Assembly (NCBI RefSeq): GCF_019331795.1
Contig: NZ_JAHPZL010000003.1
Coordinates: 276,467 to 340,466, forward strand
Reading direction: 5' to 3'
Length of the DNA: 64,000 nt
Source: Austwickia sp. TVS 96-490-7B
GTDB lineage: Bacteria; Actinomycetota; Actinomycetes; Actinomycetales; Dermatophilaceae
Shown: in pieces, positions 1 to 64,000 of the stretch
Layout: the number at the start of each line of letters is the position of its first letter
Position numbering within the stretch: position 1 is the first letter of the stretch
Made by a program: the position numbers and the translations under genes
Notes under the pieces: model-generated
Seen by the model: only the letters and a program-made list of their open reading frames with translations
The model's database searches: none
What the model was told of the DNA's origin: nothing

Positions 1-568
1 GAGTCTGCTAACCCAATGATCTCAAAGCGGCCGATGTTTTTATATATGTGTATGGTGACAGGTGTGTATCGATTGTTTCCCGGGGTGCGGGACATGGGCC
101 TCTAACGCCTCGTGAATAACGCCCTTAGGGGGTATCTCCTTCGGACTCTTTGGCGCTTCCACCGGCAAGACTAGACATCCGCAAAATAATAGTCTGAGCT
201 AGTCTGTGGAGCAACATCGCAGCCGCTAATTTTCAATACATTCTTCTGGCAGTAGTAGAATTGTCAAAATCGCCCAGAGTCAGATCGCGGCCCTGCTTGT
301 GATTGCTGGTGTACCGACAAAATTTGCATCATTATTTATGGCCTTGAACTTGGGGGTGTCATTCACGGGGGGTGTCATTCACGGGTCGTCAGCCACCCGA
401 TTACCTCGCCCGGCAAAATAACAGATGCACACATGTGACTATTCATGCAAATGAAAACATCAACCGCTTTCGCGGCTCTTCCCACATGAGGGTGTAGATC
501 CGGTAGCCGCCGGTTCGGTGTAGGAGTCGGCGCGTCGGTGCCCAGGTAGACGTCGAGGCTTTCCAAAG
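1..568. other. Gene-free stretch with possible IS end repeats
   Basis: I see no convincing gene here; it is lower in GC than most of the window. It holds two tandem 16-bp copies of a GGGTGTCATTCACGG-containing unit (353-385), and a diverged inverted relative, CGTGAATAACGCCC, at 111-124. Because a broken ISL3-type transposase starts about 180 bp downstream, these may be insertion-sequence ends. That reading is an inference from position and from the leading G run. Confidence 0.5.
353..385. repeat. Tandem 16-bp repeat, possible ISL3 left end
   Basis: The unit GGGTGTCATTCACGG occurs twice in direct succession with a period of 16. The position upstream of a transposase remnant fits an inverted-repeat end that was hit by a second insertion. 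No matching right end is visible beyond the remnant. Confidence 0.5.
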
Positions 569-920
569 ATGAAGGTTCGTACACACCTCACCCAAGAAGA
601 CCTCGACGTGCTTGACGCTACCTTCACCTGCCCGGATCTGACCACGTTCACCGGCGTGGACGACCTCGCCCTGACCATCACCGGCCAACGACCCCTACCC
701 GGCAACGCCGTCCTGGCCTGCGATGTCACCCCCGGAGGAGGACGACTTTCGGTGTTGCCGGGGCGGCTGAGGCAGCCGCCCCGCGGCAGCGTCATCCACT
801 CACTGGCTCACGTGCCATTCGGATGGCGCCCGACCGTGCCGCGAATCCGGGTACGGGTCTACCGCTGCGCCGAGTGCGGGCCCGGGCGGCGACAAGACAC
901 CAGCGCCGCGGCCGTAACGA
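569..920 (+). pseudogene. ISL3-family transposase, N-terminal remnant, frameshifted
   Basis: The N-terminus reads like ISL3 (IS204/IS1001/IS1096/IS1165) transposases: a CPDLTTFTGVDDLALTITGQ block, then LAHVPFGWRP, YRCAECG and RQDTSAAA. Between about 735 and 785 the frame slips: the zinc-ribbon part, FRCCR, lies in another frame and runs into a stop, while the open frame carries nonsense there. Homology ends near 915, where unrelated sequence and the opposing NUDIX gene begin. The DDE catalytic domain is absent, so the copy is dead. The frame stays open to 1324, but only because it shadows the NUDIX gene. Confidence 0.8.
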
Positions 921-943
921 CTCCGGCCATGCAAGCTGCCTCC

Positions 944-1363
944 TCAGGCATCGCTAGCCCTCAACACGTCCAACACCAGCGGCACCACCGGCTCGGGCAC
1001 CAGTCTCAGGTCGGATGTCGGCGTCCACCAGGCGAACTCAAGATCCCGCTCTGGGCTTCGGGGAACCTCGCCGCTAGCAACGAGGGCGTCGCAACTGACG
1101 AGGAAGTAGAACTCGACGGAGTGGCATATTTTGCCCTCGTAGGCGAAGAAGTTCTCCAAGACGTCCAGCCGGCGCACAACGTCGATGTCGCTTACGAGCT
1201 CCTCACAGAACTCCCGTTGCAGCGCATCGGCGGCAGATTCTCCCTCGTTTACTCCGCCGCCCGGCAACGCCCACACGTCATCGCCGATCTTGCGCTGCAC
1301 CAGGACGCCAGCAGACCCGATTAAGACGCCCGCTGCACGGACCCGGATGTTTGAAAGTCCCAT
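944..1363 (-). CDS. NUDIX hydrolase
   Basis: A protein of 139 residues if started at the ATG that opens MGLSNIRVRAAGVLIG. The NUDIX box is clear: G-G-G-V-N-E-G-E, then RE and CEEL, matching the GX5EX7REUXEE pattern that binds the catalytic metal and cleaves nucleoside diphosphates linked to another group. WALPGGG before the box is typical. The substrate cannot be told from sequence. An upstream in-frame start at 1408 would add 15 residues that do not look like the family. It lies tail-on into the transposase remnant, which suggests the insertion element decayed around it or was cut by its arrival. Confidence 0.8.
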   Translation of the reverse strand: MGLSNIRVRAAGVLIGSAGVLVQRKIGDDVWALPGGGVNEGESAADALQREFCEELVSDIDVVRRLDVLENFFAYEGKICHSVEFYFLVSCDALVASGEVPRSPERDLEFAWWTPTSDLRLVPEPVVPLVLDVLRASDA

Positions 1364-1364
1364 G

Positions 1365-1709
1365 TCACAAATCTCTCTGTCTGAGGAATGCCAACCACGT
1401 GGGAGCACAAGGAATGCGATGCTGGACGTGAAAGGCGGGTCCCCACATGCACTCCAGGACCATATTCTGATGCAGGCGAGTCCCCATCTCCGCAGCCCCG
1501 ATGCCGAGCCTCGCCGCTACCCTGCCGACCAGGTCCGAAGTCCAGGACAAGCCAGCTCCGGCACGCAAGACCAGCTTGGCAAGGTGAACGTCACCATGGC
1601 TCAAACAGGCAACGGCTGGCGGGGCGGCGTTCACGACGCACTCCGCCCATGTCGCGGTGTCTGTGGCAGGCATGCCACCACGGCGGTCCTCTTCGTCTGC
1701 CAGGCCCAT
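1365..1709 (-). pseudogene. Possible phosphotransferase (APH-like) remnant
   Basis: A short open frame of up to 114 residues. It contains CLSHGDVHLAKLVL, which resembles the HGDxHxxN catalytic loop of aminoglycoside/choline-type kinases, followed by WTSDLVG where these enzymes have a metal-binding IDxxG. The loop Asn is a Lys here and no N-lobe is present, so an active kinase is unlikely. The in-frame codons upstream reach a stop near 1770. It could equally be a chance frame; I keep it as a weak call. Confidence 0.25.
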
Positions 1710-1826
1710 GTGTGCCTTGGTGAGGAGGCGCTGCGCAAGTCCAGGGCGGAGCCGTGGAGGTGTTCGTCACACTCTACCGACGTACCTGCTTCCAGCTGAC
1801 ACCCAGCGGTTAATTCAAAAACAGCG

Positions 1827-1860
1827 AGGTGCCGGCAGGCCCGCAGGCCTACCGGCACCT
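1827..1860 (-). terminator. Rho-independent terminator of the catabolic operon
   Basis: AGGTGCCGG pairs with CCGGCACCT, and inside it AGGCC pairs with GGCCT around a CGCA loop. On the minus strand the hairpin is followed by CGCTGTTTTTG, giving the U tract. It lies just past the stop of the MFS gene, the last gene of the operon. Confidence 0.85.
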
Positions 1861-1878
1861 TAGAAGGGGAAAGATCAC

Positions 1879-3231
1879 TCAGATGGAGTCCAAGGACTTA
1901 CCTTTGGTCTCTTGAGCGAAGAGATAGATGATCGAACCCATCACCAGCAGCGCCGCAAAGAGGAAGAACGCTGGTGGCACCGCTGCCGTGGTCACATTCT
2001 GTTTGAGCATGTCGCCGCCGACGATGATGCCCATCAGTGCCGGACCGACGACCTTGGCCATCGCTCCCAGTCCGTAGCCCAATCCCAGCCCCGTGGAGCG
2101 AGCCTCATTGGGGAACTGCTCAGCACCAAAAGCATTGAGGATGCCGAAGGCGCCATCGCCGAAGCCCATGATGATGACGACACCGACGAAGAACATGGTC
2201 CCGCTGGTGGAGGTCGCCGCGATCACCGCTCCGACCGCGCCCATCATGCCGAAACTGAACATCGTCCACCGGCGGCCGATCCGGTCGGCCAGCCAGGCCG
2301 AAGCCAATCGACCCAGCAGGTCGGCCAAGGAGACCCCCATGAAGAGGTATCCCACGGTGGACAGCGAGTAGCCGTAGCCCTCCTTGAGGAGGGTCTGCCC
2401 CCATGACTGGACGGTGAATGATCCGAGGATGAAGCAGAACGATCCGAGAGTGACGATGGTCAGCGGACGCAGGTGACGGGAGATGACCTGCCCGTAGGAC
2501 ATGCCCTTGGTGGTGGTGACCTCGGGAAGTGCACCCACGTTCTCGACTGGCATCTGCAATGCCCAGGCCAGCGCTTCCTTAGCTTCGTCGGTGCGCCCCT
2601 TCAACTGCAGGAACCGCGGCGACTCAGGCACCTTGGCCAGCCAGGCCAGGAGGAAGATCGGTATGACACCCAAACCGATCAGGCCACGCCATCCGATGAT
2701 GTCGCCCAGCCAGGCCTGCGCCATCGACCCCAAGAACAGGCCGAGCGGGATGAAGACAGAGGCCAACCCAGCGAGCAGACCCCGCTGCGCAGCAGGAACG
2801 AATTCCTGGACATACGGAATGGAAGTGATGTTGAGACCACCGACGCCGATGCCGACGCCGATCCGCAGGATCGCGAGGAGGAGCCACCCTCGGTCTGGGG
2901 TGAAGACCGACAACGCCGTGAAACCGACGAACAGGATGACGCACCATCTAAAGGACGCCTTGCGTCCGATCATGTCAGCCAGCCGACCCCACATGATGGC
3001 ACCGGCCACGGTGCCCAGCCCGGAGCAGGCAAGGATGACACCGGATTCCAGCCCGGTGAGATGCCAGGGTTTCACCAGGTACGAGATGACGAAACCGATC
3101 AGGAACATGTCGAAGAACTCGGCGATATTGCCGGTGATGGCCAGCCCGATCAGGGAGCGTTGGTTCCGTGTGAGGGGGTGGGCGTCGATCTGCTGCAGCG
3201 CCGTCATAGGCGTCTGATGCGTAGCAGTCAT
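1879..3231 (-). CDS. MFS sugar/acid transporter, last gene of catabolic operon
   Basis: A 450-residue, 12-helix Major Facilitator protein. The start is the ATG before MTATHQTPMTALQQ; a longer open frame to 3321 adds a polar segment without family likeness. Marks of the family include GRLADMIGRKASFRW in the first cytoplasmic loop, PESPRFLQLKGRTDEA after helix 6 (typical of the sugar/metabolite-H+ symporters) and LADRIGRR in the second half. It probably imports the unphosphorylated substrate of the operon by proton symport. The gap to the kinase stop is 86 bp, so it should be on the same transcript, which ends at the hairpin at 1827-1860. Confidence 0.88.
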   Translation of the reverse strand: MTATHQTPMTALQQIDAHPLTRNQRSLIGLAITGNIAEFFDMFLIGFVISYLVKPWHLTGLESGVILACSGLGTVAGAIMWGRLADMIGRKASFRWCVILFVGFTALSVFTPDRGWLLLAILRIGVGIGVGGLNITSIPYVQEFVPAAQRGLLAGLASVFIPLGLFLGSMAQAWLGDIIGWRGLIGLGVIPIFLLAWLAKVPESPRFLQLKGRTDEAKEALAWALQMPVENVGALPEVTTTKGMSYGQVISRHLRPLTIVTLGSFCFILGSFTVQSWGQTLLKEGYGYSLSTVGYLFMGVSLADLLGRLASAWLADRIGRRWTMFSFGMMGAVGAVIAATSTSGTMFFVGVVIIMGFGDGAFGILNAFGAEQFPNEARSTGLGLGYGLGAMAKVVGPALMGIIVGGDMLKQNVTTAAVPPAFFLFAALLVMGSIIYLFAQETKGKSLDSI

Positions 3232-3317
3232 GGGTGGTCGCTTTCTGCACGTCGTTGTGGAAAGACCGGTGGAGCGTCTGCCTGTTAGAGCAGCCCGGAC
3301 AGCCGCCCCACCGGTGG

Positions 3318-4268
3318 TCACCGCACGATGTCGGTCGTGGTGGGGATCTCCAGTTCGGTGGCGGAGATGTGAGTCAGGTCGCCGTGATGGGTCAGGGCGA
3401 ACTTGGAAGTGCGCAGGCCGTAGCCGATGCCCGCTTTGACGTCGCCGTCGAGATAGCCGTGCAGGCAGCCAGCAACGAAGGAATCGCCTGCGCCAGGTCG
3501 GTCGACTACGGGAACCTGCTGGACTTCGTAGGTCTGGCAGCCTTGTTCACCGCAGTAGTAGACCCCGGCGGTCGCGTCAGTGGACACCACATGCCTAATC
3601 CCGGTCCACTCCTGCAGACGCCGGTTGACGGTGGGTCCGTCTCCGTCAAGGCCAAACACTTTCGCGCCGTCAGCACGAGAACAAAACAGGATGGAAACCT
3701 TGTCCAGCAACGGCTCCAGGACCTCCCGAGCGCGCTGCGGTGACCACAGCAGGCTGCGGTAGTTGACGTCGAGCGCTACCTCGACGCCCCGCCGGGCGGC
3801 TTCGTTGACGGCATGGGTGACGACCTTGGCGGTGTCTTCGGTCAGCGAAGCGGTGATGCCGGTGACAAACAACACCCTGGTGTCCAAGAGGCTGTCCCAG
3901 TCAAAGGTGTCCGGCGTAATCTCCCGGAACTTGGTGTGCAACCGGTCATAGGTGACTCGGGCAGGCATGGGGCCGTCACCGGGCTCCATGAAGTAGAGCG
4001 CGATCCGCTCGTCGGCAGTCCTGATCACGTGGGACAGGTCGACACCGACGCTGCGGTATTCGGCCATCACGCGGGTGCCCAGGTCAGTGGTGGGAATCAC
4101 CGAGGCCCACGTCGTACGACGAGAGAGCTGGGACAGCAGGCCAGCCACGTTGGCTTCCGACCCGGCTGCGGTCATCCGCAGTCCAGTGGTGGTGCACAGG
4201 CGGTCGCCTTTACCGACGGTCAGCCGGATCTGTCCTTCGCCGAAGGTTGCCAGATCGTAGGTCGTCAT
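3318..4268 (-). CDS. PfkB-family carbohydrate kinase
   Basis: A 316-residue ribokinase/PfkB protein resembling 2-keto-3-deoxygluconate kinases. The N-terminal AAGSEANVA substrate-binding loop and the C-terminal RPGAGDSFVAG motif with the catalytic Asp are intact. ATP-dependent phosphorylation of a sugar or sugar acid at the terminal hydroxyl is expected. The ATG overlaps the stop of the fused epimerase as ATGA, so translation is coupled. In this operon the kinase would supply the phosphate that a PTS adds in the classical ascorbate route; that assignment is inferred from gene context. Confidence 0.88.
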   Translation of the reverse strand: MTTYDLATFGEGQIRLTVGKGDRLCTTTGLRMTAAGSEANVAGLLSQLSRRTTWASVIPTTDLGTRVMAEYRSVGVDLSHVIRTADERIALYFMEPGDGPMPARVTYDRLHTKFREITPDTFDWDSLLDTRVLFVTGITASLTEDTAKVVTHAVNEAARRGVEVALDVNYRSLLWSPQRAREVLEPLLDKVSILFCSRADGAKVFGLDGDGPTVNRRLQEWTGIRHVVSTDATAGVYYCGEQGCQTYEVQQVPVVDRPGAGDSFVAGCLHGYLDGDVKAGIGYGLRTSKFALTHHGDLTHISATELEIPTTTDIVR

Positions 4269-5872
4269 CGACTCACTCCCGTACTCGCCTGAGATGTGCC
4301 GTACCGGTTTTGGTAACGGTCCCAGTTCGCTTCGATCTCCGCCTGATCCAGACGGGTCACTTCTCCTAGCCCTCGTGCGAGGGCGACCGTCGCAGCGACG
4401 TCTTCGACCATCACCGCAGCTTGCAGGGCTTTCCCGATGGTGCGACCGACGGTGAACACCCCGTGCTGCTTCATCACAATCGCCGGAGAACGCCCGATGG
4501 AGCGGACGATCTCCGCGCCGATCTCGTCGCCTCCGATGGAGGCATAAGCTCCGCAAGGAATATCCCCACCGAACTCGTCGGCGATGGCCGTCAGACAGCA
4601 AGGAATCGGCTCGCCCACCGCGGCGAAGGCCGTCGCATACCGCGAATGGGTGTGCACGATGGACATCACGTCTGGGCGCGCCCGATACACGGCCAGATGT
4701 GATGCCGTATCGGAGCTTGGCCCCCGATCCCCCGCCACGATGCGTCCCTCCAGGTCAACGACCACCATGTCCAGTGGTGTCATGTCGTCGTACAGCATGC
4801 CTGAGGGTTTGATGGCGACCAATCCGGTCTCGGGGTCGCGGGCAGAAAGGTTGCCTCCGGTCCAGGCGACCAGTCCGTTCTCCGGGAGGGCCAGGTTGCC
4901 GCGGCACACGTCCTCACGGAGTCGTACGACGGATGCTGGCAGCTCCTGTCCGGCGGGGACCCGACGGGTGGATACGATGATCCCGGCCCGATGCAAGCGT
5001 TCCTGAAGGAACTCACGGGCAGCGACGCAGCGATCCAGGCTGGCCGGATCGTCGTCATTCCACATCTCGATCATGAGACGTCCAGACCACCGTTGAGCAG
5101 CGAGCTCAGCGAAGGCCACGTCCCAATCGACGATGCCTGATCCCATCGGCACCCGGCGTGGCTCGCCGCGACGGACGTCCTTAGCGTGCAAGGCCAACAT
5201 GCGGCCAGCACCGCGCCGTAGTTCAGCGACCATCGGCAGGCCCTGTTCAGCAATATTGCCCAGGTCAGGGTAGAGCGCCAGCCAGGGCGAGCCGATCTCG
5301 TCGACGACGCTCATCGCAGCACTGATCGAGTCAATGTCGTGCCCGTCGACGTTTTCGATGCCCAGGAGGATGCCGCGTCGGGCAGCGTGGGCCGCGCCAC
5401 GCCGCAAGCAGTCGACATAGTGGGCTCGAGCCTGCGGGGTGGCCTCCTCGTAGAAGGCGTAGTAGCCGGCCAGTTGCACCACGGGAACGCCCAGGTCGGC
5501 AGCCAGATCGATGCCCTGCAACAGGATGGTCCTGGCCTGCTCCCGGACAGCGGGGTCAGCGCTTCCCGGGCCAATCTTGCGATGCAGTGACAGGCATAGC
5601 CCACCCACCGTGATCCCAGCGCGGGCCGCAGCAGCCCGCACAGCGGCCCGCTGCGCTCCGGTCCATTCCAGACGTGCAGCCCGCTCCGGGCTTTCGTCGA
5701 TCGAGAGGTCGACAAACGCGAACCCAGCGCGAGCGACCTGGTCAAACAGGTCGTCGTAGGAGCCGGTGAACCGCAGCGCTTTCTCGTAAATACCCAGCTC
5801 CACGCAGGGCTGCCCGTGGGACGCAGCGGTCACATCGAGGTCGTTCTCGACCCGAGTTGCGGTGGCGGTCAT
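4265..5872 (-). CDS. Fused pentulose-5-phosphate 3-epimerase / 4-epimerase (UlaE-UlaF type)
   Basis: One 535-residue chain carries two enzymes normally made separately. Residues about 20-295 are a TIM-barrel of the UlaE/SgaU L-xylulose-5-phosphate 3-epimerase type, with metal ligands visible as Glu173 (GIENVD), Asp203 (YPDLGN), His229 (LHAKD) and Glu269 (IEMWND). Residues about 315-535 are an AraD/UlaF/SgaE L-ribulose-5-phosphate 4-epimerase with TGGNLSAR, PSSDT, the zinc pair in VHTHS (His407, His409) and the third His in KQHG (470). Together they would turn L-xylulose-5-P into D-xylulose-5-P via L-ribulose-5-P. I chose the ATG at 5872 because it overlaps the upstream stop as ATGA, as at the two neighbouring junctions; a GTG lies at 5881. 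Confidence 0.9.
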   Translation of the reverse strand: MTATATRVENDLDVTAASHGQPCVELGIYEKALRFTGSYDDLFDQVARAGFAFVDLSIDESPERAARLEWTGAQRAAVRAAAARAGITVGGLCLSLHRKIGPGSADPAVREQARTILLQGIDLAADLGVPVVQLAGYYAFYEEATPQARAHYVDCLRRGAAHAARRGILLGIENVDGHDIDSISAAMSVVDEIGSPWLALYPDLGNIAEQGLPMVAELRRGAGRMLALHAKDVRRGEPRRVPMGSGIVDWDVAFAELAAQRWSGRLMIEMWNDDDPASLDRCVAAREFLQERLHRAGIIVSTRRVPAGQELPASVVRLREDVCRGNLALPENGLVAWTGGNLSARDPETGLVAIKPSGMLYDDMTPLDMVVVDLEGRIVAGDRGPSSDTASHLAVYRARPDVMSIVHTHSRYATAFAAVGEPIPCCLTAIADEFGGDIPCGAYASIGGDEIGAEIVRSIGRSPAIVMKQHGVFTVGRTIGKALQAAVMVEDVAATVALARGLGEVTRLDQAEIEANWDRYQNRYGTSQASTGVSR

Positions 5873-6534
5873 GATGGCCACACCCGTCGTAGCTCGTCCT
5901 GCAAGGTGCGGGCGGCAGCGGCCGGATCGGCAGCGGCGACCACCGACCGTCCGGCGATGACGATGCCCACCGGATGCCCGGCGAAGGTAGCCAGGTCCGA
6001 CACCCCGATCCCCCCGGTGATGGTCACGGTGAATCCCATTCCGGCGAGTTCGTCGACACGGGCCAGATCATCTGGTCCCCACGACAGGTCGCCAGCGGCT
6101 TCCCGGTCGCGAGACCGTTTCACGATGACATGTTGTACGCCGATGTCCCGCCAGGTGCGGGCCCGCTCAACGTCGTACCACTCGTCGGCCAGTTCGACCT
6201 GAACCTCGCCGTCGTACTCAGCGGCGACCGCCACGACCTGACGGACCGTCTCCAAACTTGCCCCGGCCACCACCGAGACCAGCGACGCCCCGGCGCGAAA
6301 AGCCATCGTGGACAGGATCTTCCCGGCTTCAGCGATGCGAATGTCCGCGAGGATCGGCGTGGCTGGGAACGCCGCCCGGATCGCCCGGACTGCCGCCATC
6401 CCTTCAGCCAGACACAACACGGTGCCGACCTCAATGACGTCGACGTCCGATGCCGCAGCGACCAATGGCCCCAATGCGGCCGGCAGATCCGGAGTGTCTA
6501 GCGCGATCTGTAGCCGGGGGGTGGCGAGGCTCAC
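5869..6534 (-). CDS. 3-keto-L-gulonate-6-phosphate decarboxylase-like protein, variant active site
   Basis: A 221-residue orotidine-decarboxylase-fold protein matching UlaD/SgbH along its length: LQIALD, EVGTVLC, AEAGKILSTMAFRAGA, the VKRSRD segment, TVTITGGI and the phosphate-binding VIAGRSV. These enzymes decarboxylate 3-keto-L-gulonate-6-P to L-xylulose-5-P. The family's catalytic D-x-K-x-x-D reads D64-I-R66-I-A-E69 here, so both the Lys and the second Asp are conservatively replaced; the codons are unambiguous. The enzyme may use a different stereoisomer or act with altered chemistry. Its start overlaps the stop of the lactonase (ATGA). Confidence 0.85.
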   Translation of the reverse strand: MSLATPRLQIALDTPDLPAALGPLVAAASDVDVIEVGTVLCLAEGMAAVRAIRAAFPATPILADIRIAEAGKILSTMAFRAGASLVSVVAGASLETVRQVVAVAAEYDGEVQVELADEWYDVERARTWRDIGVQHVIVKRSRDREAAGDLSWGPDDLARVDELAGMGFTVTITGGIGVSDLATFAGHPVGIVIAGRSVVAAADPAAAARTLQDELRRVWPS

Positions 6535-7523
6535 TGCTGCTTCCCGTCAGCGAACGCGAAGAACTGACGGGCGTTGTTGATCAGCAGGTCATCGACGTAG
6601 GAGCGCTCGACGCCCTCGTCGATCAGGCGCGGCGCGAAGACTGCCGGATCGAAGTCGATCCCGGTGACCGACCCGTAGGCCTTCTGGTAGGAAGCCTTGC
6701 CGGAGTCAGTGCCCAACAGGATCTGCGAGCCGAAGCCATCGCGCTCGAAGGAACGCACCAGGTTGACCCGGTGGCAGTCGGGCAGGTACTTAATGCGGTT
6801 GGTGCCGTCCAGCTCCAAGTAGCAGCCGAGCTTCATGATCTGCTCGAGGTACCACACGTCGGCGTTGCGCTGGACATGTCCGATCGCGGTCTTCTCCGGG
6901 ATCGCCCCCAAGCCGAGGAGGAACTGCGCCTGCTCCAACGCTGCGGTCCCAGCGGTGGTGTGAGTGTTGATCGGGCAGCCAGTCTCTTTCTGAGCGATGA
7001 CGACGGCCTCGCCGGTCTTCTTCTCCCAGTCGGTGATCTTGCCGTACGCGGTGGCCCATTTGAGCACACCAGCCTTGGACGTGTGGCGGCGGACCAGCGG
7101 CCCCATGTAGTCGTACTCGTCGATGCCCTCGCAGATGTCAGCGATAAGCAGGTCAGCGATCTGGTTGACGGTGTACTGGTACACCCAGGTGGTGTGCGGC
7201 TCGAGGTACACCTTCTGCTGGTGGAATCCAGAAGCCACGATGACCTGCAGGCCTTCGACCTGCTCGGCAACCTCGTTGAGCAGGGTGATCGATCGTCCGC
7301 AGGCGGCCGGGCACATGTCGACGACAGTCCCGCCGTCGGCCCACTGCTTGCTGGCGTCGACGAAGTAGGTGGCTTCTTCCACGGCCTTGCTCACGTCAGA
7401 GAGCATGTGGTCACCGTCGATGTACACCTCTCCGGCGCCCACTCGGATCAAGTGGTCGTGGGCGTTCACGACACCCAGGGTCTGAGGGTCGACGTCACCG
7501 GCGATCGTGCGTGCAAAAGACAT
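6531..7523 (-). CDS. Phosphotriesterase-family (amidohydrolase) lactonase, first gene of operon
   Basis: A 330-residue phosphotriesterase-like (beta/alpha)8 protein. All binuclear-metal ligands are present: His22 and His24 (NAHDH), Lys155 (VLKWAT, the carboxylated Lys), His188 (NTHTTAG), His216 (IGHVQ) and Asp273 (LGTDSG). The pair Lys245-Tyr246 (NRIKYL) matches the phosphate-gripping Lys-Tyr that I recall from mycoplasma phospho-furanose lactonases of this family. A phosphorylated sugar lactone is therefore the likely substrate, and it would stand in for the ascorbate-6-phosphate lactonase UlaG. The start has a good site, GAAGGAG, 7 bases upstream. It opens the operon that runs down to 1879. 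Confidence 0.85.
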   Translation of the reverse strand: MSFARTIAGDVDPQTLGVVNAHDHLIRVGAGEVYIDGDHMLSDVSKAVEEATYFVDASKQWADGGTVVDMCPAACGRSITLLNEVAEQVEGLQVIVASGFHQQKVYLEPHTTWVYQYTVNQIADLLIADICEGIDEYDYMGPLVRRHTSKAGVLKWATAYGKITDWEKKTGEAVVIAQKETGCPINTHTTAGTAALEQAQFLLGLGAIPEKTAIGHVQRNADVWYLEQIMKLGCYLELDGTNRIKYLPDCHRVNLVRSFERDGFGSQILLGTDSGKASYQKAYGSVTGIDFDPAVFAPRLIDEGVERSYVDDLLINNARQFFAFADGKQQ

Positions 7524-7616
7524 CCGTCACTCCTTCGTGCGGGACCACGGCTTGCGTGCTGGTCCGTCCTGCCACGAGTTGTACGCCCGTCCTGGATCCC
7601 CACTCCAGTCCTTACA

Positions 7617-7630
7617 TGCACATCTGTGCA
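7617..7630. promoter_or_regulatory. Palindromic operator 1, lactonase-proximal
   Basis: TGCACATCTGTGCA is two 6-base arms around TC. It lies about 95 bp upstream of the lactonase start, in the divergent gap shared with the SorC-type regulator. A second copy of the core (GCACA-GA-TGTGC) is at 7714-7725. Binding by that regulator is inferred. Confidence 0.65.
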
Positions 7631-7713
7631 TGGACGGCGTGAAGGTCATATGCTTCTTCCCGGCCTCCACACTGTGATTCGACGACGTGCCTGCCACCCC
7701 GGCCCACCACAAA

Positions 7714-7725
7714 GCACAGATGTGC
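7714..7725. promoter_or_regulatory. Palindromic operator 2, regulator-proximal
   Basis: GCACAGATGTGC has the same arms as the site at 7617 (GCACA...TGTGC) with the central dinucleotide reversed. It lies 23 bp upstream of the regulator's start, so it could serve autoregulation. The two centres are about 96 bp apart, which would suit looping by a tetrameric SorC-type protein. Confidence 0.65.
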
Positions 7726-7748
7726 CCATCGCAGGAGAGGAATCCGCC

Positions 7749-8699
7749 ATGCCACCCGATCGTGAACACCTCAGCCTGCTCACCCAGGTCGCCCGGTGGT
7801 ATTACCTCGATGACCTGAGCCAAGACGCCATCGCCGCCCGAGTCCACCTGTCCCGATCTCGAGTCTCCCGACTCCTGACCGAAGCCCGGGACCGCCGTAT
7901 CGTCCGATTTGTCATTGGCCATCCCCTGGAACGGGCCATGGCCTTAGAAGATGCTCTCCGCGAGCGCTTTGGGCTGCGTGAGGCGCGGGTTGCCGAACCT
8001 GCCGAGGGTTCTTCGGCGATGAATGCTGTGGCTGTAGCCGCTGCCGACGTGGTCGCTGATGCCGCCCGCAATGCCACGGTCCTGGCCACGTCAGCCGGAA
8101 CGACGCTGGCCGCGGTGGTGGATGAGCTGCCCCAGTTGGCCTTGCACGACCTATGTGTAGTCCAGATGATTGGCGCTCTCAGCAAGGACAATCCGCTGAC
8201 GGACTCCCCCGATCTGACTCGCCGTCTGGCAGAACGTCTCGGTGGGACGTATCGCCTGATGCCGACCCCGCTGATCGTAGGGTCAGCTCGGCTAGCCCAT
8301 GCGCTGCGTCGAGAGGAAGCGGTCGCCAATGCGTTGGCGCTGGCTTCCCACGCTGATGTCGCTCTGGTGGGGATCGGTGCTCTCGATCCCAACGGGGCTT
8401 CCGGGCCGATTTTTACCGGATGGCTCACCCCTCAGGAGGGGGCATACTTGTCGCGTCTCGGGGCTGTCGGACACATCTCAGGCCATCATTTCGACGCGAC
8501 CGGGGCGCCGTTACGAACGGACTTGCGTGACCGGGTGATGTCGGTCCCGCTGGATCATCTGCATCGGGTGCACACCGTTATTGGGGTCGCTACTGGTGCG
8601 GACAAAGTCGAGGCGATTCGTGGGGCGTTGCGCGGACGCCATGTTGACATCCTCATCACGGACGCCGTGACCGCGCAGGCTGTCCTGGCGCGACGCTGA
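7749..8699 (+). CDS. SorC/DeoR-type sugar-responsive transcriptional regulator
   Basis: A 316-residue regulator. A helix-turn-helix occupies about residues 20-45 (LSQDAIAARVHLSRSRVSRL), followed by the SorC effector domain of sugar-isomerase fold, with DVALVGIGAL and the VIGVATGADKVEAIRGAL ending typical of the family. Such proteins sense phosphorylated sugars. The start is the ATG preceded by GGAGAGG. The frame is open far upstream, but only because it shadows the lactonase on the other strand. It is transcribed away from the catabolic operon and most likely controls it through the two palindromes in the shared gap. Confidence 0.9.
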   Translation: MPPDREHLSLLTQVARWYYLDDLSQDAIAARVHLSRSRVSRLLTEARDRRIVRFVIGHPLERAMALEDALRERFGLREARVAEPAEGSSAMNAVAVAAADVVADAARNATVLATSAGTTLAAVVDELPQLALHDLCVVQMIGALSKDNPLTDSPDLTRRLAERLGGTYRLMPTPLIVGSARLAHALRREEAVANALALASHADVALVGIGALDPNGASGPIFTGWLTPQEGAYLSRLGAVGHISGHHFDATGAPLRTDLRDRVMSVPLDHLHRVHTVIGVATGADKVEAIRGALRGRHVDILITDAVTAQAVLARR

Positions 8700-8751
8700 C
8701 GGCGTGGTCGATTCCTGGCGGCGAGGTCACATCATGAGTGGTGAGGCCTGG

Positions 8752-9786
8752 TCACCGTTGAGTGGAGTCGGTGACCTCGCCCACGAGTTCCTCTAGGACA
8801 TCTTCGAGGAAGACGACACCTGTCACGGTGCCATCGTCGGCGACGACGCGAGCCAGATGGGTGCCCGAGCCACGCATGCTCTCCAAGACATCTTCGACCT
8901 CGTCCCCCGGGGCGACAGTCGCCAACCGGCGGATCCGTGAACGCGGGACGGGGTGGCATCGATCTGCGTCAGCAGCGTCAAGGATGTCCTTGAGGTGGAG
9001 GTAGCCGACGAGCACCCCGTCTCGTTCCAGGGGAATCCGGGAAAAGCCTCGTTTGGCCACGACACGTTCCACGTCGTCAGGTGTCGCCTCCCAGGGCAAC
9101 ACCACCAAGTCGTCGGTGGGTACGGCGACATCGGCGGCAACCCGGTCACTGAACTCCAAGGCTCGGCGTGCTAAACCGTGTTGGGCTTCGGCGAGCAGTC
9201 CTTCACGGGCGGATTCGGCGACGATCTGGTTGACCTCTTGCGCGGTATAGGCGCTGTTGACCTCATCTTTCGGTTCAATCCCGAGCAGACGGACCAGTGC
9301 TTTCGCAAGGTATTCGAGCACTTTGATGACCGGCCCCAAGGCGCGCGTCAAATACAGCAGGGCCGGGGCGAGCCACAATGCCGCCTGGTCGGGGCCAGCG
9401 ATCGCCATATTTTTAGGGACCATTTCCCCGATCACCACATGGAAATAGGCCACGATGAGCAGCGCCACCAGCAAACTCACCGCATGTGACGCGGCGCTGG
9501 GGACGGGCAATCCATCAATGAGTGGGGCTATCAGATGGTGGATCGCGTCTTCGGCGAGCGCGCCGAGGAGCAGTGAACATACGGTGATCCCGAGTTGGGC
9601 GCAGGTCAGTAGAGAAGCGATCTGTTCCAGAGCGGTCAAAGCTAGCTCTGCCCGTCGGCTCCCGGCCTGGGCCAGCGGCTCCAATTGGCTACGTCGGGCT
9701 GCCATCACCGCGAACTCGGCGCCGACGAAGAAGGCGTTACCCAAGAGCAGGAGAACGGACAAGGCGAGTGCCACACCAGTGCTCAT
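8752..9786 (-). CDS. CNNM/CorC-family membrane protein with CBS pair (short)
   Basis: 344 residues: a CNNM (DUF21) domain with three or four membrane segments over about 1-190 (NAFFVGAEFAVMAARRS, GEMVPKNMAI), then a CBS pair (ADVAVPTDDL... GYLHLKDIL... VVFLEDVLEELVGEVTD). The C-terminal CorC_HlyC transporter-associated domain found in its neighbour is missing. The family is linked to magnesium/cobalt efflux and to CBS-gated Mg transport. Its ATG overlaps the stop of the upstream paralogue (ATGA), so the two are co-translated and may form a heterodimer. Confidence 0.88.
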   Translation of the reverse strand: MSTGVALALSVLLLLGNAFFVGAEFAVMAARRSQLEPLAQAGSRRAELALTALEQIASLLTCAQLGITVCSLLLGALAEDAIHHLIAPLIDGLPVPSAASHAVSLLVALLIVAYFHVVIGEMVPKNMAIAGPDQAALWLAPALLYLTRALGPVIKVLEYLAKALVRLLGIEPKDEVNSAYTAQEVNQIVAESAREGLLAEAQHGLARRALEFSDRVAADVAVPTDDLVVLPWEATPDDVERVVAKRGFSRIPLERDGVLVGYLHLKDILDAADADRCHPVPRSRIRRLATVAPGDEVEDVLESMRGSGTHLARVVADDGTVTGVVFLEDVLEELVGEVTDSTQR

Positions 9787-11225
9787 CGGTGTTCTCCTGA
9801 GGGGTCCGAGGTCTGTGGCGGGGCGGGGACCCGTCCTCGACCGACGACCGGTGGGGGCACCACCACCCGAGATCCGTGCGGCACCGCGCCGCCATCGGCG
9901 TGACGAGCTCGATCCAGGTGTTGCTGGACCGGATCCAGCGGGGTGAAGGACACCCGTTCGACGCGACGCCCGTCCATCATGTCCACGCGCAAGGTCCAAC
10001 CAAGGATTTCTACCTCATCGCCGACAACGGGAAGGCGCCCCACTGCGGCCATCACAAAACCACCGAGAGTTTCATAGGCGCTGGACTCTGGGACGTCCGC
10101 GCCGACACGCTCACATACCTCGTCGGTGCGCCACAGCCCCGGGACAGTCCACCTGCCGCGGGCATCCCGCCGAGCCAGGCCTCCTTGGCTGTCATGCTCG
10201 TCAGTGACCTCTCCGACCAATTCTTCGATGACATCTTCTAAGGTCACCACCCCGGAGGTGCCGCCGTACTCATCGACGACGATGGCGATCTGGTGCCCGG
10301 CTCGACGTAACAGCAGCAGCAGTGGATCCAACCCGATCGTCTCGGGGACGAAGGTTGGTTCGGTCATCAACCCGGACACCTGCACCAGCGCACGCCGTTC
10401 ATGCGGTACGGCGATGGCTTTCTTCACGTGGACCAAACCATCCACGTCGTCCCAGTCGTCTCCCAACACCGGGAAACGCGAATGTCCGGTACGACGTGCA
10501 AGCTCGAGGACTTCCTCCACGGTCGCAGTCCGGTCGATCGGGACACAACGCACTCGCGGTGTCATCACGTCAGCAGCAGTCCGGTTGGCGAAATCCAGAG
10601 ACCGGGTCATTCGGACGGCCAGTTCTGTGTCGAGAGTGCCAGCTTCGGCGCTGGAACGCACCAGCGAGGCCAACTCTTGCGGGGTGCGCGCCGCGGACAG
10701 TTCCTCCTGCGGCTGGATCCCGAACGACTCCAGCAAAGCGTTCGCAGACCCATTCAGGACGACGATCAACGGGCGGAAGAACACCGCAAAAAAACGCACC
10801 GGGACCGCAACAATCCGAGCCACCGCCAACGGCGCAGAAATCCCCAAAAATTGCGGCACCAACTCCCCAAACACCATGGAGAACAATGTCGCTATCACTA
10901 ACGCCGACACCGACGCCACCGTCTCAGCGTGCCCACCACTCCAGCCAGCGTCCGCGAACCCCCGGGTCAGCAGCTTCCCCACCGACGGCGCCGCGATATA
11001 TCCCAAAGCCAACGTGGTCAACGTGATCCCGACCTGAGCTGCTGAGAGCTGCGTCGATAAGGTCCGCAACGAAGGCAGCACCGTCCGCGCCCTGGAATCC
11101 CCCTCCTGCGCGGCGCTCTGCACGCTGGAGCGATCCAACGCGACAAAAGCAAACTCAGCAGTGACGAACAGGGCCGTGCCCAGCGTCAACAGGACGCCGA
11201 CGGCGACCAGGATCCATTCGGTCAT
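9783..11225 (-). CDS. CNNM/CorC-family membrane protein with CBS pair and CorC_HlyC domain
   Basis: 480 residues from the ATG of MTEWILVAVG. Order: CNNM membrane domain (about 1-200, with TAEFAFVALDRSSV and GELVPQFLGI), CBS pair (ADVMTPR... VHVKKAIA... VVDEYGGTSGVVTLEDVIEELVGEVTDE) and a C-terminal CorC_HlyC domain (about 350-430) that ends in a Pro/Arg-rich tail. It is the fuller paralogue of the downstream gene. A role in divalent-cation export or homeostasis is the family expectation. A start at 11264 would add 13 residues without likeness. Confidence 0.88.
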   Translation of the reverse strand: MTEWILVAVGVLLTLGTALFVTAEFAFVALDRSSVQSAAQEGDSRARTVLPSLRTLSTQLSAAQVGITLTTLALGYIAAPSVGKLLTRGFADAGWSGGHAETVASVSALVIATLFSMVFGELVPQFLGISAPLAVARIVAVPVRFFAVFFRPLIVVLNGSANALLESFGIQPQEELSAARTPQELASLVRSSAEAGTLDTELAVRMTRSLDFANRTAADVMTPRVRCVPIDRTATVEEVLELARRTGHSRFPVLGDDWDDVDGLVHVKKAIAVPHERRALVQVSGLMTEPTFVPETIGLDPLLLLLRRAGHQIAIVVDEYGGTSGVVTLEDVIEELVGEVTDEHDSQGGLARRDARGRWTVPGLWRTDEVCERVGADVPESSAYETLGGFVMAAVGRLPVVGDEVEILGWTLRVDMMDGRRVERVSFTPLDPVQQHLDRARHADGGAVPHGSRVVVPPPVVGRGRVPAPPQTSDPSGEHR

Positions 11226-11411
11226 AGTGTCCACAATCCTAGAAGCCCCGACCGGTGCGGACATCTTGGGGCCGCGGCGAGGTCAGGGCATATCCCCTGC
11301 CAGAAGCCCACCACCTCGCACGGTAGCCTGGGAACATCGGGCCAGCGAAGTCGTCGGATGGTCCGTCGTGATCTGGCCTCACCGGCGACGTACGAAAGAG
11401 GCGAGCCCGCC

Positions 11412-14400
11412 GTGGCAGAAATGCGTGACCCCAACGACCCCACCGCGAGCTTCGGGCCCAACCAGTGGCTCGTCGACGAGCTGTACGAGCAATACCTGAA
11501 GGACCGCCATTCGGTCGACGAATCCTGGTGGGCTTTCTTTGATGGATATGCCACCCGCGACCAAAACCACGACGCCGAGACGCATCCAGCGACGGCCCCC
11601 GCGACATCTGCGCCGACAGTGTCCGCGACGCCGCCCACCACCCGCCCGGCCCCGGTGCGCGCGGACGGCCAGGCCGCGCCACGCACCGACCAACCCGAGC
11701 GACCCACCACGCCCACTCGCCCCAGCCCGGTCACGTCAACAGGCCCGACCCGGCCACTCGCGGTCAACGCCGCCCGGCAGGAGACCAGCCCCGCCACCGC
11801 CGCGCCCGGCTCCAGCGCCGCACCGACCCCCCGAGACACTCCGGCCGTGAACCACCCCAAAGCCGTCTTGGACGACAGCGTTTCCCCGCTCCGCGGCCAA
11901 GCCGCCCGCATCGTGACCAACATGGACGCCTCACTTCAGGTGCCCACCGCGACCAGCGTGCGCGCCGTACCGGCGAAAGTCATGATTGACAACCGCATTC
12001 AGATCAACGAGCAGCTCAGCCGCACGCGTGGTGGAAAGATCAGCTTCACCCACCTCATCGGATATGCGATCGTGAAGGCGCTCGCCGCCCTACCCGAGAT
12101 GAACAACAGTTTCCGGGTGGATGAGAAGGGCAAACCACAACTCGTCACGCCCTCTCATGTCAATTTCGGGCTGGCAATCGACCTTCCGCGCCCAGACGGC
12201 ACCCGAAGCCTGGTAGTGCCCTCGATCAAAGCTGCCGAGACGCTCGATTTCTTCCAGTTCTGGAACGCCTACGAAGACCTCGTCAAAAAAGCCCGGGGCG
12301 GCAAACTCACTGTCGATGACTTCGCGGGAACGACCATCTCCTTGACCAACCCTGGCGGCATCGGCACGGTGCAGTCCGTTCCCCGATTGATGCAGGGGCA
12401 AGGGTGCATCGTCGGCGCTGGCGCGCTGGAATACCCCGCCGAATGGCAGGGCGCCAGCACCGAGACGGTCGCCCGCCACGGAATCAGCAAGATCGTCACG
12501 CTCACCAGCACCTACGACCACCGCATCATCCAGGGAGCGACCTCCGGGGAGTTCTTGCGGATCGTGCACCGGCTGCTGCTGGGCGAGGATGGCTTCTACG
12601 ACGAAATCTTCCGTAGCCTGCGCATCCCGTACGAACCTGTGCGTTGGCAGCGAGACGTCATGGCCAACCACGAGGACGACCTGTCCAAGGCCGCGCGGGT
12701 GCAGCAGCTCATCCATGCTTACCGAGTCCGGGGACATTTGCTCGCTGACACCGACCCGCTCGAATATCGGATGCGTCAGCACGACGACGTCGCCCTGGAA
12801 ACCTATGGCCTGACGTTGTGGGACCTGGAACGCGAAGTAGCCACCGGTGGATTCGGGGGCAAGGAGCGCGCGACGCTGCGCGAGATCCTGGATGTCCTGC
12901 GGGACAGCTACTGCCGCACCGTCGGTGTGGAATATATGCACATTCAAGACCCTGAGCAGCGCCAATGGATGCAGCACAAGGTTGAGGTCAAGGCGTCCAA
13001 AGTGAGCCGGGACGAGCAGATGCGCATCCTGCGTCGCCTCAACGCCGCCGAAGCCTTCGAAACCTTCCTGCAGACCAAGTACGTCGGCCAGAAACGATTC
13101 AGCCTCGAAGGCGGCGAGTCGGTCATCGCACTCCTTGACCGGGTGTTGTGCCGCGCGGCCGAGGACGGCATGGACGAGGTGTGCATTGGAATGCCACACC
13201 GCGGGCGGCTCAATGTGCTCGCGAACATTGCTGGTAAGAGCTACGCCCAGATCTTCCGCGAGTTTGAGGGCACCCAAGATCCGAGCAGCGTGCAGGGGTC
13301 CGGTGACGTGAAATATCACCTGGGCACCGAAGGCGTGTTCTCCTCCGAGGACGGGGCGACGACCAAGGTTTACTTGGCAGCGAACCCCTCCCACCTTGAG
13401 GCCGTCAACCCGGTACTCGAAGGCATTGTCCGCGCGAAGCAGGACCGTCTAGACAAGCACGGCGAAGCATTCACGGTGTTGCCGATCCTGTTGCACGGTG
13501 ACGCAGCCTTCGCTGGCCAAGGTGTGGTCTTGGAGACGCTGCAGCTGAGCCAACTTCGCGGCTACCGCACCGGTGGCACCGTGCACGTGGTGGTCAACAA
13601 CCAGGTCGGTTTCACCACGGCTCCGTCCAGTTCGCGGTCGTCGGTCTATTCCACCGACTTGGCCCGAACCATTCAAGCCCCGATCTTCCACGTCAACGGG
13701 GATGATCCGGAGGCCTGTGTGCGGGTCGCCGAGTTGGCGTACGAGTTCCGCCAGAAGTTCGCCAAGGACGTCGTGATCGACATGGTCTGCTACCGGCGGC
13801 GCGGTCACAACGAGGGCGACGACCCGTCGATGACCCAACCGTTGATGTACAAACTCATCGAAGCCAAACGGTCGGTTCGTAAGCTCTACACCGAAGCTCT
13901 GGTCGGCCGCGGTGACATCACCCTGGAGGACGCGCAGGCAGCGTTGCAGGACTACCAGGGCCGGTTGGAGCAGGTCTTTGTCGAGACCAGGGAAGCAACC
14001 CGGGCGCGGCCCACGTCCGGCAGTGAATCCAGCACTCCGCACGTCCGCGAAGGCCTCGAACGCCCCGAAGCGCAGATCGAGGACGAGGTCCGCACCCACC
14101 GCACCTACAGCACTGCGATCAGCACTGAGCTGATGCATCGACTCGGTGACGCGTGGACCTCACTGCCAGAAGGCTTCGAGGTTCATCGCAAGCTACGCAC
14201 GCTGCTGGAGAAGCGCACCCAGATGACCCGCGAGGGAGGCATCGACTGGGGTATGGGCGAGCTGCTCGCCTTCGGGTCGCTCCTCAGCGAAGGCACCCCC
14301 GTGAGGTTGGCCGGGCAGGATTCTCGTCGAGGCACGTTTGTCCAGCGGCACGCAGTGCTCATCGACCGCAACACTGCGGAGGAATGGACCCCACTGTTGT

Positions 14401-15275
14401 ATTTGGGCAACGGTCAGGCCCGTTTCTGGGTGTATGACTCGCTGCTGTCTGAATACGCCGCGATGGGCTTCGAATATGGCTATTCGGTGGAGCGACCGGA
14501 CGCCTTGGTGTGTTGGGAAGCCCAGTTCGGCGACTTCGCGAACGGCGCGCAAACCATCGTCGACGAGTTCATTTCCTCCTCAGAGCAGAAGTGGGGTCAG
14601 CGCAGCTCGGTGGTGCTGCTGCTGCCGCATGGTTACGAAGGCCAGGGCCCGGACCACAGCTCCGCCCGAATCGAGCGGTATCTGCAGTTGTGCGCCCAGG
14701 ACAACATGACGGTGGCCTACCCCAGCACTCCGGCAAGCCACTTCCACTTGTTACGGCGTCAGGCCTATGCCCGTCCGCGCCGTCCTTTGGTGGTCTTCAC
14801 TCCCAAGCAGCTACTGCGGCTGAAGGCTGCCACCAGCAGCGTGGAGGACTTCACCACCTGCTCGTTCCAGCCAGTTTTGGCAGACCACGCACCGTTGGAA
14901 GCTCAGTCAGTGACCAGGGTGCTGTTGGCCTCCGCGCGGATCGTCTACGACCTGGAAGCCGAGCGGGAAAAGCGCCAAGACGGCAGCACCGCCATTGTGC
15001 GGGTCGAGCAGCTGTACCCGGTGCCAGCGCAGGAGATCGCGGAGACGGTCAAGCAATACCCGAACGCCGAGCTGGTCTGGTGTCAGGATGAGCCAGCTAA
15101 CCAGGGCGCCTGGCCTTTCATGAGCGCCAACCTGCCAGAGTTGCTTGCTGAGCAGGGTGAGCACCGTCCGGTGCGGGTTGTTTCCCGACCGGCGTCGGCG
15201 TCTCCGTCGACGGGCTCACATAAGCAGCACGAGGTTGAACGTGACGCGTTGATGCGCGGCGCTTTCGACCGGTGA
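11412..15275 (+). CDS. kgd: Multifunctional 2-oxoglutarate decarboxylase/dehydrogenase (Kgd/OdhA/SucA)
   Basis: A 1287-residue protein with the actinobacterial E2-E1 fusion. Residues 1-50 are the SucA N-terminal segment (GPNQWLVDELYEQYLKD). About 50-150 is a Pro/Ala/Thr-rich linker. About 165-405 is a succinyltransferase-like domain with the TYDHRIIQGA catalytic loop (His near 370). The remainder is the thiamine-diphosphate E1 domain, with MPHRGRLNVLAN and the GDAAFAGQGVVLE cofactor motif near 695. It decarboxylates 2-oxoglutarate in the TCA cycle and supports the dehydrogenase complex, probably under control of a phosphorylatable GarA/OdhI partner (not seen here). I prefer the GTG at 11412, which follows AAAGAGG; an ATG lies at 11421. 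Confidence 0.95.
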   Translation: MAEMRDPNDPTASFGPNQWLVDELYEQYLKDRHSVDESWWAFFDGYATRDQNHDAETHPATAPATSAPTVSATPPTTRPAPVRADGQAAPRTDQPERPTTPTRPSPVTSTGPTRPLAVNAARQETSPATAAPGSSAAPTPRDTPAVNHPKAVLDDSVSPLRGQAARIVTNMDASLQVPTATSVRAVPAKVMIDNRIQINEQLSRTRGGKISFTHLIGYAIVKALAALPEMNNSFRVDEKGKPQLVTPSHVNFGLAIDLPRPDGTRSLVVPSIKAAETLDFFQFWNAYEDLVKKARGGKLTVDDFAGTTISLTNPGGIGTVQSVPRLMQGQGCIVGAGALEYPAEWQGASTETVARHGISKIVTLTSTYDHRIIQGATSGEFLRIVHRLLLGEDGFYDEIFRSLRIPYEPVRWQRDVMANHEDDLSKAARVQQLIHAYRVRGHLLADTDPLEYRMRQHDDVALETYGLTLWDLEREVATGGFGGKERATLREILDVLRDSYCRTVGVEYMHIQDPEQRQWMQHKVEVKASKVSRDEQMRILRRLNAAEAFETFLQTKYVGQKRFSLEGGESVIALLDRVLCRAAEDGMDEVCIGMPHRGRLNVLANIAGKSYAQIFREFEGTQDPSSVQGSGDVKYHLGTEGVFSSEDGATTKVYLAANPSHLEAVNPVLEGIVRAKQDRLDKHGEAFTVLPILLHGDAAFAGQGVVLETLQLSQLRGYRTGGTVHVVVNNQVGFTTAPSSSRSSVYSTDLARTIQAPIFHVNGDDPEACVRVAELAYEFRQKFAKDVVIDMVCYRRRGHNEGDDPSMTQPLMYKLIEAKRSVRKLYTEALVGRGDITLEDAQAALQDYQGRLEQVFVETREATRARPTSGSESSTPHVREGLERPEAQIEDEVRTHRTYSTAISTELMHRLGDAWTSLPEGFEVHRKLRTLLEKRTQMTREGGIDWGMGELLAFGSLLSEGTPVRLAGQDSRRGTFVQRHAVLIDRNTAEEWTPLLYLGNGQARFWVYDSLLSEYAAMGFEYGYSVERPDALVCWEAQFGDFANGAQTIVDEFISSSEQKWGQRSSVVLLLPHGYEGQGPDHSSARIERYLQLCAQDNMTVAYPSTPASHFHLLRRQAYARPRRPLVVFTPKQLLRLKAATSSVEDFTTCSFQPVLADHAPLEAQSVTRVLLASARIVYDLEAEREKRQDGSTAIVRVEQLYPVPAQEIAETVKQYPNAELVWCQDEPANQGAWPFMSANLPELLAEQGEHRPVRVVSRPASASPSTGSHKQHEVERDALMRGAFDR

Positions 15276-15308
15276 GGTCGCTTCAGGTCGCCACCTGAGC
15301 TGACCTGG

Positions 15309-15350
15309 CCCCGCCGGGAGACTTGGCCGATGTCCTTGTCCCCGGCGGGG
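15309..15350 (+). terminator. Hairpin after kgd
   Basis: CCCCGCCGGG (15309-15318) pairs perfectly with CCCGGCGGGG (15341-15350) around a 22-base loop, 33 bases past the kgd stop. There is no U tract. It probably ends or thins kgd transcription before the small downstream gene. Confidence 0.55.
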
Positions 15351-15366
15351 GCTCACGTACGGCAGA

Positions 15367-15549
15367 ATGCGTGACGTGTATTTCACCGACCGTGGCATCG
15401 AGGAACTGGCATCCCGGCGTGGCGGCGAGGAGGTCACGCTGGATTGGCTTGCCGAGCAGCTCCGCACGTTCGTCGATGTCCATCCTGAGTTCGAGACAGC
15501 TGTCGAACGCTTCGCCACCTGGCTCGCCCGACTCGACGACGAGGACTGA
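15367..15549 (+). CDS. Small conserved actinobacterial protein (DUF6104-like)
   Basis: A 60-residue protein: YFTDRGIEEL, RRGGEEVTLDWLAEQLR, ERFATWLARLDDED. I recognise it as the short acidic family (DUF6104) that often follows kgd in actinobacteria; its function is unknown. Homologues usually begin at MYFTDRG, which would be the GTG at 15376 instead of the ATG at 15367. The next gene starts 9 bases after the stop. Confidence 0.75.
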   Translation: MRDVYFTDRGIEELASRRGGEEVTLDWLAEQLRTFVDVHPEFETAVERFATWLARLDDED

Positions 15550-15557
15550 GGAAAGCC

Positions 15558-16238
15558 GTGAGCATCGAAGAAGGTATGGGAAGCGACGATCAGCAACCTC
15601 CGATGGAGTTCATCGCCAGCGCTGAGGCCCTGGCCATGGACGGGCCCCGAGACGTCGGGTTGGTTTTTGTCGGCGACTCGTTCGTCGCCGGGTACGGCGA
15701 CCCTAAAGCACTGGGATGGGTGAGTCGGGTCGTGGCCCGCACCACCCACCCCGACCTGGACCTGACGCCGTACAACCTGGGCGTGCGTGGACAGTCCTCA
15801 GCGGACCTGTTGACCCGGTGGCGTGCCGAAGGCCTGCCGCGGTGGGCTGAACGACGAGAGCGCCGCCTGGTGATCGGGGTGGGGCAGGGTGATCTTGACC
15901 AGGATCTGACCATCGCCCGGGCAAGGCTGAACATGGCCAACATGTTGGATGATGCCACCGCCCGAGGAATCTCACCGTTTGTGGTGGGCCCGCCCCCGAC
16001 GTTGGATCAGGAGTTCAACTCCCGGTTGGAGTCGCTCGTAGAAGCTCAGTCGGACGTGTGCGCGCGCCGCAGCATCCCGTACGTCGACTGCTACTACCCC
16101 TTGCTAGAGCATGACCAGTGGCTTTCTGAATTGAGCGCTGCCACTGACCAACGCCATCCTGGCCAGGCCGGATACGGACTGTTGGCATGGCTTGTCCTTC
16201 ATGGCGGGTGGGAGCACTGGCTGGCTATTGCGCCGTGA
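15558..16238 (+). CDS. SGNH/GDSL-family hydrolase
   Basis: A 226-residue, probably cytoplasmic protein (no signal peptide). Block I is FVGDSFVAGYG, with the nucleophile Ser in GDS. Block II is NLGVRGQSS, with the oxyanion Gly. Block V is DQRHPGQAGY, with the Asp and His of the triad. Block III, normally GxND, reads GQGD, so the oxyanion Asn is lost. Esterase or lipase activity is the family expectation, but the substrate is unknown. GTG start with GAGGAAA upstream; probably co-transcribed with the DUF6104-like gene. Confidence 0.8.
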   Translation: MSIEEGMGSDDQQPPMEFIASAEALAMDGPRDVGLVFVGDSFVAGYGDPKALGWVSRVVARTTHPDLDLTPYNLGVRGQSSADLLTRWRAEGLPRWAERRERRLVIGVGQGDLDQDLTIARARLNMANMLDDATARGISPFVVGPPPTLDQEFNSRLESLVEAQSDVCARRSIPYVDCYYPLLEHDQWLSELSAATDQRHPGQAGYGLLAWLVLHGGWEHWLAIAP

Positions 16239-16250
16239 CCACTGCGGTCA

Positions 16251-16299
16251 ATGACATGGTCGGCGCGGGCAGAAATGCTGCCTGCGCCGACCATGTCAT
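16251..16299. terminator. Bidirectional hairpin between convergent genes
   Basis: 22-base arms (16251-16272 and 16278-16299) pair with a single mismatch around the loop AAATG. It sits between the SGNH hydrolase and the convergent secreted-protein gene, so it can stop transcription from either side. Neither flank has a U tract. Confidence 0.75.
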
Positions 16300-16362
16300 G
16301 ATGGCTCACTCGTGACCGAGGTCATTCGTGAACCGTGGTGAAAGATCCCGGTGAGGTTAGTC

Positions 16363-17238
16363 CTACTTGATGTAGTTCCACGGGTTTGACGGCTGGTCAT
16401 CCACTGAGGACCACATCCGGGCTCCCTGGGTGGGCAGAGTGAGACGTTTCTGCGCATCAAGCATCGTATCGTCAGCCAGGATCCATTCGTCACCGAATTC
16501 GGTGGAACAGACGTTGTTGACAAATGGTTCAGCCACCCACGACGACAGACGCGCCTCAAACGGGGTGCGGTTTCCCGGCGCTTTCTTGATGCACAAGGCA
16601 GGATGCTTCCCCCGGGCTTTCTTGGCGCTGGCATAGTCAGGGCCGAAAGCCATGGAGGTCGCACCCCAGGTTGAGTTCAACACCGACCAGGTGTAGTGCG
16701 GAGATTGTGACATCGCGGTCGGGGACTCATAAGGGTGGGTGGCCCATACCTGCAAGCCGTCACTGTAGGCCCACCATTGCCAGCCGCCGTTGCCCTGGTG
16801 GTGCTCACCCATGACATAGCCAGCACCAAAATTGGACCTGCAGATCCGGTCCCCCTCGGCCCTGGAGGTGAGCGCCCAACCCTGAATCGGCGGAGTGAGT
16901 TTAGCGGTACCCCCGGTCCAACCGTGATAGAAGTCAGGATTAATTCCTGGTGGAACAGGAAGATCTTGTTTTTTGAGGCAGAGCAGTGGCAGCGATTCCT
17001 GGCAACTGGTGTCGCCTTGGTACGAGTCAGTGTTAATGTCGGAGCCGATTAAGCTCAGCGCTCTCTCGGTTTCATGAGTACCAACGACCCAGGTCACTCC
17101 GCGGCAGGCGGCCGAGAACCGGGCACCATCAGGGGCTGTCGCTGCCGAGGGCTGCGCCGCAGCCACCCCTGCGCTCCCACCGACCACCACCACTGAAGCC
17201 AGCACAACGAGGCTTTTCCGTACGGACGACTTTTGCAT
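16363..17238 (-). CDS. Secreted protein of unknown function with repeated Cys/aromatic motif
   Basis: 291 residues from the ATG of MQKSSVRKSL, which has a strong site (GGAGGGG) upstream. A Sec signal peptide is clear (KSLVVLASVVVVGGSAGVAAAQ). The mature part has about eight cysteines and many Trp/Tyr residues. Two related blocks, ICRSNFGAGYVMGEHH and VCSTEFGDEWILAD, suggest a tandem duplicated module of the C-x-x-x-FG-x-x-(W/Y) kind. I do not recognise a named family. It is probably disulphide-bonded and released or wall-associated. Confidence 0.75.
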   Translation of the reverse strand: MQKSSVRKSLVVLASVVVVGGSAGVAAAQPSAATAPDGARFSAACRGVTWVVGTHETERALSLIGSDINTDSYQGDTSCQESLPLLCLKKQDLPVPPGINPDFYHGWTGGTAKLTPPIQGWALTSRAEGDRICRSNFGAGYVMGEHHQGNGGWQWWAYSDGLQVWATHPYESPTAMSQSPHYTWSVLNSTWGATSMAFGPDYASAKKARGKHPALCIKKAPGNRTPFEARLSSWVAEPFVNNVCSTEFGDEWILADDTMLDAQKRLTLPTQGARMWSSVDDQPSNPWNYIK

Positions 17239-17542
17239 GTTTTCCCCTCCCGTGCGCACCGGACGCCGATACGTCCGATTTCCCATTGACGGGTTCCCCC
17301 GTCGACCCATCCTTGACAATGAGGACACTTCAAGGTTGAGCGTCAACAGTCAAGCGCCATCGGATAAACGCGGCGAGGATCACATCGCATGCGAAGTCAC
17401 GGCGTCATCACTGAGATGATTCGGCGCACTGAATTACGTCGAACCGATGACCCTCAGTGCGTTTCACATATCGCCACATGTGACATTCGTGACGATCGAT
17501 TCACCGCACAGGGCGGTGCCGCAATATCCGCAAAAAATAAAG

Positions 17543-17576
17543 GCAGCCGTCCAGGTCGATTCACCTGGACGGCTGC
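17543..17576 (-). terminator. Rho-independent terminator of the MDR oxidoreductase
   Basis: A perfect 14-bp stem (GCAGCCGTCCAGGT with its complement) around a 6-base loop. On the minus strand it is followed by CTTTATTTTTTG. It lies 24 bases beyond the stop at 17600. Confidence 0.9.
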
Positions 17577-17599
17577 TCAGCTATCAAGCGTTACCGAAC

Positions 17600-18568
17600 T
17601 CACATAGTGAAGACGATCTTGCCGAAGCCTTCCCCGCCCGCCATAAGCTCAAAGCCCCGCCGAGCCTGCGCCAAGGGCATGGTCTGCGCAATCGTGGGAG
17701 TGATACCTCTCGTGGTCACCAAAGTCGCCAGACGTTCCAACTCTTGGCGGGTCCCCATTGTTGAACCTGCCACGGTGAGTTGTCGGAAGAAAATCTTGGT
17801 CAATTCGGCGCGGGGCGGCGCGTCACCAGTGGTGGCTCCACTGATCACCACGACGCCGCCGGGTCGCAACACGTTGACCGAGTGCGACCAGGTAGCAGCG
17901 CCTACTGTCTCCATGACCGCATCAACTTTTTCAGGCAGACGAGCGCCGCTCTCAAAGGCGGCTTCAGCCCCTAGCTCCAAGGCCGCCTGACGTTTAGCCT
18001 CCGACCTGCTAGTCACCCACATCCGCAGACCAGCCGCAGCACCGAGTTGCACACAGGCAGTCGCGACACCGCCGCCAGCTCCCTGGACGAGCACCAGGTC
18101 CCCAGGAGACACCTTGGCCTGGGTGAAGAGCATCCGGTAGGCCGTCAGCCAGGCGGTCGGCAAGGTCGCGGCGACCTCCCAACTCATCCCGTCCGGCTTG
18201 GGGACCAGGTTGCGGGCCGGGACGACGACTTTTTCGGCGAATGTGCCTTGATGCACCTCAGATAGCAGCGACCGGCGTGGGTCGAGAGTTTCATCTCCGG
18301 ACCACCCTGGGCTGGACACGACGCCATGCACGATCACCTCCCGGCCGTCAGCGGTCACCCCAGCGCCATCGCACCCCAGAATCATCGGAAGGCGCTCTGG
18401 AGGCAGACCTACACCTTGAAGGGACCACAGGTCATGGCGGTTCAACGTAGCGGCGCGCAATGCGACCACCTCCCAGCCAGGCAACACTTCTGGTTCGGGA
18501 CGTTCCCCGATCTGAAGTCCGGACAAGGGGTCGGAAGCGCTCTGGCTGGCGGCGTAGACGGCGAGCAT
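17600..18568 (-). CDS. MDR-family zinc-independent alcohol dehydrogenase / quinone reductase
   Basis: 322 residues (start at the ATG of MLAVYAAS; another ATG lies 12 bases upstream). GroES-like N-terminal half with ILGCDGAGVTADGREV, then a Rossmann half with the VQGAGGGVATACVQLGAAAG nucleotide-binding loop. The structural and catalytic zinc ligands of classical alcohol dehydrogenases are missing, so it belongs with the quinone-oxidoreductase/crotonyl-CoA reductase-like group using NADPH. The substrate is unknown. It is divergent from the polysaccharide operon and ends at a strong terminator. Confidence 0.82.
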   Translation of the reverse strand: MLAVYAASQSASDPLSGLQIGERPEPEVLPGWEVVALRAATLNRHDLWSLQGVGLPPERLPMILGCDGAGVTADGREVIVHGVVSSPGWSGDETLDPRRSLLSEVHQGTFAEKVVVPARNLVPKPDGMSWEVAATLPTAWLTAYRMLFTQAKVSPGDLVLVQGAGGGVATACVQLGAAAGLRMWVTSRSEAKRQAALELGAEAAFESGARLPEKVDAVMETVGAATWSHSVNVLRPGGVVVISGATTGDAPPRAELTKIFFRQLTVAGSTMGTRQELERLATLVTTRGITPTIAQTMPLAQARRGFELMAGGEGFGKIVFTM

Positions 18569-18662
18569 GTCGGCCAACATAGCGACCGGGCAGGCCGATA
18601 GGCCAACGCAAGAGGCTCAGGAGACCTAGGTCGCGCCATGATGGGTAGCACGGATCCGAGGA

Positions 18663-18689
18663 GGGCAGACCGATCCAGGTCGTCTGCCC
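18663..18689 (+). promoter_or_regulatory. Leader hairpin upstream of the polysaccharide operon
   Basis: GGGCAGAC (18663-18670) pairs with GTCTGCCC (18682-18689) over an 11-base loop, and each arm is flanked by GAGGAG-like sequence. It lies about 50 bp upstream of the CapD-like start. A TAGGCT hexamer at about 18698-18703 could be a -10 box. Whether it acts as DNA operator or RNA structure cannot be told. Confidence 0.35.
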
Positions 18690-18738
18690 GAGGAGGATAG
18701 GCTGGGTCGGCCATAGGCTGCCGACGAGGGAGGAATAC

Positions 18739-20652
18739 GTGCAGACGCAGTCGTCAACGACCAGAGCGCGGCTTCGGCGATGGCTCTGGGCGGCAGCCGA
18801 TGTCGTCATCTGGGTGCTCGCCGTCTTCGCGGCTGTGCTGTTACGTTTCGACTTCAGCCTCCCCGAACTCTTAAGTCCGGTCACCGTGCTCACCCTCGGG
18901 CTGATGTGTGGACTCCTGCAGCTGGTCTTCGGATCGCTGCTCGGCCCGTATCGGGTCAGTCACACTCGTGGTTCCTATGAGGAAACCTTCGACCTGATGC
19001 GGTCGATGTTGACCACCACCGTCTCCGCGCTGCTTATCCAGTTCTTGCTCTGGCACCCCACCCACTTGCCCCGCTCTGGGTCAGTGATGGGTAGCGGTTT
19101 AGCGTTGCTCGGATCGTTCGCCTTGCGGCTGATGTTCCGTTCCTTCCGCACCCGGGAGATTCGCACCCGAGCTGATAGCGCCGAGCGAGCCATCGTGTAC
19201 GGCGCTGGAGACACCGGGCGCCGCCTGATCAAGAGCGCCATCCGGGAGCAGGAAGCTGGCATCCTCCCGGTGGCTTTGCTTGATGACACCCGCGAACGCC
19301 AACGTCTGCGGATCGAAGGCATCGCGGTACGAGGCACCAAGTCTGATCTTCGTGAGGTCGCTGAGCAGGTGCGCGCGACCATGCTGATCGTGGCAGCCCC
19401 CCACGCCACTGCTGCGGACCTTCGTGAACTGTCTGAAGGCGCTAACGAAGCCGGGCTCAAGGTCAAAATCCTGCCGAGCCTCTCCGACGTCCTAGACCCA
19501 TCAGCGAGCGGCGCCGGGGTGCGTGACCTACGCGACCTCGATCTGACAGATCTGCTCAGTCGCCCCCCGGTACAACTCGATACCACCGCTATCGCCGCCC
19601 AGATTCAAGGCCGACGAGTATTGGTGACCGGGGCGGGTGGATCGATCGGATCAGAGCTATGCCGCCAAATCGCGAAGTTTTCCCCAGAGCGGCTTTTCCT
19701 CCTGGACCGGGACGAGTCAGGTCTGCAAGCAACCCAGATGAGCCTGACCGGCCAGGGGCTGCTGGACAGCGACGATGTCCTGCTTGCTGACATTCGTGAC
19801 CCGGAGGGGCTGCGGTTGGTTTTCGAAACCGCCCGTCCCCAGGTGGTCTTTCACGCGGCAGCGCTGAAGCACTTGCCGCTGTTGGAGAGCTTCCCCTTGG
19901 AAGCGTGGAAGACCAATGTGCTGGGCACCTATCACGTGCTGTGTGCCGCCTCAGAGATGGGGGTCGAGGCCTTTGTCAATGTCTCCACTGACAAGGCTGC
20001 CGATCCCACCTCCACTCTGGGATATAGCAAACGGTGCACCGAGCGGCTGACGTCTCACTTTGCCCGCACCCAACCGGGCCGGTATGTCTCCGTACGTTTT
20101 GGAAATGTGCTCGGCTCCCGCGGTTCAATGTTGCATGCTTTCACCGCCCAGATCGAAGCCGGTGGTCCTGTCACCGTGACGCACCCCGAGGTGCAGCGCT
20201 ACTTCATGTTGATTCCTGAAGCCTGCCAGCTGGTGCTCGAAGCAGGGACCATCGGTCACGACGGTGAAGTGATGGTTTTGGAAATGGGTGAGCAGGTCAA
20301 GATCATCGAAGTCGCCCGCAACCTCATCCGCATCTCCGGGAAAAAAGATGTCGAGATTGTCTTCACCGGTCTGCGCCCCGGCGAGAAACTCGGCGAGGAT
20401 CTTTTCGCCGACACCGAGGGGCGCCGTTCCACTGCGCATCCCCTGGTCGACGCGGTCGATGTCCCACACCTGGATCCCATGGTGGTGACCGGCGCGTCTC
20501 TGCACGACGCGGTATCGGCATACGAGTGGATGCGCGGAGCCGCACTCGGACGTGAAGCGCACCGGGTCATCCCAGCCACCGGCACCCACCCTGTCGCCGC
20601 AAGCGGCACCCCGTTGGAATCGGTGTCTTCCTCCTCGTCCGCAACGCCCTGA
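18739..20652 (+). CDS. CapD/WbpM/PglF-like nucleoside-diphosphate-sugar 4,6-dehydratase
   Basis: A 637-residue membrane-anchored enzyme. Four N-terminal membrane helices (about 15-125) are followed by a CoA-binding-like Rossmann segment (YGAGDTGRRL) and then the catalytic extended short-chain dehydrogenase domain (VTGAGGSIGSELCRQ near 290, STDKAADPT, FGNVLGSRGS, LRPGEKLGEDLF). The family removes water from UDP-GlcNAc to give UDP-4-keto-6-deoxy sugar at the inner membrane. At the site where most members have Met or Tyr four residues before the catalytic Lys, this one reads LGYSK with Leu. GTG start with GGGAGGA upstream. First gene of the UDP-sugar operon. Confidence 0.9.
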   Translation: MQTQSSTTRARLRRWLWAAADVVIWVLAVFAAVLLRFDFSLPELLSPVTVLTLGLMCGLLQLVFGSLLGPYRVSHTRGSYEETFDLMRSMLTTTVSALLIQFLLWHPTHLPRSGSVMGSGLALLGSFALRLMFRSFRTREIRTRADSAERAIVYGAGDTGRRLIKSAIREQEAGILPVALLDDTRERQRLRIEGIAVRGTKSDLREVAEQVRATMLIVAAPHATAADLRELSEGANEAGLKVKILPSLSDVLDPSASGAGVRDLRDLDLTDLLSRPPVQLDTTAIAAQIQGRRVLVTGAGGSIGSELCRQIAKFSPERLFLLDRDESGLQATQMSLTGQGLLDSDDVLLADIRDPEGLRLVFETARPQVVFHAAALKHLPLLESFPLEAWKTNVLGTYHVLCAASEMGVEAFVNVSTDKAADPTSTLGYSKRCTERLTSHFARTQPGRYVSVRFGNVLGSRGSMLHAFTAQIEAGGPVTVTHPEVQRYFMLIPEACQLVLEAGTIGHDGEVMVLEMGEQVKIIEVARNLIRISGKKDVEIVFTGLRPGEKLGEDLFADTEGRRSTAHPLVDAVDVPHLDPMVVTGASLHDAVSAYEWMRGAALGREAHRVIPATGTHPVAASGTPLESVSSSSSATP

Positions 20653-20705
20653 CCGCCCGCCCGCACCAGTTATTTCCGACCCTGTCTGTCAATCATTGAT
20701 TTCTT

Positions 20706-20772
20706 CCCCGCGTATGCGGGGGTACGCCGTCCCCCGCGTATGCGGGAATCAGTGTTCTCTGCGTCCGCAGAG
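20706..20772 (+). repeat. Three successive 16-nt hairpins between capD-like and capE
   Basis: CCCCGCGTATGCGGGG (20706-20721), CCCCGCGTATGCGGG (20732-20746) and CTCTGCGTCCGCAGAG (20757-20772) follow each other with starts 25-26 bases apart. Each is a compact stem. The first two share the same sequence and resemble the stem of type I-E CRISPR repeats, but the spacing is too short for an array and no Cas genes are present. They may be an intra-operon mRNA processing or attenuation element. Confidence 0.6.
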
Positions 20773-20818
20773 ATGATTCTTACTCGCCCTAGGCGGCGAT
20801 TCTCGAAGGAGCGCATCC

Positions 20819-21844
20819 ATGACCAGCCTGTCCGGCGCAACCGTCGCCATCACTGGAGGCACTGGCTCGTTCGGGTCAACGATGGCCCGTCATCTCCTCG
20901 CTGAGGATGTCGCCGCCGTCCATATCCTCAGTCGGGACGAGGCGAAACAGCACGACATGCGGTTGCGGTTTGCTGATGCCCGGCTGCGCTGCTTCATCGG
21001 CGATGTCCGTGACCCCGAGAGCGTGGCTAAAGCGTTCGTGGGCGCCGACTACGTCTTCCATGCGGCGGCACTGAAGCAGGTCCCCAGCTGTGAATTCTTC
21101 CCGCAGCAAGCAGTGAAGACCAACGTGGTCGGCAGCCATCACGTCATCGAGCAGGCGGCGGCGGCCGGAGTTCGTTCGGTGGTCTGTTTATCCACCGACA
21201 AGGCGGTCTACCCGGTCAACGCGATGGGAATGACCAAGGCGCTCATGGAGAAGACCGCGCAGGCCTTTGCCCGGCAACAACCCGATTCGCCCACCACCAT
21301 TAGCGTCACCCGCTACGGCAACGTGATGTATAGCCGTGGGAGCGTCATTCCCCTATTTGTGCAGCAGGTCCGTGCCGGTGCGCCTCTGACGCTGACCGAA
21401 CCGACGATGACCCGCTTCCTGATGTCATTGGAAGAGTCAGTCGACCTGGTCAAATACGCCTTCGCCCATGCTGAGCCGGGTGACCTGTTCGTACGGAAAG
21501 CGCCGGCCTGCACGGTGGAGGTGCTGGCCCGTGCGGTCGCTACCCTGATGGGGCACCCCGACCATCCGATTCGAGTGATTGGGTCCCGGCACGGAGAAAA
21601 ACTGCATGAGACGCTGTTGTCCCGCGAGGAGATGGTCAAGGCCGAAGATCGGGGAGAGTATTACCGAGTGCCGGTCGATGCTCGTTCCATGCAGTATGAG
21701 GAGTACTTTGACGAAGGCAGCCAGGAAGTCGTGGAGTTGCAGGATTACACCTCGGAAAACACTGACCGCCTCGATGTGGCCGCCACTCAGGAACTGCTGC
21801 TGACCCTGCCGGAGATGCAGGCGATCGTCGAGGGCCGCGCGTGA
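20819..21844 (+). CDS. capE: UDP-GlcNAc 4,6-dehydratase/5-epimerase (CapE/WbjB/FnlA)
   Basis: A 341-residue extended short-chain dehydrogenase with GGTGSFGSTMA, LSTDKAVYPVNAMGMTKALME (Met-x3-Lys catalytic pair), TRYGNVMYSRGSVIP and the HGEKLHETLLSREEM segment, all characteristic of the CapE type. It converts UDP-GlcNAc into the 4-keto-6-deoxy-L-arabino intermediate, the first step to UDP-N-acetyl-L-fucosamine. Good site GAAGGAG ahead of the ATG. It overlaps capF by 4 bases (GTGA). Confidence 0.93.
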   Translation: MTSLSGATVAITGGTGSFGSTMARHLLAEDVAAVHILSRDEAKQHDMRLRFADARLRCFIGDVRDPESVAKAFVGADYVFHAAALKQVPSCEFFPQQAVKTNVVGSHHVIEQAAAAGVRSVVCLSTDKAVYPVNAMGMTKALMEKTAQAFARQQPDSPTTISVTRYGNVMYSRGSVIPLFVQQVRAGAPLTLTEPTMTRFLMSLEESVDLVKYAFAHAEPGDLFVRKAPACTVEVLARAVATLMGHPDHPIRVIGSRHGEKLHETLLSREEMVKAEDRGEYYRVPVDARSMQYEEYFDEGSQEVVELQDYTSENTDRLDVAATQELLLTLPEMQAIVEGRA

Positions 21845-23031
21845 CCACCGTCGTGATCACTGGTGCTGCTGGTTTCCTCGGCTGGCATACCCGCGCCCGG
21901 CTGGCCACCGTCCCTGACATCCATGTGATTCCGATAGATCGGGCGGCTTTCGCCGGTCCGGATCTGGAAGCTGCTCTGGCGGGATTGGGTCCGCAGGACG
22001 CGGTCCTCCATCTGGCCGGCATCAACCGCGCCGCTGAGGATGAGGTGCGCGACGGCAATATCGCTCTGGCCGAGCGACTCGCCGATGCGATGGCCACCAC
22101 CGGATGTCAGGCCCGCACTGTCATCGCTGGATCCACCCAAGCCGATCTCATCGGTGCGGAAGCGACGGCGTACGGAATCGGCAAACGCCGCGCCGCCGAG
22201 CATCTCGCTGCCGCCGCAGCACGAGCTGGTCGCAGCTGCGTCGAGGTGCGCTTGCCCAACTTGTACGGCGAGCACGGCCGCCCGGACTACAACTCGTTCG
22301 TTGCGACGTTCGCGCACCGCATCGCCGGTGGGGAGGTCCCTACTGTCACCGGTGATCGCGAGATCCCGCTGTTGCACGTCCAGGATGCGGTGACTGACCT
22401 GTGGAGTGCGGCCCTGCACTCGGATCCGCCATCGATGATCCGCCCTGAGTCGGTCACCCCGCTGCGCATCTCCTGGATCGCGGATCGTATGGCGTCTTTC
22501 CAGGAGGTCTATGCCACGGGTCAGATTCCCGCGCTGGCTGACCTCATCGACGTCAGGCTGTTCAATGTGCTGCGGGCCGCCCGATGGGACCAGGGCCAGT
22601 TGTCGTTCCCGTTGACTCCGCACAGCGACGCCCGTGGCGATTTTGTCGAAGTGCTCCGACAGCACGGCGGGTCTGGGCAGAGTTCGTTTTCGACGACAGT
22701 GCCGGGAGTCACTCGTGGCGACCATCTGCATTTCCGCAAGATCGAACGGTTCGTCGTGGTCCGGGGCAGCGGGGTCATCCGGTTACGGCAGATGTGCACC
22801 GATCGGCTCGTGGAGATCCCGGTCAGCGGGGATAGCCCAGTCGCCGTCGACATGCCTACATTGTGGACGCACTCCATCACCAATGTCGGTGATGACGAAA
22901 TGCTCACCTTGTTCTGGATCAACGAGTTATACAACCCTCAGGATGCCGATACCTACCCGCATCCGGTGCTGCCGGTGCCCGCCGCTGCCGGGTCACGACC
23001 GGGCGGTACGACGGAAGGAACTGCCCTGTGA
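21841..23031 (+). CDS. capF: Bifunctional CapF-type reductase/epimerase (UDP-FucNAc pathway)
   Basis: 396 residues: an N-terminal short-chain dehydrogenase domain (VVITGAAGFLGWHTRARL, LHLAGINRA, YGIGKRRAAEH with the Tyr-x3-Lys pair) and a C-terminal cupin (about 260-375) with the metal-binding RGDHLHFRKIERF block. In the CapF/WbjC family the cupin epimerises C-3 and the N-terminal domain reduces C-4 with NADPH. Overlaps both neighbours by 4 bases, so stoichiometric translation with CapE and CapG is likely. Confidence 0.92.
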   Translation: MTTVVITGAAGFLGWHTRARLATVPDIHVIPIDRAAFAGPDLEAALAGLGPQDAVLHLAGINRAAEDEVRDGNIALAERLADAMATTGCQARTVIAGSTQADLIGAEATAYGIGKRRAAEHLAAAAARAGRSCVEVRLPNLYGEHGRPDYNSFVATFAHRIAGGEVPTVTGDREIPLLHVQDAVTDLWSAALHSDPPSMIRPESVTPLRISWIADRMASFQEVYATGQIPALADLIDVRLFNVLRAARWDQGQLSFPLTPHSDARGDFVEVLRQHGGSGQSSFSTTVPGVTRGDHLHFRKIERFVVVRGSGVIRLRQMCTDRLVEIPVSGDSPVAVDMPTLWTHSITNVGDDEMLTLFWINELYNPQDADTYPHPVLPVPAAAGSRPGGTTEGTAL

Positions 23032-24170
23032 CCAAAGTGATGACCGTCGTCGGCACTCGGCCGGAGATCATCCGGCTCTCCCGGGTGATGGCGCGGCTGG
23101 ATGCGACATGTGATCACGTGCTGGTGCACACCGGCCAAAACTATGACTATGAATTAAACGGGATCTTCTTCGAGGAGATGGGGATCCGTAAGCCCGACCG
23201 GTTTATGGAGGTCAACACTGGCTCGTTGGGTGCCGTGCTGGGTGGGGTGTTAGCGGGCACCGAGGAAGCCATCCTTCAGGAGCGTCCCGACGCGTTATTG
23301 GTGTTGGGTGACACCAATTCGTGTATCGCTGCGGTGATGGCCAAACGAATGCGAATCCCCGTTTATCACATGGAAGCCGGCAACCGGTGTTTTGACGAGA
23401 ACGTCCCGGAAGAGACCAACCGCCGCATGGTGGATCACGTCTCGGATTACAACCTGGTGTATACCGAGCATGCTCGACGTAACCTGCTCGCCGAGGGCAT
23501 GGCACCGCGACGTATCCTCAAGACCGGCTCTCCGATGAAAGAAGTGCTGCTGCACCACCGGGACCAGTTCGCGGCCTCACAGGTGCTTACCGATGCGGGC
23601 CTCACCTCGCAAGGGTTTCTGTTGGTCAGCGCACATCGTGAGGAGAACGTCGACTCCCCAGCACGTTTGGCTGCACTCCTGGATTGTTTGGAAGCGGCAC
23701 AACGGGAGTACGACGTACCGATGTTGGTCTCCACCCACCCGCGCACCCGCAAACGGGTCGATGCTCTGCTCACCGAAACCGGTCGAGTGCTCTCTGAGCA
23801 GATCGTCTTCCATGCTCCGCTGGGATTCGCGGACTATGTGCGGCTGCAACAGGAGTCTTTGGCCGTGTTGTCCGACTCCGGCACCATCAGTGAGGAGTCC
23901 GCACTGCTGGGGTTCCCCGCGGTGACATTGCGGGACTCCATTGAACGCCCCGAGGCTTTGGACACCGGTGCGATCGTGATGACAGGTCTGGATCCGGAGA
24001 ACGTGGTTGAAGGATTGCGCACCGTACTGGCCGAACGGGATGGTGACGGGCGGGTGCATCCGGTGGTGCCGGAGGATTACGCCATCGACAACTGTTCGCA
24101 GCGGGCAGTGAATTTCATTCTTTCCACCCATCGTCGACACGAACAATGGTCCGGTCTGCGCCAGTCGTGA
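23028..24170 (+). CDS. capG: UDP-N-acetyl-L-fucosamine synthase (CapG/WbjD; C-2 epimerase)
   Basis: A 380-residue protein of the UDP-GlcNAc 2-epimerase fold. Marks: GTRPEIIRLSRVMARL, VHTGQNYDYEL, GDTNSCIAAVMAKR, HMEAGNRCFDENVPEE, SAHREENVD and the SDSGTISEESALLG uridine-diphosphate site. In this gene order it makes the last step to UDP-L-FucNAc. GTG start overlapping the CapF stop. Confidence 0.92.
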   Translation: MTKVMTVVGTRPEIIRLSRVMARLDATCDHVLVHTGQNYDYELNGIFFEEMGIRKPDRFMEVNTGSLGAVLGGVLAGTEEAILQERPDALLVLGDTNSCIAAVMAKRMRIPVYHMEAGNRCFDENVPEETNRRMVDHVSDYNLVYTEHARRNLLAEGMAPRRILKTGSPMKEVLLHHRDQFAASQVLTDAGLTSQGFLLVSAHREENVDSPARLAALLDCLEAAQREYDVPMLVSTHPRTRKRVDALLTETGRVLSEQIVFHAPLGFADYVRLQQESLAVLSDSGTISEESALLGFPAVTLRDSIERPEALDTGAIVMTGLDPENVVEGLRTVLAERDGDGRVHPVVPEDYAIDNCSQRAVNFILSTHRRHEQWSGLRQS

Positions 24171-25555
24171 ACAGCACCTCCCCTGGCGGAACGTGGGGTC
24201 GCCTCCTAGATCGCGCCGATGCTGTCGCCCCTGGTGCCATCGTCGCGCTATGTCTGCTGCTGACCTGGGTGAGTCAGATCTCGCTGCGCCTCAAAGGTGC
24301 TGCTCGCATCCCGATCTACCTGATTGCCGCCGCGGTGCTGAGCGTGGCTGTCATCGCGGTGTTCAGGTCGCGATGGTGGCGATCCCGTCCGGTGCAGTGC
24401 TGGCTGGCTTGGTGGGTGGCCTGGGCAGGAGTCACTGCGCTGGCGTGGACATCGATCCCGGAGCAGGCGCGGCCATCAGCGAGCGCTGAGGTCACGATGA
24501 TGGCGGCCTGTGCCGCGTTGTCGGGGGCGTCGATCCTCCTGGGGCGGGGATCGCGGCGGGGAGTGTTGGGGTATCGGTGGGCGTGGGCTGCGGTGTTGAT
24601 GACCACTGCACCGGTGGCGATTCGGGAGGTCGTGGCCAACGAACACATCATCGTCACTAAGTGGGTGGTGTGGTATTTCCACGCGCATGTCCCGGCGGGG
24701 CCGTTTGCCAATCCCAACAATTACGGTTGCGTCTTGGTTGCGGTGACTGGGGTGTTGCTGGCGTGGTCGCTGGATCAGCGGCGGCGGAGCATGGTGGCGC
24801 TGTTGTTGGTTGGTGCTGCTGGTGCGACCTGGTTGACGTGGCGCACTGAGAGCCGTGGTGCCTTCGCGGCGATCGCGGTGCAGGTGCTGATCACGGCGGT
24901 GGGCGCTGCTGCCCGTTGGGGGTGGTGGCGCGCTGTGGCACGTTCGCCGCGGGCTCGTCGTACGGCGATCGCGGCGGGTGCCGCGTTTTCTGCGCTGGCG
25001 GTGGCGATGTTTGCTGTCCCGGCGTTGGCGGCGCACAATCCGTTGTTGCGTTCTCCCAAAGCTCAAGCCACCGTGCAATCTGATGGGTTGCGGTGGAGTT
25101 TGGTGGAGGCGGGGCTGCGTTATTGGCGGGAGCACCCCCTCTGGGGGACGGGACCGGGGACGTTTGAATATGAGCTCGGTCGGGAGCGGCCGGCAGGGGT
25201 GCCCGATCCCACCATCAATGCCCATAACGCGTTTGTGGAAATCCTTTCCCAGTATGGATTAGTGGTCGCCGTGCCGTTGGCAGTGCTGTTGGCGGTGCTG
25301 TTGTGGCGAGTGGTGCGTCCGCAGCGTCGTCTCAGCGGGGAAGTTTTACGACGTGCTGAGCGGCACGCACAGGACTCTCAGCTGATTGCGTATCGGGTGG
25401 AAATTGCGGTCTTGTGTGTGGCTTTTGTCATCACCGCGATCGTGGTGAGCACTGCTTTGGCGCTGCCAATGTGGTTCCTCATGTTGGCGCACATGGTCAC
25501 GACGGCCTGGGCAATGGATGAGCCGGTAGAGTTGACGGGTCGCGAAAGGGAGTAG
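24167..25555 (+). CDS. O-antigen ligase/polymerase-like membrane protein
   Basis: About 462 residues with ten or more membrane helices and a large periplasm-facing loop containing LRWSLVEAGLRYWREHPLWGTG and INAHNAFVEILSQYGL, the Wzy_C (O-antigen ligase) signature. It probably joins or polymerises the FucNAc-containing glycan outside the membrane. I place the start at the GTG overlapping the CapG stop by 4 bases; an ATG 21 bases earlier is possible. Its last codons double as the start of the downstream riboswitch. Confidence 0.83.
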   Translation: MNSTSPGGTWGRLLDRADAVAPGAIVALCLLLTWVSQISLRLKGAARIPIYLIAAAVLSVAVIAVFRSRWWRSRPVQCWLAWWVAWAGVTALAWTSIPEQARPSASAEVTMMAACAALSGASILLGRGSRRGVLGYRWAWAAVLMTTAPVAIREVVANEHIIVTKWVVWYFHAHVPAGPFANPNNYGCVLVAVTGVLLAWSLDQRRRSMVALLLVGAAGATWLTWRTESRGAFAAIAVQVLITAVGAAARWGWWRAVARSPRARRTAIAAGAAFSALAVAMFAVPALAAHNPLLRSPKAQATVQSDGLRWSLVEAGLRYWREHPLWGTGPGTFEYELGRERPAGVPDPTINAHNAFVEILSQYGLVVAVPLAVLLAVLLWRVVRPQRRLSGEVLRRAERHAQDSQLIAYRVEIAVLCVAFVITAIVVSTALALPMWFLMLAHMVTTAWAMDEPVELTGRERE

Positions 25556-25680
25556 TCCTTAACTCACGTCCGTGTCGACATGCTGGCTCAGCTCATCCCG
25601 AGCCCGGTACGGACGGCCACTGATAGTGGCGGACGAGACTTTCGGCCGATGACGCATACCCACCTGCGTCGGCCGAAGCT
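25543..25680 (+). ncRNA. yybP-ykoY manganese riboswitch with expression-platform hairpin
   Basis: The 5' conserved strand CGAAAGGGAGTAGTCC (25543-25558) and the 3' conserved GGACGAGACTTTCG (25631-25644) match the yybP-ykoY consensus; CGAAAG pairs with CTTTCG to make P1. Immediately after, TTCGGCC...GACGCA (from 25641) pairs with TGCGTC-GGCCGAA (to 25677). This second hairpin uses part of the P1 3' strand, so the two are exclusive. Metal binding should favour P1 and expression of the transporter downstream. The aptamer begins inside the last five codons of the upstream gene. Confidence 0.88.
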
Positions 25681-25727
25681 CTCCCTCGAGGTCTCCGGTG
25701 GACGCTGACTCTGCGAGGAGCTTCCCC

Positions 25728-26306
25728 GTGCATGCCTTCCTGCTGTCCACCGCTGTGATCTTCTTGGCCGAATTGGGCGATAAAAGCCAGTTGATGGCGA
25801 TGACCTTCGCCACCCGGTACAAAACCCGCGATGTGCTGCTGGGCATCACGGTGGCGACCGCGCTGGTGCATTTGGTGTCGGTGGGCTTAGGGCGGGCCCT
25901 CGGGAGCGGTTTGGCTGAATATCAGTGGGGCATCTCTATTGGCGCAGGGGTAGCTTTCTTGGTCTTTGCAGCGTGGACGATCCGAGGGGACGAGCTGACC
26001 GACGACGAAGCCCAGGCTGCCCGTCGGAGCACCGGCATGGCTGTAGTCGCCGTGGGGACGGCGTTTTTTATGGCGGAGCTGGGCGACAAGACCATGTTGG
26101 CGACGGTGACATTGGCGACACAGGAAGGATGGTTCGGCACGTGGGTCGGCAGCACAGTGGGCATGGTTGCTGCTGACGCGCTGGCCATCGGAGTGGGCGC
26201 TTGGTTGGGTCGCTCGCTGCCGCAACGTGTGGTTGCTGTGACAGCAGCGTCAGCGTTGGCGATTTTTGGCGTGGTGCTCATCACCGAGGGTCTGCTCAGT
26301 CGCTGA
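25728..26306 (+). CDS. TMEM165/GDT1 (UPF0016) family cation transporter, probably Mn2+ exporter
   Basis: 192 residues, six helices in two inverted halves, each with the family motif: FLAELGDKSQLMAM and FMAELGDKTMLATV. The family moves Mn2+ or Ca2+ out of the cytoplasm in exchange for protons. The manganese riboswitch directly upstream supports Mn2+. I take the GTG at 25728, preceded by GAGGAG at 7 bases; an in-frame GTG at 25698 lacks a ribosome site and lies close to the riboswitch hairpin. Confidence 0.9.
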   Translation: MHAFLLSTAVIFLAELGDKSQLMAMTFATRYKTRDVLLGITVATALVHLVSVGLGRALGSGLAEYQWGISIGAGVAFLVFAAWTIRGDELTDDEAQAARRSTGMAVVAVGTAFFMAELGDKTMLATVTLATQEGWFGTWVGSTVGMVAADALAIGVGAWLGRSLPQRVVAVTAASALAIFGVVLITEGLLSR

Positions 26307-26449
26307 GCGGGACGGCGGGGGTGTGACGCTTCATATGGTCACAGCTAGGTCACGGAATGATCACGTTATGTGCTGCATCAGCCTGAGGCGACGACCGGGC
26401 ACTCGGGCCGTCCTGGCCCCTTCCCCGTCGGAAACCCCGAGGAGCACGC

Positions 26450-27046
26450 ATGACCTGGCCGAAACTCACCCCTCGCCGTACCCTCGTCACCGCTGTGGCG
26501 ACCCTGACCGGGGCTGCTGTCCCCATCCTCAGCCCCATGTCCCCCCTTGAGTCCACCGCGCAGGCTGCACCCGCGAAATCCCAGAGCACCTTCATCGCCA
26601 CCCTGGCCCCGGCAGCTCGGCAGAGCCAACGCGCCACCGGCGTGCCCGCGTCCGTGACCCTCGCGCAGGCGATTCTCGAATCAGGCTGGGGACAGTCCAA
26701 ACTTGCCTCACAAAGCAACAACTACTTTGGCATCAAATGCCTGTCCGGGACCGGCCCCTACGCCAAAGGGTGCATCACGATGACCACGCAGGAGTGCGCG
26801 AAGGGCAAGTGCAGCCCGCAGAAAGCGTCGTTCCGCACGTATGGCACCGTAGCCGCCTCCATGAAGGATCACGGCAACTTCCTGCGAGTCAACCCCCGCT
26901 ATGCCAAAGCGTTCAGCTACACCCGCAACCCCGACCAGTTCGCCCGTGAGATCCACAAGGCCGGCTATGCGACCTCCCCCACCTACGCCGCCACTCTCAT
27001 CTCCGTGATGCGCACATACCGGCTCTACCTGTACGACGTACGTTGA
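26450..27046 (+). CDS. Secreted endo-beta-N-acetylglucosaminidase (GH73, FlgJ-like)
   Basis: 198 residues. A signal peptide (RRTLVTAVATLTGAAVPIL) ends near residue 40 at AQAAPA. The glucosaminidase domain follows: VPASVTLAQAILESGWGQSK with the catalytic Glu, then NNYFGIKC and FRTYGTVAASMKDHGNFL. It should cut peptidoglycan glycan strands during growth or separation. Two further Cys in the KGCITMTTQECAKGKC insert may form disulphides. ATG start with CGAGGAG upstream. It stands alone as a transcription unit. Confidence 0.88.
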   Translation: MTWPKLTPRRTLVTAVATLTGAAVPILSPMSPLESTAQAAPAKSQSTFIATLAPAARQSQRATGVPASVTLAQAILESGWGQSKLASQSNNYFGIKCLSGTGPYAKGCITMTTQECAKGKCSPQKASFRTYGTVAASMKDHGNFLRVNPRYAKAFSYTRNPDQFAREIHKAGYATSPTYAATLISVMRTYRLYLYDVR

Positions 27047-27081
27047 ATTTCCTTTAAGGACAAGCTTTTAAGGTGAGCGCC

Positions 27082-27564
27082 ATGTTGACTGGCCTCGCCC
27101 CACCTCCTAGCGACTCCCCCACCTGGCGCCGACAGCTGGTCTGGCTCCTGGACGATCTGGTACCAGTCCCCGGCACGAAGTTTCGCTTCGGCCTGGACGC
27201 CCTAATCGGCCTGATCCCCGGTGTGGGCGACTCGTTCAGCGCCATGCTCTCCATCGCGGTACTCATTGATGCGATCCGTCATCGGATCCCGGTGCCGGTG
27301 CTCCTGGAGATGGGATGGAACCTGATCGTTGACACGCTGCTCGGCTTGGTCCCCTTCATCGGGGACCTCGCCGATGCCGCGAGCCGCGCCAATGTCAAAA
27401 ACCTCCAGCTGCTTGAACGGGCATTAGTCGAGGGACAGACCGTGTCGACCAGTTACGGCGGGTACCTGGGTCAAGCGGCACTCCTCACCTCATCCGTCTT
27501 TGCGCTGAGCCTCGTTATGGCAACTCGCAGCGTATGGTGGCTAGTAAAAATCATCGTCTTTTGA
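27082..27564 (+). CDS. DUF4112 membrane protein, copy 1
   Basis: 160 residues: LLDDLVPVPGTKFRFGLDALIGLIPGVGD, then IRHRIPVPVLLEMGWNLIVDTLLGLVPFIGDLADAA, then two more hydrophobic stretches; this is the DUF4112 pattern, function unknown. The ATG at 27082 is chosen because AAGGTGAGCGCC-ATG has the same layout as AAGGTGAAGCCC-ATG before the second copy; a GTG at 27073 overlaps that ribosome site. The paralogue lies 2.7 kb downstream. Confidence 0.82.
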   Translation: MLTGLAPPPSDSPTWRRQLVWLLDDLVPVPGTKFRFGLDALIGLIPGVGDSFSAMLSIAVLIDAIRHRIPVPVLLEMGWNLIVDTLLGLVPFIGDLADAASRANVKNLQLLERALVEGQTVSTSYGGYLGQAALLTSSVFALSLVMATRSVWWLVKIIVF

Positions 27565-27640
27565 CGGTGCCCACCAGCAATGCCCGTCAGTATCAGATCG
27601 GGGAATCATGGCCAAAACATCGATGCTCAGCGGACGATGA

Positions 27641-27874
27641 ATGCCCGTAGGAATCAGCCTGATGATCCTCGGGGTTGTGGTCCAGCAAGCTCCCGTTGGC
27701 AGTATTGACTATCTTCTCCCGGGGCTTGCGATGTGGTGCGGGGTGGGGCGTGTCATGTTATCCCTGGGCCATGTCTGCATCTGTCTGGGTGCCGCACTCA
27801 TTGGAGCCGGAATCGTCATACGGCATCTCGCCGATCAGTCGCCCCACTCTAAGCACGCACTGTATGACAATTAG
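27641..27874 (+). CDS. Small hypothetical membrane protein
   Basis: 77 residues with two hydrophobic segments (about 5-30 and 38-62) and a polar tail. The upstream ribosome site is weak. I do not recognise a family. It lies at the edge of the AT-richer patch between the DUF4112 genes, so it may be a newcomer or a chance frame. Confidence 0.35.
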   Translation: MPVGISLMILGVVVQQAPVGSIDYLLPGLAMWCGVGRVMLSLGHVCICLGAALIGAGIVIRHLADQSPHSKHALYDN

Positions 27875-27899
27875 TGGGCCTACCGCCTGCCATCACCCT

Positions 27900-28137
27900 G
27901 GGCTGAGACCGCCGCATCGGCACAATCAGGCTTCAGTCGGTTCATTCAGGTGTTGAGCCGTCCCGACAGTTTTTAAAAAAGTACGTCAACGACATTTTGT
28001 TACGCCGGTATGGCGACTACGCAGCGCTTCGCTGCTACCTCGTGGAGATGGGTTTACTCGTCCGGGAAAACAACGTGTATTGGTGTTGCGGAGGCTCCGG
28101 CCTGGACGGCGCCATAGACGCCGTTTCAGAGCGCTGA
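27900..28137 (+). pseudogene. DUF2087 domain fragment, frameshifted
   Basis: From 27973 a frame reads YVNDILLRRYGDYAALR, CYLVEMGLLVRENNVYW and ends at a TGA at 28135-28137; this is the C-terminal half of the DUF2087 domain found in small transcription regulators. Upstream, the reading frame that could lead into it stops at a T5-A6 homopolymer (27970-27980), where one extra base would restore the frame. No start codon with a ribosome site is visible. Likely a decayed gene. Confidence 0.6.
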
Positions 28138-28380
28138 CCTGGCTCCTGCATTGGCACGCAGGACAACCCCCAACAGACCGGCGACGAAGCCAACGTAGGT
28201 CACCACAAAAAGGGCGATCGTGGTTGCGGAAGGATCGCTCCCATCACGCAGTCCAGACATCGCCAAAAATACACCCAAGAATGCATAGCAACCGGCGATT
28301 ATCCGAGCCATTGGACGCGCAGCTCGATGACCAGCCAGATAACCAGCCCGACGATCAGGGCATTCATCCCACCCAGCCAT
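28126..28380 (-). CDS. Small hypothetical membrane protein
   Basis: About 84 residues from the ATG of MAGWDECPDRR (a TTG at 28440 would add 20). Two hydrophobic helices: ARIIAGCYAFLGVFLAMSG and ATTIALFVVTYVGFVAGLLG. No family recognised. It follows the HAD phosphatase on the same strand by about 60 bases and probably shares its transcript. Its end overlaps the DUF2087 fragment on the other strand by 12 bases. Confidence 0.5.
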   Translation of the reverse strand: MAGWDECPDRRAGYLAGHRAARPMARIIAGCYAFLGVFLAMSGLRDGSDPSATTIALFVVTYVGFVAGLLGVVLRANAGARSAL

Positions 28381-28440
28381 CACGACACGCTTTTCTTGCG
28401 CATTGAAAAATATCTCATTCGCAACAGTCAGTGATGACAA

Positions 28441-29253
28441 TCATTCGTCATGCGCAATTTTTCTCAGCATGCCTGCCACTGAGCTCGCCAAGGCTGGGAT
28501 GCGCTCCACACGTTGACGAGGCATCGTCCTCAACGAGGAAATCTCATCTCCGACCACCACTCCATAGTCAGCGAGACTCAGCGCCTTAATATCATTATTG
28601 TCGTTGCCAAACATTGTCACCCTCTCACCACGCCTTTGCCCCCGCACGACGGCAACTTCTTTGCCGACTCTCCCTGGAGTGAGGTCAATAACCCCATCGT
28701 GATGGTGGTTCACACTGAACGCACCGGACAACGAGTCTTGGAATTGCAGCTCGTCACCATCGCGAATGGTCAACGAAATTTTACATATTCCATAAGGATT
28801 TAAATTGCATACTTCTGCAAAGTCGGAATCCACGCGCGACGGATGCGCCAGCCAATCAAAACCCCCTCCGAAAACCTCGAAACTATCACCCCTATCAACA
28901 TAGAAGGGGATCGCCTTGCCGGAAAGCAATTGAGCCGTAGCGCATGCCACACTCTTCTCGAATTCAATTTTTTCGACTGTTTCAAATTGAGAATTTAAAA
29001 CCAATGCCCCATTCAGTGAGTAATAAAAGTCAAATAAATCACAGTCGGATCCCAAGAGTGCCCTGATGCCTCTCGACGCGCGGGACGAAGCTACGATAAA
29101 AGTATCACCAGGTTTGCTGGCTTTAAGACTACGCAGAGCACTGCGCACCTCGGGAGATATCCCGTAACCCGACGGGCTATCAAATGCAAGCGTGCCGTCT
29201 AAATCAAAAATGTATCGATTTTGCGAACTGTGCCTGGATTCACATGTCGGCAT
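28441..29253 (-). CDS. HAD-superfamily sugar phosphatase-like hydrolase (Cof/IIB type)
   Basis: 270 residues. Motif I is YIFDLDGTL (nucleophile Asp), motif II lies in FIVASSRASRG, motif III Lys is in PGRVGKEVAVV and motif IV is MFGNDNNDIKAL, a variant of GDGxND. The mid-inserted cap is of the type IIB (Cof) class, usually acting on sugar or nucleotide phosphates. GC and codon use are clearly lower than in the surroundings (many AAT, AAA, ATA codons), pointing to transfer. AAGGAAG lies 9 bases before the ATG. Confidence 0.82.
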   Translation of the reverse strand: MPTCESRHSSQNRYIFDLDGTLAFDSPSGYGISPEVRSALRSLKASKPGDTFIVASSRASRGIRALLGSDCDLFDFYYSLNGALVLNSQFETVEKIEFEKSVACATAQLLSGKAIPFYVDRGDSFEVFGGGFDWLAHPSRVDSDFAEVCNLNPYGICKISLTIRDGDELQFQDSLSGAFSVNHHHDGVIDLTPGRVGKEVAVVRGQRRGERVTMFGNDNNDIKALSLADYGVVVGDEISSLRTMPRQRVERIPALASSVAGMLRKIAHDE

Positions 29254-29756
29254 ATCCAGTCTTCCTTAGGTCGTTAAGCGCGGGATGGCAGAATCGAATA
29301 AATCGAACCAACAATGGGGGCGCCACCAGGGTAATGTTCCACCATAGAGCTTCAACCGTTTCAGCTGTGCGAACTTGATTGCTGTAACATTTCACAGTGA
29401 CCGCGTTGGGATCGATCGCCCCAGTTTTTGCAGCCGGTCAGCGATACTCTACCCAACCGTCCACGTCGTAGCAGCTTTTTTATCTCACGATTTTTTCCAT
29501 CGATGAGGAACTGTGACAACTATCACTAAAATAACTTCTGCAGCTGCCCAGTCTTGGGGGCATGGCATTGTTAGACAGGCGCCTAATCGGTCTTTTCACT
29601 CAGGCCCGAACCGCACATCCATGTTCTTATTCCGAACGTCGCTGGAGAGATGACCGCGGCCACTGAGGCCACATTCCAGGCAGGGGCAGCAATATGCCCT
29701 GATCGCCGGATGGATAGCGGTGCTCATGGGTGCCATCACGACTTAAGGTGAAGCCC
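29254..29756. other. Gene-free AT-richer stretch
   Basis: I see no supported gene in these 503 bases. They contain several T- and A-runs and continue the low GC of the HAD gene to about 29600, before returning to normal composition near the second DUF4112 gene. The promoter of the HAD gene should lie in the first part. No inverted ends or target duplications could be recognised by eye. Confidence 0.5.
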
Positions 29757-30242
29757 ATGTCCACCAGCCTTGCACCCTCATCCGATGCCGCCCTGGCCCG
29801 TCGCCGTCGCCTGGCCTGGCTCCTCGACGAGATGGTGCGGGTTCCCGGCACCCGGTTCCGTTTTGGCCTGGACGCTGTGATCGGGTTGATCCCGGGAGTC
29901 GGCGATTCGGTCAGCACCGTCCTGGCCGCAGCGATCCTCATCGACGCTGTCCGGCATCGCATCCCGTTGCGCTTGCTGCTGTTGATGGGGTGGAACCTGA
30001 TGTTTGATGCGATCCTGGGTCTGCTGCCCGTCGTCGGTGACGTGGCTGATGCCGCGCACCGCGCCAACGTGAAGAATGTGCGACTGCTGGAGCGGGCACT
30101 GGTCGAGGGACGGACTGTCCCGGTGAGCTATCGCGGTTACCTACTGCGGGCGGTGCTGCTCGTCGCAGCGATTCTCACAGTTATGGTCATGGCAGCCGCA
30201 TTCACCGTGTGGTGGTTGTTGAGTGTGCTGCTCTCCTGGTGA
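29757..30242 (+). CDS. DUF4112 membrane protein, copy 2
   Basis: 161 residues, closely related to the copy at 27082: LLDEMVRVPGTRFRFGLDAVIGLIPGVGD and LLMGWNLMFDAILGLLPVVGDVADAA. Identity is high through the first 120 residues and falls in the C-terminal helices. Start at the ATG with AAGGTGA upstream. Function unknown. The two copies in the same orientation suggest a duplication whose interval was later filled by foreign DNA. Confidence 0.82.
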   Translation: MSTSLAPSSDAALARRRRLAWLLDEMVRVPGTRFRFGLDAVIGLIPGVGDSVSTVLAAAILIDAVRHRIPLRLLLLMGWNLMFDAILGLLPVVGDVADAAHRANVKNVRLLERALVEGRTVPVSYRGYLLRAVLLVAAILTVMVMAAAFTVWWLLSVLLSW

Positions 30243-30288
30243 TCCTGCCTGGCCGGGACGAGTCAGACCAGGTCCCGGCCAGGCCTCC

Positions 30289-30993
30289 TTAGGAGAGACG
30301 CCCCATCGCTTCGGCAGCCGTTTGTCGTGTCGTCTCATCCAGATCATCGCTGGCACGGGCCAAGAGGTCAGGCCACCGTTCTGGCTCACCCATTGAGGCC
30401 CGATAGAGGTCGCTGATCCGCACCCCGTGCCTCGGCCGGTGCGTCACGATCACCGAGTCGCCAGCTTGCACCTGACCCGGCACGGCCACCGCAAGGTATG
30501 TGCCCGGTAGCCCCTCGTCCGTGAACATCTTCAACCATCCAGGCTGGCCCATCCAGGCCCGGAACACCCCGCAAGGGATCCGAGGGCTACGAACTACCAG
30601 TTCCAGCGTGGCACCAACCCGCCACCGTTCACCGACCACGGCGCCACTGACATCCACACCGACCGTCGTCAGGTTTTCGCCAAACACGCCCGGCGTCAAC
30701 GAGCGGCCCATCAGCGCCGCAAAATGGTCCAAGTCCTCTTGGGCGTACGCATACACCGCTTGGTCGTCGCCGCCGTGATCCCGGTGGTCAACCACGACAT
30801 CACCGACCAGTCCGCTTCCCGCACCGTGGCGTCGATCCCCTGGGGCTCGCACCTCGACAGATCCGTTGACGGGCACCTTCGCGATCCCGGTTGACGCCGT
30901 ACGCCGTCCCATGTCGACCTGCACTGCCGCTGCTGCGAGACATACAGCGACGACCCGTCCAGCACCCTCCGGGCCAGGATGTGCCCCCGTCAT
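30289..30993 (-). CDS. MOSC-domain protein (YiiM-like)
   Basis: 234 residues. The MOSC beta-barrel is clear: TASTGIAKVPVNG, DHRDHGGDDQAVYAYAQEDL, GVFGENLTT and VRSPRIPCGVFRAWMG with the conserved Cys that carries persulfide or binds molybdenum cofactor. YiiM-type proteins help reduce N-hydroxylated purines with molybdenum cofactor. Start chosen at the ATG overlapping the acetyltransferase stop (ATGA), which keeps the first beta-strand (GRVVAVCLAAAA). Its operon partner is unrelated in function. Confidence 0.85.
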   Translation of the reverse strand: MTGAHPGPEGAGRVVAVCLAAAAVQVDMGRRTASTGIAKVPVNGSVEVRAPGDRRHGAGSGLVGDVVVDHRDHGGDDQAVYAYAQEDLDHFAALMGRSLTPGVFGENLTTVGVDVSGAVVGERWRVGATLELVVRSPRIPCGVFRAWMGQPGWLKMFTDEGLPGTYLAVAVPGQVQAGDSVIVTHRPRHGVRISDLYRASMGEPERWPDLLARASDDLDETTRQTAAEAMGRLS

Positions 30994-31583
30994 CCGAGCG
31001 GGGTGAGGGTCTCGCCGTCTTGACGGTAGCGTCGGCCGCTCTGCGGGCACCGCCACTCACCGTCTCCGGCGTCCTCCAATGGCACTCCAGCCTCTCCGAC
31101 CCAGCGGAGACGACGAGCAGGGTTCCCGGCCACCAAGGCATACGCCGGGACGTCCTTGACCACGACCGACCCGGCAGCAATCAAGGCCCACGCCCCGATC
31201 GTCACCGGCGCCACACACACAGCGCGCGCCCCAATCGAGGCGCCATCATGGACCGTCACACCCACGTGCTCCCAATCATCGCCACGCTTCAACGTGCCAT
31301 CCGGGGAGATCGACCGGGGGTAATGGTCATTGGTGAACACCACGGCCGGTCCCACAAAAACACCATGACCCAACCGTGCCGGTTCGTAAACCAAGGCATA
31401 GTTCTGCAGCTTGCAGTTATCCCCCATCACCACGCCTGACCCGACGTACGCGCCCCGGCCCACGATGCAGTTCTCTCCCAAGACCGCATCCTCCCGGACC
31501 TGAGCTAAATGCCAGATCGAACTGCCTTCACCGATCTGGGCGTTCTCCGCCACATCAGCGGTGTCGATGATACGCACGGCCAT
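30990..31583 (-). CDS. Left-handed beta-helix N-acetyltransferase (WlbB/WbpD-like)
   Basis: 197 residues of hexapeptide repeats (I-G-E-G-S-S, V-G-R-G-A-Y, I-G-A-R-A-V) with the catalytic His region FTNDHYPRS and the VVKDVPAYALVAGNPARRLRWV ending. The tail has WRCPQSGRRYRQ, a short C-x-x-S-G block seen in UDP-3-amino-sugar acetyltransferases. It probably N-acetylates a nucleotide-linked amino sugar for surface glycan. AAGGAGG precedes the ATG by 5 bases. Confidence 0.83.
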   Translation of the reverse strand: MAVRIIDTADVAENAQIGEGSSIWHLAQVREDAVLGENCIVGRGAYVGSGVVMGDNCKLQNYALVYEPARLGHGVFVGPAVVFTNDHYPRSISPDGTLKRGDDWEHVGVTVHDGASIGARAVCVAPVTIGAWALIAAGSVVVKDVPAYALVAGNPARRLRWVGEAGVPLEDAGDGEWRCPQSGRRYRQDGETLTPLG

Positions 31584-31686
31584 CACGGCCTCCTTAAGTC
31601 ACTCGTTACGTCACTGTTGCTTGATTGATCGCTAATCGCCCCAGTTGAGACGACCTGGCAGTGACCTGATGTAGGTCACCTCTGAT

Positions 31687-32796
31687 TCAGGTCAACGCCA
31701 CGATCGCCGCAGCCAGGTCGTCATAGACGGTGGACCGTCCCGCCTGCTCAACGGCATCTCGGGCCAACCGCCCCCGGATCTCATCCAGACTCTGCGGGTC
31801 TGCTGACCAGCGCTGCAGCTGCTCACCGACGGCCCGACCCACCTGCTCATCAGCGCCGGTCGGGACCACGGCACCCGCCTGATGCCGCACGACCAACTCC
31901 GCCGGACGACGTAACTGCGTGGTCACCACAGGCAACCCACAGGCCAGGTATTCATACAACTTGCTGGGAACGGCATCCATGAATGCGCGCGTCGGCGTCA
32001 ATAACAGCAGGCCAGCCCAGGCACCTGCCGCGAGCTGCCATGCCTGCCCTGGAGGTTGCCTGCCATGCAGACGCACTCGACGAGCCAGATCGCTCTCAGC
32101 GGCCACCATAGCCCGCACCCGCGGCTCGTCCACCCCAGATAACGGACCGACCAGATCGACCTCCCAGTCCGGCGCACGCCGGATCGCCTCAAGCATCGCG
32201 AACAACCCTCGCGACGCCCGCAAGTCACCGATATACAACGCTCGCGGCTGCTCACCGCGCGGCCCCGGAGCAGGCAGCAAGGAGGTGTCCGGGAGATTAC
32301 GCACGACTAAGCGTCGACGAGCCTGATGCGGGCCGACATGATCATCTGCGACCACTACCAGGTCGGCGGTGCGAAAAGCCCGTTGGGCCGCCCGCACCAT
32401 CAATCCAGCCACCGCACCAGGAGCACCACCAGCTGCCGACGCCCAGGACCGATCCCGCAACAACGCGGCATAGTCCTCATGGACGTCCACGACCGTACGT
32501 CGGCCCCGAGCTCGGGCCACCAGACACGTCGTGAGCCCCGAATCCGGATCCAACGCCATCACCACCCGGCCCCGAGCCAGCAGAGGCAACTTCGCTGCCA
32601 GCCAAGCCCGCCCAGCTAAACCAGGACGGTCCCAGGTGCGCACTGAGACCCCTTCCGGAGCACCATGGGCCGAGCCCAACCCGAGAATCTCCACAGACAG
32701 ACCCGCAGCCCGCAACCCGGCAACCTCACGATGCAGCCGAGCATCAGCCACATCGTGTCCGCTGGTCACGATGGTCACATCGACCTGACCCGTCAC
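31687..32796 (-). CDS. Glycosyltransferase, GT4-like
   Basis: 369 residues with two Rossmann halves. The N-terminal half has VTIVTSGHDVADARLHREV and VDVHEDYAALL; the C-terminal half has ALYIGDLRASRGLFAMLEA and the acceptor loop AVPSKLYEYLACGLPVVTT, which carries the E-x7-E-like motif. It should transfer a sugar from a nucleotide donor, retaining configuration. GTG start after GGAAAGGATAGG. It lies with a GT2 enzyme and an LCP ligase, fitting cell-surface polymer assembly. Confidence 0.83.
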   Translation of the reverse strand: MTGQVDVTIVTSGHDVADARLHREVAGLRAAGLSVEILGLGSAHGAPEGVSVRTWDRPGLAGRAWLAAKLPLLARGRVVMALDPDSGLTTCLVARARGRRTVVDVHEDYAALLRDRSWASAAGGAPGAVAGLMVRAAQRAFRTADLVVVADDHVGPHQARRRLVVRNLPDTSLLPAPGPRGEQPRALYIGDLRASRGLFAMLEAIRRAPDWEVDLVGPLSGVDEPRVRAMVAAESDLARRVRLHGRQPPGQAWQLAAGAWAGLLLLTPTRAFMDAVPSKLYEYLACGLPVVTTQLRRPAELVVRHQAGAVVPTGADEQVGRAVGEQLQRWSADPQSLDEIRGRLARDAVEQAGRSTVYDDLAAAIVALT

Positions 32797-32840
32797 CGAC
32801 CTATCCTTTCCTGCGTCATCACGCCCCGCGCCGACACCGG

Positions 32841-33887
32841 TCAGCCCTCAGCCGGACGACGCAACTCCCGCGGGCTGGTCAGGAAACCCCACCCCCAGGA
32901 CCAATGCATCGTGGCCAAAGCCAACGGCACCAACGCCCGGGTCCGCGGCTCCTCCCCCTTCGACACCGCCAGACCACCGCCGACAATGCCTGCGACATAT
33001 GCCGCCGGGACCACCCACGCTGCCCGAGACCGCCGGGACACCAACCCCGCCGCCGTTGCTGCGACCGTCGCCACCACCATCGCTGGCGGCGCCAGATACC
33101 GCGGGTTAATCGTCGAATGATGCGCCGCCACCACTCGACGCCACCGACCGTAATGGAAATACTGCTTCGCCAACGCCGCCGTCGACGGGCGGGGCCGATA
33201 AGTCACCCGCAGCTCCGGGGTGAACCACACCACCCCCCCATCCAAACGCAGCCGATGGTTCAACTCCCAATCCTGCGCCCGCGTGAAATGCCCGTCGTAC
33301 CCACCGATGTCCAGCAACGTGCGCCGCCGAAACACCCCCAGATACACCGTGTCCGCCGGACCCGCGCCACCACCAGTGTGGAAACGCGCTGACCCCACAC
33401 CGATCCGCGAGCGCATCGCGCACGCCACGGCTCGCTCGAACGGCGTACGGCCCTGGGCGTCCATCACCCCGCCGACGTTCACGGCACCTGTGCGTTCCAA
33501 CTCGGCGACTGCGGTGCGGATGTAGCCCTCGCTGAGTTCGGCGTGGCCGTCGACACGGACCAGCACGTCATGGCGGGCTGCCGCTACGGCGGCGTTCAAG
33601 GCGTCTGGGGTGCGGCCGCTGGGGTTGGCGACCACCCGGACTCGCTCATCCGCGGCTGCCAGCTGGGCTGCGATCTCCTCGGTGCGGTCTTTCGATGGTC
33701 CTATGGCCAGGACCACTTCGACCGGTCCCGGGTACTCCTGCGCCAGCACCCGACGTACTGCGTCCTGGAGATAAGGCTCCTCGTTGAGAATCGGCATGAT
33801 GACGCTGACGCTCGGCCAGTCGGTCACGGAATCGGCCTCGTGGCGGCCGCGGGAGACGTCGACGACGTCGGAAGGAAGATCAGCCAT
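32841..33887 (-). CDS. Glycosyltransferase family 2 with C-terminal membrane helices
   Basis: 348 residues. GT-A core: SVSVIMPILNEEPYLQDAV, GPSKDRTEEI, VRVDGHAEL (D-x-D-like), GGAGPADTVYLGVFRR and the RAQDWELNHRL (ED-like) motif. Two or three hydrophobic segments after residue 275 anchor it to the membrane. Related enzymes such as the succinoglycan GT2 group act on lipid-linked acceptors. ATG with AGGACC upstream; 44 bases before the GT4 gene, so one transcript. Confidence 0.83.
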   Translation of the reverse strand: MADLPSDVVDVSRGRHEADSVTDWPSVSVIMPILNEEPYLQDAVRRVLAQEYPGPVEVVLAIGPSKDRTEEIAAQLAAADERVRVVANPSGRTPDALNAAVAAARHDVLVRVDGHAELSEGYIRTAVAELERTGAVNVGGVMDAQGRTPFERAVACAMRSRIGVGSARFHTGGGAGPADTVYLGVFRRRTLLDIGGYDGHFTRAQDWELNHRLRLDGGVVWFTPELRVTYRPRPSTAALAKQYFHYGRWRRVVAAHHSTINPRYLAPPAMVVATVAATAAGLVSRRSRAAWVVPAAYVAGIVGGGLAVSKGEEPRTRALVPLALATMHWSWGWGFLTSPRELRRPAEG

Positions 33888-33914
33888 GGTCCTGGTGTTG
33901 TCGCGCGGAAAAGG

Positions 33915-35561
33915 TCACGGCACGACGCAGACGTCGGAGCCGTCGGTCACAGTCGAAGCAGGGGTCCGGTCTCCACCGCTGGAAGCCTGACCACCGCCCT
34001 GACTCCCCTCATCCTGCCCGGACCCACCGGGTCGGCGCACACCGCCAGGAGCTGCCCCCGATGAGGCACCCCCCGCAGCAGCCGGACCAGACTCAGTCGA
34101 AGAAGGCGGACGTGGACCCACACGTCCGGCAGCGCTGGAAGGGACAGCAGCTCCGGGATCGGCCTCACTCGCAGCCAAAGTCGAGGAGACGGTGTCACGG
34201 ATCACGCCTGGATCGTAATCCCATGGCTTGATCAACGGCGGCACGAAATTGATACCGGTGATTGGGAAGGCGCGGCCCCGCAACGACAAGTCAGCTAATC
34301 CGCCCAGGTCAGCTTGCGGGATGTCGGTGTGTAAGACCTTCTCCCCTGCCGCTGCCAGGTCTCGGAATCGAGTGACTACCGTTTGCGGATCCACTTGTTT
34401 CATCGCTGCCTGGAGAACGCACCGTTGCCGCGCCATTCGATCGTAGTTGGTCGATCCCTCCCGGGAACGCGCATACCAGAGGGCGTGAAACCCGTCGAAG
34501 TGGTGTCGGCCTGGCTGGATATATCCGCGCACTGGTGAGCTGCCCCCGCCGATCGGGGTGGAGTTTTTGACGATCATGTCCAGCCCACCGACGGCGTCGA
34601 TCATCGTCGTGAAGCCTTGGAGGTCGATCAACGCGTAGTACTGGATGTCCACACCGGACAGCGCCTCGACTGCTTCTTTGGTGGCCCACGCCCCAGGGTC
34701 GTCCACCTCGGACGGGAACTGGTCCCGATGCTCGCCTGCCCAGGTGTAGAGGCCGTTGAGTAAGCATTCGTCACCGCAGTTCCAGCCCTGCGGCATCAAC
34801 CGGGCCATCACCGACCCCGACCGGAAGGTGATGTTTTCGGTGTCGCGGGCAAACCCGAACGTGACGACTTTGCCTGTCGCCGCGTCAACACTGGCCAAGA
34901 TGATCGTGTCCGGGCGGGTGCCCATCCGGTCCGCCCCTGAATCACCTCCTAGCAAGAGCACATTGAGACGGCCCTTGACCGGTTGCCGACTGACGTCGGC
35001 GTGAAACACCTGCCCCAACACTGCGCCGCCGGTATACAACGCCGACGCCCCCCATCCCAACGGGCCAGAAGTCACCACGATGCCCACCACTGCCGCCACC
35101 ACGACGCCGCGTCGAGTGGCCCGCGGCAGTGTGGATAACCGTGAGAGACGCACCGCATCCACGAAGGTCAAGGCCCACGCCACCGCCGCCACCGCCAAGA
35201 GTGCTGCTAACACCCACAACGTCCACGTCCGGGAGAACAGCCCCAAGACGAAGCTGCGACGTACCCACACTGTGACCGCGGAAAGCACTGCCACGACCCA
35301 CAGCGCTGCCCACACCCGCAACCCAGCTCGACCCCACCGGCGGCGACCCGCCACCAATTGCGCCGACCCAGGCAGCAGCAGCGTCAACGCCACCAAGGTG
35401 TAAGCACGGCGCCGGCGTAGCCGCGGTGACAGCGACGCCGGATCAGCCAGCAGACCCGGACGGCGATGCCGGGCATGACGATGACCACCGCGCGGCAGGG
35501 GCACATCAGTTGATGCACCGAGATGCTCATGCTCTCGATCGTGCAGGTCAGAATGATTCAT
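33915..35561 (-). CDS. LytR-CpsA-Psr (LCP) family wall-polymer ligase
   Basis: 548 residues. Four membrane helices between about 50 and 180 (more than the usual one), then the LCP catalytic domain (about 205-420) with LNVLLLGGDSGADRMGTRPDTIILASVD, the FARDTENI arginine/aspartate motif, VDIQYYALIDLQGFTTMIDAVGG and HALWYARSREGSTNYDRMARQR. LCP enzymes move glycan from polyprenyl-phosphate to peptidoglycan. A low-complexity Pro/Ser/Gly tail with two Asp-rich ends follows (about 440-548). Start at the ATG of MNHSDLHD; TTG 9 bases upstream is unlikely. It tops the glycosyltransferase cluster. Confidence 0.88.
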   Translation of the reverse strand: MNHSDLHDREHEHLGASTDVPLPRGGHRHARHRRPGLLADPASLSPRLRRRRAYTLVALTLLLPGSAQLVAGRRRWGRAGLRVWAALWVVAVLSAVTVWVRRSFVLGLFSRTWTLWVLAALLAVAAVAWALTFVDAVRLSRLSTLPRATRRGVVVAAVVGIVVTSGPLGWGASALYTGGAVLGQVFHADVSRQPVKGRLNVLLLGGDSGADRMGTRPDTIILASVDAATGKVVTFGFARDTENITFRSGSVMARLMPQGWNCGDECLLNGLYTWAGEHRDQFPSEVDDPGAWATKEAVEALSGVDIQYYALIDLQGFTTMIDAVGGLDMIVKNSTPIGGGSSPVRGYIQPGRHHFDGFHALWYARSREGSTNYDRMARQRCVLQAAMKQVDPQTVVTRFRDLAAAGEKVLHTDIPQADLGGLADLSLRGRAFPITGINFVPPLIKPWDYDPGVIRDTVSSTLAASEADPGAAVPSSAAGRVGPRPPSSTESGPAAAGGASSGAAPGGVRRPGGSGQDEGSQGGGQASSGGDRTPASTVTDGSDVCVVP

Positions 35562-35622
35562 CACCCACAAGTATCGGCCGCTCCCCGCGCCCGACGACCG
35601 ATTCAGCCAGCGACGCGCCGCG

Positions 35623-36354
35623 TCATCCCCGTTTGTCCCGCCGGGCCCGTTCCGCAGCGACCTTCGCCAACAATGCCCGCCTCGCTTGCGCCGCAGGCAA
35701 ACTCACTTCTTCTTTGTATGTCGCCAAGTCATGCAAACCACGCTCCCGCAATGCCACTATGTGGCCCTGCACATCGTCCGGTGATTTGTTTTGACTCATC
35801 TTTGCCTTCCCCACCACCCGGTCAATGCGGACCTGCACTCCCACCACCGCGCGCATCATCCGGTCAATGAACTCCTGCGGCGCATCATCCATCGACCACC
35901 ATCGACGCTGGTCACCGACCCACTGCTGCTCATGCCGACGAGTCATTCGGCTCATCGTGGCCGCCAGCCACACCGGGTCATCCCACCAGATCACCTCGCC
36001 GTACACCTGCACCGTGACATAGTCCCAGGTCGGCACCATCCGACCGTGCTCCTGAGCAGCAGGCATATCCCCCGGCGAAACATAATGATCCCCCGCATGG
36101 ACCACCACCAATCCCGGAGCGGTCACCGGCGTGCGAAACTGCGGATTATTCCGAGCCATATGCGCCACCAATGATCCGGTCGGACCTACGTGCATCCCAG
36201 CAGGTCCATCCTCTCCTGCACCGATCAGCTCGAACGGCAGGTACGTCGCATCCAGGCCGTGCTCATGCACCGTGACAAAATCACCTGCCCCCATCCCGGC
36301 GAGGATCTGCAAACATTCCGGAACGTCCATCGAGAAATGAGCAGGGATATACAT
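35623..36354 (-). CDS. FMN-binding PaiB-family protein
   Basis: 243 residues beginning MYIPAHFSMD, the PaiB start. Further family blocks: GPTGSLVAHMARNNPQF, HYVSPGDMPA, VPTWDYVTVQVYGEV and GKAKMSQNKSPDD. These proteins have a split-barrel FMN-binding fold; in Bacillus PaiB represses sporulation and protease genes, though the biochemical role is unsettled. No neighbouring PaiA acetyltransferase is present. Confidence 0.87.
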   Translation of the reverse strand: MYIPAHFSMDVPECLQILAGMGAGDFVTVHEHGLDATYLPFELIGAGEDGPAGMHVGPTGSLVAHMARNNPQFRTPVTAPGLVVVHAGDHYVSPGDMPAAQEHGRMVPTWDYVTVQVYGEVIWWDDPVWLAATMSRMTRRHEQQWVGDQRRWWSMDDAPQEFIDRMMRAVVGVQVRIDRVVGKAKMSQNKSPDDVQGHIVALRERGLHDLATYKEEVSLPAAQARRALLAKVAAERARRDKRG

Positions 36355-36406
36355 GCCGCCCAGTATCTACTGGACACTGCCAACCCAGCAGGCCGGCATC
36401 GCCCAC

Positions 36407-37654
36407 CTAACGGCGTGCTACTCCCGCGCCAGAAGGTGAGGCGCCCTCCCGACCAGACGATGCCCGAGCCGAACGACCCGACACCGCCACCGGTTCCACA
36501 ACCGGCCGGGCACCCACGGTGACATCACGAGCCGCCACCGCACCCTGAGCCACCACAGCCGCCGCGCCTGCCGCCGCCGCACCACCCAACACGCTGGTCA
36601 CCGCCGCAAACTGCGCCCTCGTTGCCTCCACCAACACCGCCGCTCCCGTCTCCGTTGCCTCCTGCAAGCGCAACTGCCGTTGCGCCGGACTCAACCCGCC
36701 ATCCGGCTCAGACGCCCGAACCGCCCCCTGACGAGCCGCACCCAGATCAACCTGCCCCACACCCAACTCCTCAATCGTGGCTGACAGACTCTGCTCCGCC
36801 TCATCCACCGCGCCCCGCACCGCCGCCAACACATCAGCCGCCGAATCGATGCGAGCCACCGCCCGCCGCGCCTGCTCCGGCGACCCAATCGGGACCCGAT
36901 TGACCGTCCCCGACGCTGCCGACGGCCGGTCTGTTGCGGGCACAGCCACCGCCGACACCACCGACGCCGACGAACTCGGCGCGACCGCCGCTGCCCCCAC
37001 TGGCGCCGCTTCCGACGCACTACCCTGACCAGCCACGACTCCAGAAGCAAACACGCCCAACGGAGGCACCGCCAAAGAAGGGACCGCCGCACCACCCGGC
37101 CGAGGAATCACCCGCGCGGCCGCCGCATCAGCCATCCACATCCTCGCCGTGGCACCCAACATCTGCAGGGTGTGATGACGAGCCTGTTCAGCGATCCCTT
37201 CCAACTCCTGCGCCGACCTATCCACATACTTCTGCAACACCTCGGCCACCGCCGGAGCATCACCCCCCACCACTGCCTGCACCGCCACCGCCCGCATCCG
37301 GCGTAACACCTCCTGCGAACGGTCCAAGTCCTCCCGAGCAACCTGCACGTACCCCAAACCGTCCTGAATCGTCATGTGCCCCTGCCGGGCCCCCAACACC
37401 TGCGCGCGGATCCCCTCCGCTGCGCCCACCACCCACGAATCCTCCGCCGCACCCTGCGGCGACCTCCCCACGCCACCAACAGACCCCACCGGCGCCGCTG
37501 CTCCCACCCCAGCGACCCCCGACACCTGCGATGACGGGGCCGACGGAGCTGATGCCGTCATCCGCGCCACACTCACATGCATCGCTGCAATCTGCGCAGC
37601 CCAGGCCTGCACGTCAGGACGCCGTGACGCATCCTCATCGCCACCGATCCTCAT
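36407..37654 (-). CDS. Divergent flagellin-like protein
   Basis: 415 residues, starting MRIGGDED after GGGAGG. Residues about 79-165 line up with the flagellin N-terminal D1 helices: GIRAQVLGAR, then IQDGLGYVQVAREDL, then VLRRMRAVAVQAVVGGD and ELEGIA. Residues about 260-308 line up with the C-terminal D1 helix: AVARIDSAADVLAAVRGAV, LSATIEELGVGQVDLGAAR. A Pro/Ala/Val-rich stretch (about 170-258) replaces the surface domain. The conserved N-terminal LxxLSSGxxIN segment is missing and the last 50 residues are Ala-rich. No other flagellar gene is in the window. It may be a filament-like secreted protein instead of a working flagellin. Confidence 0.6.
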   Translation of the reverse strand: MRIGGDEDASRRPDVQAWAAQIAAMHVSVARMTASAPSAPSSQVSGVAGVGAAAPVGSVGGVGRSPQGAAEDSWVVGAAEGIRAQVLGARQGHMTIQDGLGYVQVAREDLDRSQEVLRRMRAVAVQAVVGGDAPAVAEVLQKYVDRSAQELEGIAEQARHHTLQMLGATARMWMADAAAARVIPRPGGAAVPSLAVPPLGVFASGVVAGQGSASEAAPVGAAAVAPSSSASVVSAVAVPATDRPSAASGTVNRVPIGSPEQARRAVARIDSAADVLAAVRGAVDEAEQSLSATIEELGVGQVDLGAARQGAVRASEPDGGLSPAQRQLRLQEATETGAAVLVEATRAQFAAVTSVLGGAAAAGAAAVVAQGAVAARDVTVGARPVVEPVAVSGRSARASSGREGASPSGAGVARR

Positions 37655-37853
37655 GATGTCCTCCCTCATGCCTGACCCTCGCGACACGGCACCCGGACCC
37701 GCGACCACACAGCCCCGATCACCCCCCATCGGTCGCCACCACCACGAACTGAGCCACCCGAAGCATCAGGACCGACGTCCGCCCCACGATCAACCCCACC
37801 CAGTGCAGCCAAACACCTCACACCAGCAGAAGCAGCGCGCCACAGTTGAACCC

Positions 37854-39233
37854 ATGACTGAACCCACCTTCCGCACCGTCATCGAACCCTTCCGCATTCA
37901 CTCCGTCGAACCACTCCACATGACCACCGCCGCCTACCGACGCCGCACCGCCGCTGAGGCGTCGTACAACCTGTTCTCCCTGCGCGCCGAAGACGTCCTC
38001 ATCGACCTCCTCACCGACTCCGGCACCGGCGCGATGAGCCGCGACCAATGGGCCGCGATCCAACACGGCGACGAAAGCTACGCCGGCAGCCCCTCCTACT
38101 ACCTCTTCCGCGACGCCGTCCAACACCTCTTCCCCTACACCCACGTCATCCCCACCCACCAAGGCCGCGCCGCCGAAAAAATCCTCTTCGGCGCCCTCGC
38201 CGGACCCGGACGCACCATCCCCAGCAACACCCACTTCGACACCACCCGCGCCAACATCGAATTCACCGGCGCCACCGCCGTCGACCTCGTCATCGACGAA
38301 GGCCACGACCCGGCCCTGGACCACCCGTTCAAAGGCAACATGAACCTGGAACGCCTCGACGCGCTCCTGACCGACCATGGCGCCGACGTGCCCTGCGTCA
38401 TGATGACCATCACCAACAACTCCGGCGGCGGCCAACCGGTCTCCCTCGAAAACTTGCGCGCCGTCTCCGAGATCGCCCACCGACATGGCAAACCGCTCTT
38501 CCTTGACGCCTGCCGCTTCGGCGAAAACGCCTGGTTCATCCGGATGCGCGAAGAAGGACACCGCGAGCGCGATGTCGTCGACATCATCCGGGACATGGCC
38601 GCCTGCGCCGACGGCATGACCATGTCCGCCAAAAAAGATCCGATGGGCAACATCGGCGGCTGGCTGGCCCTCAACGACGACGCCCTCGCTCAGGAATGCC
38701 GCAACCTGCTCATCCTCACTGAAGGGTTCCCCACCTACGGCGGCTTGGCCGGACGCGACCTCGAAGCCCTCGCCCAAGGCCTCAAAGAAACGGTTGATCA
38801 CGACTACCTCAACTATCGGATCACCTCCACTGCCTACCTCGGCGACGCCCTCGAACGCCTTGGCATCCCCTGCATCAAACCCACCGGAGGGCACGCCGTC
38901 TACATCGACGCCCGAGCCATGCTCCCCCACATTGAACCTCTGAAATTCCCTGGCCAAGCCCTCGCTGTGGCCCTCTACGAGGTCGGTGGGGTGCGCGCCT
39001 GCGAGATAGGTACCGCCATGTTTGGGCGTCAACCCGATGGCACCGAACAACCCGCCGCCATGGACCTGGTCCGCCTCGCCATCCCCCGGCGCACCTACAC
39101 CCAGAGCCACATGGACTACGTCATTGAAGTCTGTGAGCAGGTCAAAGCGATGGGGCCAGACCTGCCCGGCTACCGAATCATCGAAGAGCCCCCGGCACTA
39201 CGGCACTTCACCGCGAAATTCGCCCAGATCTGA
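37854..39233 (+). CDS. tnaA: Tryptophanase (tryptophan indole-lyase)
   Basis: A 459-residue beta-eliminating lyase, close to the usual length. Fold-type I marks: THQGRAAEKILF, ITNNSGGGQPVS, LDACRFGENAWFI and the PLP lysine in TMSAKKDPMGNIGG (about 261). Near the substrate carboxylate the sequence reads RACEIG, as in tryptophanase, where tyrosine phenol-lyase has an Arg (MERG). So L-tryptophan to indole, pyruvate and ammonia is the better call. No tnaC leader peptide or tnaB permease is seen. ATG at 37854; the frame is open upstream, but there it shadows the flagellin-like gene. Confidence 0.9.
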   Translation: MTEPTFRTVIEPFRIHSVEPLHMTTAAYRRRTAAEASYNLFSLRAEDVLIDLLTDSGTGAMSRDQWAAIQHGDESYAGSPSYYLFRDAVQHLFPYTHVIPTHQGRAAEKILFGALAGPGRTIPSNTHFDTTRANIEFTGATAVDLVIDEGHDPALDHPFKGNMNLERLDALLTDHGADVPCVMMTITNNSGGGQPVSLENLRAVSEIAHRHGKPLFLDACRFGENAWFIRMREEGHRERDVVDIIRDMAACADGMTMSAKKDPMGNIGGWLALNDDALAQECRNLLILTEGFPTYGGLAGRDLEALAQGLKETVDHDYLNYRITSTAYLGDALERLGIPCIKPTGGHAVYIDARAMLPHIEPLKFPGQALAVALYEVGGVRACEIGTAMFGRQPDGTEQPAAMDLVRLAIPRRTYTQSHMDYVIEVCEQVKAMGPDLPGYRIIEEPPALRHFTAKFAQI

Positions 39234-39322
39234 GGGTGCTCCGACCCGCAGCTCACCGGGTGCGGTGCCCTGCGGGTCGGACCCCCACCACGTTAAAACG
39301 TCACTGGTGAGGATGTCGCTGT

Positions 39323-39444
39323 GTCCCGTCGGACGTACAGTGCCCGTCCTGACGGACCCACCATCTCTGCGCTACACGCCGATGAACTGCGAAGATGCGG
39401 AATTCGAGGCGGAGCTGACCGTGGCACTGTACGTCCGACGGGAC
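39323..39444. mobile_element. 122-bp MITE-like element, left copy
   Basis: Perfect 22-bp inverted ends at 39323-39344 and 39423-39444 (outer GTCCCGTCGG..., inner ...ACAGTGCC) enclose 78 bp. A second element of exactly the same length lies at 41626-41747. Together they bracket the three-gene HTH/ABC cassette. No transposase is encoded, so it would depend on one supplied in trans. Confidence 0.75.
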
Positions 39445-39509
39445 GCCCCGACCGTCAGCACCACCAGAGCGCACACCTCACCGGATGCAGCCTCACGGCT
39501 CCACAGCTC

Positions 39510-39746
39510 TCAACCTGCGTTGCCGCTGCCCAGCAACGGGAAGGGCTCCGTGGCAAACACCACCTCCACCGGCACCTCGAAGAACGCTGCGATCCGCAAC
39601 GCCAGATAGAGACTCGGCGCGTATTCCCCGCGTTCGAGGTATCCCACGGTCTGGTAGTGCACTCCCAGCGCCTCAGCTAATGCCCGACGGGACACTCCGC
39701 GTTCGGCGCGCAGCATGGCAATACGGTTGTGCACCTGCTCGGACAT
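39510..39746 (-). CDS. Short XRE-family HTH regulator
   Basis: 78 residues: RIAMLRAERGVSRRALAEALGVHYQTVGYLERGEYAPSLYLALRIA is a complete helix-turn-helix of the small Cro/XRE type, with the usual FEVPVEVVF segment after it. The start ATG lies 6 bases beyond the permease stop, so it is the last gene of the cassette and may act as its own repressor. Such short XRE proteins often accompany ABC-2 exporters in mobile cassettes. Confidence 0.85.
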   Translation of the reverse strand: MSEQVHNRIAMLRAERGVSRRALAEALGVHYQTVGYLERGEYAPSLYLALRIAAFFEVPVEVVFATEPFPLLGSGNAG

Positions 39747-39751
39747 GACGT

Positions 39752-40600
39752 TCAGTATCCCCTGGCCAGAAAGCGATCCCGAGTCGCGGCAAGCACCGAC
39801 GCCGACTGGCGCCGAGATAGGTGACGCAGCGCCCGCGGCGCCAGCGCCAACCCCACGATCGCCCACAGCGCCAAGACCACGAAGGTCAGCTCCAACCGCC
39901 AGCTCTGGGTGACTTCCACAGCGACGATGTCAGCAGGCAGAAGTGTCGTCCGAAGTCCGAGACCCACCCAATAGAAAGGGAGTCCTTGCAGAGGGATCTG
40001 CGCCCACAGCGCCAAGAGACTCAACGGGAAGAACAACCCACTCAGCGCAGCAAGGACATAAATCACCATGGAGAGCATCATCGAACGTAGGGTGCGGCGG
40101 CACCAGGCGCCGATGACTACCGAGACCGGAAAAGTCGCCAACATCCCCAACCCGGTGACCGCGATCATCGTCACCCAGGCCAGAGGGTTCCCTGGCAACA
40201 AGTCGGGCCACGCCAAGGCCATCACCGCCACATAGCAGACCAGTGGCAGCAGGCTGAGTGCTGCGACAACACAGATTTCCCCCCACAGGTGGGCTGCTAA
40301 AGCTCCAGGGATCGATTTGGCCCGCAGCAAGCTGCCGTCCTCTTCAGCTGACGCAAGTTGAACGATCATCGAGTTCATTCCGGTGACCGTGGTGCACACG
40401 GTGATGAGGCCGGGCAGCAGGTAGGCGGCAAGATCGATGGTGGATGACTTCACCGGGGTCCCGGACAGCGTCCACACGGTTATCACCATGACGAAAGGCA
40501 TGACTGCCCAAGCGAGGAGACGCCATCCAGTCAAGTGGCCGCGGAGTTCTATCCTGGCGTGCCGCCAGGTAGCAGCGGCAATAGTGGACGGCGAGGTCAT
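39752..40600 (-). CDS. ABC-2 type transporter permease
   Basis: 282 residues with six hydrophobic segments, of the DrrB/ABC-2 permease class. GTPVKSSTIDLAAYLLPGLITV and EEDGSLLRAKSIPG are typical early blocks of the family. GGAGAT precedes the ATG, which overlaps the natural stop of the ATPase frame (ATGA). The exported compound is unknown; drugs, lipids or a bacteriocin are all possible for this class. Its partner ATPase carries an amber codon. Confidence 0.85.
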   Translation of the reverse strand: MTSPSTIAAATWRHARIELRGHLTGWRLLAWAVMPFVMVITVWTLSGTPVKSSTIDLAAYLLPGLITVCTTVTGMNSMIVQLASAEEDGSLLRAKSIPGALAAHLWGEICVVAALSLLPLVCYVAVMALAWPDLLPGNPLAWVTMIAVTGLGMLATFPVSVVIGAWCRRTLRSMMLSMVIYVLAALSGLFFPLSLLALWAQIPLQGLPFYWVGLGLRTTLLPADIVAVEVTQSWRLELTFVVLALWAIVGLALAPRALRHLSRRQSASVLAATRDRFLARGY

Positions 40601-41547
40601 CGGATCTCCTTGTCGAGTTGAGCCTGGCAGGGAGCAGCGATGAGATCAGAACCTCCGACTGGGACGCGATCCCGCACCCCCGCCACCAGGTCGAGATACA
40701 CCTCTTCGAGGGTGGCGCGACGAATCTCCAGGTCGGAGATCGACGGCCTGCCCTCGGCGAGCAGGTCACGGAGATAGGCGACGGGATCCTCTGTGGTGTG
40801 GATGTGTCGGGTTCCTGCTTCTGACCAGATGATCTCGGCGCGACGAGAAACCTAGCGACGAAGCTGGTCCGGAGATTCATCGGCGACGAAACGGCCGCCG
40901 GTGAGAATGAGAAGACGGTCAGCGATCTTCTCCGCTTCTCCCAGGTCATGGGTGGCCATGAGCACGGTCACCTCGTCGTCGGCAAGTTCGACGATGAGAT
41001 CATGCAATTCGCTGCGGGCTTGAGGGTCGAGGCCATTGGTGGGTTCGGCGAGGAATAGCAGATCTGGGCGGCCGATCAGCCCAATCGCCAGGTCGAGACG
41101 GCGACGCTCACCACCAGAGAGCGAGGAGATCTTCTGACTAACTTTGTCCCGCAACCCAACTCGTGCGAGTAAGTCGTCGATGGGCCAGGGCCGGGGCCTG
41201 TCAGGAGATCCGTACGGACGGTAAAACTCGCCAGCATGGCTGATCAACTCCCCCACCCGCCACAGCGAGTGGTCTCGCCACGACTGTAGGACAACACCGA
41301 CGCGGGAGCGCCAGTCTTCACCCGCGGTCAACGGGGTGGCGCCGAGGACCGTCACCTGTCCTGACGTGGGACGGCGAAAACCTTCCAGGATCTCTAAGAA
41401 CGTCGTCTTACCAGCACCATTGGGTCCCAGGAGGGCGACGATCTCACCGCGCTGGACGGTCAGGTCCACACCACGTAGGACCTGGTGTTCGTCGAAGCTC
41501 ATAGTGATGTCCCGGGCTTTGATAACCGGCACACTATCCACACTCAT
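40597..41547 (-). pseudogene. ABC transporter ATPase interrupted by an in-frame amber codon
   Basis: A DrrA-type ATPase, 316 codons if read through. Walker A (LLGPNGAGKTTFLE), signature (LSGGERRRLDLAIG), Walker B (DLLFLAEPTNGLD; the usual Asp before Glu is Ala) and the H-loop (MATHDLGEAE) are all intact. After DQLRR comes TAG at 40852-40854; the same frame then continues for 84 codons with a normal family C-terminus (SISDLEIRRATLEEVYLDLV) and ends at a TGA overlapping the permease start. A single CAG-to-TAG change explains it. The product truncated at TAG keeps the whole nucleotide-binding domain and may work. The start has no ribosome site but a TACATT box about 10 bases upstream, suggesting a leaderless mRNA. 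Confidence 0.85.
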
Positions 41548-41625
41548 ACTGAAAAATGTAGCAGATCTACTATCAAAGGTAGTGCAGGCATGACATTTCG
41601 CGGTGGCGGCGTCAGCGGACCACTG

Positions 41626-41747
41626 GTCCCTCCGGACGTACAGTGCCCACCCCGATAGCTTCCTCACTCCTGCATTCCAGGCCTGTGACCAGTGAAAACG
41701 CTAAAATTGAAGCTGGGTAAAAAATGGCACTGTAAGTCCGACGGGAC
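41626..41747. mobile_element. 122-bp MITE-like element, right copy
   Basis: Ends at 41626-41647 and 41726-41747 match those of the copy at 39323 with two and one differences. The offset between ends is again exactly 100 bp. The 78-bp interiors agree at a little over half of positions by eye, with most differences C/T or A/G. It sits about 80 bp upstream of the ATPase start. Confidence 0.75.
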
Positions 41748-41801
41748 ACCCCGACGGTGATCCCCTGCCTGACGCCCCGTCAGACCGCAGCCACCGACCG
41801 G

Positions 41802-42641
41802 TCAGGCGCCAAACACCCGCGGATCCGGCCCGGTCCGTCCATCCCGGTCCAATCCATCTAGCAAAGCCAGCTGTCGATCGTCCAAGGTCACGTCAATCGC
41901 GGCGAAGTTCTCAGCGATCCGTGACAGAGTTGCCGACTTCGGAATGACGACCGTGCCATGGGCGAGATGCCAGGCCAGGACCACCTGCGCCGGAGTTGCC
42001 CCCACTTCCTGAGCGATCTGCACCACCACGGGGTCAGCAAACAACGCGCCACCTCGCGCCAAGGGACTCCACGCCTCCACCACGACACCGTGTCGCTCAG
42101 CGGCAGCTCGCAATGGCATTTGGGCCAGGTAGGGATGCAGTTCCACCTGATTGACCGCCGGGGCCATCCCGGTCTCCTCGACCAGACGGTCCAGGTGTTC
42201 GGGTTCGAAGTTGCTGACCCCAGCGGCCCGGATGACACCTTCGTCGCGCAAGTGCAACAGTGCCTTCCACGTGTCGACGTACTGGTCTTGCCCAGGGCAG
42301 GGCCAGTGAATGAGGTAGAGGTCGACGTAGTCGAGACCGAGACGGTTCCGGGACTCCTCGAAAGCGCGCAAAGTTTGCTCGTAGCCGTGAGCGTCGTTCC
42401 AGAGTTTTGTGGTCACGAAGATCTCTTCACGGGGGATGTCGCTGTCTCGCACTGCTCTTCCCACACCGTCCTCATTGCCATAGAAGCTGGCGGTGTCGAT
42501 ACTGCGGTAGCCGACTCGCAACGCCTCACCTACACACTCGACGGCCTGGTCCGGGGTGAGCTTGTACACGCCGTACCCCAGCTGAGGGATGTGACTGGCG
42601 GAGGAAGCGGAGGTCAACGGGATCATGGGGGTCTGCGTCAT
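41802..42641 (-). CDS. Aldo/keto reductase (2,5-diketo-gluconate reductase type)
   Basis: 279 residues, (beta/alpha)8 NADPH-dependent reductase. The catalytic tetrad is visible: Asp in SIDTASFYGNE, Tyr in the same block, Lys in FVTTKLW and His in YLIHWP. The cofactor-binding end reads VVIPKSATLSRIAENF. Members reduce 2,5-diketo-D-gluconate, methylglyoxal and other carbonyls; specificity cannot be told. Single gene. Confidence 0.88.
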   Translation of the reverse strand: MTQTPMIPLTSASSASHIPQLGYGVYKLTPDQAVECVGEALRVGYRSIDTASFYGNEDGVGRAVRDSDIPREEIFVTTKLWNDAHGYEQTLRAFEESRNRLGLDYVDLYLIHWPCPGQDQYVDTWKALLHLRDEGVIRAAGVSNFEPEHLDRLVEETGMAPAVNQVELHPYLAQMPLRAAAERHGVVVEAWSPLARGGALFADPVVVQIAQEVGATPAQVVLAWHLAHGTVVIPKSATLSRIAENFAAIDVTLDDRQLALLDGLDRDGRTGPDPRVFGA

Positions 42642-42776
42642 GGCCCGACCCTAGTGCGGACACCACCCACCTAGCCGGACCGGCGGGGGACTTCCACGAC
42701 CGAACATCGGTTCACCGCCGAATCGGCTGGTCGGCAAACGGCCCTGAACACACTCCTGGCCGTTAGGCTCCGGGCC

Positions 42777-44576
42777 ATGGCCATCTCCTCTGTGCTGATC
42801 GCGAACCGCGGCGAGATCGCTGTGCGTATCGCCCGTGCCTGTGCCGACCACGGGATCGCCTCGGTCGCCGTCTATGCCGACCCGGATCGGGACGCCTTGC
42901 ATGTCAAGGTGGCTGATCAGGCGTATGCGTTGGGAGGGTCGACTCCAGCGGAGAGCTACCTGGTGCAGGAGAAGCTATTGGACGTAGCTCGCCGCAGTGG
43001 CGCCGACGCAGTGCATCCGGGGTATGGCTTCCTCGCGGAGAACGCGTCGTTTGCCCAGGCCGTTATCGATGCCGGGTTGACGTGGATCGGACCGTCACCA
43101 GCGGCGATTGACGCCTTGGGCGACAAGGTGAAGGCTCGTCACATTGCGATGCGTGCTGGTGCACCGCTGGTGCCGGGCACGAAGGACCCTGTTGCTGACG
43201 CGCAGGAGATCGTCCGGTTCGCAGAGGAGTTTGGGCTGCCGGTGGCGATCAAAGCGGCGTACGGCGGTGGTGGGCGCGGCTTGAAGGTGGCTCGCACCGT
43301 AGAGGAAATCCCAGAGCTGTTTGAATCGGCGACGCGAGAAGCGGTGACGGCTTTCGGTCGAGGCGAGTGTTTTGTGGAACGGTTCTTGGACAAACCACGT
43401 CACGTTGAGACGCAATGTTTGGCTGACATGCACGGCCATGTCGTGGTGGTTTCGACCCGGGATTGTTCGTTGCAGCGGCGTCATCAGAAACTGGTGGAGG
43501 AGGCGCCTGCACCGTTCCTGACGGCGGAGCAAAACGCGGAGCTGGTGCGGGCATCGACAGCAATCTTGCGGGAAGCGGGATACGTCGGGGCAGGGACCTG
43601 CGAATACCTAGTGGGCCAAGACGGGCTGATCAGTTTCTTGGAGGTCAATACGCGCCTGCAGGTGGAACACCCGGTGACGGAAGAGGTGACCGGCATCGAT
43701 CTAGTGCGGGAACAATTCCGGATCGCTGATGGGGAGGCGCTGGGGTACGCCGAATCGGATTTGGCGCTGGCGATCTCACGACGGCATGCGTTTGAGTTCC
43801 GAATCAATGGCGAGGATCCGGGGCGTAATTTCTTGCCGGCGCCAGGGACGGTGTCCACGTTCCGACCACCGTCGGGTCCTGGGGTGCGGTTGGATTCCGG
43901 GGTGGAGCAGGGCGATGTGGTGTCTGGGCAGTTTGATTCAATGTTGGCAAAGCTGATTGTGACGGGCGAGTCCCGACAGCAGGCGTTGCAGCGAGCCCGG
44001 CGGGCGTTGGCGGAATTCGAGGTGGACGGGATGCCGACGGCATTGTCTTTCCATCGGGTGGTGGTGGATGATCCGGCGTTCGCGCCAACGGATCCGGAGC
44101 AGCCGTTCTCGGTGTACACGACCTGGATGGAAAGTGAGTTCGACAACCAGATCGAGCCGTACGCCGGGGGCGCTGGAGCTGGCGATCCAGAACCGGAAAG
44201 ACAACGCGTGGTGGTGGAAGTCGGGGGTAAACGCGTCGAGGTGAGCTTGCCCGCTGAGATGGCGGTCGGCACGGCCGGAGCGAGCACCGGGACAACCGCG
44301 AAACGGAAAGCTCCACGCCGGTCGTCGTCCGGTGGCCGGGCCGGAACGAAGGTCAGTGGCGACAGCCTGACAGCCCCGATGCAGGGCACCATCGTGAAGA
44401 TCGCCGTCGCTGAAGGCGACCAGGTCGCTGAGGGCGACCTGGTACTGGTGTTGGAAGCAATGAAGATGGAACAACCGTTGACGGCGCACAAGGCGGGCGT
44501 AGTGAGCGGGCTGTCCGCGTCAGCTGGGGAAACCGTCACCAGTGGAGCGGTGTTGTGCGAGATCAAGGACGCCTAG
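42777..44576 (+). CDS. accA3: Acetyl-/propionyl-CoA carboxylase alpha chain (biotin carboxylase + BCCP)
   Basis: 599 residues. The biotin carboxylase domain covers about 1-450 ([32 protein letters not shown] as ATP-grasp loop, [34 protein letters not shown]). A variable linker follows, then the biotin carrier domain with the modified Lys in [11 protein letters not shown] (near 560). This is the shared alpha chain that supplies carboxybiotin for malonyl-CoA and methylmalonyl-CoA formation. Beta chains are not in the window. Confidence 0.93.
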
Positions 44577-44672
44577 GGTTCAGCGCCTCACCGGGCCCCG
44601 GCGTGAAGAATCTGCCGACCTGCTCGGCGGACTATCCGCCTGGATCAACTCCACGGAGCGGCCCACAATGAG

Positions 44673-46478
44673 CTACTCACCTTCCTCACCCTGCACATCG
44701 AACTGCTGACGCAAAAACCCTCCAGGTCGAGCCATCAACTCAGCGGGGCTGCCCATCTCCACTAAGTGCCCCGCTTCAAACACACACACGATGTCCGCAT
44801 ACCGCGTCGCAGCCAAACGATGCGTGACGAGTAGCGTGACGCCGCCGACGGAGTAACCACTTCCACTAGTTCGTAGCCTGGCATAGAGAGCTTCCTCGCC
44901 AGCCGGGTCAAGAGCGGAACCAGGCTCATCCAACATTGATAGCGGGGCTTTCCTCCGCATCGAGGCACGGGCAATCGCTAACCTCTGCCACTGACCGAAA
45001 GACATCCCCCGACCGCCGGGCCCCAAGAGGACATCTAATCCACCAATGGAACTCACGTCATCAGCTAAACCCGCTGCTGCAATAGACTCATGAATGCACA
45101 CGTCTGGGGGTAACGTGCCCGCACGAAGACCACCCATCCCCACGACTTCCCGGATGGATAACTTTGGCCGGAGGAAGTCTTGAAATACGGCAGTTCGAAG
45201 TCCCCTCGTCGCTGCAGGATCCTGATGCTCCCCACCGACCGAAACGTAGACTCTCCCCTGTGAGGGCGCCACCAGGCCCATTGCCAGCTTGACAAATGTT
45301 GACTTTCCAGAACCATTCTCACCCACCACGGCGACCACGCAAGGAGATGTAAAGGTCACACTTAAGTCATGGAGAGCAGTCTCGCAGGCCCCATCATATC
45401 GATAGCTAACATGATCAAAAACCAACGTGAGGTCCGGCTCACCTGCGATACTCGCGCACTCCCGCGCGGAGTCTTCAGGTTCACCACCTACCAGACAACC
45501 TTCTTGGCGGGCAATCCAATGATGAACCCACACCAGCTCTGAGCAAGCGCCCAGCCAGCCCTCCATCGAGGCGATAACCCGTATACAAGCTGTACAGGCT
45601 CCCATGAGCTGAAGCAGGGCCACGGATGCCCCCACAGTCTCTAAGGATCCGCCCTGGCCAGCCAAAATCAGGAGCCAAGAAAGGACGAGAAACATGAGCC
45701 AACCTATAGCCTCCAGGGCAGCACTCACAGCTTCGCCTCTCACCTTCCAAGCGCGTGCCCGGGCATCAGAATAGGAAAATTTCTCCGCATATTCCTGCTG
45801 TCTATCGTATAGTTTCAGATCTCGCAATCCAGATGCGGACGAAAATAAAGACAGCGCACATTGGCGGACATTATCCCATCGACGCGATTTTTTAAGACAC
45901 CTTGACTTTGCACTCGCACCTAATCTCGCCGCCCCAATGGGGAGTAGGCAACAGATAAATATGATGAGCGATCCCGATCCGGTCGTGCCTAAAATAGTTG
46001 CCAGGCCTAAGAGCCTCACCACAGCGCCGGTCAGCCTGACGAGATCTGAGTAGAACATCCCGAGCTGAGTGCTTCCGTTGCGAAGGATCTCAGTGTTTTC
46101 CCTCAGATGGGGCTCGAGGAGAGTCGTCCTGGCGAAACCGCCCATCTGCCAAGCAGCCGATTCCTCCAGTTGCGATCTCACTCTTACTCTGAAGCCACTG
46201 TCGACCCAAGACATGAAGAGACCTGTGCACATACCGATACTGAGTGAGGCAGCCAGCAGCATGGAAAAACTAGCGATGGAGGTCAAAGAGGTGAGGTCAA
46301 CCTCCCAAAGTCGATGCACCAACAACCATGCGATGGCCACATCAGATATGGCTCGCAGAACGCTCAGAGCCCCCAGAAATAGCAGTCGAAAGGGATCCGC
46401 TCGCAGCCCTATCGACATCATTTGTCGAGCTACAGCAGTCCTCGTGGGGCGGACTGAGAGGCCATGTGCGGCAGTCAC
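44673..46478 (-). CDS. ABC exporter half (TMD-NBD) with degenerate signature
   Basis: 601 residues. Six membrane helices to about 310, then an ATPase domain: Walker A VGENGSGKST, signature MSFGQWQRLAIARA in place of LSGGQ, Walker B LSMLDEPGSALD and H-loop LVTHRL. The altered signature fits a heterodimeric exporter with one weak site, paired with the gene directly upstream, whose stop overlaps this start by 4 bases. The wording S-x-G-Q-W-Q-R is common in exporters of peptides and lanthipeptides. GC is lower than in flanking genes and rare codons are frequent. Confidence 0.85.
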   Translation of the reverse strand: MTAAHGLSVRPTRTAVARQMMSIGLRADPFRLLFLGALSVLRAISDVAIAWLLVHRLWEVDLTSLTSIASFSMLLAASLSIGMCTGLFMSWVDSGFRVRVRSQLEESAAWQMGGFARTTLLEPHLRENTEILRNGSTQLGMFYSDLVRLTGAVVRLLGLATILGTTGSGSLIIFICCLLPIGAARLGASAKSRCLKKSRRWDNVRQCALSLFSSASGLRDLKLYDRQQEYAEKFSYSDARARAWKVRGEAVSAALEAIGWLMFLVLSWLLILAGQGGSLETVGASVALLQLMGACTACIRVIASMEGWLGACSELVWVHHWIARQEGCLVGGEPEDSARECASIAGEPDLTLVFDHVSYRYDGACETALHDLSVTFTSPCVVAVVGENGSGKSTFVKLAMGLVAPSQGRVYVSVGGEHQDPAATRGLRTAVFQDFLRPKLSIREVVGMGGLRAGTLPPDVCIHESIAAAGLADDVSSIGGLDVLLGPGGRGMSFGQWQRLAIARASMRRKAPLSMLDEPGSALDPAGEEALYARLRTSGSGYSVGGVTLLVTHRLAATRYADIVCVFEAGHLVEMGSPAELMARPGGFLRQQFDVQGEEGE

Positions 46479-48226
46479 GATTCGACACCCTTGCCGCGCT
46501 CATCGAGATATTCCACTGATTGCAACCGCCACATGTCACTGTACCAACCTGACGATGCCATCAACTCTAAATGCGTGCCAACACCGGTCATAACGCCATT
46601 CTCTAAAACATATATCCGACTATGCGCGGGTATGGAATAGAGCCTGTGGGTCACTAGGACTCTCACTGCTTGGGGTGCCAGCTCAGGCAGCCCCTCGAAG
46701 ACCTCCCGTTCACTACGCGAGTCCATTTGTGAAGTCGGTTCATCAAGCAGCAAGAGACGCGCTTGGCCCCCGCCCCGTGCGACCGCGCGGGCGACTCCGA
46801 TCCGCTGTCTCTCGCCTCCTGACAGCTGAGGCTCTCTGGAGTCGTCAGTGGGCTGTCTCTCTGGGATGCGCCAACGGCGCATGAGGGTCTGCGCAGCGAC
46901 ATAATGCCCATGCCCTACATTAGTGAGGGTCGACTCAGGGAATAGCGTGAAGTCCTGAAATACAGCCCCGATATGCTCGTGACACTCCCAGCGGGGGCGA
47001 GTCAATCGATCTCCGTTTAGGGCGATCAGACCGCTGCTAGGAACATCCAGACCGACAAGTAGCATACCTAGCGTAGATTTTCCAGAGCCATTGGGGCCAA
47101 CAATGGCGATCGTCTCCCCTGGTCTCGCATTCAGAGTGATTCCACGAAGCGCATATTCGCCTGAGTCCCTATACTGATAAAAGACGGACTCGACGGTCAG
47201 CCCCGGGCGCGCATCTCCTCGCTCAGCAGTAGCGGAATGGAGGCCATCTCGACTCCTGGATGTTTCCTTGGAGAGGGCATGAACGGACGTCCAGGGATCC
47301 AGTGATGTATGAATCCACCAATCTGAATCTCGTGCGGGCACGGACCCCAGGATGACCACCAAAAGCCACAGGCCCCCTGCCATCGCTCCGGCACCTCGAT
47401 CACTACCTTCTATAACGACCAATGCGCAGGTCGCCATGAAGGCTAAGGTGATCTTTATACAGTACGGCCCAAGCTGCTCTCGCCACTTCCTTGCTCCAGC
47501 TAAAGTATACTGTTCAATCTGGGAGCGCACGCTCCGATAACGTCCGACGATCCACTCAAGAGAATCAAAAATCCGTAATTCTTTTGCCCCCTCATCCCGC
47601 ACGCACAAGCCATAGAGGTCGTCAGCCTCTGTGCCGAGCCTCGCCATCCTGGCTCGATCTGCAGGGCTCAGGTCCCCTAAGGCGTCTGGGATGGAACGTG
47701 ATAAGACGGCCATAAAGCACACTCCAACAGCGGCGAGTGGCGCTATGGTTGCCAGCGCGATCAGGGCAAAGCTAAAGGTCACCAACGATGCCAAACGTGG
47801 CCATAGAACTTCGTGAACATCAGCCAGCGTAGGCCCGATGAGTCCCTCGTCGCAGGTCCGCACTCGGTCAACGTCAGCGCTCACTTGTGGGGAGCTCATT
47901 GCTGCGGGGGTAAGGTCGGTCGCGACGTCGATCAAACGTCGGTGAAGCCACGAGGAGCAGGCTCCACCCATTACTCTGCCGAGCCCCGCACATAATCGCG
48001 AGAGGATGGCCTGAATTGCAACCGCAGCCACCACTAGGGGGAAGCCATGCTCGGACTTTCCCACGATGAATGGCGTGACCGCCACCGGCAAGAGTCCGGA
48101 TATGACGCAGGTGACCACAAGGACAATCGCTAATGGCGAATGCACCTGCCAGGCAGCGGCAAGAGTGCCTCTCCACCAGTCTTCAGTGATTCTTCGAAGG
48201 TCGCCAGCAGTACGTCCAATGTTCAT
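46475..48226 (-). CDS. ABC exporter half (TMD-NBD), canonical ATPase
   Basis: 583 residues from the ATG of MNIGRTAGDL. Membrane domain of about six helices (to about 305), then Walker A VGPNGSGKST, signature LSGGERQRIGVARAVA, Walker B LLLLDEPTSQMD and H-loop LVTHRL. It complements the degenerate partner downstream. A 16-bp palindrome-like site, ATGTTCATGTGAACAT, covers its start codon. Lower GC and rare codons as in its partner suggest that the pair came in together, between the conserved accA3 and lpdA. Confidence 0.85.
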   Translation of the reverse strand: MNIGRTAGDLRRITEDWWRGTLAAAWQVHSPLAIVLVVTCVISGLLPVAVTPFIVGKSEHGFPLVVAAVAIQAILSRLCAGLGRVMGGACSSWLHRRLIDVATDLTPAAMSSPQVSADVDRVRTCDEGLIGPTLADVHEVLWPRLASLVTFSFALIALATIAPLAAVGVCFMAVLSRSIPDALGDLSPADRARMARLGTEADDLYGLCVRDEGAKELRIFDSLEWIVGRYRSVRSQIEQYTLAGARKWREQLGPYCIKITLAFMATCALVVIEGSDRGAGAMAGGLWLLVVILGSVPARDSDWWIHTSLDPWTSVHALSKETSRSRDGLHSATAERGDARPGLTVESVFYQYRDSGEYALRGITLNARPGETIAIVGPNGSGKSTLGMLLVGLDVPSSGLIALNGDRLTRPRWECHEHIGAVFQDFTLFPESTLTNVGHGHYVAAQTLMRRWRIPERQPTDDSREPQLSGGERQRIGVARAVARGGGQARLLLLDEPTSQMDSRSEREVFEGLPELAPQAVRVLVTHRLYSIPAHSRIYVLENGVMTGVGTHLELMASSGWYSDMWRLQSVEYLDERGKGVES

Positions 48227-48234
48227 GTGAACAT
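48219..48234. promoter_or_regulatory. Palindrome over the ABC exporter start codon
   Basis: ATGTTCA and TGAACAT are perfect 7-base inverted arms separated by TG. The start ATG (minus strand) lies in the middle. It could be a repressor site or an mRNA hairpin masking the start; there is no direct evidence for either. Confidence 0.4.
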
Positions 48235-48296
48235 ATCCCAATCGGTTGATGGCTCACTGCCACATGATGGCGTGTGCCCGCCGATGACATGCGCGC

Positions 48297-48527
48297 GTGG
48301 CTGCATTGATGGGCGCCATGTCGTTCATCACATATGAAGTGGGTTCACCGGATCGGCCGCACCGCATCGGCTGCGACAGCAGCATACGCCCACTCCGGTG
48401 TTGGGGCGGGCCGTTCAGGAATTCTTTGTTGGTGAGGCATATCCTGCTGAAATACCGGGATATGCCGCAAAATCGGCCAGTTCAGGTGATGATGGTGAAG
48501 TGCGGTGGCATGCCAGGTGGTGGATGA
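48297..48527 (+). CDS. Doubtful small reading frame upstream of 26-residue peptide
   Basis: Up to 76 codons (GTG start; internal ATGs at 48309 and 48318). The product is Arg/Pro/Gly-rich, ending in MVKCGGMPGGG, with no family I recognise. Its TGA overlaps the ATG of the next tiny frame as ATGA, the coupling style used throughout this genome, and it contains the AGGTGG ribosome site for that frame. It may be a real peptide gene or leftover of a decayed one. Confidence 0.25.
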   Translation: MAALMGAMSFITYEVGSPDRPHRIGCDSSIRPLRCWGGPFRNSLLVRHILLKYRDMPQNRPVQVMMVKCGGMPGGG

Positions 48528-48604
48528 CGCCAGCTGACGTTTCCACCGTGACCATTCGCACCTGCTCACTGAAAGGCATTGAGACTAGTCCGGCGGGATT
48601 CTGA
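48524..48604 (+). CDS. Possible 26-residue Ser/Thr/Cys-bearing peptide
   Basis: Begins ATG ACG CCA, with AGGTGGTGG directly before, and ends RTCSLKGIETSPAGF. Eight of 26 residues are Ser, Thr or Cys. The divergent ABC exporter pair next door makes a secreted, possibly modified peptide conceivable, but no modifying enzyme is present. The same frame is open upstream to a GTG at 48398, so it could also be the end of a 68-residue protein. Weak call. Confidence 0.22.
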   Translation: MTPADVSTVTIRTCSLKGIETSPAGF

Positions 48605-48636
48605 CACGGCGGGTCGTCCGGCAGCGGCGGCCAAGG

Positions 48637-48930
48637 TCAGATCTTGGTGGGCGGGTCGATCGGTGTGGGTGGGTCGACCGGGTCGGTCGTGACCTGGTCG
48701 ATGGTGGGGGTGCTGGTCATCTCCTCGGTGAAGGCGTCTTTAGCCCGCCTGGTGGTAGCCAGGGCGTCATCAACGGCCCGAGTGCCGACGGCGAGTTGGT
48801 CGGCGTACCGACTCCCGGTGCGGATGTTGACGGCATCCTCGACGGAATGGACGCCATTGCTGAGCGTCTCCCCCAGAGGCCGCCGACGTCTGTGACGCCA
48901 CCGGTGGGTGAGGGCACGCCACCGTGACAT
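48637..48930 (-). CDS. Small hypothetical protein downstream of lpdA
   Basis: 97 residues: an Arg-rich start (HRWRHRRRRPLGETL), a helical middle (SRYADQLAVGTRAVDDALATTRRAKDAF) and a Pro/Thr-rich acidic tail. No family recognised. The ATG lies just after the lpdA stop, so it is probably co-transcribed. Confidence 0.5.
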   Translation of the reverse strand: MSRWRALTHRWRHRRRRPLGETLSNGVHSVEDAVNIRTGSRYADQLAVGTRAVDDALATTRRAKDAFTEEMTSTPTIDQVTTDPVDPPTPIDPPTKI

Positions 48931-48931
48931 G

Positions 48932-50362
48932 TCAGTCGCCGACAGCGTGCAGGCGGCGGGCAGCTTCAGCGATCGACCCGGACAAAGACGGGTAGACGGT
49001 AATGGTGGAGGCGACCTGGTCGACGGTGAGGCGTTGCCCGACGGCCAGGGCGATCGGGAAGATCAGTTCGCTGGCGCGGGGGGCGACGACGACACCACCG
49101 ACGACCTGGTTGCTGCCGGCACGGGCGAAAAGCTTGACGAAACCGACGCTGACGTTGTCCATCTTGGCGCGGGCATTGGTGGCCAACGGCATGGTGATCT
49201 GGTGAATGTCGTCACGGTCGGTCGCGTCGGCTTTGGTGAGGCCGACAGTAGCGATCTCTGGATCGGTGAAGATGGTGGAGCTGACACCGCGAATGTTCAG
49301 CGGGGCGACGGCATCACCGAGGGCGTGTGCGACGGCAATACGACCCTGCATGGCCGCGACGGAGGCCAACGGCAGGACGCCGGTGCAGTCGCCAGCAGCA
49401 TAAACGCCACGGACGCTGGTGCGAGACACCCGATCGACGCGGATATGTCCACGCTCGGTGCGGGCGACTCCGATGTCCTCCAAGCCGAGGTCATCAGTGC
49501 GGGGCACGGATCCGACAGCGAGCAGGGCGTGGCTGCCGGTGATCTCACGACCGTCGTCGAGGAGTACGTGGACCTGGTCGCCGTCACGTCGTACCGCAGC
49601 CATCCGGGACCGGTTGAGCACCTGCATGCCTCGATCGCGGAAAACGTCCTCGATGACTTGCGCGGCATCGCTGTCTTCGCCGGGGAGGACGTGATCTCGG
49701 GAGGAGACGAGGGTGACGGTGGTCCCCATCCCCAAGTAAGCCTGGGCGAGTTCGGCGCCGGTGACACCGGAGCCGACGACGATGAGGTGTTCAGGGATGT
49801 CGGTGAGCGTCCATATCTGTTGCCAGGTAAGGATGCGTTCCCCGTCGGGGACCGCAGTGTCCATGACGCGCGGGGCGGCTCCGGTGGCAAGCAGGATCAT
49901 GTCTGCGTCGATGTCGTACGGCGCTGCTGGGGGCTCGTCCCCGCTGGTGGCAGGGGTGACTCGGACCTGGGACGGTGAGATGAGCCGTCCCCGTCCAGTG
50001 ACGACATGAGCGCCTCGGGCCTGCAGCCCGGTGCGGATGTCGGCGCTTTGCGCTTTGGCGAGGGCTTGGATGCGGGCGTTGACCAGGGGAAGGTCAGCAT
50101 CGAGGGCGGCGTCATTGGCGGTACGACGTTCGGGGGCGGCCAGGCGCACTCCCATCTGCGCGGCCTCACCGACTCGACCGACGTAGGTCGCGGTGGAGAT
50201 GAGAGCTTTGCTGGGGACGCAGTCGGTGAGGACGCAGGATCCGCCGACCCCATCGGAGTCGATCACGGTGACCTGGGCGTTCAGGGAGGCTGCCACAAGG
50301 GCCGCTTCGTAGCCGCCGGGGCCTCCGCCGATGATGACCACAGACTGCGTTCGTTCGCTCAC
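48932..50362 (-). CDS. lpdA: LpdA-type flavoprotein disulfide reductase / NAD(P)H-quinone reductase
   Basis: 476 residues from the GTG of MSERTQ (AGGA lies 8 bases upstream). FAD loop VVIIGGGPGGYEAALVA, redox pair in GGSCVLTDCVPSK, NAD(P) loop VVGSGVTGAELAQAY, and the second FAD motif VRGVYAAGDCTG. The C-terminal catalytic His-Glu of true dihydrolipoamide dehydrogenases is not seen (VYPSLSGSIAEAARR). That fits the mycobacterial LpdA (Rv3303c) group, which acts as a quinone reductase. Divergent from purine nucleoside phosphorylase. Confidence 0.88.
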   Translation of the reverse strand: MSERTQSVVIIGGGPGGYEAALVAASLNAQVTVIDSDGVGGSCVLTDCVPSKALISTATYVGRVGEAAQMGVRLAAPERRTANDAALDADLPLVNARIQALAKAQSADIRTGLQARGAHVVTGRGRLISPSQVRVTPATSGDEPPAAPYDIDADMILLATGAAPRVMDTAVPDGERILTWQQIWTLTDIPEHLIVVGSGVTGAELAQAYLGMGTTVTLVSSRDHVLPGEDSDAAQVIEDVFRDRGMQVLNRSRMAAVRRDGDQVHVLLDDGREITGSHALLAVGSVPRTDDLGLEDIGVARTERGHIRVDRVSRTSVRGVYAAGDCTGVLPLASVAAMQGRIAVAHALGDAVAPLNIRGVSSTIFTDPEIATVGLTKADATDRDDIHQITMPLATNARAKMDNVSVGFVKLFARAGSNQVVGGVVVAPRASELIFPIALAVGQRLTVDQVASTITVYPSLSGSIAEAARRLHAVGD

Positions 50363-50490
50363 GGGGACCATCCTGTCATTGCCGCGGAGTCGGGGTGACA
50401 CTGCTGGTGAACGCTACGCCTGTGCGGACGGTGGAGCTGCAGTATCCGTGTCACATGGGGTCTGTCGGGATCAGGCCCTAGTCTGCTGTC

Positions 50491-51315
50491 ATGGCTGAGG
50501 AACAGTGTGTGGATACCCAGGATCCTTTTGTACTAGCTGAGCAGGCTGCGGCGGTGATCGCTGAGGGCACTGGTGTGGCCCGTCACGACATCGCGTTGGT
50601 CCTCGGGTCGGGGTGGGGACAGACTGCGGATCTGATCGGGGAGACTCGGGCGTCGTTGCCGCACGACGCAGTGCCGGGTTTCGCCAAAGCCGCGGTGGCG
50701 GGTCATTCGGGGACGATGCGGTCGGTGGCGATCGGGGATTCGGATCGGCGAGCGTTGGTCTTCGGGACGCGGACTCATTTCTATGAGGGTCGGGGGGTGC
50801 GAGCGGTGGTGCATGCGGTGCGGACCGCTGCTGCTGCCGGATGCCGGGCGATCGTCTTGACCAATGGGTGTGGCGGGTTGCGGGCCGAGTGGGCACCGGG
50901 GACTCCGGTGCTGATCAGTGACCACCTGAACCTCACAGGGCAGTCGCCCATCGAGGGCGCGAACTTCGTGGATCTGACCGATCTGTATTCGCCGCGGCTG
51001 CGTGAGCTGGCCCAGCAGATCGACCCGGATCTGGACGAGGGCGTCTATGTACAGTTCCGAGGACCGCACTACGAGACTCCAGCCGAGGTGCGAATGGCTC
51101 GTGTCTTGGGCGGCGACCTGGTAGGTATGTCGACGACATTGGAGGCCATTGCGGCCCGGCAGTGCGGCATGGAGGTGTTGGGCGTGTCTCTGGTGACGAA
51201 CGCTGCTGCGGGTATTTCCCCGAACCCGCTGTCGCATGCAGAGGTCGTGGAAGCCGGTCAGGCTGCCGCGGCGCGATGTGGCAAGTTGTTGGCGCGCATC
51301 GTGGTGGCGATCTGA
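50491..51315 (+). CDS. deoD: Purine nucleoside phosphorylase, trimeric type
   Basis: 274 residues. ALVLGSGWGQ (phosphate loop), HFYEGRG, NGCGGL, FRGPHYETPAEVRM and GMSTTLEAIAAR are the marks of the trimeric PNP family; TNAAAG near the end includes the base-binding Asn. It splits purine nucleosides with phosphate into base and (deoxy)ribose-1-phosphate. It forms a nucleoside salvage pair with the thymidine phosphorylase at 60046. Confidence 0.93.
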   Translation: MAEEQCVDTQDPFVLAEQAAAVIAEGTGVARHDIALVLGSGWGQTADLIGETRASLPHDAVPGFAKAAVAGHSGTMRSVAIGDSDRRALVFGTRTHFYEGRGVRAVVHAVRTAAAAGCRAIVLTNGCGGLRAEWAPGTPVLISDHLNLTGQSPIEGANFVDLTDLYSPRLRELAQQIDPDLDEGVYVQFRGPHYETPAEVRMARVLGGDLVGMSTTLEAIAARQCGMEVLGVSLVTNAAAGISPNPLSHAEVVEAGQAAAARCGKLLARIVVAI

Positions 51316-51348
51316 GTTGACGGGCGTGGGTGTCGGTCGTCGCCGGCG

Positions 51349-51984
51349 TTAGAGCACGGTGACGGCCATCACCGCGAGCGCGCCGAGGAGCAGTAGAAGC
51401 GTGGGGGCCCAGGCCATGTCGGTGTGGGTGGTAGCCAGTTGGGGGTGTTCCTCACTGACGGGCTTGAGGCTCGTCGGGCGGTGATCGCGTCCCCGTTCGA
51501 TCCACGCGGCGATAGCAGCGGCCGAGGCTCCCCAGGTGGGCGGTCGCAGACCGGCTTCGACAGCGGAGGCGTCGACGACCATGACGTCGTGGGGACCGAG
51601 TGTGGTCGCCGCTGAGGATTCTTGACGGCGCCGGAGTGCGTCCCGGCCGGGGCTAGCTGTCCCAGAGATGGCCCAGGAGGTGTAGGACGTCCCGGCGGCG
51701 TCGACGATCAGGCTCCACGAGGACCGGGCTGCGTCTATCTCGTTCCAGGGCACGGTGGTGTCACGGAGTATGTTGCGGATCTGGACCCCCCGGTCATCTA
51801 CGACGACACACGGCCGGAGGAAACCGGCATAGGAGACGACCAGAGCTGCGATGCACCAGGCCGTGGTGGTCGTCGACGGGGTGTTCCACCCTCCAGCCAT
51901 GGACCAGAGCACAGCGAACGCCACGGCGGCGAGGGTGATGCCCACCATCAGTTGTCCCCATTGGCGGAAGCTCTGCCGTTCCAC
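51349..51984 (-). CDS. Membrane protein with bacterial PH-like domain
   Basis: 211 residues: two N-terminal helices (about 12-55), a soluble middle with GVQIRNILRDTTVPWNEIDAAR, the PH-like (bPH) core pattern, and a final helix (WAPTLLLLLGALAVMAVTVL). GTG start after GAGGTGAACC. Function unknown; it lies tail-to-tail with purine nucleoside phosphorylase. Confidence 0.75.
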   Translation of the reverse strand: MERQSFRQWGQLMVGITLAAVAFAVLWSMAGGWNTPSTTTTAWCIAALVVSYAGFLRPCVVVDDRGVQIRNILRDTTVPWNEIDAARSSWSLIVDAAGTSYTSWAISGTASPGRDALRRRQESSAATTLGPHDVMVVDASAVEAGLRPPTWGASAAAIAAWIERGRDHRPTSLKPVSEEHPQLATTHTDMAWAPTLLLLLGALAVMAVTVL

Positions 51985-52196
51985 GGTTCACCTCGTCGTT
52001 GTGCCTTGTCGTGTCTGGGGCAGGATATCGAGGTCACGGCGTGCGGGAGTGTCCGCGCAGGTCTGGCGTGGCGGTTGTTGTCGGATGGAGGTGCGGTGTT
52101 GTCGTCGATATGCCCAGGTGTCCGTCGCCCGGTGAGGCATGATGGTGGCCATCGTCGCTGGGCGACAGGTCGGTGACCAGAGGTGAGGACACAGGG

Positions 52197-53255
52197 ATGA
52201 CGCAGCAACCTGAGGCACCGGCAGCTGCCGTTCTGGTGCCGCCGGGGTCGGTGTCGCCGGGTTCTCAGGGCCCGATTTATGGGGACCGGTTCGGGGTGGC
52301 GGAGGGGTTTTCGCCAGAGTTGTCGATGGCTGGTTTGCCGGAGTCGGTGGACGAGGCGATGGGGTCGGCGCAGGTGCTCGCGTATCGACCTGGGGTGATC
52401 ACGTTACGACCGATGGATATGGGTCCGTTGGTGGACGCGTCGGTACGGTCGGTGCGGACTGCTCCGGCGTTGTATTTGGGGGTGATTGCTGTGGTGGCGG
52501 CGGGGGCGGTCGTGGTGGAGACGGGGATTGGGGTGTGGATGGAGTCGTTGTCGGTGAAGCAGGGGATCTTCGGGTTGAGGCCGTCGCCGACGACGGCGGG
52601 GTGGAGCTTGTTGGGGGGTCTCGCTGCGGGGTTGTTAGCGGTTCCGACGTCGTACGCCGTGTTGGGTCGGAAGAACACTCTGCGGGCGTGGTGGGCGGCG
52701 ACGGCACCCCGAATCGGCGCCCTGGTGGGGTATGTGGCGGTGATGGCGGCGGTGCTGGTGCCGGTGATCGCTGCGGTGTGGCTGGGTTTGGGGGGTTCTT
52801 CAGCGCAACCAGTGAATTTGTGGTTGACGATGGGGGCATTGGCTGCGTTGATTGAGGTGCTTCGGGTGCCCTTTGTGGCAGCTCCAGCGGCGGTGGTGTT
52901 GGAGGGGCTGGGTCCGTGGCGGGCGGTACGACGGTCGTGGAGCTTGGTGCATGGGTCGGTGATGCGGACGTTTGCGATCGGGATAGTGTTGCGTCTGTTG
53001 ACGATGTTGTTATCGGTGTCGTTGTCGGTGCCTTTCGCGTTGGGGGTGCTGTTTGCAACTGAGGTGGGGGGAATCAAGCTGGAGCAGGGGATCATTGGCG
53101 CGGCATTGCCGGTGCTGCTCTCCCTGGTGGTGTTGTGCCTGACGTTGCCCTTTGAGGCGGCGTTACGAACGTTGTATTACACGGATCTTCGGGTGCGCAC
53201 CGAAGGTTTCGATGTGATGCTGCTTGAGGATGCCCGGCGGCGGGGGCGACGGTGA
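52197..53255 (+). CDS. Polytopic membrane protein, first gene of the MoxR cluster
   Basis: 352 residues from the ATG of MTQQPEAPAAA. A polar N-terminus of about 85 residues precedes six hydrophobic segments with the spacing seen in membrane proteins annotated near glycerophosphodiesterase membrane domains. APAAVVLEGLGPWRAVRRSWSLVHG is a conserved-looking cytoplasmic loop. Function unknown. It overlaps the DUF4129 gene by 4 bases (GTGA). Confidence 0.75.
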   Translation: MTQQPEAPAAAVLVPPGSVSPGSQGPIYGDRFGVAEGFSPELSMAGLPESVDEAMGSAQVLAYRPGVITLRPMDMGPLVDASVRSVRTAPALYLGVIAVVAAGAVVVETGIGVWMESLSVKQGIFGLRPSPTTAGWSLLGGLAAGLLAVPTSYAVLGRKNTLRAWWAATAPRIGALVGYVAVMAAVLVPVIAAVWLGLGGSSAQPVNLWLTMGALAALIEVLRVPFVAAPAAVVLEGLGPWRAVRRSWSLVHGSVMRTFAIGIVLRLLTMLLSVSLSVPFALGVLFATEVGGIKLEQGIIGAALPVLLSLVVLCLTLPFEAALRTLYYTDLRVRTEGFDVMLLEDARRRGRR

Positions 53256-53941
53256 TGCGACAGGTGGCGATGCTGGGCTGGTGGGTGACGGCTGACCCTG
53301 CCCCGGACCCAGGGACTGCGCGCGAGTGGGCCCGGCAGGAACTCGCGAAGGACGCCTACGGCGAGTCGTGGATTGAAAAAGCTCTCAACGGGATCATGGA
53401 TCTGATCCGTCACCTGTTCTCTTCGGGGCCTCCTGGGCGGTGGTCCATCCCGGTGGTGGCTGTGCTGCTGGGGATCCTGCTCCTGGTTGTGGTGCTGGCA
53501 TTGGGATTGCGGTGGGCACGTCGGACCAAGAAACCGGAAGTGTCCTCGGAAGACGCGATGCCGGTGTTTGACGGTCCCGCGTTGACTGCAGCGACGTACC
53601 GGGAGTTGGCGGTGGCGGCGTTGGCTCGGGGCGACACGGCGACGGCGGTAGTGGAGGCGTTCCGGTCGATGGCCGCGGGTCTGATTGAACGGCATTTGTT
53701 GGATGAGGCTTTGGATCGCACCTCTGGGGAGTTCGCGCAAGCGGTAGAGGCGACCTTCGATGGTTTCGGGGATCGGGCCCGGGCAGCGTCGTCATGCTTT
53801 GACCTGGCCCGGTACGGCGGTGGCGCCCCCTCTTTCCCGGAGGCGCAGGCCATGCTGACGCTGGAGGAATCGTTACGCCACGCTGCCCCTCGCCACGATG
53901 ACCCGGCGGAAGCTGTCGATGCGTTGGCGGCGCAGGGATGA
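53252..53941 (+). CDS. DUF4129 membrane protein
   Basis: 229 residues. One helix (WSIPVVAVLLGILLLVVVLALGL, about 67-90) and a C-terminal DUF4129 domain with YRELAVAALARGD, VEAFRSMAAGLIERHLL and RTSGEFAQ. GTG overlapping the previous stop; an ATG 3 bases later is equally possible. Part of the MoxR-DUF58 unit, which elsewhere acts in protein or cofactor assembly at the membrane. Confidence 0.85.
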   Translation: MMRQVAMLGWWVTADPAPDPGTAREWARQELAKDAYGESWIEKALNGIMDLIRHLFSSGPPGRWSIPVVAVLLGILLLVVVLALGLRWARRTKKPEVSSEDAMPVFDGPALTAATYRELAVAALARGDTATAVVEAFRSMAAGLIERHLLDEALDRTSGEFAQAVEATFDGFGDRARAASSCFDLARYGGGAPSFPEAQAMLTLEESLRHAAPRHDDPAEAVDALAAQG

Positions 53942-55083
53942 GGCGTGGGGCCCGCGCTGGGATCACGGCGGCGATTGTCCTGCTTGTGCTGTTGACGGCG
54001 GTGGTGATGGGGTCTTGGCAGGGCCTCCAAGGAGGCAACGCAGCTGAGGGTGATCCTCGGGTGACGCGGTCAATGGGCAGTGCTGCTGTGGCGCAAGTGT
54101 TGACTGATCATCAGAAGATCCGGATGACCCAGGCGATGTCAGCGGACCAGATCGGGGATGCGCGCGGTGCCACGTTGCTGGTCTTCCGGCGGGGAAGTTT
54201 AGCGCCGGAAGCGCTCGCATCGGTGAAACGCGCCTCGACGACAGCTCAAGATCTGGTGGTGGTGCAGCCCCATCAGTCCGTCTTGAAAGAGTTGGTCCCG
54301 GAGGTCGAGTCATCAGGTGGTGTGGACGGTGCCTTGACCGCCACCTGTGTCACCGACCTGACCACTGGGAAGGAAGAGATCGGCGGGCCGTCCGAGACGT
54401 ACCGATTCGTGGGTGCCACCAAAGGACAGGTGTGTTTTCCCGGTCCGGCAGCTATCACCGAATCCGGCGGTGCGGTGGTGACATTCACCCGCCCCAGTGG
54501 GCAGCGGGTCACCGTCATCGGCAACCCCTGGATATTTTCTAATAGCCAGTTGACTGAGTTGGATCACGCAGCGATGGCAGTGCGATACCTCAGTCGATCC
54601 CCGCACCTGATCTGGTACTTAGGCATCCAAGATCCCCGATCGACACCGAAGGACGCCGCCTCCTCGGAGAATGCTTGGCCGCCAGCGTGGTTCCAACCCT
54701 TGGTCTTGGCTTTGGCCGGTATGGTCGTGGCGCTGATGTGGTGGCGGGGGCGCCGCCTTGGTCGGCTGGCCCAGGAGCCGCTGCCCGTCATCGTCCAAGC
54801 CAACGAGACCACAGTCGCTCGCAGCCAGATGTACCGTCGGGCCCGCCAACCGGCGTATGCCGCTAGCGTCCTGCAAGAAGCAACCCGTCACCGTCTCAGC
54901 CCCCTCTTGGGGTTGCCGGAAGGGTCGGACACGCAGAGCGTGGCAGCGGCGGTGTCGGCGCGCACCGGGCGACCCACGGATCAGGTCTTGGCCGCGCTGA
55001 CGAGCGCTCCGGACTCATCAGAAGCGTTGACCACCCTCGCGGGTGATTTGACCACCATCGAGAAAGAGGTCCGCCGATCATGA
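53938..55083 (+). CDS. DUF4350 membrane protein
   Basis: 381 residues. N-terminal helix (ITAAIVLLVLLTAVVMG), a DUF4350 extracytoplasmic domain (about 30-230, ALASVKRASTTAQDLVVV, VIGNPWIFSN), a second helix near 245-265, and a cytoplasmic tail with SQMYRRARQPAYAASVLQEATRHRL. Starts and ends in ATGA overlaps. Function unknown; constant partner of MoxR and DUF58 proteins in actinobacteria. Confidence 0.85.
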   Translation: MRRGARAGITAAIVLLVLLTAVVMGSWQGLQGGNAAEGDPRVTRSMGSAAVAQVLTDHQKIRMTQAMSADQIGDARGATLLVFRRGSLAPEALASVKRASTTAQDLVVVQPHQSVLKELVPEVESSGGVDGALTATCVTDLTTGKEEIGGPSETYRFVGATKGQVCFPGPAAITESGGAVVTFTRPSGQRVTVIGNPWIFSNSQLTELDHAAMAVRYLSRSPHLIWYLGIQDPRSTPKDAASSENAWPPAWFQPLVLALAGMVVALMWWRGRRLGRLAQEPLPVIVQANETTVARSQMYRRARQPAYAASVLQEATRHRLSPLLGLPEGSDTQSVAAAVSARTGRPTDQVLAALTSAPDSSEALTTLAGDLTTIEKEVRRS

Positions 55084-56231
55084 CCGATCAGCCCCCCTTC
55101 CCCCCGCAAGGTGCCTCCGTGCCGCAGGCCAGGCCATATGACCCGCAGCCGCCCATGCCGGAGGGCTACCACCCCGGTCACCAGGGAGGGTATCCCCCGC
55201 CCCCACAGATGTCGCCCACTCAGCCACCCGCGTCGGGGGCTCCCCACGGGTATTCGCAGATGCCAGAGGAAAGCCGCGAAGACAGCGCGGCACGGGAGAA
55301 GTTGCTGGCGGTGAGAGATGAGGTCGGCAAAGCCGTAGTTGGCCAGGACAGTGCGGTGATTGGGTTAATCATCGGGTTGATTTCCCGAGGGCATGTCCTC
55401 CTGGAAGGTGTTCCCGGGGTCGCCAAAACGTTGCTGGTCCGTTCGCTGGCTGCGGCGCTGGCGATCGACACCAAACGGGTCCAGTTCACCCCGGACCTGA
55501 TGCCCGGCGACATCACGGGATCATTGGTCTATGACCCGACCTCCGCGGAGTTCAGTTTCCGCGCTGGGCCAGTCTTTACCAATCTGCTCCTCGCAGACGA
55601 GATTAACCGGACCCCTCCCAAGACGCAGGCAGCATTGTTGGAGGCGATGGAGGAGCGACAGGTCAGCGTCGATGGAGAGACCCGACTCTTGCCGTCGCCT
55701 TTCCTGGTGGCGGCGACGCAAAACCCGGTAGAACACGAAGGGACCTATCCGCTGCCAGAGGCCCAGCTCGACCGCTTCCTCTTAAAAATTGAGATCGGGC
55801 TTCCCGATCGACACGAGGAAGTGGCTGTGCTGCAGCGGCACGCTGCGGGTTTCGATCCTCGCGATCTCGCCGCCGCCGGATTGACTCCCGTTGCTGGCCC
55901 AGCTGACTTGTTAGCCGCAGCAGAAGCAGTACGGCGAGTCGCAATCGCCCCAGATGTCGCGGCGTACATCGTCGACATCGCCCGGGCGACCCGGCACTCG
56001 CCATCGCTGGAATTGGGAGTCAGTCCTCGTGGGGCGACTGCACTGTTGGCGACCTCCCGAGGGTGGGCCTGGCTGAATGGCCGCTCTTTCGTCACCCCAG
56101 ATGATGTGAAGGCGTTGGCGCACGCGACCTTGGCGCACCGGCTGCGGTTGCGCCCGGAAGCCGAACTGGACGGAGTGTCAGTCGGGACGGTGCTCGCCAA
56201 CGCGGTCGCCTCAGTGCCGGTGCCCCGATGA
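55080..56231 (+). CDS. MoxR-family AAA+ ATPase
   Basis: 383 residues. A Pro-rich disordered N-terminus (about 1-60) precedes the AAA+ core: GHVLLEGVPGVAKTLLVRSL (Walker A), NLLLADEINRTPPKTQAALLEAM (Walker B and following), VAATQNPVEHEGTYPLPEAQLDRFL (sensor 1 and arginine finger). MoxR proteins act as chaperones, usually with a von Willebrand A or DUF58 partner, here the next gene. Confidence 0.93.
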   Translation: MTDQPPFPPQGASVPQARPYDPQPPMPEGYHPGHQGGYPPPPQMSPTQPPASGAPHGYSQMPEESREDSAAREKLLAVRDEVGKAVVGQDSAVIGLIIGLISRGHVLLEGVPGVAKTLLVRSLAAALAIDTKRVQFTPDLMPGDITGSLVYDPTSAEFSFRAGPVFTNLLLADEINRTPPKTQAALLEAMEERQVSVDGETRLLPSPFLVAATQNPVEHEGTYPLPEAQLDRFLLKIEIGLPDRHEEVAVLQRHAAGFDPRDLAAAGLTPVAGPADLLAAAEAVRRVAIAPDVAAYIVDIARATRHSPSLELGVSPRGATALLATSRGWAWLNGRSFVTPDDVKALAHATLAHRLRLRPEAELDGVSVGTVLANAVASVPVPR

Positions 56232-56250
56232 TCGACGACGGGGTGACCTC

Positions 56251-57576
56251 ATGGCCGTGACCGGCCGGTTCGTGGCCTTGGTGGCGGCAGGGACAGCTCT
56301 GCTCCTGATCTGGCCACAAGCGATGTTGGTGCGCGGATGGTGGGTGCTTTCGGTGGCTTTGGCGCTGCTCGACGTGGCGCTGGCCACCTCACCGGGACGG
56401 CTGTCGGCAACACGGTCCCCGGTGGAACCCGTCCGACTGGGTGCCTCCACCCGCAGCAGACTGACCGTGACGAACCCGACTCGCCGTCAGGTCAGGATGC
56501 AGCTGCGCGACGCCTGGCAGCCGTCCGCTGGGGCCCACCACGATCGTTCCCAGATGGTGCTGCACCCGGGCCGCAGCGCCACCTTCGACGTGACGTTGAC
56601 GCCCACTCGCCGCGGTGACCGCTTGACCGACCGGTTGACGGTGCGGGTATTCGGACCGCTGGGATTAGCCGCCCGACAGCGTTCCTTCGACGTACCAGGG
56701 GTGGCACGGGCTTTGCCGCCGTTCCATTCCCGGAAGCATCTGCCGAGCCTGTTGGCCGAGCTGCGCCAGCTAGACGGACGATCCGCAGTACGGACCCGCG
56801 GTCAAGGCACTGAGTTCGACTCGTTGCGCGATTACGTCGAAGGTGACGACGTACGCAGCATTGACTGGCGGGCCTCGGCGCGCCGTCAACAGGTCGTCGT
56901 ACGCACCTGGCAACCCGAACGGGACCGGCACGTCGTCCTAGTGCTGGACACCTCCCGGACCAGCGCCGGACGCATCCTCGACATGCCCCGACTCGACTCG
57001 GCGATGGATGCAGCGCTGCTGTTGGGAGCGTTGGCGTCCCGCGCAGGAGACCGCGTTGAGGTGTTAATCGGTGACCGGACGGTGCATGCGCAGGTGCGCA
57101 CTGATCGGCGCGGAGAGCTCCTTCACCAACTGGTCACCGCGATGGCCCCGGTGGAACCCTCCCTGGTGGAAGCCGACTGGCCACGGCTGGTGGGCGCGGT
57201 CAGCGCGAGGGTCCGCCGCCGGGCGCTCGTGGTGCTCCTGACTCCGCTGGAACCAGCTGCCGTGGAAGAAAGCCTGCTGCCGGTGCTCCCCACGTTGACC
57301 CACCACCACCGGGTGGTGGTGGCATCGGTCCAGGACCCAGCACTGGCTGCGGCCACTCTGCCCGCGCAGCACGGCACTGCCGATGCGTCACCGTCAGCGT
57401 TCGACCTCACCCAGGTCTATGCCGCGGCGGCAGCCGAACAGACCATCGCTGCCCGGGCACACACTGCAGAATCGCTGAATCGGCTGAACGTGCACGTCGT
57501 GGATGAGCCTCCGGATCGGCTCCCGTTGGCGCTCTGTCAGCATTACCTCGCTTTGAAAGCCCGCGGCCTGCTATGA
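56251..57576 (+). CDS. DUF58 protein with membrane anchor
   Basis: 441 residues. Two N-terminal helices (about 5-45), a beta-rich domain with VRVFGPLGLAARQRSF, and the DUF58 core: GTEFDSLRDYVEGDDVRSIDWRASAR, then a vWA-like part with VVLVLDTSRTSAG as the metal-site region. It follows the MoxR gene by 19 bases and likely binds it. Confidence 0.9.
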   Translation: MAVTGRFVALVAAGTALLLIWPQAMLVRGWWVLSVALALLDVALATSPGRLSATRSPVEPVRLGASTRSRLTVTNPTRRQVRMQLRDAWQPSAGAHHDRSQMVLHPGRSATFDVTLTPTRRGDRLTDRLTVRVFGPLGLAARQRSFDVPGVARALPPFHSRKHLPSLLAELRQLDGRSAVRTRGQGTEFDSLRDYVEGDDVRSIDWRASARRQQVVVRTWQPERDRHVVLVLDTSRTSAGRILDMPRLDSAMDAALLLGALASRAGDRVEVLIGDRTVHAQVRTDRRGELLHQLVTAMAPVEPSLVEADWPRLVGAVSARVRRRALVVLLTPLEPAAVEESLLPVLPTLTHHHRVVVASVQDPALAAATLPAQHGTADASPSAFDLTQVYAAAAAEQTIAARAHTAESLNRLNVHVVDEPPDRLPLALCQHYLALKARGLL

Positions 57577-57591
57577 GTGAGGCAGCGACGG

Positions 57592-58587
57592 TCAGTCCCG
57601 AGCTGGTGCGACATATCCGGAGTGATCCGCTCCGACATCACCGTCAATGCCTCGGTGCGCAGCCCACCGTCCGACGGTGAAGACATAGGTCAGGAAGAGC
57701 ACTTCAGCAAGGACGCCAATTCCCACTCGTATGGCGGTCGGCAGCGACGACGGTGTCACAAAACCTTCAATGAGACCGCAAATTCCTAACACCAATACCA
57801 ACCCCAGCGCCACACTCATCGCGCTGCGACCGCTGGCGGCAAAGGACTGGCTGCGAGTGAGCCGACCTGGCTCCACCCACGACCAGAACAACCGAAGCCC
57901 CAGCCCTCCCGCCACAAAAACGCAGGTCAGCTCAAGAATGCCGTGCGGACTGATCAGGCCAAAGAACACATCGGCGCGGCCAGCGTTGATCATCAACGCA
58001 CCGATGACACTCAGGTTGAAGATGTTGCTCCACAACGCCGTGATCACCGGAAAACCCAACGCCCCAAAAGCAATACACATCGCCGCAACCAGCAGGTTGT
58101 TCGTCCACACCCGAAAAGCAAAACTGGACGCGGCGTTCTCCACGTAATAATTCGCAAAATCGCGGTCCACCAGTTGCCGGATATCACCCGGCGACAGCAA
58201 CGAACTCTCCGCCCCGGGATGCTCCACAAACCACCACATGAGGGCCGCAGTCACGATGACATTGACCGCTAGCGTGCCGAGCCACCAATACCTGGCCTGA
58301 TACAACGCGGCGGGGAAGGTGTCGCTGAAGAACGTCCCAATGGCACGCACACTGGCCCGCTGCGGGCGGTGAGCATGCGAGCGCGCCCGCATGGACAGCC
58401 ACGACAGATAGCCGACGAGTTCTGGGTCAGGGGCCTCGGAACGGACCGCCGAGAGGTGGGTCGCCGTGCGCTGATACAGGTCGAGCAGTTCGTCAACCTG
58501 GGGGCCAGTCAACCGTCGACGTTTGACCAGCACTTCGAGGCGTCGCCACGTGGGGAGATGGGTCGCGACGTAAGCATCCAGGTCCAC
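57592..58587 (-). CDS. Stage II sporulation protein M-like (SpoIIM/DUF95) membrane protein
   Basis: 331 residues: a soluble N-terminal 100 residues (DLDAYVATHLPTWRRLEVLV), then five or six helices with NNLLVAAMCIAFGALGFPVITALW and SPHGILELTCVFVAGGLGL, the SpoIIM family marks. In non-sporulating actinobacteria it regularly sits with an RDD protein and the MoxR/DUF58 genes, as here. It converges on the DUF58 gene and diverges from the RDD gene. Confidence 0.87.
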   Translation of the reverse strand: MDLDAYVATHLPTWRRLEVLVKRRRLTGPQVDELLDLYQRTATHLSAVRSEAPDPELVGYLSWLSMRARSHAHRPQRASVRAIGTFFSDTFPAALYQARYWWLGTLAVNVIVTAALMWWFVEHPGAESSLLSPGDIRQLVDRDFANYYVENAASSFAFRVWTNNLLVAAMCIAFGALGFPVITALWSNIFNLSVIGALMINAGRADVFFGLISPHGILELTCVFVAGGLGLRLFWSWVEPGRLTRSQSFAASGRSAMSVALGLVLVLGICGLIEGFVTPSSLPTAIRVGIGVLAEVLFLTYVFTVGRWAAHRGIDGDVGADHSGYVAPARD

Positions 58588-58661
58588 GAGGTCACTGTAG
58601 TTGCCCGCTGATCCCCACGGTTGACGGTTCCCGAGGTGATCCGTGCCGATACGCTGACTGA

Positions 58662-59519
58662 GTGAATATCGCAGGTCCGTCAGAGAGTTACCCGGGAGCG
58701 GCGCAACCCAGCGAAAACCTGGTCACAGGTGAAGCCGTGGCGTTGGATTTGCCGTCGGCATCGCTGGGGATCCGAGCGCTCTCCGGGGTAATGGACTTGT
58801 TTTTCACCTGGTCGATCGTCATCGTCCCCGCGAACGCGGCATCGTTGTTCGTGGCGGGGATTGTCGACCCGGCCGTCGCGGCAACGGTGTCGGTGGTGGT
58901 GATCGTGGCAGGCATGATCACGTTCCCCGTGGTCTGCGAAACCTTCAGCGGCGGACGAAGCCTGGCGAAATTGGTCTTGGGGCTGCGGACGATCCGTGAT
59001 GACGGCGGTCCGATCAGCTTCCGACATGCGCTGACTCGTCAGCTGGTCGGGGTCATGGAGATTTACATGTTCACCGGTGCGCCAGCGTTGGTGACCGGAC
59101 TGTTAAACACTCGCAGCAAACGTCTCGGCGACCTCGCCGCAGGGACGTACGTCGTCCAGGATCGGTATACGCCACCTCACCCCAAGCAGGGGTCGATTGC
59201 GCCACCGTTAGTGGCCTGGGCGCAGCACGCCGACATTGCCCCGCTGCCTGATCAGTTGGCGCTGTCGATCCGCGAGCTGCTCAGTCGTGCCCCGCAGATC
59301 CGCCCTGTTCCGCGTCAGCAGTTGGCGATGTCCTTGGCTGCTCAAGCCGTTGCCCATGTCTCCCCCGGCCCGCCGCCGGGGACCCCACCGGAAATGTTCT
59401 TAGAAGCGGTCCTTGTCGAGCGGGGACGCCGAGATTGGGTGCGGTTGCAGCAGCAGCAGGAGTTCCGCCGCAGAATTACCGCTCGTCACGAGACTCCCTG
59501 TGGGCCGTCGTGGGGCTAA
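58662..59519 (+). CDS. RDD-family membrane protein
   Basis: 285 residues. The RDD domain (about 25-155) has LGIRALSGVMDLFFTWSIV with the Arg and Asp, GGRSLAKLVLGLRTIRDDGGPISFRHALTRQ and NTRSKRLGDLAAGTYVVQ. A soluble tail of about 120 residues follows. GTG start. Role unknown; some RDD proteins exchange Na+ or K+ for protons. The last 44 bases overlap the convergent cupin gene. Confidence 0.88.
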   Translation: MNIAGPSESYPGAAQPSENLVTGEAVALDLPSASLGIRALSGVMDLFFTWSIVIVPANAASLFVAGIVDPAVAATVSVVVIVAGMITFPVVCETFSGGRSLAKLVLGLRTIRDDGGPISFRHALTRQLVGVMEIYMFTGAPALVTGLLNTRSKRLGDLAAGTYVVQDRYTPPHPKQGSIAPPLVAWAQHADIAPLPDQLALSIRELLSRAPQIRPVPRQQLAMSLAAQAVAHVSPGPPPGTPPEMFLEAVLVERGRRDWVRLQQQQEFRRRITARHETPCGPSWG

Positions 59520-59841
59520 ACGCGGGCAGACAGATCGCGATGAATTCGGCCCCGCTCTCTCCTACCGAATAACGGATCCGTTCGCCGGCGCGGGCGATCA
59601 ACGACTGACCTGCTCGTACGACGGCTTGCCCGCCGTCGTGATCGACCAGAACGGTGCCGGTGAGCACGAGCGTGACTTCGTCGAACTCCGGCGTCTGAAA
59701 TGGCTGGTCCCATCCGGGTGGTACGTGGATGTGCGCGACTGACACCGCTTCATGCCCGGTGCTCTGGCGGCCTAGATGCTCGACGACCGTCTTGCCCCCG
59801 GGCGCCGGAACCCGCACCGGCTTCGTGATCAGTTCCGGCAT
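59476..59841 (-). CDS. Single-domain cupin protein
   Basis: 121 residues from the ATG of MPELITKPVRV. Cupin motif 1 region: HIHVPPGWDQPFQTPEFDEVTLVLTG; motif 2 region: VRAGQSLIARAGERIRYSV. Only part of the usual His/Glu metal set is kept, so metal use is unsure. Function unknown. Its 3' end overlaps the RDD gene by 44 bases. A longer frame to 60006 passes through the 18-bp repeats and is not protein-like. Confidence 0.75.
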   Translation of the reverse strand: MPELITKPVRVPAPGGKTVVEHLGRQSTGHEAVSVAHIHVPPGWDQPFQTPEFDEVTLVLTGTVLVDHDGGQAVVRAGQSLIARAGERIRYSVGESGAEFIAICLPAFSPTTAHRESRDER

Positions 59842-59924
59842 TGATTCAGGATGCCGCAGCTCCCGGTGATTCAGCAGTGCCTTCACCTGGCCAGAGCGGC
59901 CACTGGTTCGCCCCGTCGCTGGAG

Positions 59925-59978
59925 GGTCGACCACTGGTGGAGGGTCGACCACTGGTGGAGGGTCGACCACTGGTGGAG
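59925..59978. repeat. Three perfect 18-bp tandem repeats
   Basis: GGTCGACCACTGGTGGAG three times without change, in the gap between the cupin start and the end of the thymidine phosphorylase gene. Each unit contains the SalI-like palindrome GTCGAC and CCACTGGTGG, an inverted pair. It lies where the cupin promoter should be. Confidence 0.85.
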
Positions 59979-60045
59979 CCAGGGTGCGGTGACACCCCGG
60001 CTCCACCGGGGACCTCGCGCGTCATCGGCACGGCATCAGCATCGC

Positions 60046-61329
60046 TCAGCTGATGCGGTCGATGATGAGCTGCGGACGATCCGGAGCGACCTCGCCAATG
60101 CTCCAGGCCCCTTGCAGAGCTTCCTGGGCGCGAGCAAACCGCTCTGGTGTGTCGGTGTGCAATGTCATCAACGGCTGCCCTGCGCGGACGGTGTCACCCG
60201 GCTTGGCATGCAGTTCCACACCGGCGCCAGCCTGAACTGCCTCATCTTGACGGGCCCGGCCAGCCCCGAGACGCCACGCAGCGACCCCCACACCGAGAGC
60301 ATCCAGTTCGGTGAGGACACCATCACGGTCAGCCGTGATGACCTCCTGCTCCTTGGCCACTGGCAGGGTCGCGTCCGGGTCACCGCCCTGCGCACTGATC
60401 ATCCGACGCCACACATCCATGGCCCGGCCGTCCCGCAACGCTTCCGCCGGATCAACGTCCGTGACACCGGCCCCGGCCAGCATCTCCTTGGCCAGCTCCA
60501 CCGTCAGGTCGATGACATCCTGCGGCCCCCCACCGGCGAGAACCTCAACTGATTCACGCACCTCCAAGGCGTTGCCTGCAGTCAGCCCCAACGGAGTGGA
60601 CATGTCGGTGAGCAAAGCCACGGTATGCACCCCCGCGTCTTGCCCCAAGTCGACCATGGTGCGTGCCAGCTCCCGCGCCGACTCCTCAGTTTTCATGAAC
60701 GCCCCGGAACCGACCTTGACGTCGAGGATCAGCACCCCCGTGCCCTCAGCGATTTTCTTGCTCATGATGGAGCTGGCAATGAGCGGGATCGCCTCGACCG
60801 TGCCGGTCACATCACGCAGCGCATACAGTTTTTTGTCGGCCGGCGCCAGACCCGACCCAGCAGCGCAGATCACCGCTGCGACCTCGTCGAGCTGGCGCAT
60901 CATTTCTTCGTTGGACAACGCAGCCCGCCAGCCAGGGATCGCCTCCAGCTTGTCCAGCGTCCCCCCGGTGTGCCCCAACCCACGACCGGACAGCTGCGGA
61001 ACAGCGACGCCGTACGCTCCCACCAGCGGCGCCAACGGCAAGGTGATCTTGTCACCCACTCCCCCGGTCGAGTGCTTGTCCGCGGTCTTACGGCTGAGCC
61101 CAGAGAAGTCCATCCGCTCGCCGCTGGCGATCATCGCCGCAGTCCAGCGCGCGATTTCGGGGCGGTCCATGCCGCGCAGCAGGATGGCCATCGCCAACGC
61201 GCTCATCTGCTCATGGGCCACTGCTCCCCGGGTGTAGGCGTCGATCACCCAGTCGATCTGGGCATCGGAGAGCCTGCCCCCGTCACGTTTGGTCCGGATC
61301 ACATCTACAGCATCGAAGGCTTCATTCAT
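60046..61329 (-). CDS. deoA: Thymidine/pyrimidine-nucleoside phosphorylase
   Basis: 427 residues from the ATG of MNEAFDAVDV. Marks: DVIRTKRDGGRLSDAQIDW, SGRGLGHTGGTLDKLEAIPG (family signature), KHSTGGVGDKITLPLAPLV (phosphate site) and ILDVKVGSGAFMKT. The C-terminal domain is complete. It cleaves thymidine and deoxyuridine with phosphate. Together with the purine enzyme at 50491 it completes nucleoside breakdown. An upstream frame to 61548 is not protein-like. Confidence 0.93.
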   Translation of the reverse strand: MNEAFDAVDVIRTKRDGGRLSDAQIDWVIDAYTRGAVAHEQMSALAMAILLRGMDRPEIARWTAAMIASGERMDFSGLSRKTADKHSTGGVGDKITLPLAPLVGAYGVAVPQLSGRGLGHTGGTLDKLEAIPGWRAALSNEEMMRQLDEVAAVICAAGSGLAPADKKLYALRDVTGTVEAIPLIASSIMSKKIAEGTGVLILDVKVGSGAFMKTEESARELARTMVDLGQDAGVHTVALLTDMSTPLGLTAGNALEVRESVEVLAGGGPQDVIDLTVELAKEMLAGAGVTDVDPAEALRDGRAMDVWRRMISAQGGDPDATLPVAKEQEVITADRDGVLTELDALGVGVAAWRLGAGRARQDEAVQAGAGVELHAKPGDTVRAGQPLMTLHTDTPERFARAQEALQGAWSIGEVAPDRPQLIIDRIS

Positions 61330-61362
61330 GACATAAATCCTGCCGTACCGGACCGAATGCCT

Positions 61363-61394
61363 CCGCCCAGCGCCGCAACGACCCGGCTGGGCGG
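61363..61394. promoter_or_regulatory. Inverted repeat in the deoA / M20 divergent gap
   Basis: CCGCCCAGC (61363-61371) and GCTGGGCGG (61386-61394) are perfect 9-base arms around 14 bases. It lies about 35 bp upstream of deoA on the side of the divergent deacetylase, so an operator is plausible. Confidence 0.4.
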
Positions 61395-61489
61395 GCCTCC
61401 TGCGCTGCCCCCATCGACCCCGTGGGGAACGATCGAGACTAGGTTGACCGCAAGGACGTCCCGTACTGACCATCACCAGGAGGCACCCG

Positions 61490-62686
61490 ATGACCCTTCC
61501 TCGCGAGCGCACCGTGGACTGGGTGAAGCGGCTGGTCCGGATCGACACGACGAGCAGGGAGCCGAATACACCGTTGATCGACGTAGTGGCTCACGAGTTG
61601 AACCGTCACGGGGTGACGTCGACGGTGCTTCCTGCGCCGCGGACCGGATGGGCCAATCTCATGGCGACGATCCCGGCAGCGGACGGTACGACGAGCGGCG
61701 GAGTGGTGCTCTCCGGTCATACCGATGTGGTTCCCGTTGATGGGCAGGACTGGGATAGCGATCCCTTCGAGGTGGATATCCGCGACGGGCTGCTCTACGG
61801 GCGGGGGTCGACAGATATGAAAGGTTTCCTCGCCTGCGTGCTGGCGGCAGTGCCGGAGATGGTCGCGGCTCGGTTGCGTGAGCCGGTCCATCTGGCCTTC
61901 AGTTACGACGAGGAAGTGGGATGCGTTGGCGGTGCTGACCTGGTCCGTGGCCTGATGGCCTCCGGCGCTCAACCGCGGGCAGCGATCATCGGAGAACCCA
62001 CCTCAATGCGGGCGGTATTGGCTCACAAGTCGGTGAATATCGTGGAGATCGAGGTCGTGGGCTTGGCCTGTCACAGTTCGTTGGCTCCGCACGGGGTCAA
62101 CGCGCTGACCCATGCGGCACGCATCATCGGGCAGATCGCTGATCTCGCGGAGACATATGCCACGGCGGGGCCGCGTGATCTCGACCACGAGGTGCCCTTC
62201 AGCACGATCGGGGTCAATGTGGCCCACGGTGGGATCGCCGCCAACACTGTCGCTGATCGGTGTGTGCTCCTCGCAGATTTCCGGACGATCGAGGGTCATG
62301 ACCCGCATGAGGTGCTGAATCAGATCAAGGCGATTGCCGCTCAGCAGGAAGAGCTGATGCAGCGCCAGTCGTCGGCGGCGCGGGTCCGAGTGCGTCCGCT
62401 GTCGATGGTGCCCGGATTGTCCAGTTCCGCGTCCGGGGCGGCTGCTGGGTTGGCTCGGGATATCGGTGTGGTGGTGGATCAGGCCAAGGTCCCGTACGGC
62501 ACCGAGGCGGGTCAGTTCGCGGCTGCGGGAATCGATGCGATCGTGTGTGGCCCTGGGGATATCGCCCAAGCCCATGGACCCAACGAGTACGTCCCATTGG
62601 AGCAGCTCGCTGCTTGTGAGCAGATGATCACTTCGTTGCTCGCCCACCTGACGCTTCCGCCAGAGGGTACGTCGGCGTCGGCGTGA
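61490..62686 (+). CDS. M20-family peptidase / acetylornithine deacetylase (ArgE-like)
   Basis: 398 residues. Zinc ligands visible: His in LSGHTDVVPVDG, the bridging Asp in GRGSTDMKGF, catalytic Glu in SYDEEVGCVGG and the final His in AQAHGPNEYVPL. The dimerisation lid is HSSLAPHGVNALTHAARII. Closest in wording to ArgE, which removes acetyl from N-acetylornithine, but other arginine-pathway genes are absent, so an acyl-amino-acid deacylase is also possible. AGGAGG precedes the ATG. Confidence 0.85.
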   Translation: MTLPRERTVDWVKRLVRIDTTSREPNTPLIDVVAHELNRHGVTSTVLPAPRTGWANLMATIPAADGTTSGGVVLSGHTDVVPVDGQDWDSDPFEVDIRDGLLYGRGSTDMKGFLACVLAAVPEMVAARLREPVHLAFSYDEEVGCVGGADLVRGLMASGAQPRAAIIGEPTSMRAVLAHKSVNIVEIEVVGLACHSSLAPHGVNALTHAARIIGQIADLAETYATAGPRDLDHEVPFSTIGVNVAHGGIAANTVADRCVLLADFRTIEGHDPHEVLNQIKAIAAQQEELMQRQSSAARVRVRPLSMVPGLSSSASGAAAGLARDIGVVVDQAKVPYGTEAGQFAAAGIDAIVCGPGDIAQAHGPNEYVPLEQLAACEQMITSLLAHLTLPPEGTSASA

Positions 62687-62740
62687 TCGACTGATGGGCC
62701 CGGTGCACGGATTTGCCGCTGCCCCTGCGACACTAGCGGC

Positions 62741-63334
62741 GTGACCTCGCTCAACCCTGACACCGGTTCTCTTCCTGTCGTTCCTGACGCTGACGCCCGA
62801 CGGATCATCTCCACTGTCGCGGCGACCGCGATCACCTCGCAGCCCCGGTTGGCGACCGGCCCGATGTTGCGGGTCGCACCGTGGGCCGATCAACTTCCTC
62901 CTGCGGTGTTCCGTTCAGTCATCGCTCAGATCGAGCGGGGCATGGCCCATCCTGACCCTGATGAGCAGATTCGCTTGGTGTCTGAGGCTTTGCAGCACGG
63001 CGCGGACGTCGCTGCTCGTTTTGGCGCCTCGACTCCGACCCCACCGGCTTCGGTTGCTGCGGCTTCAGCCGCTGCGGAACCATCCCCGCCATCAGTTGCC
63101 GCGATGCCCGACGACGAGGCTGCGGCGCCAACTCAGCCTGACACCGCGACGCCGGAACAGCCTGTCGCAGCAGCACCAGAACCGCTCGACGCTGCACCAG
63201 CGGAGCAGCCGGAGATGACCGCTCCGGCAACGGCCGATGCCCCGGCAACGGGTGCGGTGGTGGATCAGCGATCCCGTCGGCGTGGTTCCCGCCCGACGCC
63301 GTGGTGGCGGCGGTGGTTCCAGCCGACGCAGTGA
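62741..63334 (+). CDS. Hypothetical protein with Ala/Pro-rich tail
   Basis: 197 residues. An ordered N-terminal 90 residues (ARRIISTVAATAITSQPRL, FRSVIAQIERGMAHPDPDEQIRLV) is followed by about 75 residues of Ala/Pro/Glu low complexity and a basic end, RSRRRGSRPTPWWRRWFQ. No family recognised. GTG start with no clear ribosome site; 54 bases after the deacetylase. Confidence 0.55.
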   Translation: MTSLNPDTGSLPVVPDADARRIISTVAATAITSQPRLATGPMLRVAPWADQLPPAVFRSVIAQIERGMAHPDPDEQIRLVSEALQHGADVAARFGASTPTPPASVAAASAAAEPSPPSVAAMPDDEAAAPTQPDTATPEQPVAAAPEPLDAAPAEQPEMTAPATADAPATGAVVDQRSRRRGSRPTPWWRRWFQPTQ

Positions 63335-63447
63335 CATCTGCTGAGCTGCGATGTCACTATCCCGGGCAGCAGCCTGGTCGCTACCGGTCACCGCTCACCA
63401 CCTTCGGTGACCTGATTAAAGACACCAGAATGGGGTAGTCCGTCATC

Positions 63448-64000
63448 ATGTCGAGATTTCCGTCATTGACCGCTGCATTGGCTCGTCCCGGTGCGCTCCC
63501 GCCCAGCCCTGTCGCGGTAGTGGCTGGGGCGTCTCGCGGCTTAGGTCTACTTGTCGCACGGGAGTTGGCGTCCCGAGGCTGCCGTGTCGTGGGGTTGGCC
63601 CGTTCTGAGGAGTCCCTGGGCGACGCCCGGGAGCTGATGCGCTCCTGGGGGTGGTCCATGACGACGTACGTCGCTGATGTCACCGACGCTGACGCCCTGG
63701 CGGGGGTGATCCGTCAGGTCGAGACGGAGGTAGGTCCGGTGGACGTCGCGGTGCATGTCGCCGGAATCATTCAGGTCGGTCCAGCGGTGTCGATGACCCG
63801 GGACCATTACGAGCGTTGCCTTGACGTGATGCTGTGGGGACCAATCAACCTGTCGTTGGCGGTTCTGGATGGTATGCGGAAGCGGCGGCGGGGACGGATT
63901 GGTGTGGTGACTTCCATCGGCGGGAAGCTGTCGGTGCCACATCTGTTGCCGTATTCCACGGCCAAAGCTGGCGCCATTGGATTCTGCGACGGTCTACGAG
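63448..64000 (+). CDS. Short-chain dehydrogenase/reductase, cut by the window end
   Basis: 184 codons visible, open at the edge. VVAGASRGLGLLVARELASRG is the NAD(P) loop, YVADVTDADAL the Asp-containing turn, HVAGIIQVG the NNAG equivalent (VAG), the catalytic Ser is in VVTSIGGKLSVP and the Tyr-Lys pair in YSTAKAGAIGF. Classical SDR of unknown substrate. Start at the ATG of MSRFPSLTAAL. Confidence 0.85.
   Translation, partial: MSRFPSLTAALARPGALPPSPVAVVAGASRGLGLLVARELASRGCRVVGLARSEESLGDARELMRSWGWSMTTYVADVTDADALAGVIRQVETEVGPVDVAVHVAGIIQVGPAVSMTRDHYERCLDVMLWGPINLSLAVLDGMRKRRRGRIGVVTSIGGKLSVPHLLPYSTAKAGAIGFCDGLR

Follow-up and report, generated by a model that had tools for sequence, protein, structure and literature searches.

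Two 122-bp elements (E1 and E2) that flank an HTH/ABC unit in Austwickia sp. TVS 96-490-7B are members of a family of short palindromic elements that is dispersed through the genome. We hold, with a little more confidence than doubt, that E1 and E2 are scattered, non-autonomous palindromic elements whose partner in trans is a nuclease with AbiEi-like and Vsr-like parts that spreads the family. The pairing of palindrome and nuclease in actinobacteria looks like an undescribed kind of mobile-element system. E1 and E2 lie in a 64-kb window (the whole stretch of DNA that was analysed) of a genome of 3.63 Mb in 58 contigs.

Elements E1 and E2 and the unit between them

The two elements (Table 1) each have 22-nt arms, the starts of which are 100 nt apart and which enclose 78 nt. 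The sequence agrees with the initial annotation, which had described two 122-bp elements with 22-bp inverted ends, an offset of 100 bp and interiors of 78 bp. The arms of E1 are perfectly complementary and those of E2 are 86% complementary. Of the 78 interior positions, 41 are the same in both elements (shuffle mean 19.6, sd 3.8; reached in 0 of 10,000 shuffles), and the 37 differences comprise 24 transitions and 13 transversions, which bears out the earlier statement that they differ mainly by transitions. The bracketing of a three-gene unit was likewise correctly recognized, as the genes between the elements match HTH_3, ABC2_membrane_3 and ABC_tran. Past the TAG that terminates the ABC ATPase gene, the frame is open again to about 40601.

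Table 1. Positions of the elements, of the genes between them and of the partner gene
Feature	Position	Strand	Remarks
Element E1, member of the dispersed palindromic family	39323..39444	+	122 bp
E1 left arm, GTCCCGTCGGACGTACAGTGCC	39323..39344	+	
E1 copy of the conserved centre (family consensus TGACCTGCGGTGATGC)	39383..39400	+	from alignment; position counted by eye
E1 right arm	39423..39444	+	
HTH_3 regulator, 78 aa	39510..39746	-	profile match; ATG start picked by eye
ABC-2 type permease	39752..40600	-	ABC2_membrane_3 match
ABC ATPase	40852..41547	-	ABC_tran match; terminates at in-frame TAG 40852-40854
Element E2	41626..41747	+	122 bp; oriented as E1
E2 left arm	41626..41647	+	2 differences from E1
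E2 copy of the conserved centre	41686..41703	+	from alignment; position counted by eye
E2 right arm	41726..41747	+	1 difference from E1
Putative AbiEi-like + Vsr/DUF559-like nuclease gene	G000:C24:483213-484196		between E3 and E4; about 167 kb from E1/E2

E2 is the nearest relative of E1 among the ten elements of the genome (54% interior identity), and the most likely origin of the two is perhaps the local duplication of one element. The initial annotation had suggested that the pair may be a transposase-less composite that moves the cassette. Several observations fit movement of the HTH/ABC unit in one block: E1 and E2 are directly oriented and are each other's nearest relatives among the ten, chance would seldom place two elements within 2.3 kb (with 8 elements, 0.035 such pairs are expected), and a pair in another genome (L178 in G130) likewise brackets other genes. 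Additionally, 2,564 bp separate the tryptophanase-like gene from the aldo/keto reductase gene here, as against 162 bp in the congener G001 and about 152 bp in the congener G002. Thus, the cassette and both elements are absent from this site in G001 and G002, where covariance model searches found no elements. The site is therefore empty of the unit in these relatives, but the intergenic DNA is too diverged to give a base-exact junction. Against movement as a block, the outer flanks of the pair (...CTGT and ACCC...) have no direct repeat in common, and three other element pairs (E3/E4 and those in G015 and G128) bracket a nuclease gene instead. Moreover, a homologous unit is found at another place in G001 (88% identity for the HTH protein, 63% for the ABC protein and 35% for the permease), and no palindrome was found beside it. 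Since the pair has no target duplication and a homologous cassette stands elsewhere free of elements, composite movement is unproven, and we regard it as very improbable. The HTH/ABC unit may have arrived with E1 and E2 or between them.

A dispersed family of palindromic elements

Searches with the ends and with a covariance model found ten elements in the source genome (G000), so the ends are repeated there. The ten consist of the E1/E2 pair, a second pair (E3/E4) about 1 kb apart and six single elements, all of which are 100-132 bp. These short elements were all that the two kinds of search returned from the genome; no longer element between two such ends was found, and an autonomous insertion sequence with the same ends, which the initial annotation had suggested looking for, did not appear in them. 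That annotation had also named, as evidence against itself, copies confined to this place and conserved there in all relatives; the copies found are neither.

A first model, built from the ten elements, found four elements in the congener G003 and a single one in a genome of another genus, with ends that differ, and gave weak matches in G041 and G042 (E 0.06-0.1). An oriented alignment of 15 elements followed. By a second covariance model, 14 of the 186 genomes searched in the bacterial family contain such elements (E<=0.01 per genome; the strict filters miss weak copies, and about two hits at this threshold may be chance). The model hit in G014 looks poor. The collection after a wide search comprises 82 elements in the 14 genomes, with at most 14 copies per genome. 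Pairs of elements away from the nuclease gene are E1/E2, L178 and a tandem (L163) in G008. Unfiltered weak matches of the model at the nuclease locus of G001 and G002 (13.9 bits with E 0.2 in G001, 15.3 bits with E 0.09 in G002) were read as chance.

The ends alone gave little outside the source genome. The 22-nt end had only 2 three-mismatch matches in 57 relatives and the 17-nt end had 5 single one-mismatch matches in 185 genomes of the family, all read as chance. The 17-nt end also matched 17 stretches among GTDB contigs, one match each. These were rejected as elements; with up to 4 mismatches allowed, few had an inverted partner, at a distance of over 300 bp, and the matches look like chance or gene orthologues. 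A search of viral contigs for the exact ends returned one single match.

Element anatomy and placement

The members of the family follow one plan: the outer inverted arms vary between subfamilies and are nearly constant within one, while the centre is shared. The centre (TGACCTGCGGTGAT) is conserved and, in the alignment of 15 elements, is close to TGACCTGCGGTGATGC; it was part of the model that gathered the elements, and its conservation is seen in that set. Among the repeats at 30 nuclease loci, 20 bear the centre motif as compared with 11 on reversed sequences. Mean pairwise identity in the source genome is 87% for the arms, 58% for the centre and 34% for the rest of the interior, which indicates that the arms are maintained even in old copies.

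Most elements are 98-132 bp long, and their lengths cluster at about 98, 109, 120 and 131 bp, with a mode of 109 bp (23 of 82). Left halves are 48-49 bp (41/82) or 59-60 bp (19/82), and right halves are 60-62 bp (45 of the 82), 72-73 bp (11) or 50-51 bp (6). The peaks of lengths and half-lengths lie 11 bp apart, and the best period between 7 and 16 bp is 11.0 bp (vector length 0.71), which is given without a p-value because subfamily boundaries differ and the copies are related. The natural reading is that the spacing from arm to centre may change in steps of one helical turn, and such steps of about 11 bp speak for a complex of DNA and protein.

The elements are mostly intergenic (69/82, compared with 23% of random positions). 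Among the 62 elements with a classified gene context, 33 lie between convergent genes and 9 between divergent genes. A MITE of a DDE insertion sequence would have a target site duplication of fixed length. A test for target duplication in the 82 elements found 5 matches of 3 bp where 2.1 were expected (reached in 30 of 500 shuffles) and none of 4 bp or longer. No constant terminal bases or tetranucleotide were found at the ends of the 82 elements across subfamilies, and no clean empty site was found for any single element. Movement of an element was thus not observed, and the interiors are old.

These features also bear on whether the elements are transcribed RNA hairpins that act at mRNA 3' ends or as small RNAs; the initial annotation had offered RNA elements as its alternative. 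The plus-strand sequences of E1 and E2 (138 nt with short flanks) have fold energies far below those of shuffled sequences (z -7.65 and -4.97). The arms also covary between subfamilies, where both partners have changed in 14 of the 21 pairs (in shuffles, 0 of 500), and the bias toward convergent gene pairs points the same way. The covariation appears only between subfamilies, however; the own-genome alignment has none, and an RNA hairpin derived from it was rejected. The elements match neither a tRNA nor an Rfam family (0 matches at the gathering score in the 64-kb window and 16 element/gene loci). The arms recur at unrelated sites, in many cases with the very sequence that the nuclease gene has in its own flanking arm, and an unpaired loop would not give steps of 11 bp, about one helical turn. 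An RNA function of the elements is thus less likely, and we consider the hairpin reading improbable.

Association of the elements with a nuclease gene

Pairs of elements bracket a gene of one nuclease type in the source genome (E3/E4) and in G015 and G128, which belong to another genus. An element also adjoins the nuclease gene in G003 and G108. Within the genus of the source genome, gene and elements are both present in G000 and G003, and neither was found in G001 or G002, where the match to the nuclease gene proved to be a MutY-like gene. In the bacterial family, the nuclease gene is present in 12 of the 14 genomes that bear elements and in 91 of the 172 others (p 0.023). The two exceptions, in which the gene was not found at E<=1e-25, are G141 (a single contig with two elements) and G151 (75% complete, with one element).

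The association was examined at 70 gene loci of the family, which consist of 30 returned by a search and a further 40; element-bearing genomes contributed 14 of these 40. At a strict inverted-repeat threshold (score >=14; the thresholds were chosen while looking), 46 inverted repeats are no more than 300 bp from an end of one of the 70 nuclease genes and 7 are in the remaining flanks. Such a repeat is found at 36 of the 70 nuclease genes and at 6 of the 114 genes used as controls (Fisher p 5e-13), the controls being ORFs of at least 150 aa in 40 element loci from which the known elements had been removed. Counted by gene ends over 117 loci, 78 of 230 nuclease-gene ends have a repeat as compared with 6 of 144 ends of other ORFs (p 5e-13); these control ends come from the nuclease-gene loci themselves, with nothing removed. 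At a looser threshold, 49 of the 70 genes are flanked by a palindromic element on at least one side. No element was detected at 21 of the 70 genes in the family and 13 of 47 outside it.

Where both ends of a gene have an element, the two commonly have an arm in common (16/22 nuclease genes, compared with 32/462 or 7% of cross-locus pairs). Removal of the 21 loci of element-bearing genomes leaves a strict repeat at 22 of 49 genes and a common arm at 12 of 17, as compared with 16 of 272 cross-locus pairs. The association extends beyond the bacterial family. There, 18 of 27 loci have an element and the arm is common in 5 of 6 (cross-locus, 2 of 30), and a further 20 loci include 16 with an element, with a common arm in 7 of 7 (cross-locus, 7 of 42). 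At the strict threshold, 23 of the 47 nuclease genes outside the family have an element.

Arms also go with particular genes. Among 71 scattered elements, 37 match a gene flank of their own genome (score >=15) and none matches the flanks of other genomes. This comparison covered 22 gene loci; it left out 8 gene-flanking elements and another 3 whose genomes had no examined gene. The other 34 elements, which include the G003 TCGG and G008 CACCG subfamilies, had no match to an examined gene locus at score 15. In G108, each of three gene loci matches an arm set of its own, and for one locus the match is to a single element. An arm is in common for 12 of 14 pairs of proteins with 70-90% identity and for 38 of 1,573 pairs below 50%. 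The similar arms at similar proteins may reflect common descent of the flanks alone.

The proposed partner nuclease

The N-terminus of the nuclease is AbiEi-like by the PADLOC AbiEi models, and Pfam AbiEi_4 is matched in 7 of 28 homologues. This AbiEi-like region is presumably of the winged-helix type. In the C-terminal domain, MTES_1575 is matched in 25 and DUF559 in 22 of the 28 homologues (E<=0.01). The protein of the source genome itself falls under the Pfam cut-off, and no NCBIfam model matches it at its cut-off. Nine residues are invariant in all 28 homologues, among them E215, R219, D246 and E257; E215, D246 and E257 are of the catalytic type and, with the domain matches, place the protein among the Vsr/DUF559-like nucleases. 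Profile comparison with PDB entries matched the endonuclease-like 3hrl (1.6e-5) and 3r3p, a 'Mobile intron protein' (0.0076), and weakly matched three Vsr entries (0.13-0.14). In PMC3710099, MTES_1575 is given as the domain of a novel Vsr-type REase. The C-terminal domain is thus a predicted PD-(D/E)XK nuclease of the Vsr/DUF559-like kind.

The N-terminal domain raises the main rival to the proposal that the nuclease spreads the elements, which is that the elements are operators through which the AbiEi-like domain controls its own gene and the genes at scattered copies, while the nuclease acts elsewhere. AbiEi_4 is described as a transcriptional regulator, elements stand at both ends of the gene, the source genome having one immediately before the start codon side of it, and arms and centre appear helically phased. 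However, the preference for convergent over divergent gene pairs is a poor placement for operators, and an element at the 3' end would be superfluous for autoregulation. The operator reading is unlikely in our judgement.

The nuclease gene is patchily distributed. It is present in 103 of 186 genomes of the family (E<=1e-25) and in 104 of 394 genomes sampled across the class (E<=1e-20). No homologue was found in PLSDB plasmids. Phage records gave a single match (48%), to a faecal contig of 8.6 kb, and a search of viral contigs gave two weak relatives. The neighbours of the gene in the source genome (locus L046) are a MutY-like gene and a GNAT gene, named by eye, and none reads as AbiEii. The patchy distribution, the match of the N-terminus to the PADLOC AbiEi models and the C-termini of two of four proteins, which weakly match the Hhe and PDC-S37 nuclease regions of PADLOC, are all consistent with a defence nuclease for which the elements would serve as marks of self-DNA or as decoys. 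A genome would be expected to need more than some ten copies to mark itself, and we consider this reading very improbable.

A proposed mechanism

We infer that the nuclease spreads the elements. The nuclease protein would bind the two arms as double-stranded DNA, and the centre, through which the arms are phased, would hold or bend the protein-DNA complex. The nuclease domain would then cut and so start the copying of the element, which would be copied during repair into mainly intergenic sites. Copying would be rare enough that the copies, E1 and E2 among them, are old. More broadly, the system may be a new selfish or domesticated class found in several families, in which a Vsr-fold nuclease with an AbiEi-like reader, each paralogue having a private palindrome code, copies elements of about 100 bp via a helically phased complex. 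This broader proposal is tentative, and our doubt slightly outweighs our belief in it.

Comparison with known systems

The system is most readily compared with REPIN-RAYT. Passages of PMC3116915 and PMC3733652 describe palindromic repeats that flank a gene and have scattered copies of the same sequence, and describe REPINs as inverted pairs with a drifting spacer that are mostly extragenic and often lie between convergent or unidirectional genes. Here too, a dedicated gene, though of another gene family, is flanked by repeats that are also scattered in the genome, and the elements are inverted pairs with a drifting interior, an intergenic location and a bias toward convergent genes. A RAYT or other Y1 (HUH) tyrosine transposase was rejected as the partner since a PF01797 search gave 0 matches in the source genome (5 of 14 control genomes match). 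In contrast to the constant GTAG tag of REPINs, there is no constant tag across subfamilies here. The enzyme is Vsr/DUF559-like, the elements of this set are mostly 98-132 bp with a conserved centre and length steps of one turn, and no more than 14 copies were found per genome, not hundreds. Thus, the logic resembles that of REPIN-RAYT, but the enzyme and the element are unrelated to it.

Other known systems share single features with this one. TIRtrons, as described in PMC3733652, are tyrosine transposase genes with long inverted repeats on both sides. They are alike in that the gene is bracketed by inverted repeats, some of which are repeated in the genome, but the enzyme here is unrelated and each flank can be a complete palindromic element. 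The Vsr-like nucleases and 3r3p resemble the C-terminal domain by profile and in the invariant acidic residues, and differ in that the protein here has an AbiEi-like N-terminal fusion and is associated with palindromic elements. The AbiEi-like N-terminus is shared with AbiE toxin-antitoxin systems, from which the protein differs by its fusion to a nuclease and by the neighbours of the gene in the source genome, which are not AbiEii-like as judged by eye. Correia-type MITEs are about 100-150 bp long, have inverted ends, are intergenic and contain an internal conserved site, all of which is similar here. Unlike MITEs, the elements are without target duplication or constant terminal bases, and their arms differ by subfamily around a common centre.

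Searches of the open-access literature showed no report of the pairing of this nuclease with palindromes and no described role for this type of nuclease gene. The pairing of enzyme and element appears new, although it works like a known kind. It provides a frequent group of nuclease genes with candidate DNA targets, which each genome sequence reveals directly, so that protein and site can be tested jointly. If the proposal is true, this would be a second, unrelated enzyme solution to the keeping of a palindromic repeat family by a dedicated nuclease, and the genes with their elements would form a natural series of protein-DNA specificity pairs. Several families of the actinobacterial class would then possess a nuclease counterpart to REPIN-RAYT.

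Paired elements and their neighbours

The elements of the tandem pair in G008, another element-bearing genome of the family, are nearly identical and lie about 90 bp apart, and on sequence grounds this near-identity and spacing are taken as a sign of recent local duplication. Identical elements occur on two contigs of G128; their adjacent 12-bp flanks are identical too, and these copies with their flanks probably represent a larger duplication. The G130 elements, about 2 kb apart, enclose two genes (TetR-like and cytochrome P450-like, named by eye) and no nuclease gene, the same situation as that of E1 and E2, which bracket the ABC export unit in the window. The ABC ATPase frame of that unit is cut off early by an in-frame TAG, beyond which it reopens; the reopened tail matches the homologous ATPase region of the congener G001 (L085). 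E10, elsewhere in the same genome, has an extra stem of unusual length and, 29 bp upstream, a second, degraded left arm. Both E10 and E1 sit downstream of a tryptophanase-like gene.

Coordinates of elements, nuclease homologues and the ABC ATPase frame
Feature	Genome or accession	Position
Tandem pair	G008	L163:333-441 and 530-638
Pair	G130	L178:3001-3109 and 5148-5256
Identical elements	G128	L143:1501-1609 and L175:3001-3109
E10	G000 (own genome)	L052:9494-9653 = C35:147493-147652
E3	G000	C24:483105-483236
E3 counterpart	G003 (congener)	L119/L084:3543-3673
In-frame TAG	window	40852-40854 (-)
Reopened frame	window	40851 to about 40601 (-)
Nuclease homologue	MT837367.1	L304:3909-4712
Distant nuclease homologues	G359, G285, G521	L292, L293, L295

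Elements at nuclease genes

A nuclease homologue (48%) is carried by a faecal contig deposited as phage; 73 bp downstream of this gene there is a weak palindrome with a score of 12. More distant homologues, from one genus of family f22, are flanked by palindromes with shared arms that are shorter (about 48-64 bp) than those in the Austwickia family. Within Austwickia, G000 and G003 each have an element overlapping the nuclease gene at its 3' end (E3 in G000), and the arm sequences of the two elements differ. Judged from these sequences, it is as if the arms at one old site had changed in concert.
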